Shown one piece after another: positions 1-64,000 of a DNA stretch of 64,000 nt. The notes under the pieces are model-generated. The model was not told where the DNA came from. It did no database searches and worked only from the letters and a program-made list of their open reading frames with translations. Position 1 is the first letter of the stretch. The number at the start of each line of letters is the position of its first letter. Both the position numbers and the translations under genes were made by a program. Source of the stretch: Paramyrothecium sp. XJ0827 (Eukaryota; Ascomycota; Sordariomycetes; Hypocreales; Stachybotryaceae). The stretch covers positions 3,410,001 through 3,474,000 of the forward strand of contig JAJFPB010000008.1 of assembly GCA_020881915.1 (NCBI GenBank), given 5' to 3'.

Positions 1-1434
1 GGGGTTTTGTGGGTACAACATCATCTACGTCACACGCATTCCCTTGGCTCCTACTGGTTCCGCCGGTTGGAGTATTATCCTAGGCATGTTTAATTCAGAT
101 AAGCCGATATTGAATCTGATGCTAAAGGAAACGGATGGCGCCGATACGGACGAGCTGTATCCCCTTAAGACAAATACAGCTGTAACGGCCTTGGATAGTA
201 CCGGATGGAACTTCCTTGAACAGAGCCGGCTAGTGCGCTGCTATGAGGATACAGCATGCGTCAGCATCTCCAGAGCAACTTTGATAACAATGCTAGTTTC
301 GACAAACGCCCGCGCTGTATTCGAATATAGCGAAGCCGTAGGCTATCGAGCAGGTTACTCGTCCTACTGCGGACAATGGTGTATGATAATTTTGTACAAC
401 TCTACGAATATTGCAACTGATATAGCAGCAGATATCACATGGCCTAGAGCAAAAGATGCGATTGTAAAGTTTATGCCCCATGACTCGATCGGGGAAACAG
501 AGTTCCTACCGCGCTCTTACGTACAAAGAGTGGACCGTTGCTGCGAAATCGTCTGCGGCGTGGTCAGGGGGGCCACGTCTGGCTTCCACGTCTGATTTTG
601 TGGACGCAAACCTGCCGGAACATATATACTAGAGTATGCTCCTACTGGGTTTCAGAATGCACATGGCGCAAGATATTTGTGTGAGTATAGGATCGCTGCA
701 GCCGCTATACTTTGAGTATATTCCCGACAAGGAACTCCTATCAGTTAATAATGTTTCTGCATAGCGAGAGCCATTTACAAAAACTAACTTATAATAGATA
801 ATATGTTAGGTGGTAAGGCCATCGAAGTCGACTTTATATTTGCCCGTGCTATAAATGAGATTCCATCTCGTATACAGTACTTGTACTTGACCTACCAGAT
901 ACGGAAAAGAAACTCGGAGTCAAGCTAGCTATAGGGCCCCAAGAGGAACTCATTATCAAACAAGCGCTCGATTGTTTGCCATGGACGGCATTATCATGGA
1001 GTATCCACCGTGGAATGCGCGATATATTGGTCACATACGCGAGACCAGTCATGAACGCATACCGAATTGAGCTCGCCACTCGAATAAGCACCTTCGTGTC
1101 GGAGAACCCTTATGTAATGTCTGAGCGAGGTTGGGATCCAGATTTTGTACGCAAGAGCATGGCGCAAATGGCGTCATCCACCGTTCTAGCTGGCCAAGGA
1201 AACTCCGGTGATGCTGTTCGAGTGGTTTCTGATATTGTGCTAGCTATGATTGGAGACTGGAATCTCTCGGCACTTGATGAAGTGTCGTTCTGGAGGGAGC
1301 CAGCAAAGAAGAGAGAGGGTCGGCTCGATGCAGAAGCTATTGTAGCTTTGACGAAGGTTTTTGTGCTTGAATGGTCTATTGAGTTTGATTACCAGATGTA
1401 TCATCAGCTTCCGATCTCATTGTATTTCGGTTAG
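1..1434 (+). pseudogene. decayed conserved-type hypothetical gene, 5' end outside window
   Basis: An open frame runs in from the window edge to a stop at 593-595. Protein-like sequence then continues in other frames: frame 3 from about 573 (reading LASTSDFVDANLPEH), frame 2 from 629 (LEYAPTGFQNAHG), frame 2 again near 818 (AIEVDFIFARAINEIPS) and frame 1 from about 857 to the stop at 1432-1434. The first switch sits at a run of six G (567-572). No good intron signals explain all the switches, so I read this as one gene with at least three frame-disrupting indels. No domain is recognised. It could instead be a real gene with sequencing errors in homopolymers. The last open stretch (about 857-1434, roughly 190 residues) is the best-preserved part. 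Confidence 0.5.
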
Positions 1435-1748
1435 TGATTTATTTTCGAGAAAATTTCAATTAAATGTCGGTTTCCAAATCGCCATCGTCTCGCCATTAGG
1501 CTGATTCTGGATAATTAGATATTCAAGAGGGCCGGGAAGCAAACCATGCCATTTTGTTCGTGTTCGAGGCATGGTACCCATTTTGTGGACCAGCACAATC
1601 TAGTCCCGGGTTCAAGACAAGGAACAGCTTGGCAACGAAAGATGGACCGGACACGAACATAGCTGGAGTCTTATAAGAAGTCAGAATTTCCAAGGCGTTT
1701 CCTTTGACCAGCATGTCCCTCAGAGCAAAACCTATCAAGATCGCCACC

Positions 1749-2363
1749 ATGAAGAAACTCACTTCGCTTTGCGGATTTATCGCTTTCGTAGAGGGTCACA
1801 TGAAAATGAATGTCCCTGTTCCCTACGGTAGATCTACTTTAGAAAATAGCCCCCTAGCGCTTGATGCTGCGGATTTCCCTTGCAAGCAGAGGCCAGGGGT
1901 GTATGCTGTCGAAGATGCTTCCAATGTGTATGCCTTGGGATCAACCAACCCCCTCAACTTTACTGGCACAGCAGTCCACGGTGGCGGTTCATGCCAGATC
2001 TCGATGACTTATGATGTAGAGCCAAACAAGAATTCTGTGTGGAAAGTTCTTACTTCTATTGAAGGAGGCTGCCCAGCGCGGGATCAAATAGGTAATATGG
2101 GCTCAAATGCTAATGCAGCGGATCCTTTTCAATATGAATTCACCATTCCATCCAATATACCTGCTGGTAAAGGGACCATTGCCTGGACATGGTTCAATAA
2201 GGTCGGTCAACGTGAGATGTACATGAACTGCGGCCCTCTCACTCTTACAGGTCGCGGCGGGTCCCGAGCGAACTTTGATAACCTCCCAGATATGTTTAAA
2301 GCCAATATTGGTAACGATTGTCACGTGCCCGACAGGAACATCAAGAGCTTTCGCGTGTGTTGA
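1749..2363 (+). CDS. AA11-type lytic polysaccharide monooxygenase (short form)
   Basis: Intronless, 204 residues from the ATG at 1749, which has a near-ideal context (gccaccATG); the frame is open further upstream but that ATG directly precedes a signal peptide. Residues 1-16 are a short, hydrophobic leader. Cleavage would expose His17 as the mature N-terminus, followed by KMNVPVPYG, the AA11-like start. His77 in AVHGGGSCQ would complete the copper histidine brace and Tyr158 (EMYMNC) fits the axial position; mature numbering 1/61/142 matches the known AA11 spacing closely. Known AA11 enzymes oxidatively cleave chitin. The serine-rich C-terminal extension of many AA11 proteins is absent. Gly at -1 of the cleavage site instead of the usual Ala is odd. 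Family call is strong; substrate is inferred from family. Confidence 0.85.
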   Translation: MKKLTSLCGFIAFVEGHMKMNVPVPYGRSTLENSPLALDAADFPCKQRPGVYAVEDASNVYALGSTNPLNFTGTAVHGGGSCQISMTYDVEPNKNSVWKVLTSIEGGCPARDQIGNMGSNANAADPFQYEFTIPSNIPAGKGTIAWTWFNKVGQREMYMNCGPLTLTGRGGSRANFDNLPDMFKANIGNDCHVPDRNIKSFRVC

Positions 2364-3173
2364 TAATTAGTAAGCTAGAAAATGAATTCGATACAGCAGT
2401 GGACTAAAAGACCCAAATGTTATGTAGCCGTTGTGTTCTGACCGTCAACTGCACGATGATGATGCGCTTCCAATTCTACACAAATATGATACGGAATTAC
2501 TTCAATCTATTTGATCAGTATCACGTAGCGTTCCATCTGCTGAGAGGGCATGGCGATGAGAGATGAGCCCGTATAGTGAAGGGCTCGACCCCGCTTTCAC
2601 ATTCTCACATTCCCATCGACGCCATTGTCCAGGCCCCAGTCCAGGCCCAAGCCACGACGCCATCAACGACATCGGCCATCCCATTCATTGGCTGAGAGTC
2701 TTTCAGCTCCCGTTCTCAATAGTTCCTTAAACTCAACAGAGGGGATTTTCGTCAGGACACGTCATAGTGTACTTCTGAGAGACACGATACAATAGCTGAT
2801 TCGTGAAAACCTATTGTCGGAGCGGGACGCGAAGCCTGTATAGGTACCTGCATATACAAACTGGACAAGACCCAGGGTCGAGCATTGATGCTTTAGAAGA
2901 CAAGATAGTTTGGATTATCGAAACAAAGATGGAAGGTAACGAGAAGTATAATATACAGACGGAGCTTTTCGACATGTGACGATTAGGTTGGTCTCACTAC
3001 TGAAATATCGCTTGACGAACGCCGAGTGGGGTCGTGTGAAATCTACGGACTTGGAATCACACCGCACATTGCAGACCACGTTGCGAATGCTTCATAGTTG
3101 GACGGAATTCTTACGAAATCTTCTCGCAAACATCCAAACCTCCTCTCTCGTCCCCTTCGTCTCTTGGTTTACG
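2364..3173. other. intergenic, upstream of ankyrin gene
   Basis: About 810 bp with no supportable gene. It should hold the promoter of the ankyrin gene that starts at 3174. In-frame codons upstream of that ATG (from 2976) look like leader sequence, not protein. Confidence 0.5.
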
Positions 3174-5682
3174 ATGGATCTCATCGGCGCTATTGCCTCA
3201 GTAGCGGGCTTGGTGGATATGGGAGCAAAGCTTTGCTCCACCTTACATGACATGGCAAAGGTTTTCAAAGCCGCGCCGGAAACCATTGACCTAATGAACA
3301 AGGATGTCTCCTCGCTACGATCAGTGCTACAACAGCTCCAGAGTGAACTGGAAAAGGGAAATTCACACGCCCTAGACTTGCCTCGCGAAACCAGGATCAA
3401 TCTTCAAAACATCCTCGAGAGCTGCGAACTTGTTTTTGCAAGCTTGAAAACGATCCTGGACAAGTTTACGAATTATCCAAAGAAGCTCGAAGGAGCGGGG
3501 GTAGCAGTTATCAAGATCAACTCAATCAAGATAAGATTCCGATGGATGATGGAGGAGAGCGAGGTGGTTAGGATTCGCAAGAGTTTGCAAACCCACGTGC
3601 AGACGTTGCAGTTGACTTTAACTGCGACTACAGCGTAAGTAAACCCACAAAATCTTTACATCAGAAACTGACAGCTCTGAATCTAGATACGTAGTTGCTT
3701 TTATTCACTCCGACACGACATACATGATCGCTCTACTCGAGGATCTCCAGTCAAATTTGAAGAGAACTGTCACCATAACATCGGAAACCGTAGTAGGTCT
3801 CAAAGTTCAGACTCCATTCCAGTCGATAATACATAACCCTTCAACGACGTCGACTGCTCCACAAGGGATTGAACCGCAAATGGCAGCAGCTGTCATCACT
3901 GATCAGGGGCCGAATGAAGAGCTACTCCCTGGACCTAGCGCTCCCAGTAACGAGCCAACATCAGTACCAACAGGAGAAATCAACGAGCCGGGATCAGTAC
4001 AGGTTAAACCGCCGGACCCGCAGCATGCTTCTGTTTCAAGATTGACAGTATCGAATCAAGGGCAACGCGCCTCGAAACGCAGTCGACCAGTCATCGCCGT
4101 GCCCGGCGAAACGCTCTTTGTGGCTGCTCGAGCAGGAGACAAAGAAATATTTTTACAGATCCTTCAGACTGGAGCAAAGATAACCGAAGTTGAGGCAGAT
4201 GGCACAACCGTTCTCCAGGCTGCAGCGGAAGCGAACAGTCTGGATGTTGTCCTGTCACTGCTCTTTTTCGGGGCAGACCCGAACCTGGGAGGTGGGCGAA
4301 CGCGCAGTCCACTTCTAGCGGCCACGGACAGACAGCATGCACAGGTCGTGGCTGCTCTGTTGGAAGCAGAGGCAGATCCGAGTGCATTTTACCCCGAGGC
4401 TGCTCCCTGGTTGAAAAGCGCATTTCATAGCGCCTTATCCCATCGAAACTCCGGGATTCTATCTATGCTGCTAGGTGCAGGCGCAGACCTAAAGAAGGTC
4501 CCCGGCCTCTTGCACCATGCCTGTTCTACAGGGACGCTGGACTCTGTTCAGCAGCTCCTAACCACCGACCTGGATATCAACGCGCTTTTCGATAACGGGA
4601 CCTTTGCTGCAACGGCACTGCAAGCATCAGTATCCAATACCCGCAGTGACATTGTTAGGTTTCTCCTAGACCACAAGGCGGATCCTAATGTTACCTCGCC
4701 AACTTCTGTACCTTGGCAACGCAGTCCACTCTTTGCAGCTGTAAAGGCAAAGGACTCTGGAATACTCTCGATGCTTCTAGCCGCAAACGCAGATGTAAAT
4801 AGAGTCCCAGGTCTCTTACATTATGCCTGCTCTGTTGGGTCGCTTGACTCTGTTAGGCAGCTCCTAAATACCGACCTGGATATCAACGCGCTTTTCGATA
4901 ACGGGACCTTTGCTGCAACGGCACTGCAAGCATCAGTATCCAATACCCGCAGTGACATTGTTAGGTTTCTCCTAGACCACAAGGCGGATCCTAATGTTAC
5001 CTCGCCAACTTCTGTACCTTGGCAACGCAGTCCACTCTTTGCAGCTGTAAAGGCAAAGGACTCTGGAATACTCTCGATGCTTCTAGCCGCAAACGCAGAT
5101 GTAAATAGAGTCCCAGGTCTCTTACATTATGCCTGCTCTGTTGGGTCGCTTGACTCTGTTAGGCAGCTCCTAAATACCGACCTGGATATCAACGCGCTTT
5201 TCGATAACGGGACCTTTGCTGCAACGGCACTGCAAGCATCAGTATCCAATACCCGCAGTGACATTGTTAGGTTTCTCCTAGACCACAAGGCAGATCCTAA
5301 TGTTACCTCGCCAACTTCTGTACCTTGGCAACGCAGTCCACTCTTTGCAGCTGTAAAGGCAAAGGACGCTGGAATACTCTCGATGCTTCTAGCCGCAAAC
5401 GCAGACCCAAAAGGCGTTCCGGGGCTCCTCCCATATGTTGCCGAAAATAGTGGGCTAGAGTTCGTAAAGATTATGGTCGAGGAGGGAGAGGCGGACATCA
5501 ATTCTGTGCATGAGAAGTTAGGAACTGCGTTACAAGTTTTCGCGGCGAAGGGCCAACGAGATGCCTTGGTATACTTGCTCGACTTGGGAGCGGTAGATAT
5601 TCAGGGAGGCCCATATGGGTCTGCATTAAATGCTGCGATAGCGAATAGACATCAGCACTGCACAGCCGAGCTAACTAGCTAG
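3174..5682 (+). CDS. fungal N-terminal-domain ankyrin-repeat protein
   Basis: Exons 3174-3634 and 3687-5682; the 52-nt intron (GTAAGT...CTAG) restores one frame of 818 residues. I chose ATG 3174 because it begins MDLIGAIASVAGLVDMG, typical of the fungal N-terminal domain placed in front of STAND and ankyrin proteins (PF17111-like). Residues 1-170 are helical, 180-290 are a low-complexity linker, and 297-818 are ankyrin repeats (LFVAARAGDKEIFLQILQTGA onward). There is no NACHT or NB-ARC motor between the two parts, so this is not a full NLR. The centre consists of nearly identical 102-residue units (see the repeat entry). Such high internal identity is known from fungal allorecognition receptors; a role in recognition is inference. 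Confidence 0.8.
4567..5405 (+). repeat. 306-bp in-frame tandem repeat (ankyrin units)
   Basis: Units begin at 4567, 4873 and 5179, exactly 306 bp apart, and encode 102 residues (three ankyrin motifs) each. Units 1 and 2 look identical by eye; unit 3 has very few substitutions (for example GCGGAT to GCAGAT near 5290, GACTCT to GACGCT near 5367) and diverges after about 5405. A diverged older copy lies just upstream (4450-4566). The identity at synonymous sites points to very recent duplication or gene conversion. Confidence 0.95.
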
Positions 5683-6604
5683 AGAGGTATATCATCACAT
5701 CAGAGTGGTTTGAGGGAGGTGAAGGAAATGAACGAGTTGGTATCGCATGTCGTTCACAGTGGTGGGCTTGCAAAAAGTGTTGCAGGATGGCAATTTTCTC
5801 GACTCAGCTTAGCATGCTTCCCCCCTATGATGTAGGCCCAATAGCTCTTGTGGGACCTTTAATCTGTCAGAGAATACTATTGAATTGTTCCTTGTGACTA
5901 CCTCTGGCCAGTCTTAAAGCCTTAGCTGTTTCTTCTTTGGACCCCTTATCAGCTACGCTCGCTGGAGGTGCCTAATGCCTCTTAGGTGGTAGCTTTAGGC
6001 GAGGTGGTCTAAAGAGCAGCCTTGCTACCATTTTGATCATTATTCCGGAGCTCGTCAAAATACAACGTATGAGTCCTTGATACCACAGTGTGCACTTTCC
6101 TCAGCTACTAGTAGCCTGCTTTGCCCCTCCTATTTTTGGCACTTCCTCAGCTACTAGTAGTAGCCTGCTTGCCCCTTCAGCACTTTCCTCAGCTACTAGT
6201 ACCTTAAATGCGGCAGGCGCTTAGCAGTAAAGATTTCCAGGTGCCTGGACGGAAACATCCAAGGGTTGAAAGTAAGCGCCGCGGCCCGTCTAGGTCTGAC
6301 AGAAAATAGAACACATCCGCTGAGCGGCTAAGCCTTAGCGCCTAGCCCTTGACCTTCCTTTGCTACTTGCATGCTTGAACGTATGTACATCTCGAGTCTT
6401 GTTCGACGCGTTCAATCTCGACTTGTGAAGCGTCAATGAACGCCATGGACATTTTGTCACCGGTGGGGACGCCTACTACGTAGGTAATCCGAGCCGCCTT
6501 TAGTGGGTGGAGGATGCCCGTCGCTTGCTAACCCCCAATCGCTATAGCGTCTAGCGACGACCCCCGCCTGACGGCAAGCCGAGAGCATTGCAATCATCAT
6601 ACTG
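5683..6604. other. intergenic with short tandem repeat
   Basis: No gene is supported. Three imperfect copies of a unit starting GCACTTTCCTCAGCTACTAG occur at 6092, 6139 and 6180 and share a CCTGCTTGCCCC-like tail in the first two. The stretch 5930-6360 also has several GCGCCTAAGC-like words. It resembles transposon-derived debris, but no element ends could be fixed. Confidence 0.5.
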
Positions 6605-6928
6605 TCAGCTCTCTTCCAAGAGAGGGCCCTGCCACTTTGGCGGACGGTTTCTGAATCCATGCCTACATCCGTGGCTTTGCTGTCTGGAGGGAGCAAGCTC
6701 AGCGATTGCGCCGACCAGGGCTATTTTGATCCCGGATGAGTTCAACCTGTCAAACCACTTTTTATCCTTCATTATTAAGTCCCAAAATTCTCTTTGTTCA
6801 CCATCATCGTTATAAAATGCCTTCCGTGCGTCCCGGTGGGTTAGGAGGAAGCTACTCTTACTGCGAACACCAAGCAAAGATCCTATCGTCTGTAGTATTT
6901 CGACGGGTAGATCTGTGATCAGAGCCAT
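6605..6928 (-). CDS. F-box-like protein, probably partial
   Basis: From ATG 6928 the frame begins MALITDLPVEILQTIGSLLG, followed by a leucine-rich stretch and EFWDLIMKDKKWF. This matches the layout of fungal F-box proteins, in which an N-terminal LPxEIL motif binds Skp1. The frame encodes only 107 residues, and the last 30 or so, after IALVGA, no longer look like protein. Either an intron follows near 6690-6720 or the gene is truncated; I found no convincing continuation downstream. Call rests on the short F-box motif only. Confidence 0.4.
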   Translation of the reverse strand: MALITDLPVEILQTIGSLLGVRSKSSFLLTHRDARKAFYNDDGEQREFWDLIMKDKKWFDRLNSSGIKIALVGAIAELAPSRQQSHGCRHGFRNRPPKWQGPLLEES

Positions 6929-7482
6929 TATTATGATCTGATCCCAGATTGGAATCTTCTCCATCGTGAGCTTCAGTGTTTGGTATTTCACACGTCACTG
7001 AGGGACTAGTTTGAGTACATGTCGGCCCCAGAACTGGTCCATCTCCAAGGGTCACATTTCGGAACCCATTTCTGAGATTACCTAAGGAGCACTAAAATGG
7101 GAGCAGTCGGGGAGCATTTTGATCGGATTACGTCAAGTCGGTCAATGTACAAACACGGGTTACCTCCTGGCCAAATCTGCTCCCACGACCGCCTCATACT
7201 ATCTGAAAGTGGCTTGGCTGACGACAGCAGACCTGGCAAATTTTCGTCTCAGGTCAAGCACTCTCGGAAGTGACTTAGCCACTTGCTTCTACCTAACTCT
7301 GCAGACATATCCATCTTCCTCCTGGCACCGCCTCATCTTCTGCCGTTGAATTGTTCCTGGAAAAGAACCATGAAGAGTCAAGCACAGGCTTCCGGCATTC
7401 TTTCATCTTAGGCAACCTTATATCACACAACCGAAAGTGAACGCGCAATCGTCTCATGACATGTCATTACATCTTTTCCACA

Positions 7483-7911
7483 ATGCAATTTAAAACTAAA
7501 ATCCGGTGTCGCCTCCTAATCACATTTTTCTCCCTACTCTCTCTTGCACTCACGACGTTAAGCTCAACAAACGCGCGCTGGGCCTTCATCTTACGCGACC
7601 GAGCCAAGGCTGCCTATACGAGTGCTTCTGATGACATGATGAATCAAGAGTTCCAAAAACTTCAGAGAAATATTGGAATTCTCATGACAATCATGGTTAT
7701 TCTCAGCGCGGTGGTTACCATTCAGGGGACTTTAGTAGCGGTCCTCATGTGGGACGCGTATTTTCCAATATATGGAGGGCTACAATTCAGTTTGAGTCTT
7801 TCCTCACTTATCATCGGCGCTGTCGTTGCCAAGAGTGTTCGTGGTTTCAAATGGGCCTTTGCAAGATTTAGTGGCAATGACGCTATAAGTTATTCATATA
7901 AAATTATTTAA
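7483..7911 (+). CDS. small multi-pass membrane protein, unknown
   Basis: An intronless frame of 142 residues from ATG 7483; an in-frame upstream ATG at 7456 would add nine residues. Hydrophobic segments lie at about residues 10-26, 64-86 and 94-112, so three membrane passes are likely. A short basic and charged stretch (FILRDRAKAAYTSA) separates the first two. No family is recognised. The next gene downstream is a broken TPR sequence on the other strand. Coding status rests on frame length and composition alone. Confidence 0.4.
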   Translation: MQFKTKIRCRLLITFFSLLSLALTTLSSTNARWAFILRDRAKAAYTSASDDMMNQEFQKLQRNIGILMTIMVILSAVVTIQGTLVAVLMWDAYFPIYGGLQFSLSLSSLIIGAVVAKSVRGFKWAFARFSGNDAISYSYKII

Positions 7912-8040
7912 TTCCTACCTACGAAATAATATCGATGGCCTACCTTTCAGGGAGCATACTAGTCCTCTCGCTATTTCTAGCCAACTCGTCCAAAATAAGA
8001 TCACCAATATCGGTAACACCCAACTCGGATTTCCACCGAG

Positions 8041-8696
8041 CTAATGCTGCAGCATTCTTACGATATACTGGATGTGCTTAACTGCATGTCGCTTGATGCA
8101 TCGGCTCATCAGGTTTATAGCTTCTATATATCGACCTTGGCTCCAGTAAGTGAATGCGAGGTTGGCCATACTGGTGAGCGTATCGGGATGATCGGCCCCG
8201 AGCTTTGTCTTGCGAGTCTCCATCACTTGCAGGTTCAGCTTCTCCGCCTCTTCCCACCGGCCTTGGTCATTGTACGTCAACGCCAGGTTGGCCATACTGG
8301 TGAGCGTACCGGGATGATCGGCCCCGAGCTTTGTCTTGCGAGTCTCCATCACTTGCACCTCCAGCTTCTCCGCCTCTTCCCACCGGCCCTGGTTCCAGTA
8401 CGTCGATGCCAGGTTTCCCATGCTGGTGAGCGTCGAGGGATGATCGGCCCCGAGCTTCGTCTGAGAAGTCTCCATCACTTGCACCTCCAGCTTCTCCGCC
8501 TCTTCCCATCGGCCTTGGTTGCTGTACGTCAACGCCAGGTTGGCCATGCTAGTGAGCGTAGAGGGATGATCGGCCCCGAGCTTCGTCTGAGAAGTCTCCA
8601 TCACTTGCACAAACAGCTTCTCCGCCTCTTCCCACCGGCCCTGGCTGCGGTACGTCCACGCTACCATAGCCATAGCCCACAACACCCCTTCGTCAA
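8041..8696 (-). pseudogene. TPR (kinesin-light-chain type) fragment of a fungal NLR
   Basis: About 218 residues read in the minus strand, made of 42-residue TPR units of the form NQGRWEEAEKLEVQVMET followed by TKLGADHPxTLTSMANLA. These are the units found at the C-terminus of fungal NB-ARC/TPR receptors. DNA units repeat at 126 bp (8158, 8284, 8409, 8535) with high identity. The nucleotide-binding part is missing: sequence resembling the first TPR stops at about 8697, where it meets GH16-derived sequence. The C-terminal end (ending VRMLQH) lies at 8041. I call it a fragment, not a gene. Confidence 0.7.
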
Positions 8697-9183
8697 AGAG
8701 AGCTAACAATAATTACTGTTTAGCACTCTAACTCCCCAGCCCGGAAAGCTAACACGGATCGAGTCGAGAATCCGTTTTGGTGGCAATGCGCGAGCAAATA
8801 AGCAAGGCCTTTGGCCCGCATTTTGGATGCTAGGTACTTCTATTAGACAAGGCACACCTTGGCCGGCCTGTGGTGAAATCGATATAATGGAGAACATTAA
8901 TGGTCAACCGACGGGCCATGGAACGCTACATTTTGAAAGAAGACCAGGTATCACGGCCAAGACCAGACTACCCGACCAGGGTTGGCATACGTGGCGAGTT
9001 GAAATTGATCGCGGACCTAGCAGCTTCGCTCGAGAGAGCATCGCCTGGTTCCTTGATGGTGTAGAGTTTCAACGAATCCAAGGAGGCAAGGTTGGCGATG
9101 AAAATGTTTGGAGTCGTTTGGCACACTCGCCGCTTTTCCTAATCCTTAACATGGCAGTGGGAGGAAATTGGGTAAGTGCATGA
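8697..9183 (+). pseudogene. GH16 glucanase fragment (exon 2 only)
   Basis: This segment aligns with 49785-50275, the end of intron 1 plus exon 2 of the intact GH16 gene at 49.4 kb, including the intron tail (AGAGCTAACAATAATTACT). It encodes the GH16 catalytic motif GEIDIMEN and LNMAVGGNW, and ends with a GTAAGT donor. Exon 1 (signal peptide) and exon 3 are missing. The left end joins a TPR fragment and the right end a ferric reductase fragment on the opposite strand. Identity to the intact paralogue is roughly 80-85% by eye, so the copy is not very recent. Confidence 0.8.
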
Positions 9184-9221
9184 TGTGATAAATGACAATT
9201 TTTACTGATAAGAGTATGTTT

Positions 9222-10389
9222 CTCTACTTGCCAGTATAGTACTATTCTTCTAGTTTGAGACTTATGTGTCCCATACTGATTGAGAAGCTGGGAGACGAAC
9301 GATAGCTGGCCAGCGATACCTATTCCGGTTGCGAATAGCAAAACCGTGCCGTACGAACTAAGGCCAAGTTCTTTTCCATAGGGGCCTTCCACCAACGCTA
9401 ACAGCTTAGGAGGGTCATCAGGCTCATCGCTGCGGTGTGAACAGAGCTGCTTTGTGAAGCCACGTCTTTTCTCAGTAATGAGTACGATGAAGTCGCTGCC
9501 GTCTTTGCGATATGACCATGCGATATAATATGGATGAGATTGCGCGAAGGAGGTTCGGCTTACTCCTGGCATGTTCAGATAGATATATTGACCAGCTCGG
9601 TACTTCCATGGCCTCGATAGTCTGATGTGAACATGGACCGCATCGTCGAGAGGGATACCCTTCTTAAGATTCGGTTGCTTGAAGAATATTGTGCGTATGG
9701 ACGCGCGACTCAGTGGTTGTTTATAACCTGCAGTACGGTATAGTGTGAGTCCTGACCGCAACAACACTATAACTATCTGTATGCCGACTGCTATTGTCAG
9801 ATAGATCGTAGGTGAATGCAGGAAGTAAGTTGAATTATGTAGACAAAGTGCAGCAACGACAACACCACTGAAAATGATCTGTAGACTGTGATATAGTTCG
9901 TAGAACCGCCGACGAAGGAATTGAGAAGCAACGATAGCTAGGAAGGTAATCATGCCCTATAAGCGTCAATAAATTGCTCTCTCTGAGAAATGGGTGGCAG
10001 TAACGCACAGCTAGGCCCGCCGCATTCGATTGCCGGTGAAAATTCGGTCTTTGAAGTGAACAGGTGGCAATGACATGGACAAGGCTTTCACCAATAAGAA
10101 TCATGCCCAGCCATTGACGTAACGCTGAACATAATCTTAAACTAATGCTGCAACGTCTTACGACAACATTCATCTGACTTCCTAAAAGTAGGGGTATGAG
10201 GTTGATGGTGGAGACAAGCCCTGCTCGTTTAGCAAGCTCACGGACATTGTGGATTCTGATTGACAGAGCAAGCGAGTTACCCAACAGTAATGAGAAGAAC
10301 AATATGACGTCAAGCCATGTTACAATACCCAGGCGCCTGAGATACCAGGGCCCACGCGAGAAGCCTATATACCACTTTGTCAAGTTCAT
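9222..10389 (-). pseudogene. ferric reductase-like (FRE/NOX family), 3' truncated
   Basis: Exons 10389-10009 and 9956-9222 with a 52-nt intron (GTGCGT...TATAG). The protein begins MNLTKWYIGFSRGPWYLRRL and has several membrane helices with His residues suited to haem binding (ESLVHVIAT, FYELYHSLQ, ALCLHN). An FAD-binding motif (AGQYIYLNMPG...SHPYYIAWS) and the start of the NAD-binding domain (EGPYGKELG...LLFATGIGIAG) follow. Homology ends at IVLYWQVE (about 9222), after which the frame reads antisense GH16 sequence. The C-terminal NADPH-binding end is therefore lost. An upstream exon may also be missing. Such enzymes reduce ferric iron at the plasma membrane. Confidence 0.75.
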
Positions 10390-10599
10390 TTAGGGAAATG
10401 ATGGTAGCTAGGCAGGGGCTTAGCCTCAAGAAGAATCGACGGATGGTCAGCGAGCTTAAATAATGCTATCAGTGGTCCCAAAACTGGGTCCAGGTCAGGG
10501 TTGATGGTGACCAGGAGGCCCCTATTCAGGGCCTCAATTGTATTTAAATTGCTATAACTTTCTCCCATTGCGCAGAGCCAAGCACACTCATCAATCAAC

Positions 10600-11066
10600 A
10601 TGTCTTCCATTAGAAAGCATAACAAGAAGCTCAATAGGAATTTTCACAACGGCCTATTGAGCAAAGCTTATAAATATGGCAAGCTTCGTGGAGTCAAAGT
10701 GGCCTTGTATGTTGAATATTCAGAGAAGCAAGAGCTGGTGTCCTTCAAGTCACATAAGGATTTCGATCTTGAGCAGCTTATCGAGAAGGTAAGTTGTGCG
10801 TCATCTAGGCATATTTCACACCATCTAACATGATGAAGAAATTGCAGCTTAAGACTAGGAATTATTCGCCCGAAGACGTAGAGAAGAAGCTGAATAGCGC
10901 GCAGTCGAAGCCTGCTGTCACAAGGGCCAGTGACCCATCTATACCAGCTCAGGCTGCGATCCGGATTGGGTTAGATGCGCACAAGAGGCTGGACCTGCGC
11001 AAGTTTCCGGAGCTACCGGAGCTGAACATGACTCTGCTGAAGGATCGTCGTGCGAATCCTTACTAG
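10600..11066 (+). CDS. small MADS-box-like (SRF-type) protein
   Basis: Exons 10600-10788 and 10848-11066 (59-nt intron, GTAAGT...TTGCAG) give 135 residues. The N-terminus reads RKHNKKLNRNFHNGLLSKAYKYGKLRG, then VALYVEYSEKQELVSFKS. This corresponds to the MADS DNA-binding helix and first strand, as in fungal SRF-like mini-proteins. The canonical RQVTF-type basic start is degenerate. The C-terminal 70 residues have no recognised domain. The stop codon lies only 11 bp before the 9-bp target duplication of the Mutator-like element. A DNA-binding role is inferred from the fold only. Confidence 0.6.
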
Positions 11067-11086
11067 ACACGCAATGGCCTTAGAAT

Positions 11087-11167
11087 GGCGGCCGCTACAT
11101 CCGCACCCGGATGCGGATTTAGAATTGCCGCACCCGGGTGCGGTGGTTATGTAAGCATTCGTTGCCC
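11087..11167 (+). repeat. left terminal inverted repeat of the MULE
   Basis: 81 bp, complementary to 13770-13850 with mismatches at two positions. It contains two internal palindromes of the CCGCACCCGGGTGCGG type, which may be transposase binding sites. Confidence 0.92.
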
Positions 11168-11226
11168 ACTAAGCAACTGCGCGCAACGTTCAAATCTCAA
11201 GATCCAGAACGGCCATGGATTCCCAA

Positions 11227-13704
11227 TTATCTGTCTGAGTATAAATTCTGCTGTTCTTTAGCATCCTTCTCAGCCGCCTCCCAGACCCCGCGCATGCCTC
11301 TTCTACTAGAAAAACGATTGCTTTCCATCTCTACGGCTACCTGGGCCTCAACCCGGTCATCTTCTGCCTTGCTCCAATCTAGGTAGGCTATCATCTCCTC
11401 CTTGGTCCAGTCTCTAGATCCGGTTGGCATCGTACAGCATTTTCCCATCTGCTTCCAGTCAAGGCACCATTGGTAGCTAGCTTTATCGTATCGCAGAGGC
11501 AGACCCACCGCCTTCCGATATGCCTGGTTAGTTTTAATACTTCCACGAGGCTGGGCCTTGTACCAAGCATCTCGAGCAGCAACATATCTCTGGTAGATAG
11601 CCTGTGGGTCATCGTATCTTAGTGTCGGCGCCACCCCTGCCTGCATCAATAATGCTGCCGGCACTGTGTTGGTTGTGCCGCCGACATTAACAACGATACA
11701 GCTAGTACTATCCCTATCTGACCCGGCCTGCCCTGACGGTGCCGACCACGGTGCCGAAGGCGTTGGCCTTACCTGCCCCGATGATTCTGACGATGATGAC
11801 GCTGACGATTGTAAGATCTCCTCGTACCGCAGAGGGCATGCTTTCGAGGTCATCGTATGACCTAGTGTGTGGCATCTGCTGCATTTAGGCAGTGCTCTCG
11901 GTTGTGCTACGGCCTCAACTGCCTCAAATGCACTAGGCTCTCGCCTCGTGCTCGTTATCGGCTGATTACGCCTCTCGTTACGTTGGCTTGGGGCTGTTCT
12001 GGTGGGTTCTAGCATAGGCTGTGGCTGAGCTATATCTCGCTTCAAGTGCCAGTGGGGATGAAAATGCTCCAGTAAAAGGCCCTTCTTTTCTTCCTCCAGC
12101 TTTTTTAAGGTATGAACACATGGTAGTCCATGAGAGGATGTGAAGCTTTGGCTGCAGGGAGATTTAAGCGCCGAGAGCAACCGCTGTTGTTCTTGCACCT
12201 TGCGTAAAGCCTGATGTGAAACCCAGCCCCGTATAGCCTCGAACAGTACCCCCGAGATATCTAGCGGTATCCGTACCTGTTGAGAGACCCGTATATGTTT
12301 CAGTTCCTTTAATTGGTTGGCAATAGCAGGTCTTATGGCTTGCCAGGTATCAAAGAGATCTAGCGTAGATGTCTTGATGTGTGATTTTATCAAGGAATGA
12401 ATTCCTTCCGCCCTAGGAAATTTATTAGTATTTATCTTCTATGGTTCTATAATCCCATAAGCTACCTGCCTTGAAGTAGCAATATTGCCGAAGTGCAAGT
12501 GTTTATCTACCCATGCTTTGACGATCCTCTCTTTATAAGGTTCAAGCCAGACTGTCTTAATATACCCAACTGCCTCAGTGTATTTCTCGCCATATTTACG
12601 CTCAAGGCTAGCCAGACGCTCTTCGAACACCGCTTCAGTTGGTGAGGCTACAATCGAGTGCCAGGATGCATAGAATTCATCCCATGCTTTCTCCGGCTGG
12701 TCTCCGTCGCTTAGCAGAAAGACAGGTCGGCAATGCTGCAAGACGGCCTTGTTGACGTGCCAGAGGCAAAGCAGGGCCTTGGAAAATGGGAAACAGGTTG
12801 CTGAAGCATTCATAGCCGCTAGCCATCGGTCTGTCAAGATGACAGAAGGAAGGCTGTGCTTGTAGAGGGACTTGAGATGCTGCAAGGCCCACGAGTAGTC
12901 CTCTTCTATCTCGCCGGAGAGAAATGCAAAGGCGATGCAGAATGAGCGCTGGCAGGAGTCAACGCCAACCATATCAAGGAGTGGCATAGCGTGTTTATTC
13001 GTCTTGTAAGTACAATCCAATATCAGGACGTCAGGATTGCTCTGCAGATATGCGACAGAGTCTGGATGGGCGAAGAAGATAGCCGTTAGCCGATTATCTG
13101 CATCCAATCGAACCCGGCACCAGAAACCCTCCCTGTTCAATTGGTCGACCAGTGCCTGGATACTGCTTTGACCCTCACGTAGATCTCTTCCTGTTGCCGC
13201 TATTCGATTATAAATATCCTTCTGGGTTGCAATGGTATCGGAATTATTATAAAGATAGGTTCTGATTTCACGAGGGGCAGTTCCAGAAGCTGTGAGACTG
13301 GAGACAACTTTAATATCGTTCTCCTTAAGCTTGCGGTGTGCTGGGTGTGCGGATGGGTCTTCGCTCGGCGGGTGGTTGTGTACAGCGTATTCCCGGCCCG
13401 GTCGATAGCTTAAGACCCATGAAGTTCCATCTAGGGATTGTTTTGCAAGTACCGAGAACTTGCAACCAGTTCCCCGGCTGCATGTGCGACGTTTCCGCTC
13501 GCAAGATGCGCTTGGTGGTAGGCCATTTCGATCACAAGCAAAGATGACTCTCACACGGCCATTTGGTGTCTTCATGGACTTCCCGGTCGTGAATGCATAG
13601 CCTCTAGACTTCGCCCAGGAATTGATAGCAGCGAGAAGAGACTCGCGTGAGTCGTACGTGCCTTCTGGTGGGAGCACATCGTCAGGGAACGCTGCTTGGT
13701 CCAT
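11227..13704 (-). CDS. MULE transposase
   Basis: Exon 1 is 13704-12470 and exon 2 is 12412-11227, giving 806 residues. It has an N-terminal FAR1-like zinc domain with HNHPPSEDP, a MULE transposase core (VLILDCTYKTNKHAMPLLDM, then VILTDRWLAAMN and CLWHVNK) and the start of a TSR/AEGIHSLIKSH helix. A SWIM-type motif (CSQSF...GLPCVH) and a C-terminal zinc knuckle (CSRCHTLGHT...C) follow. The two large frames join only if the 57-nt intron starts with GC (AG|GCAGGT) and ends CCTAG after a TACTAAT branch point. A GT donor four bases further in would shift the frame. Otherwise the two halves are separated by a stop and a one-base shift. Confidence 0.85.
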
Positions 13705-13769
13705 AGCGGTAGCGTCTGGGTATTACCTTTGTGGTGGGCAGCCCCTGAGCGGTTGGTGTGGTTGGGGGG

Positions 13770-13850
13770 GGGCGACGAATGCTTACATAACCGCCGCACC
13801 CGGGTGCGGCAATTCTAAATCCGCATCCGGGTGCGGATGTAGCGGCCGCC
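13770..13850 (-). repeat. right terminal inverted repeat of the MULE
   Basis: Mirror of 11087-11167; the outer end GTAGCGGCCGCC abuts the second CCTTAGAAT target copy at 13851. Confidence 0.92.
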
Positions 13851-13859
13851 CCTTAGAAT

Positions 13860-14584
13860 ATGTCAATACTATTACTTGTTTGACGGACCTACATGTCGGC
13901 ATTGCCATCCGGATCGTCGTTGGCACGTAGTAACCAACCCGTACATGTCAGCAAATTCGAAAATTCCGTGATCGCCTTCAGGCCCCCTGGGCATTGATGC
14001 ACACTATCAACCCCCCTGGACCTTGGTTCACACCATGAAACCCCGGACTTCCAGGCGCCTCCGGATGTCGATGCACGTTAATCTCTCATAACGTGTATGT
14101 CGCATGCGAACCATGTGCGCAGTGTGCCTATTCAAGTAAGACCAAGCACGCATTTCCACTAGAACCAAACTTGTTCACACCACCATTGCTATGCGCTCAG
14201 CTTGGGGGCTTTTTCAAAGAGATGGAGGGGTGGAGACACCCATGTCCCCAGTTTTGGGACCTCTGAAGTCACGAAATGGGACCGTCTAAATTTGGCTTAA
14301 CCACATTGTCATTTTTGATACTCGGAACCAAACCTGCTCTGCAGAGACCTAGTACGAGAACTAAACAAGGAAGCAATCAGGCGAGTGCTTATGGGTAGGT
14401 TGCATCGGCGCATATGACGTTTTGAGAATGCAACCAACAGCAAAGTCGACTAGACCCGGAAGTTCCAGCCGCCTGCCCAACCACATATAAAATCTTGTTT
14501 CAAACTCGGCCGTGATGGGGGAAACAAAAATATTTTTTTAAAATTTTTTTTATCAAGTTCTTTCGAAAGTATTTGGCCAATCAG
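13860..14584. other. intergenic, AT-run before coiled-coil gene
   Basis: No gene seen. A T/A-rich tract lies at 14527-14553, just upstream of the coiled-coil gene; it may be part of its promoter. Confidence 0.5.
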
Positions 14585-15737
14585 ATGGCTCTATCTGATG
14601 GAGCGAGCACGATGAGGGCAATGCCTCAGCGGAGACCAAGGGTCGTTACGACCTTCGAGGGACATTCTAGGCCCCAGCCGCGTCCTGACACCACCAATTT
14701 TACCCTCACGACAGGCAACGAACATAGAACTGTAAGCACAAGTAATTTCACATACGGTCTGGTATTTTATTAATGGCCAAAAGGTGCAGGCAGACGCGAC
14801 CACTGTGGATAGGACTGCAGGCTCAGACCCCTTAGATCGGGACCTTTGGGCGGCGATTCAAACAATCAGAACGATCCGTCAAGAGCGTCTAAGTGCTGCA
14901 CGTGCCTACATCAAGTTGGAAGATAGCATGAGAGCAGTGCAGAAGGCTCATTCGGGCCTAACGTCAGACTACAACGAGCTCTTGGAAAACTTCAATACTC
15001 TCCGGGAAAATTACAGTACTCTTCGTGCAAGATACAACTCTCTCGTCGCCAACTCACCAAAGATCACAGAAGATCCGAGACAAGTTGAAGCTCTTCAGGC
15101 AGCACTTGAGCAAGAGAAAACTTTGAAGGAAGCGGCAGAGACACGAATGCGCCAAGCCGATGATGAGATTGCTAAAATCAAGAAGTGTAATGGCCAGGAG
15201 CTTGCAGCACGAGATACAACGATCCAGCGGCTTGAAGAAGGTATGAAGAGGAAGGAAGATTTGATAAGTCAGATGCAAAACCAGCTGGCATCATCCCAGC
15301 AACTCGCAACCGAAGCTCAAGACACCGACCTCGAAAGGTTGAAGGCAACCAACTCGGACCAAAAACAGACGATAAGCAATCTCGAGGAGCAAAACGCTAT
15401 TTATTTGGCCGAGAACATAGCCGCTAGGACCCTCATAGAGCATTTGGAAAGACTGAAAGCGCAGTTGAAGAGTAACCACGAGGATGATTTGAAGCAGTTA
15501 CGGGAAGAGAACAAAAATCTCGAAGAAGTTTTGCGAGAGACGCTCCATAAGCAGGAGACTGTTTCGGAGGAGGACAAACTACAACTGAGGTGCCAGATAC
15601 AGAGCCAGCAGCTTGAAACAATCAAGGCGGCTTTGATGAACCGGTTTCCCGAGCTTCACGACAATTTGGACAACATCGATGTCGTGTTGGCTGGTAGTTT
15701 GGGCAGGAAAACACGAAAGAGAAGACAATTGACTTGA
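14585..15737 (+). CDS. coiled-coil protein, unknown
   Basis: Exons 14585-14731 and 14790-15737; a 58-nt intron (GTAAGC...GTGCAG) gives 364 residues. Residues 1-60 are basic and disordered (MPQRRPRVVTT). From about residue 80 to 330 the sequence is an almost unbroken heptad-type coiled coil (LENFNTLRENYSTLRARYNSL and many EELE/QLK repeats). The end is basic (RKTRKRRQLT), a possible nuclear signal. No enzymatic domain is present and no family can be named. Cytoskeletal or scaffold roles would be guesses. Confidence 0.65.
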
Positions 15738-16034
15738 TGGTCCCAACGCACAGCCTACTCCCAACATCAATTTATACACAATTCGGAAGTTTTGTTGTTG
15801 ATTTACTCTGTATTTAAAACTCTAGTTTGAAACCAAATTTTGTTGGCCACTCTGTTCACCTTCTCCTTTCTTGAGTTTCAAAGAGTCAATTTAGTAGTGA
15901 TGCCTCCGGTGGGCCATATTCATGATAGCTTGCACAGTCGTCTAAAATAGTTGCCATTTGTTTTGAAAGCAGAAATAAATTTATTTGACTCAATCCTGCA
16001 GGTCCCGCAGCATGACGCTATCTACAATGTCTCG

Positions 16035-17426
16035 TTACAGATCAAAGTCCTCTTTGATCAGGTCCGCGGCCTTTTCTGCGACACTATAGACAACCGTTTG
16101 TATGTTGCACCTCGGGATGATTGGCATTACACTAGCGTCTACGACTCGTAAACCTTTCACCCCATAAACCTTGAGACGACTGTCGACAACTCCTCCTTTA
16201 TCCCGTGGGAGCATCGCGCATGTCCCAGCTGGGTGGTTGTTTGACAAGGCTGTCTGACGAATGTAGTTCTTTGCTTGCTCAACTGTATCAAGCTGAGGTT
16301 CGCCCGGTTGCGCACGGCGGCCGCCGACCTTAAGAAAGTCGGCTAGAGGCGGGATTTTAGCCAATTTTTCGATGACCACGAGATAACGCGCAAATATCTC
16401 CAAATCAAGCGGATGCGATAGATAACGAGGGTCGATCGCCGGCTGAGCTTCCGGGTCTGCAGACGCGATATGAGAACTGCCACGAGAAAGAGGGTGAAGA
16501 AGGGCTGCACCAAGACTAAGGTAATTCCCCGGTCGAGGATCTGTTGTCAAGCCGATCTGCTTAGGCCCGTTGTGCAGGTTGACCTGGGATGGAATCGCAA
16601 ATAACGCCCCTAGTGCTTCTGAAGCGCCACTTAAAAGGCCTTCCACGAACTCATAGTGCTGTTTGGCGAATCCCGAGACAGGCAGGCTTGAATTGAGCTC
16701 ACGCAAGGTTTTCGAGACGACTTCTGGAGGCCAAATCTCTTTTGAGATTGGCATAAAGGCATATGTTATCAGAGACCCGCTTGCAAATGGACCGGCCTGG
16801 CGTTCTTGATACATAGACATGGCGGAAGTCAAGACTTCCGGCTCCTGTCGTAGAAGAGGATCGCCTGTAGAAATTCCATCGATTACTTCAAAACTGATTC
16901 CAGTCATGATGTGATCCTGAAGGTTCTCTCCGATGTTTGGATTGTTGACGTTGACAGGTATGTTGAGTGATTGGAGAAGCTTCTCATCGCCAATACCAGA
17001 TAGCTCCAGTAGCTTGGGTGATCCAAAAGCGCCTGCCGCAAGTATTACTTCCTTCTTCGCATAGACGGTTCGTGAAGGGCTGTGCTGTAAGTGGAACAGA
17101 GCTCCTCGCGCAGTATTAGACCCATCATCCGAAATGATGAGCCTGCTGACCGTGGCCCCAGTGATGAGTTTCAGGTTAGGTCTTTTGCTCGCAGGCTCAT
17201 AGTATGCGCTTCCTGAATAGCTGCGTGTTCTAGTTGCCGGATCAATCGAAGATGGACAACTAAAGCAGCCAGTGCCATGACCGCTGAAAGGATCTCGGGC
17301 AATAGCTGGTCCGAAGCGTTCGAAAGTGTCAATGATTGCTTTCCCAAGATTATTTATTAACGCCCAGCTCGTCAACTCCCCACCTAACCTTTCTCGGAAT
17401 TTGATGCCTAAAATATCATTTAACCT
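16035..17426 (-). pseudogene. GMC oxidoreductase, 5' truncated
   Basis: An open minus-strand frame of about 460 residues covers the middle and C-terminal part of a glucose-methanol-choline oxidoreductase. It has GCFSCPSSIDPATRTRSYS, the VILAAGAFGSPKLLELSGIG signature, and the C-terminal active-site region NNHPAGTCAMLPRDKGGVVDSRLKVYG ending CNIQTVVYSVAEKAADLI. The N-terminal 150-200 residues with the GxGxxG FAD-binding motif are missing. Only about 265 bp separate the frame from the divergent Bet4 gene, and that space holds no coding sequence for it. The family oxidises alcohols, sugars or choline using FAD. Unless a distant exon exists, it cannot bind FAD normally. Confidence 0.75.
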
Positions 17427-17690
17427 TCATCAGCGCCGAACTGTTGAGATCTCGCACGCGGCATCGACTCCTTTGCCAACCTAGATTTACAAATTGTGCA
17501 CTCAGCTTCTTCTACAAAGTCACAGTCCAAGGGGTGACTGAAGCCATAATTCTAAGGCACCAACTTCAAAGCTGCTTGACATGTGATGAGTTTCTCCGAT
17601 GTTAGCCCGAAGCGGCGAAAGGATATTCCGATGTCGTTGACGAAACATCGATTCAATCCCTCGCTTTGAACCATAGCAGGCAACTTCGGT

Positions 17691-18814
17691 ATGGAATACG
17701 TAAGTAGGCTCCTAATCCCTTAATCTCCTGGCTATTTTGCTAAGTGTCTAAGCATGGAATACCTCGTGTTGCAGGCGAACGCCCCGAAGCGCAACGATTG
17801 CAAGAACTGGAGAAAATTCATACGTACCGTAACCTCGAAAACAAAGTCTGCAACCAAGCCGCGTCGGGGGATTACAGCTCTACACTCTTCCAACATACCG
17901 CCGAGCTCCTTCGTCTCAATCCTGAATACTATACGATCTGGAATATCCGCCGCCGTTGTCTGATTAGCCTGTGGAACGGAGCTTCAGACGCTCGAAATTC
18001 GGAAAATATCAGTGAAGCTTTGAGTTCTGAGCTTACGTTCACAATACCTCTGCTAAAAAACCGACCGAAGTGCTACTGGATCTGGACCTTTCGACAGTGG
18101 ATTCTATCACAGGCCATTCTCCGACTCTCAGTTCAGTCTGCACGCCAAATATGGGAAGCCGAGTTTGATCTCATAACTTTGATGCTGAACAAGGATGAAC
18201 GTAACTTCCATGCCTGGGGCTACAGGAGAGTTGTAGCCGCCGAGCTTGAAAGCTCCAAGCTTCAAGGAAGATGCATGGCCGAAGCTGAATTTTCTTTCAC
18301 AACAAGGATGATCAGCCGCAACTTATCCAACTTTTCCGCATGGCACCACAGGAGTCAACTCATCCCTGCGCTTCTTAACGAGCGACGCGCTGATGGTTTG
18401 ATGCGAGCGGCCTTTCTTGATGAGGAGCTGAATTTCGTCCGAGGAGGCTTGAACGTTGGTCCGGATGACGAAAGTCCATGGCATTACCATGACTTCTTAA
18501 TATCACAAATTATCAATCGCGGGACACAAACCTGTGTATTCCACCTGAGCACTTCTGACAAGATTGTTTATTTAAGACGCGAAATCGAAGAGATCCGAGA
18601 TCTCTTAGAAGACTACGCGAACGTGAAGCGCATTTACGAACGGCTTCTCGAGTATCATCTGGCATTGAATCGATTAGGAGATAGTAGTGAGCGTGCTGAT
18701 AGGATTCGCGATGCACATGATTGGCTTATGAAACTCCAGGCCCTTGATCCGATGCGTAAGGGCAGGTGGGCTGATTTAGAGACACAGCTTGGGCTTTCAA
18801 GGAACGAAGAATAG
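17691..18814 (+). CDS. BET4: Rab geranylgeranyltransferase alpha subunit
   Basis: A 9-nt first exon (17691-17699, ATGGAATAC) is followed by a 53-nt intron (GTAAGT...TCTAAG). Exon 2 is 17753-18814 and begins HGIPRV, the conserved start of Bet4; total 356 residues. Five prenyltransferase alpha repeats are visible: NPEYYTIWNIRR, KCYWIWTFRQW, NFHAWGYRRVV, NFSAWHHRSQL and ESPWHYHDFLI. With the beta subunit Bet2 and the escort protein, the enzyme attaches geranylgeranyl groups to Rab GTPases. The gene diverges from the broken GMC gene. Without the tiny exon there is no ATG before the conserved HGIPR, which supports the splice. Confidence 0.88.
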
Positions 18815-19116
18815 AAGAATAGCATTATCTAGCTCACAAACACTTTCTTTCAAACAGGAATAGCCAAGTCATTGCATACACCAACGTTACATGTGCATGA
18901 CGCAGCAAAGGGCTTCAAACTTGTTGGCTGATATCATGTCCGGGTCCTAGGCAGCAATATGCAAGAGCGGCGCGCCAGTTTAATAATCCTAAGAAATCAT
19001 GATACATTCATTTGGGCAATAACACGGGCACGAATTGGATTCTGAGAGCAAGACCCAAAGGAGTGCGAGAGGGGTGCCCAAGTGCATTAGGCCTGATGAG
19101 GGTGTCTTTGCCAGGA
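18815..19116. other. intergenic
   Basis: About 300 bp between Bet4 and the transposon remnant; nothing recognised. Confidence 0.5.
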
Positions 19117-19187
19117 GAGAAGAAATCAGGGGCAGCGTGCTTAAATGCCCCCGAGGGGAAGCGTCTTACTCGAGTGCTGCCTACCTC
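19117..19187 (+). repeat. 71-bp dispersed repeat (second copy at 41690-41760)
   Basis: The stretch starting GAGAAGAAATCAGGGGCAGC matches 41690-41760 at most positions, with small indels near the middle. It directly abuts the piggyBac remnant here but not at 41.7 kb, so it is probably an independent repeat family. Confidence 0.75.
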
Positions 19188-19442
19188 GGGACATTGGATG
19201 CGAATAGCATCAATAGCAGGGCCGGGCCACAAGGGCAGCGACGGCAGCAACGGAAGAAAGATACAAGGCCTCGGTGGGGCTGTCTGACTTGTAATGTAGC
19301 TCTTTGTAAAGGCGCCAAATGCTGGGACTTCTATCATAAGCCAATTTCCCTAGTTACCTAATGTCACTCGATTTTACCTGGTTTTAATTGGATCAGATCC
19401 CTGTCCGGTACATCCTTGTGCCCTTCGCACACTCAAGGAGAT
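19188..19442 (+). mobile_element. piggyBac 3'-end remnant
   Basis: This segment is the inverted counterpart of 62802-63058 and is almost identical to it. It encodes the last 60 or so residues of the piggyBac transposase, including the cysteine-rich tail WGCLTCNVALCKGAKCWDF and the ending KPISLVT, plus the following untranslated end. The rest of the transposase is missing, so it is a dead fragment. Confidence 0.85.
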
Positions 19443-19993
19443 ACGGGGGACCAAAAGCTGGACAAGGATTACAAACCTTTGTGGAGTCTAGAGATTCTGT
19501 GTGCCAGAAAATGTCCGACTGTTAGTTGTCGCATGCCATGTCCCAAGCCAGTAGTTGCGCAAACGCAGGGAGGGTGATAACCATTGGGCTAACCGGAACT
19601 AGCACACATGCCCAATCCACGTTATACCTGGTAAAGTTAGGGGGCGCGAAGCTACTTCACGCTGTCTGAAGCCGCGACTGCAATATGCATATTGGTTGGA
19701 GCTCATCATCTCTGGCAAACTTCTCAATGGGTGACGACGAATGAAGGATTGTACCACTCAACCAACAAGTTACCGGGCGGGGGGGGGGGGCCAAAATGCG
19801 ACCATTACTGTTAGAGCCCTCCAATACGCCCACTGCAACTTATAAAGGCAGTTGAAGTTTCGCGTTTGCTCCGAGGCCGCATGGCTGAACATCCTCGTTG
19901 CGTTGTGGATGCTTACCACCCAACTACTGGAACGAAGTTGGACTACCCGTATTTTAGGCTGTGTACACTAAAACCGTGGACCAGGCAAATACC
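19443..19993. other. intergenic, upstream of Zn(II)2Cys6 gene
   Basis: About 550 bp without a supported gene; a run of 12 G lies near 19780. It probably contains the promoter of the factor starting at 19994. Confidence 0.5.
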
Positions 19994-21638
19994 ATGTCGA
20001 TGCACGAGTGGCCCGATGGAGCCGCACTTGTGGCCAGAGCGCCAAAACTTCGATCACTAAAATGTCAACGATGCCGCCGGCGAAAAATAAAGGTGCCGTG
20101 ATCACTCTCGATGGCCGGACTTCGGCTTAACCTACTTTCATCAGAATCTATTTACGTACTAACATCTCCTCTTCTTCCATACAAACAGTGTGATGAGAAC
20201 TGGCCGACTTGTTCACAATGTTTGAAGGCTCGAAGTCCTTGCTCTGGTCCGCCAACTCAACTCGATAACAACAGCAAGTCTCAAGTTATGCGTCACCAGC
20301 CGGGGGGTACTGATGAAGTGGAGGTTCCAAACACGGAAAGCCAGGGTAGCACCCGCCTCCTCTATCATCTGGAGTATCCAAGTGGCGCTTCGTCCACCTG
20401 CCTGCGTCTTTCCAGTCCACGTTTGAATCCAACCACTTCTACGAGCCGTATCGCGTCCCGTTTGGTAGCTTATCTTGAGCATGGGCCACGAATCAATGCC
20501 TCTTCAGCTGCCGATTACTTTCGGCTGCTTCCCGCACGACTCGAGTATAGCGTGGCGCTACGTGATGCAGTTGCTCTCTTCTGCATATGTTGGGGCAACA
20601 ACTGCCGAGCCTACTCACCAAAAATACTCGCCAACTTGGAGGCCTATGGCAAAGCTTTGCGTAGTCTGCAGCGGGCACTCAGTGGCGAAGATAACGAAGG
20701 CAAGCAATTGCCCTGTGAGACATTGGCAGCAGTGAGTGTTATGGATCGCATCGAAGTCTTGTTTGGTGAACAGCCGAGACTACAAAGCACTACTCATTCG
20801 CAAGGTATATATAGTCTCATGGCAAAGAGAGGTCCGCCAGACCTGGATGATGATCTTGATGTATGCCTTGCGTTTGGGAACCAAACCGTGGTGGTAGGTT
20901 TTTTTAAGACCCAAGACCACGCCCTAATACTGATGTCTGCAGACAAATTATATTCTGTCACAAGGCGGTGATGATTTCTACATGTTTGAGGACTGGAAAA
21001 ACACCCTCATCCGAGCCAGTCACCAAAAAACCGAGGCTTCACACGCACTTATCGAGCATTATTTTTTTTCCCTCGAGATTCAAGGTTGGCCTCGTCTTAT
21101 TAAATGGTTCAAGCATATCACCGAAGATGAAAACGAGATTAAAAGGACAAACGAGGCAATTGTTCTCTGGGATTGCCTTGATACTTACAAAAGTGGTCTG
21201 AATAGGTTACGCGAGCGAATGATTGCCGAGCTAAATGGTGGCGAGCAGATTGCTGGTTCGCCAGATTACTCAACAGGCTCCAAGACTGCTTGCAGGGACA
21301 AAGGAGTAATACAGAGGTTGCTTATGTGCACTTCACTGTCGCTTGTGATCAACCGCATGATGCGTCCAATCGCCACAGATATCGGCGTTGAAGTCCTTTC
21401 GGACATCGATTCTGAACATCGGCAGCTGAGCGAGTCTATACGGAGTTACCTGATGGAGACGTCCGATATAAGTCCTGTATTGTCGGCACTATTGGCATCG
21501 CCGCTGGCCCTACCAATTGAAGCTGTGGGGAAAGACGCAGAGCACGCCGTCACCCTTATCAAGATTTTGATGCGCCAAAATGCAGCCGGAAGCAGACGAG
21601 AAGAGGAAGAAAGAGCAAAATTGGAAACAGAGGAGTAA
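19994..21638 (+). CDS. Zn(II)2Cys6 transcription factor
   Basis: Exons 19994-20092, 20189-20893 and 20943-21638 encode 499 residues. The zinc cluster is split by intron 1: Cys24, Cys27, then Cys34, Cys41, Cys44 and Cys51, spacing C-x2-C-x6-C-x6-C-x2-C-x6-C, with the basic RRRKIK between. This family binds CGG-containing sites as dimers in fungal nuclei. The rest is helical with no recognised fungal_trans signature; residues near 440-499 end in a charged EEEERAKLETEE tail. The frame does not close without all three exons. A related cluster half lies at 52.1 kb. The neighbouring secreted LPMO-like gene is a possible but unproven target. Confidence 0.82.
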
Positions 21639-21793
21639 GCTTTTACTCATTTGCGCGGGCACAACTTACAGAATGTGAAATACCATTAGTCTCAGCACCA
21701 CCCGAGTTGACAAAAGCCGATATTTATACACAGTCAAGCCGATTCCATTGTCTTGATAGTTCATCAAATAATGATATTTTGTTTCCTCACTAA

Positions 21794-22651
21794 CTATTGA
21801 GCTTCCTTGAAGTTCGCCCTTTCCTTATAGTTACCAACGGCAGCGGTCTGGGGGTCCTGACCAGGCAGCGGGTTTGAAGCCTCACTTTCATCCTGGTCCG
21901 ATACAACATCTACATCAGAACATGTAGTATAAAACTCATCCTTCCCATCAGGTAGACCAGGAGAGCTTGGGCTTGTAGGCCACTGCCATACCCAATAAAG
22001 TGTGTACGTCGAGTCGATTGATACATCATCGGGGATCTTGACATTGGTCTCGCACCATTGTTCATTTACGGAATGTGGGATGTCTGGAACAGGGTTAGGA
22101 TGTTCCTTCTGCCGTTGAATAGATATACTGCCATCGTTGACCTGATAGCATCGATTGTCGTCAAAGTCCTGAGTCGTCAAAAGTTTTCCACGTTTATCCC
22201 CTCCTTGGCCGTCTGCATCCCATTCGAGTACCTTGGCGAGAAGTTCATGAGATTTCGGACTATTCGTGCCGAAAACGTGGACTTTTCCTCGTCCGGGTGG
22301 TTTGCCTGGCGAGTTTTCTGGGAGGGTCACATGTCCATTCTCAAGGTATTTTATGGCTATATAGGATCCCGGTGATACACGAAGCCTGGGGTAGCCGCTC
22401 GTCTGATTGGCAGTTCTTTGAGATGGAGCGCATAGCAGATCTTCGCCATTGATACGAGTTCTACCTGACCCTGAAGGAGGCAATAAATACGTCATACTAC
22501 TATCTGAGAAGCGAGGATCACTACGCGAGACATACCCGCGCGGATAGCCATTCTGCCCGGAGTACTTTCCATCAACGATAACTGTAAGCTGTTCATTCCA
22601 AGAGTGAGCTAGAATCGAACAAACAAAATGAAAGATGAACAACCGATACAT
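21794..22651 (-). CDS. secreted DUF7492-like protein, LPMO-like N-terminus
   Basis: Intronless, 285 residues. Residues 1-15 form a signal peptide (MYRLFIFHFVCSILA), leaving His16 (HSWNEQLTVIV) as the mature N-terminus. The body has GYPRGYVSRSDPRFSD, LLCAPSQRT, RLRVSPGSYIAIKYLENGHVTLP and WVWQWPTSP, which I recall as the fungal DUF7492 family. His107 in the ENGHVT motif is a candidate second histidine of a copper brace, as in LPMOs. The C-terminal 40 residues are acidic and low complexity. Secretion is well supported; oxidase activity is inference. It lies tail to tail with the Zn(II)2Cys6 gene, 155 bp apart. Confidence 0.7.
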   Translation of the reverse strand: MYRLFIFHFVCSILAHSWNEQLTVIVDGKYSGQNGYPRGYVSRSDPRFSDSSMTYLLPPSGSGRTRINGEDLLCAPSQRTANQTSGYPRLRVSPGSYIAIKYLENGHVTLPENSPGKPPGRGKVHVFGTNSPKSHELLAKVLEWDADGQGGDKRGKLLTTQDFDDNRCYQVNDGSISIQRQKEHPNPVPDIPHSVNEQWCETNVKIPDDVSIDSTYTLYWVWQWPTSPSSPGLPDGKDEFYTTCSDVDVVSDQDESEASNPLPGQDPQTAAVGNYKERANFKEAQ

Positions 22652-23708
22652 GATGGTTGAATGGAATGGTGATTTTGGGGATCCTACAGAGCACAGGAAT
22701 CTAGGAAGCTTAAATACTTATGCGGCTAAGGTGGGACCAAAACTGTACCATGCAAATAATGCCTTGGTGTTCCGCCCAGGTCTCGCAGACCTATATTGAG
22801 GATATGGCCCAGAAAAAGGAACATGGCGCTAGGTGAGAGTAGTAGGTGATTAATTTAATGCCCTGTACTGTACTGTAACTTTCCATGCAGATCCAAGATC
22901 GCGCTCCGAATTGTTCACACCAAAGCCATTACGCCAGAATGCCTACCAAACATGCTCCTCACCAGTTGAAGCGTAATACAGGATTTCCTGAGCCATTTAA
23001 TAAAGGTATAGAATTCGATAATAGTTTTTCCAGTCAGTAACATTAAATTTTTAGTATCTAATACTACTCTCCCTCATCCAGATGCAGACCTATCACCAAC
23101 GGCAAGTATATCACAGGAGGAAGCCGATAAATGTCAATCAAAATTTAGAATTCGATATCATAAGAAATTCAAGCAACTCGTCGACCGTGGCTATATGCAA
23201 CCAAGTCTAGTGACTGGGCGATCTGAACTGATGGGTGATTCTCAACAGCGCAGGTCGGCCGTAGAGCAGCATTGAAAATGACATTGGCATTGGTAGTATC
23301 TTCTAAATAAATTGATATCACAATTGTAATTGATTCTTATCCGAGTCATCGGATCGCATGATCATTCGCCGTGCAATTATTATGATACAGCTGCGTAAGG
23401 ACAATAGTCTGGGTTTGACTTAATTTCTCGCTCAGGCTCTCGTAACATATTGTGTAAGCACTCCTCTCCGCGTACAAGGGTTCCGGCCGGCATTTGGCGG
23501 GGTAATATAGGAAGGCTCTGCGTGCTCCAATTGCAGACTTGCATGACGGAAAACCTCTTACCATTAAAGCATTATGGAGAGTAAGCACAGTTTGCAAATC
23601 AAAAAGGCCAGCTATCAGCTGTGCCATAGCGTACGTAGTCTTCCCCAATCATTCTCTGGTCTACACTGACAGAAATTCAAACTAAATGTAGCGGCGCTCC
23701 CCATTCCA
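22652..23708. other. intergenic, AT-rich
   Basis: About 1 kb with no supportable gene. An open frame at 23346-23648 on the minus strand has no protein-like features and I do not call it. Confidence 0.5.
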
Positions 23709-24415
23709 GGATGGACCGGTTATCCCGGAGGGGCAGGCCTTCTTCGTGATTCCTATCCCCCTTGGTATCAGCAGCATTACCGGCTCTTACCTCCGGGACT
23801 TCCGGAAGGAACACCTTGATGATGATGACGCCTTTCAGCCCGAACTGCTTGAAACTGTCGTTTTCTGCGGTGACGGCGCTGTCCTGGAAACCTCAGCAGA
23901 GGAGGTGCTCGACCTTTGGCAGACCAAACATCGCATCATCGTCAAACCCAATGATCCATCGAGCCTTGACGTACAAAACGATGACATTATGCCAGGGCCT
24001 CACTGCTTTTACGCGGGGAGAATGTGGGAAATATGGAGGAAGTATCAAGATACCCATTCAGCCATGATCACATGTTTTGAGCCCTCTGCCGAGTACGCTA
24101 ACAAACATTTGTACCGCCCCTCAAATTCTCCCGTAATCTTTGTCCCTCTGCGCTGCTACAACGCACACAAACCTTTGAAGGGCATGAGATTAGTTGTGAA
24201 GGATAATGTGAATATCGAAGATATCACAACCACCTTCGGCGCTCTAGCCTGGGCGAAATTACATGGCAAAGCAACCGAAAGCGCGGATTGCGTCGAGGTC
24301 CTGGCGAAAGCCGGTGCATACATTCTCGGAAAGACTAAACTACAAGCTTGGGCTATCAAGCAACCTGCTTCCGGATACGTGGAATACTCAGTTCCAATTA
24401 ATCCTTGCGATACAG
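23709..24415 (+). pseudogene. amidase-signature enzyme, N-terminal fragment
   Basis: An exon appears to start after ATTCCAG at 23709 and reads DGPVIPEGQAFFVIPIPLG, the N-domain of fungal amidases. It reaches the amidase signature start LKGMRLVVKDNVNIEDI, then VLAKAGAYILGKTKL (catalytic Lys region) and YVEYSVPINPC. It stops at about 24415, where a ferric reductase fragment begins on the other strand. The Ser-Ser-Lys catalytic core and about 350 C-terminal residues are missing, and the initiating exon upstream was not found. Family enzymes hydrolyse amides; this copy cannot be functional. Confidence 0.65.
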
Positions 24416-25200
24416 ACTTCTTGTCATTCCGGTCCTAGCGCGGATTACAAATGATATTTGCGGTTTGCGTATAGCTGTGCTGTGCTGTACATCACTAAAC
24501 AGCTTATTCGGCATTACATCGTTTCTCTCATCCACCCATGCAATTGAAAATGGGTGTGACTGCCATAGGCTAATGCCAGGCATGTACAGATAGGCATACT
24601 GTCCTGGTTGAGGATACCAGGTTCGAGGCATCGATATGAGCACCCGGCAAGCATCACCAGGAAGAGCCTCAACAACGGTTCCTTCTCCAGAAATGCCAAT
24701 ATTCAGATAAGCTAGACGTAGGCTGCGGGCGATGTGGTCCGCAACCCATATCGGAATTATTGCGAATAAGTATTTGAGTTGGGGAAGCTCTCCAAGTTTC
24801 AAGTGATACCATACTCCGGTTATAGAAAGTGCTGCCAAGCCAATGTGAAGCAGCTTGAAGATCTCGTACAAAGCGAATCTAAGTGGTTTCCATGCCTGAA
24901 AGCAGAGCCCGAGGAGGGCGGTTGTGCCCTGTAGAGATACGCTCAGTTTACTGTTTTCTTCTTCTTACAAGACCGGAAATCATTGTTAACTTACAATGAA
25001 ACCCCACATCAAGAACGGTGCGGAGGGTGACAGCATCGTCCTTAGTGTTGTCCGAGAGAACCTGCTGTTAGTTACAAGAAAACAGCCAATCAGGTGCAAC
25101 AAAAAGCGCTTTCTCCACCACATAATCGGCGTGGTAGTCAACAGATGTCGCATCAACCTGCAACAAGAAACAAGGCAACCGTCATTGGCTAAGTTTCGGT
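24416..25200 (-). pseudogene. second ferric reductase fragment
   Basis: Minus-strand exons read, in order, FSRTTLRTMLSPSAPFLMW up to an intron (GTAAGT...CTACAG near 24.93-25.0 kb), then GTTALLGLCFQAWKPLRFALYEIFKLLHIG. The FAD-binding motif PGQYAYLYMPG...SHPFSIAW and FVIRARTGMTRSLY follow. These are the last membrane helices and the FAD domain of a FRE-type reductase. The NAD(P)-binding domain is gone: the frame ends at the amidase junction near 24415. The 5' end could not be fixed; coding character fades around 25200. It is a paralogue of the fragment at 9.2-10.4 kb. Confidence 0.6.
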
Positions 25201-25417
25201 CTTGGTCTAGGCAGCAACAGCAAAGGCGGCCGCTAATTAGCTAGAAGCCTGTCGCACTAAGTTCACAAGTGACCTCGTGACGTGCAGGGACTGGGAGGAA
25301 ATGTGGTAATCAATTGACTTACATAATCAGCTTACGCGTTGTTGTGGTGACCAAAGGCATCATCACATTCTTTTGGCGCTTCAATGTCGGCCCTTTATTC
25401 TTCAATTCATCGTCAAC

Positions 25418-27825
25418 ATGGATCCTGAGTTGCGGCTGGTATACAGCTACCTTGACAAAGACATTAATGAGAATGCCCTTTTTCTTTGCGAGCGACTGCG
25501 CGCTTTACATCCCGATGACTTAACCTGGGTTCATCTCCAGTCTCTCTGTTGCTTGCGGCTAGGGCGCTACGACTTGGCTGCCGACTACAGCCGCGACGCC
25601 GGAATCCATGGCCATCACCTTGGCTGTTCTTACATATTTGCTCAGGCATGCTTGCAACAGAAACAATGTGCCGATGGTATTCTGGCACTCATGCAAGCTG
25701 AGCCGCTCTGGGAGGCATGTAAAGGTACCCTCTGGACTTCACAATAAGAAACGGGGAAAAAGCTGATGGATTTCACAGCCGACGAACGATCCCATTCAGC
25801 ACGATTCTTGCCCGAAATTTCGTCTGTCCATCTCCTTTTGGGCAAGTTACACAAGGCGAATGGTGATAAGAAGATGGCTGCGAATTATTTTGTTGCCGCA
25901 CTAAAAGCAGACGCTTTTATGTGGGATGCTTTTACTAACCTTTGCGACATTGGTATAGTGCCGACGATTCTCATTCAAGGTTTACCATTAATCATCAATC
26001 AATATAGGAACTACGCTTTGCGTATCGAATATTTTCAAACTTCCAAATGATCGTCCAAACGACAAATCGAGTCAGGATACATTTGTGAAACCGGTTACGC
26101 CAGCCCTCGACGATCCAAGTCCTACGACCAGACCTGGCGTTAATCGCAATCGACGACCCCTCAATCCCAGCTCTCGAGATTATGCACAACAAACACGTAC
26201 CTCTGCGAATGACCTTCCAATCCAAGGCGAGAAAAGAACAACAGTAGAGAATGGCATTCCAGAAAAGGGTCCGAGCGATTGGGCGATTTATGCTGTGGGA
26301 AAATCTCTGCAGGCGCCTTCGAAGAAACGTCATCGGTCGAACTACATATCCACTGAGATATCGGATTTTCAACCAGGTTCAACCCTAAACGAGAACGATG
26401 TTTTTGCCCGGCCAGCCAGCTCGAGTGTTTTTACGGCTCCGCAACGCAGGAGCGCTCGGCTTAATCAAGGGAGAATCGTATCTGGCCTGGCGGATCGCCC
26501 CACTGTCGATTCTGGTGCGGTTCAAGACACCTTCAAGCGTATCACGAAACCATGTTACCCACCTCGTCCAGTCCAATGGAAGATATCCGGCCGTGACCGG
26601 CAAGATTCGCAACACTCTCGTGTCTTGGCGGAACGAGATGCAAAGGCCAAGCCGATGTCCTCTCACCCTCCTAAGGCCGTCACGAAATTCAAACCATCTG
26701 CCCTTCAATCGGTCGATTTTCCGAGCTGTACCACCCAACTGCTCTGTATCTTGGAGAAGATTGGCCTGGGTTATTATCATCTGAGTCGCTTCGAACCGAG
26801 AGCCTGTCTCGAGGCGTTCTCGTCTCTCCCAATTGAGCAGCAAGCAACGGCTTGGGTTCTGTCAAAAATGGGAAGAGCCCAATCTGAGCTTATGAACTAT
26901 GGAGATGCAAAGTTGACTTTCCAAACTCTTCGTAAGGTCTCAGCTGCTTGGATGGAAGATCTCGAAGTATACTCCACAGTTCTCTGGCACCTCAAGGAGG
27001 ATGTTGCCCTGGCCTGCCTGGCACACGATCTATCTGAGAACCACTATTTAGCTCCTCAAACGTGGTGTGCGGTTGGGAATTTATTCTCTTTACAACGCAA
27101 CCGCGATGAGGCTATCAAATGCTTTCGGCGGGCATCGCAATTGTCACCACAACTTGCGCGAGCATATTCTCTTCTCGGATACGAGCATATTGAGATTGAA
27201 GAATATGATAAGGCCGCTACCGCCTTCCGAAGAGCATTGCAGATAGAGGCCCGGCATTACTTAGCTTGGGTGGGCTTGGGTCGTGTGCGAGAAAAACTAG
27301 GAGAGTGGGATGAGGCGCTGAAGCATTACCTTGCAGCGAAAAAGATCAACTCATCAAATGCACTCTTGATGACGTACATTGCAAATGTAAGTAAGAAGGA
27401 AAGATTTTGCACTGTAAGCTAAACTAACCAATCCAGATTCTCGGGAAAATTGGCAAATATCGACAAGCACTAGAATACCTGGATCGTGGGCTAAAACTTG
27501 ATCCACCAAAGACCATGGTTGCATTTATCAAATTGCAATCTGCGGACATCCACTTGCGTCTTGGACAGCCTACCGACGCTTTACAAGCGATGCAAGGACT
27601 TCCTCAGGTTGCCCGGGGTGAAGCTCATGCGCACTTTTTGCTTGGACGGGCGTATATGATGTCGGGAACTGGAAATAAAGGCAAGGCACTTAGGGCCTAT
27701 ACAACTGCCCTTAGCCTGGCTCCTTGGGTATGTTGATCATTCACCCGGAGAGATATCTGATGCTAATTTGTTTACAGCGCGAAGACATTAAACTGGCAAT
27801 ATCAGTTCTGGAAGATGATACATGA
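25418..27825 (+). CDS. CDC27: anaphase-promoting complex subunit Cdc27/APC3
   Basis: Five exons (25418-25724, 25779-25952, 26008-27386, 27437-27727, 27778-27825) give 732 residues with all phases consistent. The N-terminus MDPELRLVYSYLDKDINENALFLCERL and GHHLGCSYIFAQACL match the Cdc27 dimerisation TPRs. LCDIG..SNIFKLPND marks the end of that block. A disordered middle (about 175-390) is followed by TPRs: IGLGYYHLSRF, APQTWCAVGNLFSLQRNRDEAIKCF, EYDKAATAFRRAL and HYLAWVGLGRV. The end REDIKLAISVLEDD is typical. Cdc27 binds the IR tails of Cdc20/Cdh1 in the mitotic ubiquitin ligase. Several TPR positions differ from the usual Cdc27 wording, so it may be a diverged copy. Confidence 0.85.
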
Positions 27826-27928
27826 CCCTGTCGGGAAATTTGCTCATCGATTGATAAGAGTCACCTAAATACAAAGAAATTGAAGAAGATTGTACTCAGG
27901 CCTTGGAAGACATCCTGACCGACTTTGG

Positions 27929-28102
27929 CTAGCGGATAATCATGCACCCGCCCACACATTTCTTGCTTCTCTGAGTCACCTCTGCTAAACAGGCCGATTT
28001 CTTCCCAGTCCTGACATCGGGGCACTTCACGGTGACTCCCTTGTCAACACTTCCGCAGTCAGGACACTTAAAGTCTTCACGGGAGCACATGGCTGTTTCC
28101 AT
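27929..28102 (-). CDS. tiny cysteine-rich protein, unknown
   Basis: A minus-strand frame of 57 residues from ATG 28102, or 53 from ATG 28090. In the shorter reading, a 5' untranslated intron (CAG|GTGAGC...GAAACAG) would end two bases before the ATG. It has seven cysteines, including CPDCGS, KCPD and CVGGC, spaced like small zinc-binding or disulfide-rich fungal proteins. No signal peptide is visible, so a zinc-binding cytoplasmic or nuclear protein is more likely than an effector. It is convergent with CDC27, 103 bp away. Confidence 0.4.
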   Translation of the reverse strand: METAMCSREDFKCPDCGSVDKGVTVKCPDVRTGKKSACLAEVTQRSKKCVGGCMIIR

Positions 28103-31100
28103 TAATCAGGTACGGACTGAGAGATATTGCAAGGCTAACGGCCGCTCACCTGCTATTCGCGAGGAAATTGTTTGAATGGATGTAATGGTATCGCAGAACG
28201 TCTAGTTGGAATCATCAAATCAGAAAGACCGGTAGACAACAAATGAGGACAGGGCATGAGGGAAACATCTAGACTTACTTGTTAAGCCTTGGAATGTTTA
28301 TGCTGATTGATGCAGGTCTGATGGAGAAAATTCTTCTGAACCCGAGGACTTAAGCTGGGTTTATATAGAGATTCAGAGACATCCCAGCTGATACTCTTAA
28401 TGGGGCCAGCGGGTCAAAGGTTGGCACAACCAACTGCAATCTGGACACTGGTATCCAATGATTTCGCCTAAAGGTGATGTTGAATGACAGGGTGAAGCCG
28501 TATGCATGGCATGTGATGTGATCGGGCGTTAAACCCAGAACGATATCACCCCCTAGTAGGCCTGATGCTTCGCGAGGATAGGGGGTCATTCCATCGACCC
28601 GCACTCGGGCCCTACACATGGCCCAGTAACATTGCCAAGCTGAGGTGGGAAGACCAGGGTGCTTGGGATCAGGCGGCCAATCAAGGATAAATGTCCAACT
28701 GGGGAGGAGTGTCTATGGTTCCAAATGGATGCAAGCATTGAGGGGAAGGCAATGGAAGGCGACCAACATGCACGTCCGAGTGGTATGAAGTCCGAACTGC
28801 TACCCCTAAGATAGCTGGAACATGCTGGGCTAAATTTTGCAGGGAGAATCACGTGGTTTCTTAGCAGCTGTCAAGACCAAGGACATGCTCGTGTAAAACA
28901 TTTGCACTTTATCAGAAGTCTTACGATCCACATCTATCATTCGGCATGCTGAAAGCCCGGCTATAGAACCGAAGCTGGCGCTCTTTTTTTAGGCAGATGG
29001 ATCGGTTGGTGATAATTAAACCTTGTACGAGTGCTTGTGTTCTTTGCTTGTTGCCAAGTAGCCGCCTGATGTTGGTGATATCTTCGAACAGGTTTAGGCA
29101 GCAACATGGGTTGGCTTACTAACCTCATTGAATTGGTCTCAAAGGACCAACAGTTGGGGTAATCGTCAAGGTTCCAATTTACACATTGATTGGTCGCCTA
29201 ATATCCAGCAACCCTGGGCTTGCAAACCAGGGCGCCTAATTTTCACCGCATAAAATGGATAGGTTGATGCAGATTTGGTTTGGAATCTACTCCCCTTCCC
29301 CCATATTGTCTGCATCATTTCTACTTGTTGAATTATACCGGTACCTACTGCAGGGGGTTGGTTGCCTATCCGAAAAGTGACGCAGATCTTCCAAGGTTTT
29401 GAAGCACATTGATTGGTCGTCTGATATCAAGCACCCCTGTCTTGACAGGGAGCCTACTGAGGCATGGAAGAAGCGGAGAGATTGATGAAAGGTGGCCAAC
29501 ACCCACCAATTAAGGAATCTCAGCCGACAAAGGCTAGCGGAGGGGTTTCGGCGAGCGGCTTCATGCGTGAGGACAACCCGGGACTGATTTCCCCGGCATG
29601 CTGTGCAAGCTCATTGGTGATAAGGTGTTAGAAGCAGTCATTGTGAGTCTACTGGCGAATCTCATGGACAGCTATGGACCAACTAGCTGCTCCCATCCTG
29701 TACGGAGGGAAATGATTCACGATGACAATCCCTACAGAAAAGCAAACGTGAATGCGGAGGTAAATACCGCCGCAGACGGGATCCGAGGGGCATGAACAGC
29801 CTTCTCCACTCCAACGCAGAAACAACCGCCAAGACCACGGACCTTGTCAAGATCACCACTGATTAGTCGCCCTATGCTGGGGCGTCATGTTGGTGAGGGG
29901 TGCTCTTGGTGATCTTTCGACAATCGCACCACAAAAGGACCCTCTGCAGGGGTTAATATTGGCTCAGTTCCACGGTTAGATCATGGCCAAGTGGAGATAT
30001 AATGGCTCCTTGTTGCCAAGGCTATGCAAAATGGCAAACTGTTGGTGATGTCTATCAAGTACGTGCATACGTTAGCGTTACATTGCGACTAGTGTTGCAA
30101 CAGTCGCCGGAGAAGGTATCCCCAGCCACCCAACGGCATTATGCTTCAAATTAATGAACTCATAATGAAAATGTACTGGGATCATAGGCCAGGGGTTCGA
30201 ATTTACCAGCACCCATCGATTGGTCGCCTGATCTCGAGCAACCTTACCTTGAACACTGAGGGGTCAGGTTTGAGCCTCATGAAAGTTATCCGTGGCTTTT
30301 TCTTTCCGCTTCAGCTGCAACCGGTTCACTGTGTTGGTGATGCCTATCGCCGAATGCATCTGCCGATGTTACATAGTGAGTGATGTCCCAAGCACAATCT
30401 GCTTAAGCACAAGCCACTTGCGCATAAACATCGTCCATTTCAAGCGCCCTCCGCTCAAAACTTGCTCAAGCAACAACTGACGTGAGACTCCGTGAATCAT
30501 TTCTAACAAAATCAACTGTCTGGATGATCACCCCCTTCTGGACTGACCTTTTTCGGATATTCACATGTGATGTTGGCCAGATTGCCTGTCGGGAGAGGCT
30601 GCGAGGCTGGTTCTCGAACTCCTGCAGGAATGTCTGCATCACTTGGAGCCTAGTGAGGCAAGGGATTGGGCGGATGTGAGAGGCGGCCGACGTTCCACCA
30701 AAAAAAAAAACTGAGGATCGGAAACATGATCCACATTGATCGCGTCGAGTTGCATGCATCAATGTCACATTTGTGCGATACTGGTCCCCGCTGCGTGGCC
30801 AGTTTGTAGCCAGGCCGTGCAGTAAATGTAGGACTATGGACGCGCGTCCGCCTACACACCGTTCCAGAGCCTTAAACCGATCTGAAGCCGTTGGGCCGCG
30901 GCTAACAGGGGGAGGCGATGGCGGCAATCCTTCGTTGTTATGCCGGAACCCCAGCTATACAATGCAGCATGTTCCTGGTGCAGATACGATTGTTGGTGAC
31001 TCGTAACCCAAACATAATCGTACAGCTCGCTTGTGGGGAAACAGCGATTTCAGTATCCGACGTCGGGCATGCTGGCTGTGGGCCGCGGCACGCGTATGGA

Positions 31101-32269
31101 GCCGCGGCGTTGAGGCCTCGACATCAAATTCGCGAAATAGCACGCATCGATTGGTCACCTGATCTCGAGCGACCTTGCAACCTCATTGGGTATTCTCTTG
31201 CCTGGGTTCTGCTTCAAGAGATGTGAAGCGAGTCACCGGAAAGCCGAGCCGGTGATGGGCGACCCGCCGCGAAAGTGAGATTTGCGGAGCCTTGCCCCGT
31301 TTTTGGCAGGTGGATGCCTTCTTGGCGCAGAAGGCAACTCACCGAGGTCTCATGCTTGTGGCCATGTAGGGGTTGTGGTCGAATTACAAGTTGCAGAGCT
31401 GCCAACCTTGACAGAGTCTGGTCTTGCCGATCACTAGTGAACGGAATTAACAGCCATTTTGGAATGTGGCTGCGTGAACAATTGTAGGGAGAGAAACAGC
31501 TTCGGTCAGAGCGTAGTGTGCGCCGTTTGACTATTTTCAAATGATTACTCAGGTGGGTACTTACCATTTCTCGGTACCTGCCAAGCCGCTAGACGCAGGG
31601 GTAGCTGAAGTGGCCTAGACGATAGAGTACATTACACTTAGCTGTTTGCTACCGAGTCTTTCCCACCCACAAATCTGTCCAAAGTAGCTACAAGTCCTAG
31701 TACCATGTCTAAGCGCTTACTATATGTAGCTTTCTCCACTAATCCCTGTACTTTTTCTGCCGGACATAAAAACCAACGATTCCAATTAGTCCCAGTTCTA
31801 GTCCCCCTCCATGGTCAATGACTAACTTGCTGCCGTGTTCCCATTTCTTGGGACTTCACGAACTTTACGTTATCGGAATATTTTTCAGGCGACAAGTTGG
31901 AGGCCTCTGAAGGATATTATTCACAACTTGAGGATAAGTCTCGCCGTCAGCCCAGTCGTCACCTGCCAAGCCCCTTTAGTAGTTTATACATACCTCTGCA
32001 GCGCTCGGCTATCCATATCGGCAACTCCGTCAACAGAGATCCAGACCCTGTCATCTCTAGCCGTAGGCACGCCATTATCCAATAAGCTTGATTTGATGAT
32101 CAATCACAACCATCGTGTAAGTGCTGAGAGGATCTCGTACTCCACCGTCAGGCCTTCCTACACAGCGGAGGACCACTTACCCCTGAACGGCCTTGTCAGA
32201 TCGCGTTCCAGGGTGTCCAGCGGCTGAACTACATACACGAGACGGCCTTGCCCCCTGGCTGGGGGTATA
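28103..32269. other. 4-kb gene-poor region with dispersed short repeats
   Basis: No gene is supported. A roughly 29-bp word ATCGATTGGTCGCCTGATCT followed by CGAGCAACC recurs in diverged forms at 29185, 29408, 30215 and 31146, all on the plus strand. GTTGGTGAT-type words recur between them (29072, 30042, 30334, 30990). The pattern suggests diverged copies of a longer repeat or an old element. Confidence 0.5.
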
Positions 32270-32554
32270 TGGGACCACCTAAATAGGGTGCAGGCGGCCC
32301 AGGCCGACTTGATTGCGGGAGGTGTATTTGAAGAACCGCCCGGCCTTGTCGTAGGAAGGCCGTTTGGGTAGGACTCGGAGGAGCGGAGGCAGCAATTTGC
32401 CGGCATTGTGACGAGCCTGTTTTGCGAGGGACGCCTTGCTGAGAAGAAATTCCCCATCCTATTTGGCGTGGACATTGGGCATACCATGCCCATGGTGACG
32501 TTGCCGTACGACGCGTTGGCAGAGCGAGACTCGAAAAGGATTCGTTTGCCATGA
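32270..32554 (+). pseudogene. S66 (LD-carboxypeptidase/MccF-like) C-terminal remnant
   Basis: One frame reads AGGVFEEPPGLVVGRPFG, then an in-frame TAG at 32369-32371, then DSEERRQQFAGIVTSL and FPILFGVDIGHTMPMVTLP to a stop at 32552. This is the C-terminal half of peptidase family S66, including the DxGHTxPM motif that carries the catalytic His. The TAG falls where the family usually has Tyr after GRPFG. The N-terminal half with the nucleophile Ser is missing upstream. So it is both truncated and interrupted. Confidence 0.7.
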
Positions 32555-32794
32555 AATGGAACGTTCTCCCTCCATGGTTAAAATGAATATATCCTCTCGA
32601 CGATAGTGCGTCTCTTTCATATATTTGAAATTAGGGAATCTCTCGACTAATAGCTGCATACTCTCAAAGGCTGTTGCCGGGCCCGAATCGGTCTTGAAAC
32701 TGCTTGGGATCTTTTAGTTTAACCATTGCTGGAAACCTGGTTTCTTCTTGCTTGTCGTCTAGACCAGATCTTATGTGCTCCCGGTCAAGTTGTG

Positions 32795-33837
32795 TTAAGG
32801 CAGCCATTGACTTCTGCACCGTTTCATCATTGACCTGTCCTTCGAAATGTCGAGAAAGTCCTTTGAGTCTGATCGCCGAGCTGTGACCAGTTCATTGATG
32901 GTTGAAACAGAAAAGGCATAGCTGTTATCCGCTAAAGTAATATCCTCAAAGAAGTTGCTCCGCTCGCTAGCCAAATCATGGGCTCGGGATACAATCTGTA
33001 TGCATTGGCCGATGCTTTCTTTTGCCTGCTGGAGCCTTGAAAGTTGTTGCGCAACACCGCTTCGTTTAAAGATAGGGTCTCAAGTTGACTATCAATCGAC
33101 GCTTCATGAGATTGTAAGCGAGCGATTAGGGACTCGATTGACCCTCTAACCTCCCCGAGGCTCGCTTTGACATGCTTCTTTGCTGAGGGATGTTCGGAAA
33201 ACTGCTCGGGCTCTTTCGAAGATGCCTCGAACTGTATGATCTGCGTAGATAGCTGAGCACACATTTCGAGACCTTGTCGAGTGCTCTCTTTTTCTTCTAA
33301 CAAGGCATGCCATTCGATTGCTATCTCATCGACAGCTGTGGCATGTCCTGCTTGTAGACGGTCGATTTTACCCTGTAGGTCCTTCAAGTGGTCGCCCAGA
33401 TCGTTCGTGGTGTCGGAGATCATGTCCTTGTAGTCTTCTAGGACCTCCGGCGATATAGCGGCAATGCGTCTATATATGTACATGTGAGCTTCAACAGTCC
33501 AACATTCCAGAGTGCCAGGGGTTCGAACTCAAGGATACTTCTGGGTTATCCAGTCCCGTATGCTTGAACGCGATGCATCGGCCGAGTGTTTCGTACACCG
33601 TGCAATCATTTTGCCATATTCTTCGCAGGCATTACCGCAGCGCTGAAGTGGAAGCTTAAGAGCGTTGAAATCCAAGTTAGGGTTGCTGGCAATTGTGTCG
33701 AGAAGTGAGCTTAAGACTTCGGTCAAATCGCTGAGCTCGGCCTTGAGCGCTCGGGCATCCCTATTCTGGCTTCGCAGATCACGGATGATTCTGTGAAGTC
33801 CTATACTGGATTTGAGGGCAAAGCCCCCAACTGCCAA
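32795..33837 (-). pseudogene. fungal N-terminal (STAND-associated) domain protein, frameshifted
   Basis: Exon 1 (33837-33539) reads AVGGFALKSSIGLHRIIRDLRSQNRD, the fungal N-terminal domain of PF17111 type. A 69-nt intron (33538-33470) leads to exon 2, RIAAISPEVLEDYKDMISDTT with long helices. Near 33040-33060 the frame breaks: the family-like continuation (LQQAKESIGQCIQIVSRAHDLASE ...VSTINELVTAR) is in another frame and runs to a stop at 32797-32795. The start is also missing, since the MDPxS-type beginning is absent and the homology begins 14 bp after the stop of the neighbouring NACHT gene. Probably a decayed relative of that gene's partners. Confidence 0.6.
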
Positions 33838-33850
33838 GTCGTCATTCAGT

Positions 33851-36800
33851 CTATGCTGATGCTATGTTGTCGCATAGAAGATGTAAAATTTCCACCGAGC
33901 TCTTCTTGTTCTCACGAGTTTCATCCTTCAAAACCATTTGTCCGTCGTCATCATGTGTCATAGCTGAAAGGGGATCCATCTTGCCAATACAGACCAAGAG
34001 GCGACACATGTCCAAATCACCAAGCCGTACAGCTATGCGCAAAGCATTCTGCTGTGGTTCGTCGCATAGGAGCCCACGCATCAATTCGTTCTTGAGCTCT
34101 GCGTTATGCTGAGCTCTCACCATGAGCCGTCGGACGATGGGCATACAACCTGCGCCAGCAGCCACACACAGCAGTTCATTGCCCCATTGCTCCTGAACCA
34201 AGATATCTAGCACATAGTCGACATGATCAAATACTGGGTCCCAGTTGTTGCACTGCGTGGCGGGAGCGGACCATCGTTTGATAATGAGTCGGAAGAAGCC
34301 AAGGTTTTGAAGTTGATGGCCATGTTTACTCTCGAGGAGTATCTTGAGCCTGGACAAATCGCCCCACTGAAGAATCTGACTGGCAGCCCCCAACATGGGA
34401 TTTGGAAGGAACTTGTCTTTGCCAAAGTCTGAATTCTCAAGCATTCCACGTAGCATGGCTTCTGAGCCGTATAGCGAGGTGATGCTGAGGGGGTCATACA
34501 GACTGCTGTCGAATTCAAATCTGGGCTGGATCGTACAATCCGGACGTCGATTTTGCTGAATCCAATTGTCAAGCCGTGTCGAGCCTGCTCGGCACAGATT
34601 CTCTATGCTGAACAGGCTCGGAAGAGGCTCAACCGTGACTGCGCCAAAGTGATGTATCCAGTGGCATGATGCGTAGATGAAGAATTCCCCAAAGCCACGG
34701 TCAGTGGGGTCGTAGCGAATCATGTCCTCTTCCCAGTCTTCCCACGAGCAATATGGATCGTACTCGGCCGGCGGTGTGTCGTCGTCGAATAGATCGACAT
34801 CCTGAGGCAGCGCTTCGATTGCCACTTGCTCGTCAGAAAATATCTCAGTGGCGCCAATTTCATCCAACCCAAGATATTTGATGCAGATGTTCAAAATAAG
34901 TCCCTCGAGACTCTCGATACGTCGATGAAGAGGCGCTTGATCGGTTGTCGTTGAGGTAGCCGGAGTTTGCAGGCAAGGCCAATCCGTCCACTCCTCTATA
35001 ATGAACTCCCTCACCGACTGGTGTATGAGTTGAATTTGACGCTTCTTGACGTCGATGAAATCCAGTCGAGCAATGAATGGGTGAACAAGGCTCATCACTC
35101 TTTGATGGTCTATCAAATCACCAAGAGCAGCCACGGTAGTCACCTCCCGCTGAGTGGTCCCCAATGTAGCTGCCCAGGCGAGTTCTAGTATGCTGAGGGG
35201 CCTGCGGGTGATGGCGAGAATTCTCAAGGCTGTACTGGCAAGCTCCTTGTTCTCGGGGTCATTGGAAGTGCATCGTGAAAATAAGGTGGCGTAGAGCTCT
35301 GAGAGTTGTCCAGGTAGTGGTAGTTCTTCCAGGAAAAGTCGCATCGGGCCAAGCGCCCTGATTCCACGGACTTCGATGAGTTCGATTACCATCTTGGTCC
35401 ATATGGCGCTTCCTTGAGCCAAACGAGATAGTCTCTCTATGACGAGTGTCTTGACGTCTTTCGACAGATAGAATAGTTGCCTCTCGACTGTTTTCTCAAC
35501 GATAACGCCATCTCGCTTGGCGTCGCAACCTAGATTGATCTTGGCCATTCCGTCCACCTGACCCAGAATCTCTTCTTGAGGGCGGGAAGACAAAACAACC
35601 TTGAGCCTCGGGATCTTTTGCGATAAGTTTGCTAGCGATTTGAGAAGAATGCTTCGAGAGGCTCTATCACACTCATCGAGGCCATCAATGACCAAAAAGA
35701 GTGGACGATCGATTGCTTCCAGCAACCTTTGCAGGAACTCTTCTAGTTTCTTGGTATCCGTTGCTGGTTCGAAATTCCCAGAAGCCTGAGCCTGCTTGTA
35801 CCATTCGTAGAATTTTTTCTTCAGGCCGGGGAGTTGTTCAAGGAGCGATAGAATCAGGCAAGAGAAAATTTGAACGGCTTGGCCAGTCCCATGGTCTCGG
35901 CAATAATAATAGCATACCTTGGACTGAGGAAGTTGCTGCTCACTTCTTCGACTCAGCTCGTCGACAAGGAATGCCATGGCAAGGGTCTTCCCGCAGCCCA
36001 TTTCGCCAAGGAGCACCAACTGCTCGGAATTGGAGGCGCGATACCAGTTGATGAGGTTGGAATCTGCCAGCAAGAATTCGCAAGCCTGATCGGCTCGGAG
36101 ATCCCGTAGATAGGCATGGTACTGACTCTGCCGCCTCATGTTGCTGCTGCCTAACCACCTATCGACTGAGGCCGGGTAAGAATGCATCAACTAAATTTGA
36201 ACAATGACAACTTACTTTCCTGGTCATAGAGCATGGCTTTGATATCTTCAACAATCTCCAACGTCGCTTTCTGTACGAGCTTTCGAAGAGTGTCGGCCTG
36301 TCTGAGGAAGTCTTGGACAATGCTTGGCAGCCGACCATTCTCTAAGATCAGACTCATGACCAATTTCGCGCCTTTTCTAGATAAAATCTCAAATGCGGCT
36401 TTGTAGAACTCGAGTAGTTTCTTGTACACCGAGACGAGCGCCTGCAGAATGTTAGGAAGAGTTTGCAGAATTGACTATAAATTGACTCGTTACCCGATGA
36501 ATATCTTTCTTGTCGGCCTTCTGGCCAAGCGTATCACAGTCATCAATATAGGAAATCTGCTCAAGCATTTCCGCGATTTGCTTGGCAAACTCCAGGTCGG
36601 CAGTTGAAAAACTGATAGCAATCTGTGGAAACGCGAATCAGTTTTTTTTTGATACAATCACGGCTAAACCGCAATGCGTAATATGTATGAACCGAGCTTA
36701 CCGCTGTCACGCCTCGGACCATACCAAAAACTGTCGATGCAGCTGGGTCAAGGCTCGCCAGGGGACTGGCCAGATCTAACGCCAGCTTGAATCTCTCAAG

Positions 36801-37408
36801 GGGTACCTGAATAGATTGCAAGTAATTCACACCCCTCAGGAAAGCTGACTCCCGGGTTGCTTCGTTGTCGATCTCTCCGAGCTCCCTGAAAAGCTGCTCG
36901 ACGTTTCTGCCCTTGAGAATAGCAATGTCTATGTCTTCCCCGAGACTTTCGACCGCCTCGCGATACGCTGTACTCCACAGGTCTGGAGAAACAACAATAT
37001 TATCCACGCGATCAACAACAGTAGACCGATCGGTGGTGAGGCTCTGTTCGGGATGGTTGGCGTCGAGGGCAGTTTGGTCCGTTTGGTTTCGAGCTTCGTC
37101 ACGGCTGGTGTTGGACCCCTCTCTAGGGGCATCATTCGCTTGATTGGAAGGCAGCGAGCGTACCGTAGGTGGCGGGTATTGGGAGTTTGGGACTGTGCTG
37201 ATGGCGACGAACTGATTAGCACAACCTCGCTAATGACATGGAGACGATGGTAGACTCGCATGGCCCCAAGGTCACGGCCTTGCTGAGTGCTCTGGGGTGG
37301 GTTGGTGCTGTCATGGTCGGATGGACTGCGGGACTTCGGGCGTAGTTGTTTTAATCGCTCGCGTAACCTATGCCGGAATCCTTCATTCTGCGTTGCTGAA
37401 GACGTCAT
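33851..37408 (-). CDS. NACHT-ankyrin NLR-like receptor
   Basis: Exons 37408-37256, 37211-36702, 36622-36494, 36441-36216 and 36165-33851 give 1110 residues with consistent phases. The first intron (44 nt, GTCTAC donor) is the least certain. Residues 90-340 match the N-terminal domain of fungal NWD/NACHT proteins (DLWSTAYREAVESLGED...). The NACHT motor follows: Walker A GEMGCGKT at 393-400, Walker B LFLVIDGLDE at 495-504, then SSRPQEEI. The C-terminal 350 residues carry degenerate ankyrin-like repeats (LLCVAAGAGCMPIVRRLM, NALRIAVRLGDLDMCRLLV). Such STAND proteins act in non-self recognition and programmed cell death; the trigger is unknown. Confidence 0.82.
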
Positions 37409-38378
37409 CGGAAAGTGATGCTGGAATCCTTTTTGTCGATGCTTTGGTAGTGTTACTAGTCAGGCCACCGGTTGTGCCTAGACTCGAATCGTTCAGTTCA
37501 GTAGGTAGTTAGTCCAGCATCCCTCACGACTGTACCCGTTTTTGACTCAGAAGCTCAGACGCCCAGTGGGCGGGGCAATCAGGTGACTACTGGCTCTGGA
37601 GGTGCTCTTGCTAGGCGGGGTAAGCCCGCACTCGTCATTTTATTAAATTTGGCATGTCTGCTGCCTTCTTCTCCATCTTCTCTAACTAGGTAGCTGTTAT
37701 TCCAAAAGCCTTGTTGTTGCTGTTGCGAAAAGCCTCTTTCCTCCGACTCGGCTAGAAACACATTTCGCTACGTTATATACAAAGGCATTGTTGACCAGTT
37801 GATGATTAGGCGGAGAGGGTGCTAAGTCGTCAACGGTCCCACTTGGCGCATGATGTCAAGGACCCCGCACAAGGCACCGATTTTCCGCTTCTCAAACACT
37901 GCAAGCGTACTTGGACTTCCTTCATTCATCATCGTTCAAGTTACCCCTTCTTGAGCTGCACTTCCAGACTCGTCGTGGTCGGTATGTTAGTGAGTATGTC
38001 GCCTCGCCTCCCATGTGAAGACCATCTAACATCTCACAGCACGCCGTACCCAGACGCACGCGCCCACCACCACCATCACCACGACACGCCAGAAACCGTT
38101 CGGCCGTTCAACCTTTCGGATAGGCTTGTGAAGGAACATCAAAATCTAGCAGCACCGCATCCAGATCTACCCCAGTCGTTCTAGTTACCTGGCCATCCAC
38201 CGCTCGCAGTATCCTGTCGAAGCTGAGTCCCAAACAAAGCTTGGTTCGTTCGTTGCTACCATTCGTGGGATGCCTTGCACCCTCGACATCTACGTCGACC
38301 AACTTTCAGCGCACCGCAGCGACACGAGACCCCGAGAAGAAGAGCAAGAATAATCTACATCGGCAATCCTGACTCAAC
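37409..38378. other. divergent intergenic region
   Basis: It separates the NLR-like gene and the gene at 38.4 kb, which are transcribed away from each other. Open frames here (for example 37819-38184, with a His run) lack protein-like features. Probably holds both promoters. Confidence 0.5.
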
Positions 38379-39104
38379 ATGGGCCCCGAAGACAAGGACA
38401 CACCTCACCATTGCCCCGTACCGGGCTCGAGATCCGGAGAGGCCTCTCAGCCAGCAACCTCCGGCGCGGCTGGCTTTCTGGACCTGCCTAGAAGGGCTCG
38501 CCAGGACATATACAAACGAGTGCTCGCGGTGGGACACCCAATCTATCTTTTCCAAGATTTTGGACCTCGAGTAGAGACATTTGCGCCCGACAGACCTAAG
38601 CGGTGGCTTGCATTATTGTATACCAACCGACAAATATACGGCGAGGCTAAGGCAGTCCTATATGGTAAGAACTATTTCTATTTGATGGACAAGCCGCAGC
38701 AACAAGACGCTCTCTTACGATCCTTTCTAAACTGCATTGGATCCCCCAATGCAGATTTAATATCCCGCCTGTGCATCAGCTTCCCAGTCATGGAGAAGGC
38801 ACAAGATCAACCGGAAGCGGTCAGGATCAGACAAGATAGCTTTCAGAGCTTGAGTCTTCTTCAAGAAAAGTGCACCAACCTAACGACACTGGAAATGCAA
38901 GTTTCCAACGAGAATTCCGGGTTCCTGGCAGAGGCGGGCGGGGGCGACTCACAGTTTGTTCGGGAGGCACTGCTGCGAATTGATGCGCAGCTAAAAGCCA
39001 TTTCTTCAGTGGAGAAGATCGTCGTCAGACTCTACGTCAAAGATCTACCCCCTCTGATGGTTGATATAATGCAAGGACTTGGGTGGGCGGTCCTGGACCG
39101 GTAG
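38379..39104 (+). CDS. fungal F-box-like/2EXR-type small protein
   Basis: Intronless, 241 residues from ATG 38379 (context caacATG). After a 30-residue disordered start, the sequence GFLDLPRRARQDIYKRVL and LLYTNRQIYGEAKAVLYGKNYFYL matches the short conserved N-terminal module seen in many fungal F-box-like or 2EXR proteins. The C-terminal half is helical without a named domain. Function unknown; a ubiquitin-ligase adaptor role would be inference from the module alone. Confidence 0.6.
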   Translation: MGPEDKDTPHHCPVPGSRSGEASQPATSGAAGFLDLPRRARQDIYKRVLAVGHPIYLFQDFGPRVETFAPDRPKRWLALLYTNRQIYGEAKAVLYGKNYFYLMDKPQQQDALLRSFLNCIGSPNADLISRLCISFPVMEKAQDQPEAVRIRQDSFQSLSLLQEKCTNLTTLEMQVSNENSGFLAEAGGGDSQFVREALLRIDAQLKAISSVEKIVVRLYVKDLPPLMVDIMQGLGWAVLDR

Positions 39105-39890
39105 TGTAGCTGCTAGACAGGCGATTTGCTAGCAATTCGATGAATCTGGGTCAGCACATGTTGCAGGGCCAAGCTTGAGCCATTTCCCAGTCCATAAGAC
39201 GGGCCTGGTTTCTCGATTGAGTCTCGTAATGATTGGTCCGTCGCAGCACAACTAACAAAAACGACAGTGCAATGCGAGGCTCTCGCGGGTTGGGAGACCG
39301 TAGTCGACATGTTGCAATCAGTCGCTGATGGGCCTGTGCTCTGAACATGGCATTGAGCACAGAGTGGATGCCGATAGTATCGCGGGAGAAACAATCATCA
39401 CTGACGATGGGCTGGTTGGTTTCATTTGCTGTCGTCGTTTGAATGGCTCCTGTATGTCCAGGTATCCCGGATCAATACTAATCCGAGCTACCCGCTTTGT
39501 CGGATGACAGTGTAGCCGATACCATGCTGGTCACTCAAAGTGCATCTTATCGATAACAGCTCCACACAGATAGCGGGGCCCGCTGAGGTGACGGAGCCGG
39601 GAAGTTGGCGTTTTTGCTCCAAGTTCTCGCAAGTTGGTTGGCTTCCACATCATTCGGCGTTAGAACCGCTTGATCGGATCATAGCAACTCTTGTTTAAGA
39701 CGAGCCAATTATAGGCCACTCGGAGAAGGTCGACACGACCGTAGCTACTCTATTTCTCTATTATAGTACAGTATCAGCTAAGTAACAATTCAGGTACCTG
39801 CTCGCAGGCCTATGATGACTTGAGCAACAGTCTCTTCCCCCGACAGTACCAGACACAACTTTCTGCTACTTCGACAACATCTTCAACACC
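39105..39890. other. intergenic
   Basis: About 790 bp between two plus-strand genes; nothing recognised. Confidence 0.5.
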
Positions 39891-40918
39891 ATGCCACGTA
39901 GCGTCAGGGACATACAGAAGCGGTGCGGCGATTGCCTTGAATATCTTCAATCACCAAATGATCCGAAATTGCGTCGTGCCATCTCAGGACTGGTAGGTTT
40001 CGTCGAAGCTAGGTTTCATTCGCTAACTCCTGTCAGCTCTTTTGTAATAAATGCGCGCCGCAGCATGTGGATTCACGGGAATTAATGGTTTGGCAACACG
40101 GCTGGGCCGACGAATGTGTGATATGTTGTGGTGGAACGAAATTTGTCTACACTGCTTGTGCGACTGAGCACAAGGGTCATCTCGCTGGACATACATTTTG
40201 CACCAATTGCGCCCCCAAAGTCAAGATCCGCAGGACACGAACGAACTATGACTTCCGCATTTCTCAGAGAGCTTTTTGTCCGTTCTGCCGGGGGCAAGTA
40301 ATTGCTGCAGCGTATGCCGCGTCCGAACTTATTGTTTTAGACAACGCCATAAGTCTGTCGATGAACAACAGTTTCGACACTGCTGCTATACAGGTTGAAG
40401 ATCAGGGGCCCTTTGAAGACTATCATTCTAATTTTAGCAATGAGAGCACAGTCCTTCTGGACGATGGAAATGCCGACTTCAACGACTATCATTCTGATTT
40501 TAGCAATGAAAGCACAGTCGTTATGGACGATGGAATTGCCGACTTTACCGATACGGACACCAAGATTATAGACCTCACGGATTCCGAATCCGAGACATCT
40601 GTTTCGAATCATATGAGTTCCAATTCCAACGATATGAATGACGACATGAGCCCCGATGGAAACAACGAGAGCGTGGGCCTCTTAGTAGACTCCTATTCGG
40701 AGTTTGCCGTTGCAGATATTAGGACTTTAGGCTCCACTTCTTCTGGGGATGTTCAAGTTGAGGCTGTTAAGAAGGTGAGGATCAGTCACATGATGAAGAA
40801 GGAGGTGCAGGTTTTATTCTCAAACTCACAAACGAGGTGGATAGATCTAGAAGACTTACGATGTAGGAGGATGAGGAAGCGGGCTGAACTGATGTTCGAG
40901 GATATATATGGGGTGTAG
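39891..40918 (+). CDS. RING-type zinc finger protein with SUMO-interacting motif
   Basis: Exons 39891-39992 and 40037-40918 (44-nt intron GTAGGT...GTCAG) encode 327 residues. Two cysteine pairs come first (CGDC at 12-15, CNKC at 37-40). A RING-like ligand set follows: Cys61, Cys64, Cys75, His86, Cys89, Cys92, Cys115 and Cys118 (FCPFCRG). RING domains recruit ubiquitin-charged E2 enzymes. Residues 162-205 are two 22-residue acidic repeats (DYHSxFSNESTVxxDDGxAD). At 211-214 is IIDL followed by TDSESE, a textbook SUMO-interacting motif. This pairing resembles SUMO-targeted ubiquitin ligases. The RING spacing is irregular, so E3 activity is inferred. Confidence 0.7.
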
Positions 40919-42582
40919 AATGGAGATGAGATATTTCATTGTGGAAGCCAGACGACCGGTACATTGATTGAACAGGAAGCATCCTTCTTGGTGAGAACCT
41001 GCAATGGCTGCATAGATTCAACCCCCACACGTTGGGCGGTCCGCATGGGGGCCTTCGGAATCCCGCTTTCGTGGCTAGTCCTTGGATTTGACGCAATCGT
41101 GACACCCTCCACGACCACAAGGATCCGCTGCTGCCTCTTCCTGACAAGGTTTTGTGCTTGCGATATTGCGATGAGGCACGAAGCCCGCAAGGTATGGAGG
41201 AGCACGTCAATACGCATCGCCTCATGATATGCAGTGCACACGGGTGTGGTGAAAAAGTAGTGTATCCCAACCGTTAGACCTCCTCATTCATTCATTCCTC
41301 CGTCTCCCAGCGCAACGACCATTGCTCGGTTTCGGCTTCAGCAGCCTTGATTGCATTTCTTTCCCCCTCCATTCCAAATTAGTACAAGGTGCCGTCCTAA
41401 TCTCCTTGCAACCTGATCTCTCTGCTCGCTTTGACCCTCTTGCCATCCAATAGGTCAAGTCAGCACATGTCCCGAACCAGGGAGGCACGGGGCCTGTCCG
41501 ACTGGTCCATCATCCTGCATATTCAACTACATACAATTTGTTTTAATTTTCCCTTAACTACTTATCAGGCATCGAGCACTATGGTGGAAGTGGCGCAGTT
41601 CGACGTGCCCTTCTCGGTGGTTCAGGCATGTTCGTGGTCGTGGAGGAAGGTTCTGTTTGAATATTTGATAATGTGTGTGACTGATCAAGGAGAAGAAATC
41701 AGGGGCAGCGTGCTTAAATGCCCTGGGGAGAAGCGTCTGACTCGAGTGCTGCCTCCCTCCTGGGGCCAGCATGCTCTCCTGAACGCGCGTCACACGGACC
41801 GAGATCCATGATCTCCGCCACGCCACATGAGACGGCATCCCCGAAGCTATCTACTAACAAGGTATACAAGATAGTGGGATCAGCATACAAGCCACGGGCA
41901 ACGTACGCGCTTTAGACCCTTCTTGGAAGGTGAGCCATCAATGCGACTCGAGAAAGGAACCTAGTCCTCGGTTTTCTGGAGCCTATCACGTCGTCGAGGC
42001 TGATTATCTACTATTATTAGGTCACCAACCACTTCGTTAGTCGCTCCTTCAAACCACCTCCTTGCAAGATTAACTTTTAAAGATTACCCACTCAAGGTTG
42101 GCTGGCTACACTACGAGACCAGACTTGAAGCTGCTGACTCGGTGCCCTCAAATCCGTTGCGCTATTTTACCTCCCCATGCCTATAACAGGAGGACGAGAG
42201 TATACTGTTTGTGTTGTTCCAGCTGATGACAACCTCCGAGGTGGTTGATTACCTTGGCGGCCTGTGAGCCATGACACATCACAGGAAACAGTCAGGGAGT
42301 TGACTCGGCTGCTGAATTTGATCCACTTAAAGATCATTCCCAATCAAGGCGCCGGTGGCGAAGCAAACTTACATTACGCAGGCAATTTACACGCCGCCTT
42401 GTGGAGCTTCACTTGGCAGGGAGGCGGAGCAGGGACGTAAGACTCAGGGGCTATGGCTTGTCTACCCCTGAAGACTCTACCCATCCGTCTTCCCATATAT
42501 AACTATTTAAGGTGTTAGCTCCCGCCCAGAATTTTGTCGTCCTCTTCAAACCTTCTCCTTCAACCTCTGCCTGTCGAAAAAC
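40919..42582. other. intergenic with two dispersed repeats
   Basis: No gene supported. It contains the 71-bp repeat at 41690-41760 and, at 41889-41935, a diverged copy of the repeat also found at 53.7 and 55.1 kb. TATATAACTATTTAAG near 42495 is a plausible core promoter for the GATA gene. Confidence 0.5.
41690..41760 (+). repeat. 71-bp dispersed repeat (copy of 19117-19187)
   Basis: Matches the copy beside the piggyBac remnant, with a small indel after TTAAATGCCC. Confidence 0.75.
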
Positions 42583-43284
42583 ATGGAAGCATCTCACCAC
42601 GAGCGAGATGAAGTCTACGACGGTATGAACCCTCATTGTTCGTTGAACTTTGCTAATATTAGGTCGATAAAGAGCCCAAGGAGACAGGCATTATACGTGG
42701 CTATCATTATCAAATTGCATATAATAAGGTTCGTTCTTTCCCCGATGAAGATGTGGGTTTTAAAGCTCACTTGAGGTTAGAACCTTGTAATAATAGCTCA
42801 TCTCTGCCTTACAATCACGTTCATCAATGTACGTAGATTCTACCCCTCTGATTGTATCTCGTTAATGTCGAATTTCAAGGACGATATTGAAATAACCCAA
42901 GAGGGACGTCTCCCTTGCGAAGAATTTGCCGTTATAGAGCGAAACAAGAATGGCGAAGGGATCGCCGAGATGATTTTGGCAATTGCCACCACAATAAAAA
43001 AGAAAAGAAATGAGAGGGAGATCGGATGCAACTTCCGACTAAGTGTGGGTGGACTACCCAAGTCTTCTGGTAGAAGAGAGGGCAAAGCGCGCAAGAGAAA
43101 GGTGAGTGCATAGCGACCTGGGTAAAAACAGCCTACTAATCTTCCGTAGCGCTGCGTTCCTCCTGGAACATGTTACAGCTGCCACACAATAGACACACCT
43201 GAATGGCGAAGGGTTCCAGATGGTAATAAGACTCTATGCAATGCTTGCGGCTTGAGATATGCGAAAATGCAAAGAAAGCGTTAA
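42583..43284 (+). CDS. GATA-type zinc finger protein
   Basis: The last exon (43150-43284) encodes [20 protein letters not shown] and [16 protein letters not shown], a clear single GATA finger (C-x2-C-x18-C-x2-C) at the very C-terminus. It is joined by a 48-nt intron (GTGAGT...CCGTAG) to an exon ending at 43101 that is rich in lysine and arginine ([23 protein letters not shown]). Upstream, ATG 42583 ([11 protein letters not shown]) and a stretch reading [22 protein letters not shown] look coding. The phases of the first two introns do not close with standard splice sites, so the 5' structure is uncertain or disrupted. GATA factors bind GATA boxes; target unknown. Confidence 0.65.
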
Positions 43285-43795
43285 ACGCAAGCGCATATGC
43301 AGTCTCTCTATACCAACCATCACTAGTATCATACAAAACTTCGTCATTCGATCTATCGTTGGCATATCTCGTTTCATCCAAGGCTTTGCTACATCTTCAA
43401 CCTTATTAGTTCAATTTTGAATGTAATCGATGACGATGACCAGTTCTATATCATCAACTCTCTCAATCCTCGTCTTCAAATGATCAATCTCCCCATTCAA
43501 ACCTCATCATCCGAAGCCTCTTTGTAATGCTCAAGCTCGATCAACACTCTGTCGACGATCTTTCGCTTGTTCCACATCCCACCTGTGGCCAGGGAAAGGA
43601 GGAAATGGATGGGGGCTTACAGGCTCGACGTTCTTTTTGGGCAAATTCTTACTTGCCGGTCCGAGAGACGGTCATGGCCTGCTGGGCCACGTCACACGTG
43701 CATGCAGGTGACATGTGTAAGGGACGTCTTCAGCCAACTGGGAAATTTGGTGTGCTTACGCGCAGTCTGCGTGGTGTTGTTTACGGTGGGCGATA
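43285..43795. other. intergenic, flank of the TIR element
   Basis: No gene supported between the GATA gene and the element's left end. Confidence 0.5.
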
Positions 43796-43817
43796 GGGGG
43801 CACTGTTGCAAAACCCC
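43796..43817 (+). repeat. left terminal inverted repeat
   Basis: 22 bp, preceded by TA; pairs with 48960-48981. Confidence 0.82.
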
Positions 43818-44342
43818 ATTTGGGTTTAGGGGCTCGACTCCTTAGTCATCCGAGTACCTTTGGCTGGCCTGGGAAATGTACTGCGGACTAGCAGCGGACT
43901 CGCGCGGTAGCCTTTAGCCAGTCGAAATTCCCAGTCACTATACTTTTTGGCGTCGCCATCACATAGATGCTCACAACACCATGTCCGGGACATGGTTCTG
44001 ACTATTTGAGTCGATCTTTCTAAACAACCTCACTACTCAATCCTTACTTTCTATTCGCCATTGAAACTCCCTATTTTAGAAATGGCGAAAACTTAGCTGC
44101 TCATTCCTCTTCCATTCGCATGAGCAGCAGCTTGGTGAGCCCATTCGGGGTCACCGCAGTAATCCCGCTACTGGTCAGCAGCGGACTAGCGCAGCAACCT
44201 CCTGCTTAAATGAGCCTAGCGACTTCATCCACCATAGGGAAGGGCGATATTGTTGTTCTTGTTATATTAAACACTCAATGGATACAGGACTTCCCCTTTT
44301 TCTCCCTTCCCGACTTTCACCTCCTCTCTTCTAGGTACCGAA

Positions 44343-45704
44343 ATGGGCCCTCCTAAGATCCCCAGAGCATGCCTACTGCATCCAAGCCGGAAAAAGCACT
44401 ACGAACTCTTCACCACCGCGTATGTTGGCGCGAACTATTGCGGCCGTTGCGGCTTGGCCAACCCCTTTCGGCCCCAGCATCAAGCCAGGTCCAAAACTCC
44501 GGCACTTCCGGGTCCGTACGATGAGGTGGTGGAAGTTGAGGACTCTCCTCCACGGGCAGTCAGTCCGGCAAGCCAGCTACTGCGTGACAGGCAGAAGCCG
44601 GTATCCTCTGTTGGCATTGGACGTACGGCTCAACTACTCCCTAACGAAGAGTCTACTCCCGGCGCAGTGAATACACGGGCACGCATACCCCCTCCTGCGT
44701 TGTCAAGCAATCCCCAGTTCATGACCGTCGCATCGGCGGCCAGCCGGGCCATTCAGAATTCAAAGGCTAATACCAGGAAGCCAACAAGACATCGAACGGG
44801 ATACCAGTGGGTACATATTAGCCTCCTGCTTGTGAGCCTGGAGACCAGATATTTCAACGGGCTGGCAGTGGAGGTTCCTGAGACAGTGCTGCCTCTGAAA
44901 GATACTGTGATTAAGTTTTCCTCGGCGGATTTACTGACTTGGCCCTCATTCACTGAGATTTTGTTCGACCATCTCCGTCCGCTTCCGCCTACAATCGATC
45001 TTACAAATAGAGATTTTTGGAGTCTTTCATACGCTTCGAGTTTCTCCGGCAAGAAGATAGTCACTGTTCCCAACACCGATAAGTACATGACACCGTCGAG
45101 TATGCTCGCCTCGGGGCACTTCGGAAACAACCAGGCAGGACAGTTGAAGGTTCTGGTCGTCCTTACATCCACAGATGTAGTTGACAAGCAGGAGCCAGTC
45201 ACACCGCTCCGGCCGGATGAATACTCAACGCCAGTCAAGGAAGAAAAGAAACGGAAGGTCAAGAAAGAAGATACAAGCCCTGCGCCCCATGGGAAGAAGC
45301 GTATCAAACAGGAGGAACATGTCAAGAAAGAGACTAGCACTGGGAACACAGACCAGATCAAGCCGGAGGCACCGGTACACGTCACGATGAAGTCGGAAGA
45401 GCCTGTCCCGACCGCCTCTTGCCAGGACCCGACAGACGACGAGCTTGAAAGTATCGCCGACGAGATCGTTGTACATCAAGATGTGGTAGATCTCTGTGAA
45501 GTAGAGGATCCGCTTCATGATCTAATTTTTGACAGCATCCCTGCTGATAACGGGAGTGGAGACAGGGCAGATGACGGAGACGAAGAATATGGTGAGCAAG
45601 TTATGGTCCCGGAGTTCGTAAGAGACCAGATAATCTCCTTCCCGAGTCAAGCGCTGACACTAACAGGCAACTCTGGGGCCCCTTCCTCAAAGCTTTGGGG
45701 GTAA
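44343..45704 (+). CDS. element cargo protein with clustered SUMO motifs
   Basis: An intronless frame of 453 residues from ATG 44343. Near the N-terminus is CGRC (33-36); about 150-275 may be a small fold (GYQWVHISLLLVSLETRYF ...LTWPSFTEILFDHL). Residues 295-352 hold six psi-K-x-E sumoylation consensus sites at Lys299, 307, 322, 328, 340 and 350. VVDLCEVED at 381-389 looks like a SUMO-interacting motif, and VVEVED at 62-67 is a second candidate. The C-terminus is acidic. No enzymatic domain is recognised. It lies inside the TIR element, convergent with the integrase, so it is cargo. A role in SUMO-dependent chromatin or nuclear-body interaction is inference. Confidence 0.7.
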   Translation: MGPPKIPRACLLHPSRKKHYELFTTAYVGANYCGRCGLANPFRPQHQARSKTPALPGPYDEVVEVEDSPPRAVSPASQLLRDRQKPVSSVGIGRTAQLLPNEESTPGAVNTRARIPPPALSSNPQFMTVASAASRAIQNSKANTRKPTRHRTGYQWVHISLLLVSLETRYFNGLAVEVPETVLPLKDTVIKFSSADLLTWPSFTEILFDHLRPLPPTIDLTNRDFWSLSYASSFSGKKIVTVPNTDKYMTPSSMLASGHFGNNQAGQLKVLVVLTSTDVVDKQEPVTPLRPDEYSTPVKEEKKRKVKKEDTSPAPHGKKRIKQEEHVKKETSTGNTDQIKPEAPVHVTMKSEEPVPTASCQDPTDDELESIADEIVVHQDVVDLCEVEDPLHDLIFDSIPADNGSGDRADDGDEEYGEQVMVPEFVRDQIISFPSQALTLTGNSGAPSSKLWG

Positions 45705-45825
45705 CCAGGCTCGACTGTCCGACACCGATATTTCTGAGGCGCTTCCGCCAGCACACTCCACACGGTTTAAAGGAACAAAGATTCCCGCAACATTTGTTGT
45801 CCGACATAAGAATAGGAAGGATTGA

Positions 45826-47550
45826 CTACTCGGGCTCCTCATTCGAACTCTCGCTTTCCTCCCCGTCATCACTTATCCCTTCCACGTCGCTCCCTTCCTC
45901 GTCCTCATATCCTAGTTCAGCAAGAGGTTGCTCTGCTGGTTCCCCATCTCCAAGTTCATTGTGGGAGGCTCGATTTGTTCGCTCATGTAGCGCTTGCTAT
46001 TTGTGTTTAGCTAGGTTAAAATTGCAAAGAAATGACGACGCTTACATATTCAGACGCCCCCGGTAGGCGCTCTGCGATACGCCAACACAGGCTGCTGGCC
46101 ACTTTCAATGTGTTGAATGATCCTATCTCGAAGTTCAAGGTAGAAGCGCTTAAAAGGCCGCAACGTGTCCGGCTCTTGTCGAGTCCCAAGGGCTACGTTG
46201 CCATAGCCCATTTCACTGAGAGCTCGGTGACACCAATCCTTTGTCTCCGGCTCCAAACACGTAGTAATATCAATATCGGCTAATGGCCGCTTCATCTGCC
46301 CCAGAACTGCGCGGTCAATGGGGATACCCCAGTTGCATGCCTTATCTGGATCGGGGTAGTGGTAATTCATCCAGGGCTGACCGTGGACTACATGGGGACG
46401 GTTCTTCTGAAGGCGAATTCGATGGAGGTTCCACGCCTCCACAAAGTCGAAGAGCTCTTGGCGTAATATATCTTCGAAGACGGCGTAGATCGCAATCTGA
46501 TCCTCCAACATGTCGCCGTCGAAGTCCCCGTCCCGGGCGAGTTCCCCAAAGTAGTCTACCCACTGCCGGGAGGAGACGTGAAGCATGCTCTCCCACCATT
46601 TCTCAATCTTGACATTCTTTGTGCTCGGTGCCGCCTTGTAGGAATCCTTTAGGCGCTTCCCTTGCTGGAAGACCTGCCCATTCCACTCCACACGCCCATC
46701 TGCCGCCAAGGCAAAGTTCCAATGGGCTGCTGCGATTAGTGGTGTTTCGCTGCCTCTATCTGCCTGCAAATACCATGGCCGGAAGCCATAGGCATCACAC
46801 GCTGTCAAGTACTGCTTCAGGACGCTCAAAGCAGTTGTAGCAGAGTGGCCGATATAGAACCAGATGATGTTGCGTGAGTAAGCGTCGATTGCAGCGTATA
46901 TCTCGAATCCGTACGCCTTGAGCTTGTCATGACCGTCAATGCACCACTGGTAGTTTGGTCCCGGTACAAGGAACTGTCCCTTCTTCCGCCGAAACATCCT
47001 TTTCCGGATATCGACCTCATTCGGGAACATGATTTTGTACATCGCAAAAAGGGTCTCTTGGTACCCAGAGCTGCTTTTGCTGGCGAAGGTAAGGCTGGAG
47101 AAGGCTTTTGCCATATCCGGAAATGGCGTTGGATCGTCGTGTCATTTCGATGATAACTTTCTCTGTCTTTTCCAGCAATGCGAGACGTTCTTCATCGCTA
47201 TTGATCCTGCGTACCCAGCGGCGGTCTGGGTGAAGCCTGATGCGCTTCAGGCCTCGTTTGGTGATCGGCCAGCCCTGTCTCTGTAGAACACTCAACGTCT
47301 GCTTCTCGCTAAGCCCAACGCGGAATATCAGATCGCGGGTGGCCTCTATCAGCTCAGGACTCTCTTTGGTGCGAGCTTGCTGGCGCGGCAGATCCCAGTT
47401 CGCGATTCGGCGGGAGAGAGTGCTGAGATTGACGGCGACATCATGATGCTTGCGAAGCTTATATTGAATCCTGCGTCGCGAGACACCACTGAGGTAGAGA
47501 TGAGTGATATAGTCTCGGTGTTGATCGATTGAGTGGAGAGGACGTGCCAT
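45826..47550 (-). pseudogene. rve-type integrase/transposase, frameshifted
   Basis: The first frame (from 47550) carries a helix-turn-helix start (THLYLSGVSRRRIQYKLRKH, then LSTLSRRIANW) and runs to GKSLLQPYLRQQKQLWVPRD. The second frame (to 46050) continues with LFAMYKIMFPNEVDIRKRM, VPGPNYQWCIDGHDKLKAYG, AIDAYSRNIIWFYIG, ADRGSET and IEKWWESM, giving a DDE triad of the fungal integrase-core family. The family-like text switches frame at 47046-47056 (a CCCTTTTT-type run), needing one extra base, and no intron fits. A possible last exon, 46003 to 45826, encodes an acidic tail (YEDEEGSDVEGISDDGEE), but its GTCTGA donor is weak. This copy is probably inactive, or the run hides a sequencing error. 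Confidence 0.75.
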
Positions 47551-47834
47551 CTCTTATTTATTTATTTTGTTTTGTTTTAAAGCAGGTGAAGTTGCAAAAT
47601 GGGGTGGGCGAATCTCTTGGTCCTGATAGCATGAAAAGGGGCGATGCAGTCTGGGATACCGCACTGGTCCGCAGCGGTATTGCAACTGGCCCGCGGCGGT
47701 GATTAGCCAGGAGGAGCTTAGTGTCGGGTTGCTCATTGGTTGGGGCGCGACCAAACCAGGGGTAGGACCGATATTTACAGAACCTAGATCCCTTCTAACC
47801 ACGGTTTCACCTTCCTTTTTATACCATCGCGCCC

Positions 47835-48742
47835 GTGGAAAAGCTCACGGTCAACAACGGCGTCACGCCCACGGTCGATCCCGAAATGATTAGCGAGACT
47901 CTTGGCGCGGATGGGGGCTCTCGCAGCAGGAACGCTGCGGTGAAGAGGAGCAGAAGATTGTTTCAACCCAGCGTCCCCAAGCCCACGGCAAAGATTACCG
48001 TACAACCAGCAAGTCCTCATGCGAAGTGATGGATGCTAACTTAACCATCCGAGCAGAAGAAGAAGCAGACGAAGAAGACCCCTCCCCGCGGCTCAGTACG
48101 TCACTTCCCATGCCGGCAGTGCGTCACCCGCGCCACCAAGGCTCCCGGCCATGAATGTGCCTCTCAAGACAGTATGTTTAGTTGACTGAGGCCATACATC
48201 TCGTACGCTAATATCCACGTCGTAGATACGGGTGCTGCATGCTGGGACTGCGCAAAGAATGGCCACACATGTAGGCCGGTGAGGCATCTCTGCGCTGTGT
48301 CAAGTAGCGAGCCACTAACCAAGTTGCGTCTCTAGGTCCCCGCTGCAGCTCTTGCTGCTGTGCGTACCTTTGGGACCTGAACCGGCAGGTCAATGTCGCA
48401 GATGGCGATCCGGATGATGCCTGGCATGCCGCTGCACAGCGCGCGGCACAACAATTACGAGCTTGCGGTAGTGCTGCGGCCCCTCCGGAACCCCAGTACC
48501 AGCTCCCGCTTTGGCTTCCTTTGGCGAGGTATCTGAGAAGAGTCTCGAGGAGAGAAAGGTTGTGGCTTTAGAGGCTATCGCCGGAGCTGCGCGGCTCTGG
48601 GTTGTGAGTGTGATCAAATCATTGGATGCAAGTCAACAGCTGACTCAATGTTCAGCAATGCTATCATGCGAAGAAGAAGGCGGTCGAAGAGGAGGAAGAA
48701 GAAGAAGATAATGACGAAGATGAAGAAAATGAATATAATTGA
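47835..48742 (+). CDS. element cargo: Cys-rich protein with acidic tail
   Basis: Coding-like blocks separated by short introns. The first is 47835 to about 47999 (basic, SRSRNAAVKRSRRLF). The second, from about 48058 (KKKQTKKTPPRG), leads to FPCRQCVTRATKAPGHEC; the third is TGAACWDCAKNGHTCRP (about 48228-48283), then VPAAALAAV. Later blocks include SFGEVSEKSLEERKVVALEAI and a final run of Glu/Asp ending ENEYN at 48742. The cysteines (CxxC, C, CxxC, C) suggest a zinc-binding module. No ATG fits the first block well (GTG at 47835, ATG at 47887), and one later junction does not close in frame. Exact exons are uncertain. It is the third gene inside the TIR element. Confidence 0.45.
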
Positions 48743-48959
48743 GCAGTGGCTCCTAATCCTATGGCAGCATGACGCCTGGTGTCGCTTTGAATAGAATTGA
48801 AAGGGGCTCAGCTGGTCCGCTGCGGTCCCGTTGCTGCGATTGCACCGTCCGTGATGCCCACAAAATCAGGAAATTTATGCTGATAGTACATAGATCAATG
48901 TACTGCGGGGCAGGGCGAATATGTCATTAACCCAATTTGGCAATTTTGTAGTTATTTTG

Positions 48960-48981
48960 GGGGTTTTGCAACAGTGACCCC
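48960..48981 (-). repeat. right terminal inverted repeat
   Basis: Inverted copy of 43796-43817 with one mismatch; followed by TA. Confidence 0.82.
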
Positions 48982-48983
48982 TA

Positions 48984-49454
48984 TAGCCTGCCATAGTTGT
49001 TGCAAAGTTAGTCATCAGAAAATCTTAGCGTTATGACCAGGGGACCAGGGTCGTAGAAGCTTACGCGCATGCTATCTAATCAGGTAGTAAACTGTAATTG
49101 AACTGCATCTCTTTCCTTTCAAGTCGAGTGAATCGAAAAAAGATAAGAAAAAGAGTTTTCGGGTAGGCCACTGACTTATAAATAAGGTTACCTTTTTGTG
49201 CCCTCGTCCTCGATCTGTCACTCTTGGAGGCCTCTAAGAGGTCCCAGAAATTGGCCCAACATTGTAGTCATCACGCACAGCCATCTATTGGACCAGATCT
49301 GGGTCTGAGACGCTATTATCCCTTAAAATGATAATGAGGTGACGCGCGTGGACGCGATCACTATGCATAGAACCTGCCAATGCAAAATACAACCATTTTC
49401 TTTAGTCTTGGTACTGTATCAAATTTTGATTTGCACTGGTACAGAGCCGTAGAT
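48984..49454. other. intergenic, upstream of GH16
   Basis: About 470 bp; nothing recognised apart from the region that should hold the GH16 promoter. Confidence 0.5.
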
Positions 49455-50395
49455 ATGCTACTCTGGTACCTCCTCGTAGCCCTGATTACAACTGCAGCTC
49501 TTGCTTGGGAGGCGCCGCAGTACTGTGGGTTTAATCGGATCTGGTATGAGGACTTCCTGGGCGATGAAGGGGTTCTCCCAAATACCTCCAACTGGAATGT
49601 AATTGATGCCGACATTGGTGTGAATAATGAGCTGCAAATTTATAAGAAAGACTCGCGGAACGTTCAGTTAAGCGGCGGGGAGACTCTGCAGCTAGTGCCG
49701 TGGAAAGACCGTAGCGCGCCTAGAGGTTGGACCTCCGGTCGCGTCGAAAGTACTTAGTACGATAGTATTAACTGCTTGGATAGTATGGAAAGAGCTAACA
49801 ATAATTACTATTTAGCACTCTAACTCCCCAGCCCGGAAAACTAACACGGGTTCAGTCGAGAATCCGCTTCGGTGATAATGCGCGAGCAAACAAGCAAGGC
49901 CTTTGGCCCGCATTTTGGATGCTAGGCGCGTCTATTAGAAAAGGCACACCCTGGCCATTCTGTGGCGAGATCGACATCATGGAGAACATCAATGGTCAAG
50001 CAATTGGCCATGGAACGCTGCACTTTGAGAGAAAACCAGGTATCACGGCCAAGACGGAACTGCCCGATCAGGGTTGGCACACGTGGCGAGTTGAGATCGA
50101 TCGCAGACCTCGCAGCATCGCTCAAGAGAGTATTGCTTGGTTTCTTGATGGTGTCGAATTTCATCAAATACAAGGAAGCTCGGTTGGCGATGAAGATATT
50201 TGGACCCGCGTTGCACATTCACCACTGTTCCTCATCCTCAACATGGCGGTAGGTGGAAAATGGGTAAGGAAACGAATCATGTAAATGTTAAAATTCGCTG
50301 ACATAGTGTGATAGCCAGGCAACCCAAATCATGAGACGAAAGACGGTTATGGATCTATGGTTGAATATGGATATGTTGCTCACTATTCGACATAA
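49455..50395 (+). CDS. GH16 family endo-beta-glucanase-like, secreted
   Basis: Exons 49455-49756, 49816-50263 and 50315-50395 encode 276 residues with consistent phases. A signal peptide opens the protein (LLWYLLVALITTAALA), then WYEDFLG. The catalytic motif GEIDIMEN places nucleophile Glu152, Asp154 and acid/base Glu157; WPAFWMLG, HGTLHFER and LNMAVGGKWPGNP surround it. The C-terminal strand GYGSMVEYGYVAHYST is typical of fungal laminarinase-type GH16. These enzymes cleave beta-1,3(4)-glucans outside the cell or in the wall. A broken copy of exon 2 lies at 8.7 kb. Start chosen for the signal peptide; an upstream in-frame ATG at 49380 lacks one. Confidence 0.88.
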
Positions 50396-52130
50396 TTAGC
50401 TTCAGGGTAGTTCTGCCACTCCAACCTGTTTGATTGATTGATTGATGTATTTTCCGTCCAGCGGCCTTCAGGCCGCTCAGGTCCCCTATAGGGGCACAGG
50501 ACGTGTTGAGCTAAAGTATCTAGAGACCCGGCCTCGGAAGGCATCGCCCAGCGCTTCTTGCAAGACCTCGCTTTCTGGATGGGCTGTCGAGCCCAACTCT
50601 AGGGAGGCGGCCGCCAGGCACGCAGTACAAGTGTCTATAGCCACCCTTCCAACTGCCTTGCCTTCTACTCCTTCATCCAACATTTCGTAGGCTCTAAGGC
50701 GCTCCTTGTCGAAACCTCCATTCCGTCAGCGGAATATGAGGCAGATCTGGTCAACCCTTGGTTTTATCCAGTCAGAATTCTCTCGCTCGCCCGCCAAAGC
50801 TGCTGCCGCAGTCCATGCTCCAGTAACCAAGCGATGGAAATGGCGGGAGAGCGGCGGTAGGGAAAAACCCTCGGAAGGAATCAGAGGCTGTCTGGCAGCT
50901 TACCTTCAGGGAGAAAAACCTCCGCGACCAGCCACCGTTATTTAGAAAGGCAGGCTTTCTAATACCCGTAGCTCCTTGGTTCCGAAGGAAGCTGCGAGGT
51001 CCGCGTGGACAAATTGTCGGAGCCAGCTTTTTGCAGAGGAAGATGAACTCTCCTAAGGTCTTCCTCTGTGCTGTTAGGGCCCCAATAGAGGATAGCAGCA
51101 AAAAGCGTGGCAGAGTGGCCTGAAAAATGGCCCCCCTACTAACAAGCCACTAACAGCTGTGAGGGGTGCAAATTTTTACAGGGGAGAGTTGGCCACTCCA
51201 ACCTGCTCCACGAATGGAGGGGTCTAGGGTAGCGTGAGGTTTGCATAACGGCCGCATGCAAAGACGCGAGCTGTTGTGCAAATATAAAAGTGAGGGAATC
51301 AAATGGATGAATGAGCTATCAGCCCCATGACCAGTCAAGTCGTAAGCAAATCCTCGAGAGGCCTCCAACTGGCTACTTTTGCAGAAGTTTGCGAGGTTCC
51401 AAAAATGGGAACACGGCAGAAAATTCGCTATTAACGAGTGTGAGATATGGTGGAATGGGGGACCAGAACTGGAATACTAACAGAGGAGAATAATTCGTTT
51501 TTTATCCGGCAGGAAAAACTACGTTGAGTAAGCGCCAAGTTCCGAAACTTTAAGCTACTTCTGTTCTATCTACATACGGAGAAAGTCAAGGAAGAAATAG
51601 ATAGTTAGCCCGTACTTTATTGTCGAGGTAATCTGTAGTAATGACCAGAAGGCAGTACCTCTTACCAACTTTAATCCCGTACAGTAACCGTCCCAAAACG
51701 GTTAAAATGCGCAACCGGTGGTTCGGATGCCAAGGTGTTGCTGCCTTGAAAGGTATAGTTTGACGAGCCTAATGACGTAAGTTGTCAACAAGACTAGTGA
51801 CTGGATTGAGACTCTTAACCTTTTATCTACTACGAAGGTCAGCAACTGTCTAACCAGAAGCAGGGACATTTGCGCCGAGTCGTCAACCCCATTTCATGTG
51901 GGCGCAGCAACTGCGCGCTCACCTTAGCAGGAGTGGCCAAAGTTGGAATAGACGCCCGCTCCATTTCGAGCTATGCCAGATCTAGCTAACTGCAAGGGTT
52001 ACCGAGATGTTCGCGCTTCACAATGTGAAGAGAGTCCGCGACCAACAAGCTACTAGAAGTTGAGTGCGACTTATTGACGCTAACAAGCATTCTCGCCTGC
52101 TTCAAGGCGGACCCCAGCATCCAAGCATTG
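50396..52130. other. 1.7-kb region without supported genes
   Basis: A TTGATTGATTGATTGATG run (50432) is followed by two adjacent short palindromes, GCGGCCTTCAGGCCGC (50461) and CCCCTATAGGGG (50483), which may be element ends. A minus-strand frame (50486-50683) looks faintly protein-like but is too short to call. Confidence 0.45.
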
Positions 52131-52265
52131 ATGACAATGCAACAGGACGAGGCAGCTCCACCTGCGGTTAGGGTACCGAAGCTCCGATCACAAAGATGCG
52201 AGCGATGCCGCTGGCGAAAGGTCAAGGAACGCCGGTGGGCAAGGGAAGAATGGCGGCGTGGGTAA
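52131..52265 (+). pseudogene. Zn(II)2Cys6 half-cluster fragment
   Basis: From ATG 52131 the frame reads VPKLRSQRCERCRWRKVK, closely matching the first half of the zinc cluster at 20.05 kb (PKLRSLKCQRCRRRKIK). In that gene an intron follows at this exact point. Here no second half (CDxxxPxCxxC) was found downstream, so the cluster cannot form. Probably a decayed paralogue. Confidence 0.5.
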
Positions 52266-52570
52266 CTCCGTGTTCCCGATTTTGGGGTCCTTCAAGTTGA
52301 CCAGTCCTAGAAATTGGACCATCGCCATGGACGTTTGCTAGGGACCACGATTACTAAAGCTTCTTCTTAACCCTTTACCATGAATGTGACTACTTTTAGG
52401 TCTTCTATAGGAGTGCATGCCCATGTCGAATGCCCTGCCATACTTCGACCATTCACCCCTTCTACGAGGCTTTATGATGGCGCCTACTGAGAGAAACATT
52501 GAAAATAATAGCGCGGTAAGACAAATGCCAGCAGTCTTCTTGATTGGTTCTGTAATTAATCGATCTATAG

Positions 52571-52822
52571 ACTTACTCCGAACCCGAACTTATCACCGCA
52601 AGAAGCGCTGATCTTGTGGAAGACAATAAGAGACTCCGAAGGGAGCTGGCAAAGTGGCAGAATCAAGCTAGACAGGAGTCAGTTCGTCGGAGTCTTGCCG
52701 ATAAGGAGATTCTCAACATGATTGCTCATCAGCAAGAATGTGAGGTCGAGTTGTGTCGTCTTACGGCTATTGCTGGTTACCTGACTGGCTCTACAAGGCA
52801 GACCAAAGACTCAGGGGCATAA
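52571..52822 (+). CDS. short coiled-coil exon, unknown
   Basis: An exon-like block after TATAG at 52570 reads SEPELITARSADLVEDNKRLRRELAKWQ and continues as a coiled coil to a stop at 52820-52822. It may be the last exon of the gene whose zinc-cluster fragment lies 300 bp upstream. The stop codon sits in the loop of a perfect hairpin. Confidence 0.35.
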   Translation, partial: TYSEPELITARSADLVEDNKRLRRELAKWQNQARQESVRRSLADKEILNMIAHQQECEVELCRLTAIAGYLTGSTRQTKDSGA

Positions 52823-52849
52823 CCTGTCCCTGAGTCTTTGGTCTGCCTT
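52795..52849. repeat. perfect inverted repeat, 22-bp arms, 11-nt loop
   Basis: Arms 52795-52816 (AAGGCAGACCAAAGACTCAG then GG) and 52828-52849 are exactly complementary; the loop GCATA... contains the TAA stop of the upstream frame. It could form a stable RNA hairpin at the end of that transcript or be a recombination scar. Confidence 0.95.
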
Positions 52850-54150
52850 ATCACTTTTGGACAGATGCTACCACGGAGAGGAGGTCTATGGAAGGGAGAA
52901 GTCGATAAACCCGAAGTTCGTATTATTTCTTAGAGCTCTTGTTTACTTCTATGAAACCGAGGATAGCTGGGAATCCTCTGACGAAGGTCGAGAAATACCC
53001 ATGGAAAAAGAACAAGGAGAGCCGGATATCATTTGAAGGTGTACTTGGGAGATACGATTATCTTTAACGCTATTTCTAAAACGAAACTGCTGAGTATGGT
53101 CTGACTCTCTAGATTGAGGTGAAACGCAGGATTCTGGATGAACTCATCAGAATTTTTGGCAGCCTGTCTTAATGGATGGAGAACAGCACAGAACTCTCCG
53201 ATACACTTATTTGCAAGATAAAGAGACCAGAAACGACCGAAAAAGATGTCAGATTGCTCTCAGAAGAGATGAAAGGACTGTGGCAGATTCGCGGTTTTGT
53301 TGTCGTAGGAGATAGTTTAGGATTTTGAAAGTTGCAGAAAAGTGGTTCATATAAGTCAGGAGGGGACAGGCGCAGCATTTGTGGAAAAGGGGTGAACGGT
53401 GTAGACTGACAGTTTAGGTACACGCCCTCAGCTCTTGAACCAGAGCGGCGAAGTCCTTGCTTTAGCAACATCCCTGTTTTTCCGAAGTGATCACGGATGC
53501 CGCCACTCGGTCCCTCCATGAGACAAGGGTGGGAGGGTTGGAACATGATTAAGCGAAAACCCACGTCCAAGCCATCCCTGATCTCGAGTCTAAATGACAA
53601 CGAGGCGCTGACGCTCCATCCCGCCGTCAGCTTGGAGGTGGCCGCATTTTGCTAGCTGATTATCACATGTTACAGCATAATCCTGCCTCGGCGTCTCGCT
53701 GAACTGACATGATTCAGGATAGTGAGCCGTCGTGACTTTCATCCAAGCCACACGCCACATACGCGCTCTAACCCCTTCCTGGAAGGTGAGGCTATCTCAG
53801 GATCAGGTTTCTGCTATACTATTATTAGGTCACTCGACCGTCTATTAGGTCATGGGCGAGAGTGATTTAGCGAAACGCCGAACCAGAGTAGTAAATAGAT
53901 TAGAGTAAGGGCCACGTACTCAGAGGGGATAGATAAAAAGACTAAGGTGCTGAAACGTTGGTTTTGGCGGCACTGCCCCGAACAATGCGCTATAGAATTA
54001 TCGTGCCTTTTTGGAGGTTGTACGGAAGCTTAAAGTCGATAGCCAGGCAGGTAATCATAAAAATAGATTATATAAATGTTACTCGACACAGTTGTTAATA
54101 CTAACAGAGTTTTCTGCCTCGCAGACGGCAGTCCATTGATATCCCCCTTG
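52850..54150. other. intergenic with a dispersed repeat
   Basis: No gene supported. The repeat copy at 53675-53795 is described separately. The long minus-strand frame at 53169-53600 is not protein-like. Confidence 0.5.
53675..53795 (+). repeat. about 120-bp dispersed repeat, copy 1
   Basis: Shares CGGCGTCTCGCTGAA, a GATxxxGAGCCGTC block and AAGCCACACGCCAC...ACGCGCTCTAACCCCTTC with 55045-55165; the right part also matches 41889-41935. Confidence 0.75.
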
Positions 54151-54847
54151 TCACATCCCTAACTGTTTTAGAATATCTTCAATATCTTCGTGCTGTTCAA
54201 GTTCACATCTGACCATCACATATTCCTGCACATGCCCATCTACAACCGGTGGCATGGGGACTTTCGGCATAACGATGATGTCGGCGCTAAAGTCGTGGTG
54301 TTTTGCCTGTAGATGAATAAATGTAGGATCTTTTTCAGTGGCGGAACGGGTCCCTTGGGTTACGACCACACGCTGGCCACCGATGTCCACAGTCAGCACT
54401 AAGTCGCCTTGAACTAAGTGTGACTTCACAATTTTCACCAGTCCAGACAGACAGAAGGTTGGTTCGAGTTTGCTAGCAAATGATATTGGCGATTCTAGGG
54501 GTCGGATGTTACCAACAGTAGCAGATGGTAGATCTTCTTGCAGCGTCGGGACTCCGGCTACTGGATATCTGTTACTGGCGCTTGAATGGCGGCGCATCGT
54601 CGGCCGTGGTACTGACGGGGTATCTGAACCATCTCGAGGCGGGGTCGACCCTACTAAAAAGTATTAGAAAGGAAAGCATCAACACGCCTATACTTACCTG
54701 TACCAAGTCTAGTAAGTCGTTGACATCGTCTGGCTCGTCGCCTTGTTCTTCGCTTTTTGCGGCATGCAGTTGAGCGTGAGTTTTGCTGACCACACTGAGA
54801 TGTAATCTGCTGACTTTAGTTTCGACCGGCGACGTAGGGAACAACAT
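54151..54847 (-). CDS. unknown protein
   Basis: The clear part is a minus-strand frame from 54597 to 54151, 148 residues (MRRHSSASNRYPVAGVPT... QRVVVTQGTRSATEKDPTFIHLQ ...EDIEDILKQLGM). In-frame codons extend upstream to about 54650. A possible first exon (54847-54698, MLFPTSPVETKVSRL ...DDVNDLLDLVQ) has a good donor (GTAAGT) and a CTAATAC branch point with TTTTTAG. Joining them leaves a one-base phase mismatch, so the 5' end is unresolved. No domain is recognised. Confidence 0.45.
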
Positions 54848-54849
54848 AC

Positions 54850-56517
54850 CGCTCTTGTTGGAATGGACTTTCGATTAGTGTTCATTATTCTGGAAGAGCG
54901 GGCGAACAATGGAAATAGACAAGAAAGTATGAGGCAGAGGCAGTGAGAATGGATGTAGTCGGCCTATAAGACGAGGAGTCGGATGGACAGGGCGTGAGTA
55001 AGTGGCTGCCCCGTTACCCCTGAGTCTGTGCATGATGATGAATCCGACGGCATGTCATCCTGCTTCGGCGTCTCGCTGAAATGACGTGAGCCAGGATGAT
55101 GAGCCGTCTTCTTTCTCCCAAGCCACACGCCACGTACGCGCTCTAACCCCTTCTTGTGCACCATGGATCATGAGCACCATGCCGGATAGGAGGTAGTCTT
55201 AGTGGTTCAGGCATTAAGGTCAGACGATCCGCTTGTTGGTTGATCCTCCATGTGCAATTCTGCCTGATGAAGTCCTACGCACCGGAATTACCGAAGCGGA
55301 AATGTTAGATTGATACCTTTCTGTGGATCACATGCCCTGGACTAACGATCGTCGTCGCGCATCGAAACTAATCGACTCGTATTCGTCATCATGGACAGAC
55401 CTGAAGTGTCCAAAAGAAATAGGAGACGCCCCCGAGGCTGTGCCATTACATCCAGGCATGTCATCCTGCTTCCGCCACGCTGCACCTTGGCCCCTGGATA
55501 ACACCGTTACATCAAGATATGCCACACTAACCCGAACCCCGTACTGAGTCGGCCTCATCTTATGAGTCAGACAACAGCTCACTCCACTTGGACAATACGA
55601 ACTCCCACGCCAGCAACACAACCGGAGTAGCCGTCGGGCCTCCGATAGAGCCTGATGCTTACACAAGGGAAGCTGGAGTTAACTGGCGCCATCAACTAAT
55701 GGAGTTTCAGAACCAGCCACAGGCGGGAAAGCAACTGGCAAAAATACAGTCGAAGAGCCCAAGGACGCTGAACTACCCACAATGGGGCCGACATAAACCA
55801 AGAGCAAAGCGTCGATAGGGGGGTGGGGGTCGGAAGCACCAGCAGAGAACGACTCGAATATGCTCCTCCGCAGGAGAGAAACTTTCGATTAAGAGGATGG
55901 CACGACTGGATAGGAACGGACTTGACTGTCACGGAAGCAGGTTTGGCTTAGGGAGGAGTTCAAACCTGGAACGACTCAGGAAGACGAAGTCAGTTTGATG
56001 CTGCCGCCCTCTGATTTCTGGCTCCGCTTCGTAGGCATATAGATTGTGCTTTCGTCTAGTGACGTGTAACGAAGTCAGCGGTATGTCGCCTTACTGTAGT
56101 CTTCGTTGCATCGGGACTGATTACACTCGGACATGTCACCCTAGTTTGGACTAGGTCGGCCTGTTTCCATGACCAGGTCGATATGGCCGTCGGACAGGCC
56201 GCCTAAGATCCAATAGATGATGATCCTGTGATTGTGTTGGACCTATAGGGGATGGCTTTACATGGGTTCTCAGGCGAGTTGGCATGAATGATAACAAGGG
56301 GTGGGGGGTGGGATTGGGGATTGGGGGTTGCATAGCGGGTGGAGCAGACGATCCTTTTCATTCAGGATTTTTGCGGGTTCAGGGCTTTGGCTAATGGGCA
56401 GGCTGCAACGTTTCTATTCAGGTTTGGGTCAGTCTTGATGTCGGTTCCTACAAAAGACCATGGCTAGCCCTCCTGTACCAGATGCTCAACTTCTCCTGAT
56501 TCACCTTTCTCGATGTA
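54850..56517. other. 1.7-kb intergenic region upstream of the H3-tail-like gene
   Basis: No gene is supported; a 76-codon frame at 55588-55818 is weak and not called. A repeat copy lies at 55045-55165. Confidence 0.5.
55045..55165 (+). repeat. about 120-bp dispersed repeat, copy 2
   Basis: See 53675-53795; both copies are on the same strand and 1.37 kb apart. Confidence 0.75.
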
Positions 56518-57184
56518 ATGGCGCGAACCAAACAGACACCTTGGGCATCAAGAGGCGGCGTGAAAAGTCCTAAGCGAAACAACATGCTATCAACTGGAGG
56601 TAAAGCCGCCCCGCGAGACCTCAAAGTAAGTCGAACCCGTTGATCAGTTTCCTCCTCTAATGTGTAAATACCGCATATAGGTTATGGTTGCCGAATCCTC
56701 ATTCAGGGATTTACTCGAAAGCCTTGAACTAAAAAAACTGCGAGCTCTCAGTGATATCCTCAAAGATCCAGGCAAACCATCAAAGTCTGTCCAGGAAGAA
56801 CTCGCTGTTGCACTGAAGGGAATCGACGAGGAACGATATGATGTGAATATCTCCTTCATCTCCGTGCCTGAGATTCGCAACATATATAGACAAGTCACCA
56901 CTGAGAAGGAAACGCAAATCGATCCAGGAACGCGCTCTGCACCAGCCAAGGTATCGGAACAGCAAATCACAGACGAAAGTCGTATTCCAAGAACGAATAG
57001 TGTCTGTCGGTATAATACCCGAGGCCGGAAGCGAAAATACGAAATGGCAAAGCCGGGTCAGAAGGGCGAAGATGGAGGTAACACAGAGGATGATGACAGT
57101 GACGAAGACTTGAAGTTCAAGTTTGGCAAGAGGAGACAAAATGGTTATCTAGACCCACTAGCTCATCATATCACCACTGAGTAG
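56518..57184 (+). CDS. protein with histone H3 tail-like N-terminus
   Basis: Exons 56518-56625 and 56681-57184 (55-nt intron GTAAGT...ATATAG) give 203 residues. Exon 1 encodes exactly the tail-like part. After Met, residues 2-7 are ARTKQT, identical to H3 1-6. Residues 12-20, RGGVKSPKR, resemble H3 32-40 (GGVKKPHR). Residues 25-33, STGGKAAPR, match H3 10-17 with one extra Ala. Exon 2 lacks a histone fold; it is helical (FRDLLESLELKKLRALSDIL), with a basic RGRKRK patch and an acidic EDDDSDED stretch. A nuclear protein able to engage readers or modifiers of the H3 tail, especially at H3K4, is inferred. The start is fixed by ATG and the tail match. The chromodomain-like gene follows 303 bp downstream. 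Confidence 0.8.
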
Positions 57185-57487
57185 GAGAGGAGCCAGTAAT
57201 TGATCCGTACTTATGAGGCCATCGTTATCAATGCACCCCCGGGTTGTACGAAGACACGAAGTTGATGCGTGCGAGACGCGTGCCCGCCTTACGCCGTCTG
57301 TGGAACTCATATTTGGTAACAGGGACCTGATGTAGGCCACCCTTCTCAGAGGTGAGGAGCTCAGGTATAATCCTTGTTAGCTCAGTCTCTTCAGGGTGAG
57401 GCTCTGGAAGCTTCAGCCACAGCTCGTAAAAGCTCAGCCTGCCCCGCTTAAACTTCAGGTCTGAAAGCGGAAGTGGACTTTGGTGAG

Positions 57488-58743
57488 ATGGTTTTTTACC
57501 GCGTACTCTATGGCAAGATCACAGCTTCAAGGGCGCCAATCACACATGGGCGGCGCCAACTCAATTTCGTTACTACTGATGGAGTGGTTGACCTCACTGA
57601 GGATGGTATGGTTCCACTTCCAACACAGTGCAGCAGCCAGCAATATAATAATAGCGCAGCCGGTAATTGTCGAGGTATGAGCGTATACCATCTCATCCTA
57701 TGTGCATACTAAATTTGCATAGGGAATCAATTGGCTACATTTGGATTTGAGATGGGATCTAATGCCTCAATTTCCTCTCATGATGAGAACCTCTCATCGC
57801 GACAGAGTGAGGGACTAAGCACAAACACTGGTACAACTGAACCCTCAGGCTTGAGTAATGATCAGGGACCAACTGAGAATTCCAAGCCCGTCAATCCACC
57901 ATCTCCTCTCGAAGAAAACCACACAAGCCCTTCAAAAAATGCTTCATCCAGCCATTCAACACAACATGTATTTCCATCTCGACGGGATACTGCCATGCAG
58001 GAAAGTGGGAGACAGAAAACCCTTGATCAATTATTCGGCGAGTCTCACAAATCGGAAGCGGGTCCGAATGCCTTTCAAATTCAGAGAGATGAACCGACCG
58101 ACGAGGTTTCAACAGCTCTTACAACGACAACTAGCCAAGAAACTGGCAATGATGCTTCTCCTGAACTTCTACCTTCAGCTTCAAAAGGAATGATGAAGCG
58201 AGTCCGCCGAGGACGGGCAACTGTAGATAAGGACCCAAATGATATCAGTAAGCAAAGCGTTCCCCTACGACTCTACTCTGCTGATTCTTTACAGACCAAT
58301 CCAGCAAGACAGAGAATGTTGATGGGGCTCTGGCTCATAGACCGAGAAGGCCAGCAAGGGATACCGCTGACGGTGAAGTGATGGCAAGCGCAGATCATGA
58401 CTCTGGCAGATCTATCAGCTTGTCAACTACTGCAACCTTTGCCTCGTCTGAGCAAACGCAAGCAACCGCTGTTGTCACTGATATGGAGATGGAGTGGGAA
58501 ATCGACGGCGATCTAATGGGCAGAGAAGTCATTGATGGCGTGGTGCACTACGTGGTTCCTTGGAAACCCTCTCTTGTGCCGGAGCACCTGATAAATGCCC
58601 CTAAACTGATTCGCAAGTTTGAGCGTAAGTTCGGGGCACGAACGAATAAGTCAGTGGGGGCAGCTAGGATTGCAAAGACAGCGGCTAAGCGCCCGAAGTC
58701 AAGGACAGTTAGTAGCAACATAGGGGTGCGGTGTCAGGGTTAG
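57488..58743 (+). CDS. chromodomain-like protein
   Basis: Exons 57488-57674, 57723-58247 and 58295-58743 give 386 residues with consistent phases. Residues 304-350 (EWEIDGDLMGREVIDGVVHY, then VVPWKPSLVPEHL...LIRKFERKF) follow the chromodomain plan: strand with aromatic, GRxxxxGxxxYxVxWK, and a final helix. Trp305 and the Trp in VPWK could form two sides of a methyl-lysine cage; the third aromatic is not obvious. Residues 33-40, VVDLTEDG, look like a SUMO-interacting motif. The middle is low complexity, with basic MKRVRRGRAT; the C-terminus is basic. Nuclear, chromatin-associated role inferred. An upstream exon cannot be excluded because the first ATG follows an open frame. Confidence 0.65.
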
Positions 58744-59922
58744 CCTCGCCAGCAAGAGTTTGAGCCATTAGGCAACTAGCTATGTAAATATGCGAATTAG
58801 GAAGGGCCGTCATTATTCAATTCTCAACACAGAGCTGCCAGAGTCGCAGCGACTATAAGAGGACGTCCGTCTTGAAGTATGAGCAGTTCGGCAGGGCTAG
58901 CATTCCATTCCCGTGCTGTGGTATGGATGCTTAGTGATGAATCGCGTCTTCGGCCCTATGACACACGTTCTGTCCATCGACTGGACGGTTTCCGCCTTGG
59001 GCGAGAATGGAGATTCCTCAACCCACTACTGGACATCCCGCAAGTGCATGATTCTGACTCTTGCCGTTCCCTCGGCCACTGCACCCCTTCGTCATGAGGT
59101 AACCGAGCACCTTCCACCGCCTCTGATGCCGGCGAGGATGGTAAGCATGCGATACATGGAGTCAGCCTAGGCATACTGATGGATCCAATTATAGCTATAG
59201 CGGGGAGTATTAGCTACCGGGGAACTGCTGCTAGGCACAGCTTCGCCGCAAATCCTGACCCTCACTGCCTCATCTGTTTCCATAGGAAGCCAGCGAGTTG
59301 TATATCCTGATAGGTTCCATCTGCAGGATGGACAATGTGACCATCATGGAGGTCATGCTGGGGTGACAGTAGTCGCCCTGCTAGACCCAGCCATCATCCT
59401 TTATGACACTGTCATCCTCCGCGGCCGAACTACGCCCTGTTGGTACCGTTGCCGTCCGTCAAGGAACCGACACGCAATCCTACTCGGTTTGCGAGGAACT
59501 GCTGACACCCTGAACAGCTGACCCGCGCACCCCACGCCCCTTTCCCCAATTACACAACTGGGCAAGGTACCGCCAAACCAGGGGTCGCCGCGGAGCACGA
59601 GCAAGCCCATTTAATCGGTCGCTCGGGTTTTGCCTTGAAGAACGGATCCCTGGCATCCAAGGTGCCTTTTGAATCCACCCAGGTTCGACTTCCAGGCAGC
59701 GAGCGTCCCTGCTAACTCATTTCTCTAGGGCTGTGCCTTTGTCTTGAATTTCCATACCGATACTGTCAGTCATCCCTCCCTGCCCCTGATTCCCCCCCCT
59801 ACGTTCTCCCTCGTCTGATAGCGTCATATTTCCCCGTAACCCTTATTTAGAGGAGCGAAGGTCGTGACTCGAATCCATTCATCCTCTGCACCAACCTCCT
59901 GACTGCAAATCTTTCTGTCAAC
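58744..59922. other. intergenic, upstream of DNA ligase gene
   Basis: About 1.2 kb without a supported gene. A pyrimidine-rich tract (59771-59815) lies 110-150 bp before the ligase ATG, a common feature of fungal promoters. Confidence 0.5.
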
Positions 59923-62199
59923 ATGCCTTTTCCATTCAGCCTGCTTTGCAACCTCCTCGAGGGACTTGAAAGCAATGCTCTGAGTTCTTCGAGCATCGAC
60001 CGGATCCAGGAACGCGACGCGCATGCTATTATTGCCTGGTTCAACAAACACAATGCGATTATTCCACGGCGAGGTCCAGAAGCTGTTGCATTCTTGTCAT
60101 GTCTCTTTCCCGAACGCAGACCAGACCGGGCCTTTGGTCTGCAAGAAAGACGGCTTAAGGGAATTATACAACGCGCACAGGGTATTGGATCATCTAGAAT
60201 GAAGGACCTGCAGATATGGAAAACCAGTGGCGGTTTAGACTTTGCGTCCTGTGTTGAGCGCGTGATGGTCACAACGGACGGCGAACCTAGGGCTGGTCCG
60301 GAGCTGACTCTGGAAGAGCTCGATGACGTCCTCGATCAGATTGCAGCCTCATCATCGTTCTCGTCAGCTAGTGTACGACAAAGTGTCAAAGAGAAGTATG
60401 GCCGATCAGCTCATGCGAATTACTTGCTTTCACGAGTATTCCAAGTCCTGCATAGCTCCGAGGCCAAGTGGATGATTCGAATGATATTAAAGAGTTACAG
60501 TCCAGCTTGCATCCCAGAAAGGCCGACAATGAGTAAATTCCATTTCCTCTTGCCCGACCTCCTTCGTTTCCAAAATACTATCCCAGCTGCTGTGAGGCTC
60601 CTGGACAGACCTACCATCCGGCATATGCCCATCCAGCCAGCGGCGGATGTTCGCTATGAACTGAGGAAAACCGCCAACAGAGAGCTTGAACCAAAAGTTG
60701 GCATAATGACTGCACGACCGAGCTATGCTAAGGCAAGAAGCATCAGACATTGCTGCCAATTGGCTGGTTCAAGACGGATGAGTGTGGAGCAGAAGTATGA
60801 TGGAGAATACTGCCAAGTCCATATCGATGTCAGCAAATCTGGAGCCCGCATCAAGATATTCTCCAAGAGTGGAAGGGACTCGACCAGCGACCGCAGAGGG
60901 ATTCATTGCACACTGCGGGACAGCCTCGAACTCGACACTGTAGGCTGCAAGATCAAGAAGCAGTGCATATTGGAGGGCGAGCTGCTGGTATGGAACGATG
61001 ACGATGGGAGAATCGAGCCTTTCCACAAAATTCGCAAATATGTGAATCGATCTGGGCGATTTCTTGGAACTGCTCGAGATTCACCCGTCGACTTGAATGA
61101 GCATCTCATGATCATGTTCTACGATATCCTGTTATTGGATGACACTGCCTGCGTCAGAGAGAGCCACGATGAGCGGCGGCGAGTACTTCAATCTCTGGTT
61201 CACTGCATTCCGGGACGGGCCGGCATCGGATCCCGTGAAGTACTTGAATTCTCCTCTTTTGATGCAGCCAAACAGCTCAGTGAAGCTTTCGCTCGAGCTA
61301 TTACGGAACGGTGGGAAGGATTGGTGCTGAAGGGCTGTGACAATCCTTACCTCTCATCCGAGGAGGACAGGTCCTTTATCAAACTTAAGAAAGATTACAT
61401 TCCAGGCCTTGGTGACACTGCCGACTTCGTCATTGTTGGGGGACACCGGGACGCAGGAGATGCGCAAGAGCTTCGAATTGGTAAGCTATGGTGGACATCA
61501 TTTTACATTGGATGCATGGAAAATAAGGATGAGGTCTGCCGCTATAATGGAAAGCCGAGATTTCGCATTATCGATGTCATCGACAAGCACGGCATCTCGA
61601 AAGAGGACCTCATATACCTCAACCGCCATGGATACTTCAGACGAGTGCCTTTTGCCGAGGTTGTACCCGAGTTTGACGTCGCATTCGACCCGGGACGGAG
61701 ACTGCAGCCAGTTGATCTCTTCAGAGAGCCGTTTACGGTAGAAGTGGTCGGTGCTGGCTTCGCAAAGCCTGCGAACGCTCGGTATTATACTCCGCGGTTT
61801 CCACGAGTGTTGAAGGTCCATAGCGATCGATCGTTCAGGGATACCATCAGCTTTAAAGAGTTGCAGGAGATGGCTAAAAGATGCCTCGATATACCGGATG
61901 ATCAGGAACAAGAAGAGCGAAGCTGGTTTAGAAGATTGCAAGGCTATGAGCAGGAGGTTGAAAGGTCGAGGACAAGCTCTCCCAGCGACGGCTCGGTTTC
62001 TGTCCCAGATGTTTATGGGGGCAGGCAAAGCACCCGACAACAGGAAAATGTGGAAACGGCGATTGGGACCCTGTGCGCAGAAAATATTTCCCCGCCTTCA
62101 TCAAAGCGGAAGATGGCTTTGGAGTTCTTGCATGACGACTCAACTTTTAAGCGAGCCAAACGAGACGGGAATACGACGATTCGAAATAGCAGTCTCTAG
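59923..62199 (+). CDS. fungal ATP-dependent DNA ligase-like protein
   Basis: Intronless, 758 residues from ATG 59923 (caacATG). Nucleotidyltransferase motifs are in order: motif I KYDGEY with the adenylated Lys291, motif III EGELLVWN at 351-358 and FYDILLLDD near 399. Motif IV is WEGLVLKG at 464-471 and motif V KLKKDYIPG at 487-495. An N-terminal ligase domain (residues 1-230) precedes them, and an OB-fold-like part with RFPRVLKVHSDR follows. There is no BRCT repeat, which separates it from classic ligase IV, and no replication-ligase targeting start. The family seals nicks using ATP. This fungal subtype has, to my knowledge, no defined role. Confidence 0.85.
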   Translation: MPFPFSLLCNLLEGLESNALSSSSIDRIQERDAHAIIAWFNKHNAIIPRRGPEAVAFLSCLFPERRPDRAFGLQERRLKGIIQRAQGIGSSRMKDLQIWKTSGGLDFASCVERVMVTTDGEPRAGPELTLEELDDVLDQIAASSSFSSASVRQSVKEKYGRSAHANYLLSRVFQVLHSSEAKWMIRMILKSYSPACIPERPTMSKFHFLLPDLLRFQNTIPAAVRLLDRPTIRHMPIQPAADVRYELRKTANRELEPKVGIMTARPSYAKARSIRHCCQLAGSRRMSVEQKYDGEYCQVHIDVSKSGARIKIFSKSGRDSTSDRRGIHCTLRDSLELDTVGCKIKKQCILEGELLVWNDDDGRIEPFHKIRKYVNRSGRFLGTARDSPVDLNEHLMIMFYDILLLDDTACVRESHDERRRVLQSLVHCIPGRAGIGSREVLEFSSFDAAKQLSEAFARAITERWEGLVLKGCDNPYLSSEEDRSFIKLKKDYIPGLGDTADFVIVGGHRDAGDAQELRIGKLWWTSFYIGCMENKDEVCRYNGKPRFRIIDVIDKHGISKEDLIYLNRHGYFRRVPFAEVVPEFDVAFDPGRRLQPVDLFREPFTVEVVGAGFAKPANARYYTPRFPRVLKVHSDRSFRDTISFKELQEMAKRCLDIPDDQEQEERSWFRRLQGYEQEVERSRTSSPSDGSVSVPDVYGGRQSTRQQENVETAIGTLCAENISPPSSKRKMALEFLHDDSTFKRAKRDGNTTIRNSSL

Positions 62200-62442
62200 C
62201 GACATTAGTCTTAATCAGAGTTGTTGGGCCAAATAAACTTGACTGTACCCAACTATCTCACGACTCACTGGTCCATTGGCCGTCCTCGTGGCTCAACTGA
62301 ACAAACTTAGCAATAACGCCGCTTGGAAGAAACAGGAAAGTTCCCATGAAGCAACTAAACATGAAATGGTAAAGGGGTGTCCCGACTGCTCAGTTCTGGC
62401 CCTCGTTCTGCAATAAGCGAAAGGGCGTGTCTCTAATCGACC

Positions 62443-62868
62443 ATGACGCCGCAAACCAAGCACTGGGCTGGCTCCGTCCAATCACGGTTATCGCAGGAGA
62501 CGCTAGCTGAGAAGCTCAGCGCCGAGATCAGGTTGGCCCTTGCCCCTCTCTCTAGTCCCGAAAAACGTCACGTGAGGTCCTTTGCCTACAGCCTCTGCCG
62601 CAACTGCGATCTGCTCGATGCAGGCTTGGACGAGGCGATTGAGAAGACTGGCATCAACTGCGAGCAGAGTGATAAGGGGCTGGACGAACAAACGGAGTGG
62701 CGCAGTGCGATATCGGCTCTAGATGCGGTGCTGAGGACTGCGATATGGAGCTCAAGAACAGCGACAGAATATCTAGCGCACGACCTTCGCAGAACGACAA
62801 TCTCCTTGAGTGTGCGAAGGGCACAAGGATGTACCGGACAGGGATCTGATCCAATTAAAACCAGGTAA
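62443..62868 (+). pseudogene. unknown ORF cut by piggyBac insertion
   Basis: From ATG 62443 (MTPQTKHWAGSVQSRL) a helical protein-like frame runs about 120 residues (KRHVRSFAYSLCRNCDLLDAG ...DLRRTTI). At about 62802 it enters the end sequence of the piggyBac element and stops 22 codons later at 62868. The native C-terminus is thus missing or displaced. No family recognised. Confidence 0.4.
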
Positions 62869-64000
62869 AATCGAGTGACATTAGGTAACTAGGGAAATTG
62901 GCTTATGATAGAAGTCCCAGCATTTGGCGCCTTTACAAAGAGCTACATTACAAGTCAGACAGCCCCACCGAGGCCTTGTATCTTTCTTCCGTTGCTGCCG
63001 TCGCTGCCCTTGTGGCCCGGCCCTGCTATTGATGCTATTCGCATCCAATGTCCCTAGGGGCCCCTTTTTCCTAGGGCGTTGAGAGCTCTGAGATCGTGGG
63101 CCAATTTGGATGCCTTGACAAGCAAGACATCTTCCTTGACCTCGGCTACCGGGTTTATGACTATCTAGGGGCGTGGAAACGTCTCCAGGATTGTAACGCT
63201 GCCTGGATGAGCCTGTTTTTCTATAAGCTTTGAAGATATCGTCAACTAGGGCCTGCTGCCAACGACTTTGAGACTTATACGGCTTCCAAGCCGGCTTGCC
63301 GTCTCTCTGTAAAATGAAGCTATTTGTAAGAGCTGTTGCAAGGAGGAAGGACCAAGTAAGAGCCCGACCAGGGCCCCGGTGCTCACGATGTTGTGTCTGC
63401 TGGAAAATAGCCCTTAGTTGGTTAGCTATATCTATAGCATTCATTTGATCGTTGTAGTCAGCAGCTATAGACGGCATGGATAACTGTAAGACAGACTCAG
63501 AGCCGAATTTCTGCTTGATTGAACGACTGTACGGCTGCGTTGAATTGGGCCGCCGGCGGAGACGTACGGTGGTCTCATGGCCCTCGTAAACTGTAGATAA
63601 AAACAACACTAGGGCGTTGTCTTTCCATGCGATTTGGTTGACCTTGAAGACGGTCAGTAGGGTATTTCCTATAGCCGGGTTTCCTAGGGCTTCCTACCTT
63701 ATTGTCCGGCGTGGCCCAGGCCTCATATCTACCCCAAGGCCACAGATCTTTTCCCTTTCTATCATTTTCCTTTTCCTTGACAAGACGGCGATACAGACCA
63801 CAATTCGTACGGCATGTGCCGGTGGCCCCGGTCCCTATGATCCTAAGAGCCCTGAAGAGGTCAGGCGACGAGAAAAGGTTGTCAACAATGACATGATATG
63901 TATCCGGCGGCAGCTTGGATACTAGGGCAACAACGACAGCTTGGGTCGGATTCAACGGCGGTAGCTTGACTGGAAGGCTATCTAAAAGCTCCCTAGCTAG
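62802..64000 (-). mobile_element. piggyBac-family transposon, right part of window
   Basis: The 3' part of a piggyBac-type element. Its outer end is placed at about 62802 because identity with the remnant at 19188-19442 ends there; a TTAA duplication was not identified at that point. The rest lies beyond the window. Confidence 0.75.
62881..64000 (-). CDS. piggyBac transposase, partial
   Basis: Minus-strand exons run from the window edge to 63698 and from 63642 to 62881, with a 55-nt intron (GTAGGA...TTCAAG). The part seen covers KLPPDTYHVIVDNLFSSPDLF (a catalytic Asp region), GTCRTNCG, the sequence YNDQMNAIDIANQLRA (third Asp region), GPGRALTWSFLLATALTNSF and the C-terminal cysteine-rich tail CLACQG...CLTCNVALCKGAKCWDFYH. 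No stop or frameshift is visible, so the copy may be intact. The N-terminal part, with the first catalytic Asp, is outside the window. Confidence 0.85.

Follow-up and report, generated by a model that had tools for sequence, protein, structure and literature searches.

A small gene family with an exact histone H3-like start, possibly encoding an H3-tail mimic, near a contig end of Paramyrothecium sp. XJ0827

A small gene family whose predicted products begin, directly after the initiator methionine, with the exact residues 1-6 of histone H3 is real and probably spliced in Paramyrothecium sp. XJ0827, to judge from the genome sequence (51.8 Mb, 15 contigs). The member described here is located within the window, which is the whole stretch of 64,000 bp that was analyzed (C14:3410001-3474000), and is separated from the end of contig C14 by about 48 kb. 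Tentatively, and at somewhat less than even confidence, this gene family, located in repeat-rich DNA that is near-terminal or belongs to a small contig, is read as encoding a mimic of the H3 tail.

The gene is located on the forward strand and consists, as in the preliminary description, of two exons separated by an intron of 55 nt, with a product of 203 residues in total; the sister copies follow the same frame. Exon 1 (MARTKQTPWASRGGVKSPKRNNMLSTGGKAAPRDLK, 56518..56625), which is tail-like with respect to H3 and was found in three of the four genomic copies, has the 36 codons described and ends in phase 0. It opens with MARTKQT (56518..56538), so that the exact match to H3 residues 1-6 after Met was confirmed. 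The GT-AG intron (GTAAGT...ATAG, 56626..56680) measures 55 nt here and 54 nt in both other copies that carry exon 1. Splicing is likely to be real because the spliced frame is the same with either intron length. Exon 2 (56681..57184, stop included) comprises 167 codons plus the stop, and its codon-usage score is the top of six frames. In exon 1 the annotated frame has a slightly better codon score than the other two forward frames. The open frame alone proves little, since 14% of shuffled versions of the 4 kb around it contain one as long as exon 2. Upstream, an ATG at 56460 begins an out-of-frame ORF closing at 56573, and an ATG-TAA start-stop mini-ORF on the same strand (56513..56518) shares its last base with the A of the main ATG. 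Either of these could affect the choice of start.

Searched as a DNA pattern on both strands of the genome, MARTKQT was expected 0.05 times and found five times, namely in three family copies, in the H3 gene (C12) and in one gene on C8 (C8:685917). The shorter MARTKQ pattern was expected 0.83 times and found six times. The sixth match, MARTKQS on C11, is the start of an ORF of only 7 codons and was rejected as a family member. By chance, ARTKQT would be expected about 4e-4 times over an assumed 15,000 protein starts, with residue frequencies taken from seven ORFs of the window.

After ARTKQT the family copies read PWAS or PRAS where the H3 tail has ARKS. Segments resembling H3 32-40 and H3 10-17 had also been proposed for exon 1. 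The first was recovered as GGVKSPKR, with six of eight residues matching H3 33-40; the second, STGGKAAPR, fits only if one extra Ala is allowed. At the K9 position the first H3-like segment has Ala, and the second STGG is preceded by Leu or Gln. When the same residues after MARTKQT were shuffled and compared with H3 1-44 plus Met, the middle segment gave p values of 0.0017, 0.0086 and 0.032 in the three copies, and the last 16 residues of exon 1 gave 0.0010-0.0013. Taken together, all residues after MARTKQT gave 0.023, 0.023 and 0.014. The tested segments (p about 0.001-0.03) had been chosen post hoc. In phmmer searches the resemblance of exon 1 to H3 beyond the start falls short of significance, and a composite exon 1 query matched the genome's own H3 with an E value of 0.46 (55% over 33 residues). 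A PDB search with exon 1 listed 53 sequences, 51 of them H3-type histones (E 1.8-9.2). The two ribosomal eL29 sequences that rank above these (E 0.6) were read as low-complexity basic similarity. An H3-like peptide beyond chance expectation is thus present in a non-histone protein, with the post hoc segments and the phmmer result as qualifications.

The preliminary description placed the H3 segments in a shuffled order. The succession of GGVKSPKR and then STGGKAAPR fits that order but does not require it, for a collinear alignment fits too. In Smith-Waterman alignments, the window and C4 copies are collinear with the start of H3 over residues 1-32, and the best local alignment of the copy near C14:3297 kb follows the H3 tail, interrupted by a single long gap; the scores against H3 are 59 (window), 65 (C4) and 60 (C14:3297k). 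At the position of H3 R8, Arg is found in the C4 and C14:3297k copies and Trp in the window copy. The exon boundary does fall directly after the tail, in phase 0, but the exon shuffling suggested from it is unsupported, because both the place and phase of the intron and five of the six ARTKQT codons differ from H3. In the genome's H3 gene the first intron follows codon 24 and has phase 1 (Ala1 counted as 1; by eye). The five codon differences are silent, which argues against a fresh accidental fragment of H3.

No histone fold follows the tail, as originally described: the 203-residue protein gave no domain match in Pfam, and none of the 13 listed PF00125 (Histone) matches, out of at least 13 in the genome, lies at this locus. 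For exon 2, AlphaFold run without an alignment predicts four helices within residues about 6-80 (mean pLDDT 59.4, with ten-residue means of 56-79 in the helical part), and the C-terminal remainder is a basic and acidic tail predicted to be unstructured. Searches of exon 2 in Pfam, NCBIfam and PDB sequences gave nothing usable, the weak matches to GAIN_A (0.095) and TraB (0.073) being far below the cut-offs, and 0 of 120 pattern matches in IMG/VR were confirmed. Foldseek with the exon 2 model yielded no PDB or BFVD fold match at E <= 0.001. Its ranks 2 and 3 were a PIAS-1 domain, which we take to be a SAP domain, and a rice SAP (E 1.0 and 1.2, from a model of pLDDT 59). This is a hint only and Pfam gave no SAP match, so exon 2 was not assigned to the SAP domain. 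A match of exon 2 on C7 (E 0.005) was set aside as chance; it falls in a frame resembling the largest subunit of RNA polymerase II, with heptad repeats by eye.

Protein and DNA searches of the genome found the family in four places, to be read as at least four. Besides the window copy, these are C4:691.6-692.2 kb (minus strand, 93% DNA identity to the window), C14:3296.5-3297.1 kb (minus strand, 92%) and C14:3329.7-3330.2 kb (plus strand, 90%). Exon 1 reads MARTKQTPRASRGGVESPKRDNMQSTGGKAAPRDLK in the C4 copy and MARTKQTPRASRGGVKRDNMQSTGGKAAPRDLK, shorter by 9 nt, in the C14:3297k copy; the C14:3329k copy is without exon 1. The MARTKQT start and STGGKAAPRDLK are kept in all three copies that have exon 1, which is not independent conservation because the copies share recent descent. 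Exon 2 has 151 codons in the C4 and C14:3329k copies versus 167 in the window. It is open through the first 140 codons in three of the four copies, and in the C14:3297k copy its frame is broken by a 4-nt insertion. The whole gene is held in a duplicated block (49059..57324) that recurs in pieces, mostly inverted, at C14:3296321-3302788. Another part of the window, 43782-48999 (5.2 kb), is about 99.5% identical to C4:667701-672925, probably through recent transposition, and contains a transposase/integrase-like ORF identified by eye.

Nei-Gojobori counts, from which exon 2 of the frameshifted copy was left out, did not indicate that the protein as a whole has been under purifying selection since duplication: in the three copy pairs compared, dN/dS was 1.4-1.6 and in no pair different from 1. 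The ratio was 1.6 for window/C4 (exon 1 plus 140 exon 2 codons; 25 changes, Fisher p 0.47), 1.4 for window/C14:3329k (exon 2 only; 34 changes, p 0.53) and 1.4 for C4/C14:3329k (exon 2 only; 23 changes, p 0.62). Changed codons of exon 1 amount to 0/19 in MARTKQT plus STGGKAAPRDLK versus 5/17 elsewhere (one-sided Fisher p 0.016, with blocks chosen post hoc and counts made by hand).

The gene on C8 that shares the MARTKQT start (685917-686857) opens with MARTKQTAKRYGKP. When its exons are joined by eye, the frame continues into a domain that is ABM-like (PF03992, E 3.9e-4, 2 bits under the cut-off). A paralogue at C8:4203868-4204826 begins with MARTRKTARTILQEQ (44% identity over 71 residues). The DNA pattern MART[K/R][K/Q]TA has three matches in the genome, the two ABM-like genes and H3. 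Together with the MARTKQT-start family, the ABM-like genes therefore put predicted H3-like starts in two families, between which no similarity was noticed. The second of these starts may reflect mimicry or chance. Contig C4, of 1.02 Mb, also holds two very similar divergent H3 variants (C4:24170-24549 and C4:489751-490133). These have 75-77% identity to H3 over the matched core. Their fold is preceded by a proline-rich region, and an upstream frame begins with MALTKRHPRLISGSGRKPG.

Beginning 303 nt past the stop of the gene with the H3-like start, an adjacent gene of about 389 codons occupies 57488..58743 of the forward strand (exons 57488-57674, 57723-58247 and 58295-58743; modeled by eye, open when joined). 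We call its product chromodomain-like on the strength of its C-terminal part (TDMEMEWEIDGDLMGREVIDGVVHYVVPWKPSLVPEHLINAPKLIRKFERKF); it scores below the Chromo cut-off and is not counted as a member. Pfam gives no Chromo match for this protein, and 8 of the 10 PDB sequences listed for the C-terminus bear the names of chromobox or CDY proteins (CBX5, CBX1, CBX3, CDY1; best E 0.075). Two paralogues (C14:3181 kb and C12:171 kb) have two chromodomain-like units apiece and reach 16.4 and 11.7 bits for Pfam Chromo versus a cut-off of 25.1. For the C12 paralogue, HP1 or chromobox proteins make up all six PDB matches (E 0.03-1). Residues W7, Y25, W29 and E36 are invariant in the five units of the three loci. 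The structure prediction for the chromodomain-like end was unusable (pLDDT 39). The protein at 57488-58743 also contains VVDLTED, which resembles a SUMO-interacting motif, and QKTLDQLF, which resembles a PCNA-binding box.

The chromodomain-like gene stands directly beside one of the four family copies, and a paralogue (C14:3318656) lies about 11 kb from another; with adjacency in one copy of four, an association with the family is not established. At the other three copies an IBR-like gene is located downstream on the opposite strand, tail to tail (Pfam, run on one of the three, gave IBR 24.0 bits versus a cut-off of 24.3). The window copy is without such a gene, and a functional pair with it was likewise not established. 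Further along the window, near the chromosome end, 59851-62199 holds an ATP-dependent DNA ligase-like gene (PF01068, PF04675).

Because of its exact H3-like start, the product could be mistaken for H3 by chromatin machinery. The H3K4 epitope is handled by PHD fingers, by COMPASS/Set1 and by enzymes of the LSD1/JARID type. In the proposed mechanism, the initiator Met would be cleaved before Ala to leave a free Ala-Arg-Thr-Lys-Gln-Thr N terminus, which would present an H3K4-like lysine to H3K4 readers, writers and erasers. In this reading the protein is probably nuclear. Its helical segment and its basic and acidic tail may anchor it to chromatin or to partners, and the anchored mimic would then recruit or titrate H3K4 factors. 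As the K9-equivalent lysine is absent, the mimic would not serve as a substrate of H3K9 heterochromatin.

With canonical H3 (C12:2731798) the family shares identical residues 1-6 and the GGVKxPxR and STGGKA segments. It differs from it in being without a histone fold, in its K9 equivalents (A; L or Q), and in the intron position, intron phase and codons of the gene. Influenza NS1 mimics H3 1-4 with a C-terminal ARSK, and G9a mimics the K9 site with an internal ARKT. These, too, are short H3-like peptides in non-histone proteins; they imitate H3 at the C terminus or internally, whereas the family has a true H3 N terminus at the start and no K9. For an accessory chromosome that was transferred in Metarhizium robertsii, a conference abstract reports histone-modifying enzymes along with two putative histones (PMC10687773). 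Chromatin-like genes on small DNA are the likeness, C4 being a small contig that carries two H3 variants and one family copy, whereas the family protein here is a non-histone. Among the literature matches listed for ARTKQT or MARTKQT starts, histone mimicry and fungi, no such fungal protein appears in the portions of the texts available.

The points counted for a mimic are the rarity of ARTKQT, the H3-like segments, the retention of the tail, the codon differences, the consistent frame across introns, the lack of an exon 2 ATG in the other copies, the codon-usage score and the chromodomain-like neighbour. Counted against it are the dN/dS of about 1.4-1.6, one frameshifted copy and one without exon 1, the unremarkable length of the exon 2 frame and the non-significance in phmmer. 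A doubtful but quite conceivable alternative, rated below the mimic, is that a decaying or young duplicated gene drifts neutrally in repeat-rich DNA and that its H3-like start is chance or functionless. The same dN/dS values favour it, as do two broken copies out of four, the weak formal similarity to H3 beyond ARTKQT, the long open frames that are common enough in shuffled DNA, and the 7-codon ORF on C11, which shows that MARTKQ arises by chance. ARTKQT at a start together with two H3-like segments within 36 codons is, however, hard to obtain by chance, and exon 2 has remained open over its first 140 codons in three of the four copies.

It is unlikely that exon 1 is what remains of part of an H3 gene that was captured, perhaps after recombination between its two STGG repeats, and joined to the front of another gene, where it would persist as an N-terminal extension free of selection. 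The first 20 residues are collinear with H3 1-18, and skipping from H3's first GG to its second would yield GGVKxPxR, but the second STGGKAAPR requires another event. An intron unlike that of H3 in position and phase, and ARTKQT codons that differ silently at five of six places while the residues are identical, also speak against capture. We regard as least probable of all an artefact of the gene model, by which translation would begin elsewhere and ARTKQT would not be N-terminal. The ATG at 56460, the mini-ORF touching the start and the in-frame ATG of exon 2 in the window copy (56684) would be compatible with it. That last ATG is, however, missing from the other three copies, which suggests that translation naturally begins in exon 1; the frame is preserved with either intron length, and the exon 1 frame is, by its small margin, the best scoring of the three forward ones.

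A wider version of the mimic reading would have the DNA of the repeat-rich end and of the small contig carry a chromatin kit, comprising a mimic with K4 kept and K9 removed, the chromodomain-like protein and the divergent H3 variants of C4, in which the mimic acts as a decoy or recruiter that prevents silencing; we consider this decidedly unlikely. Most known histone mimics belong to viruses, with a few among chromatin enzymes. In the family described here, repeat-rich DNA of the cell itself would encode a protein that presents a true H3 N terminus but lacks the K9 site. If the mimic reading is true, this would be a simple way for repeat-rich DNA to engage the H3K4 machinery, and users of H3K4me antibodies in such fungi would have reason for caution.
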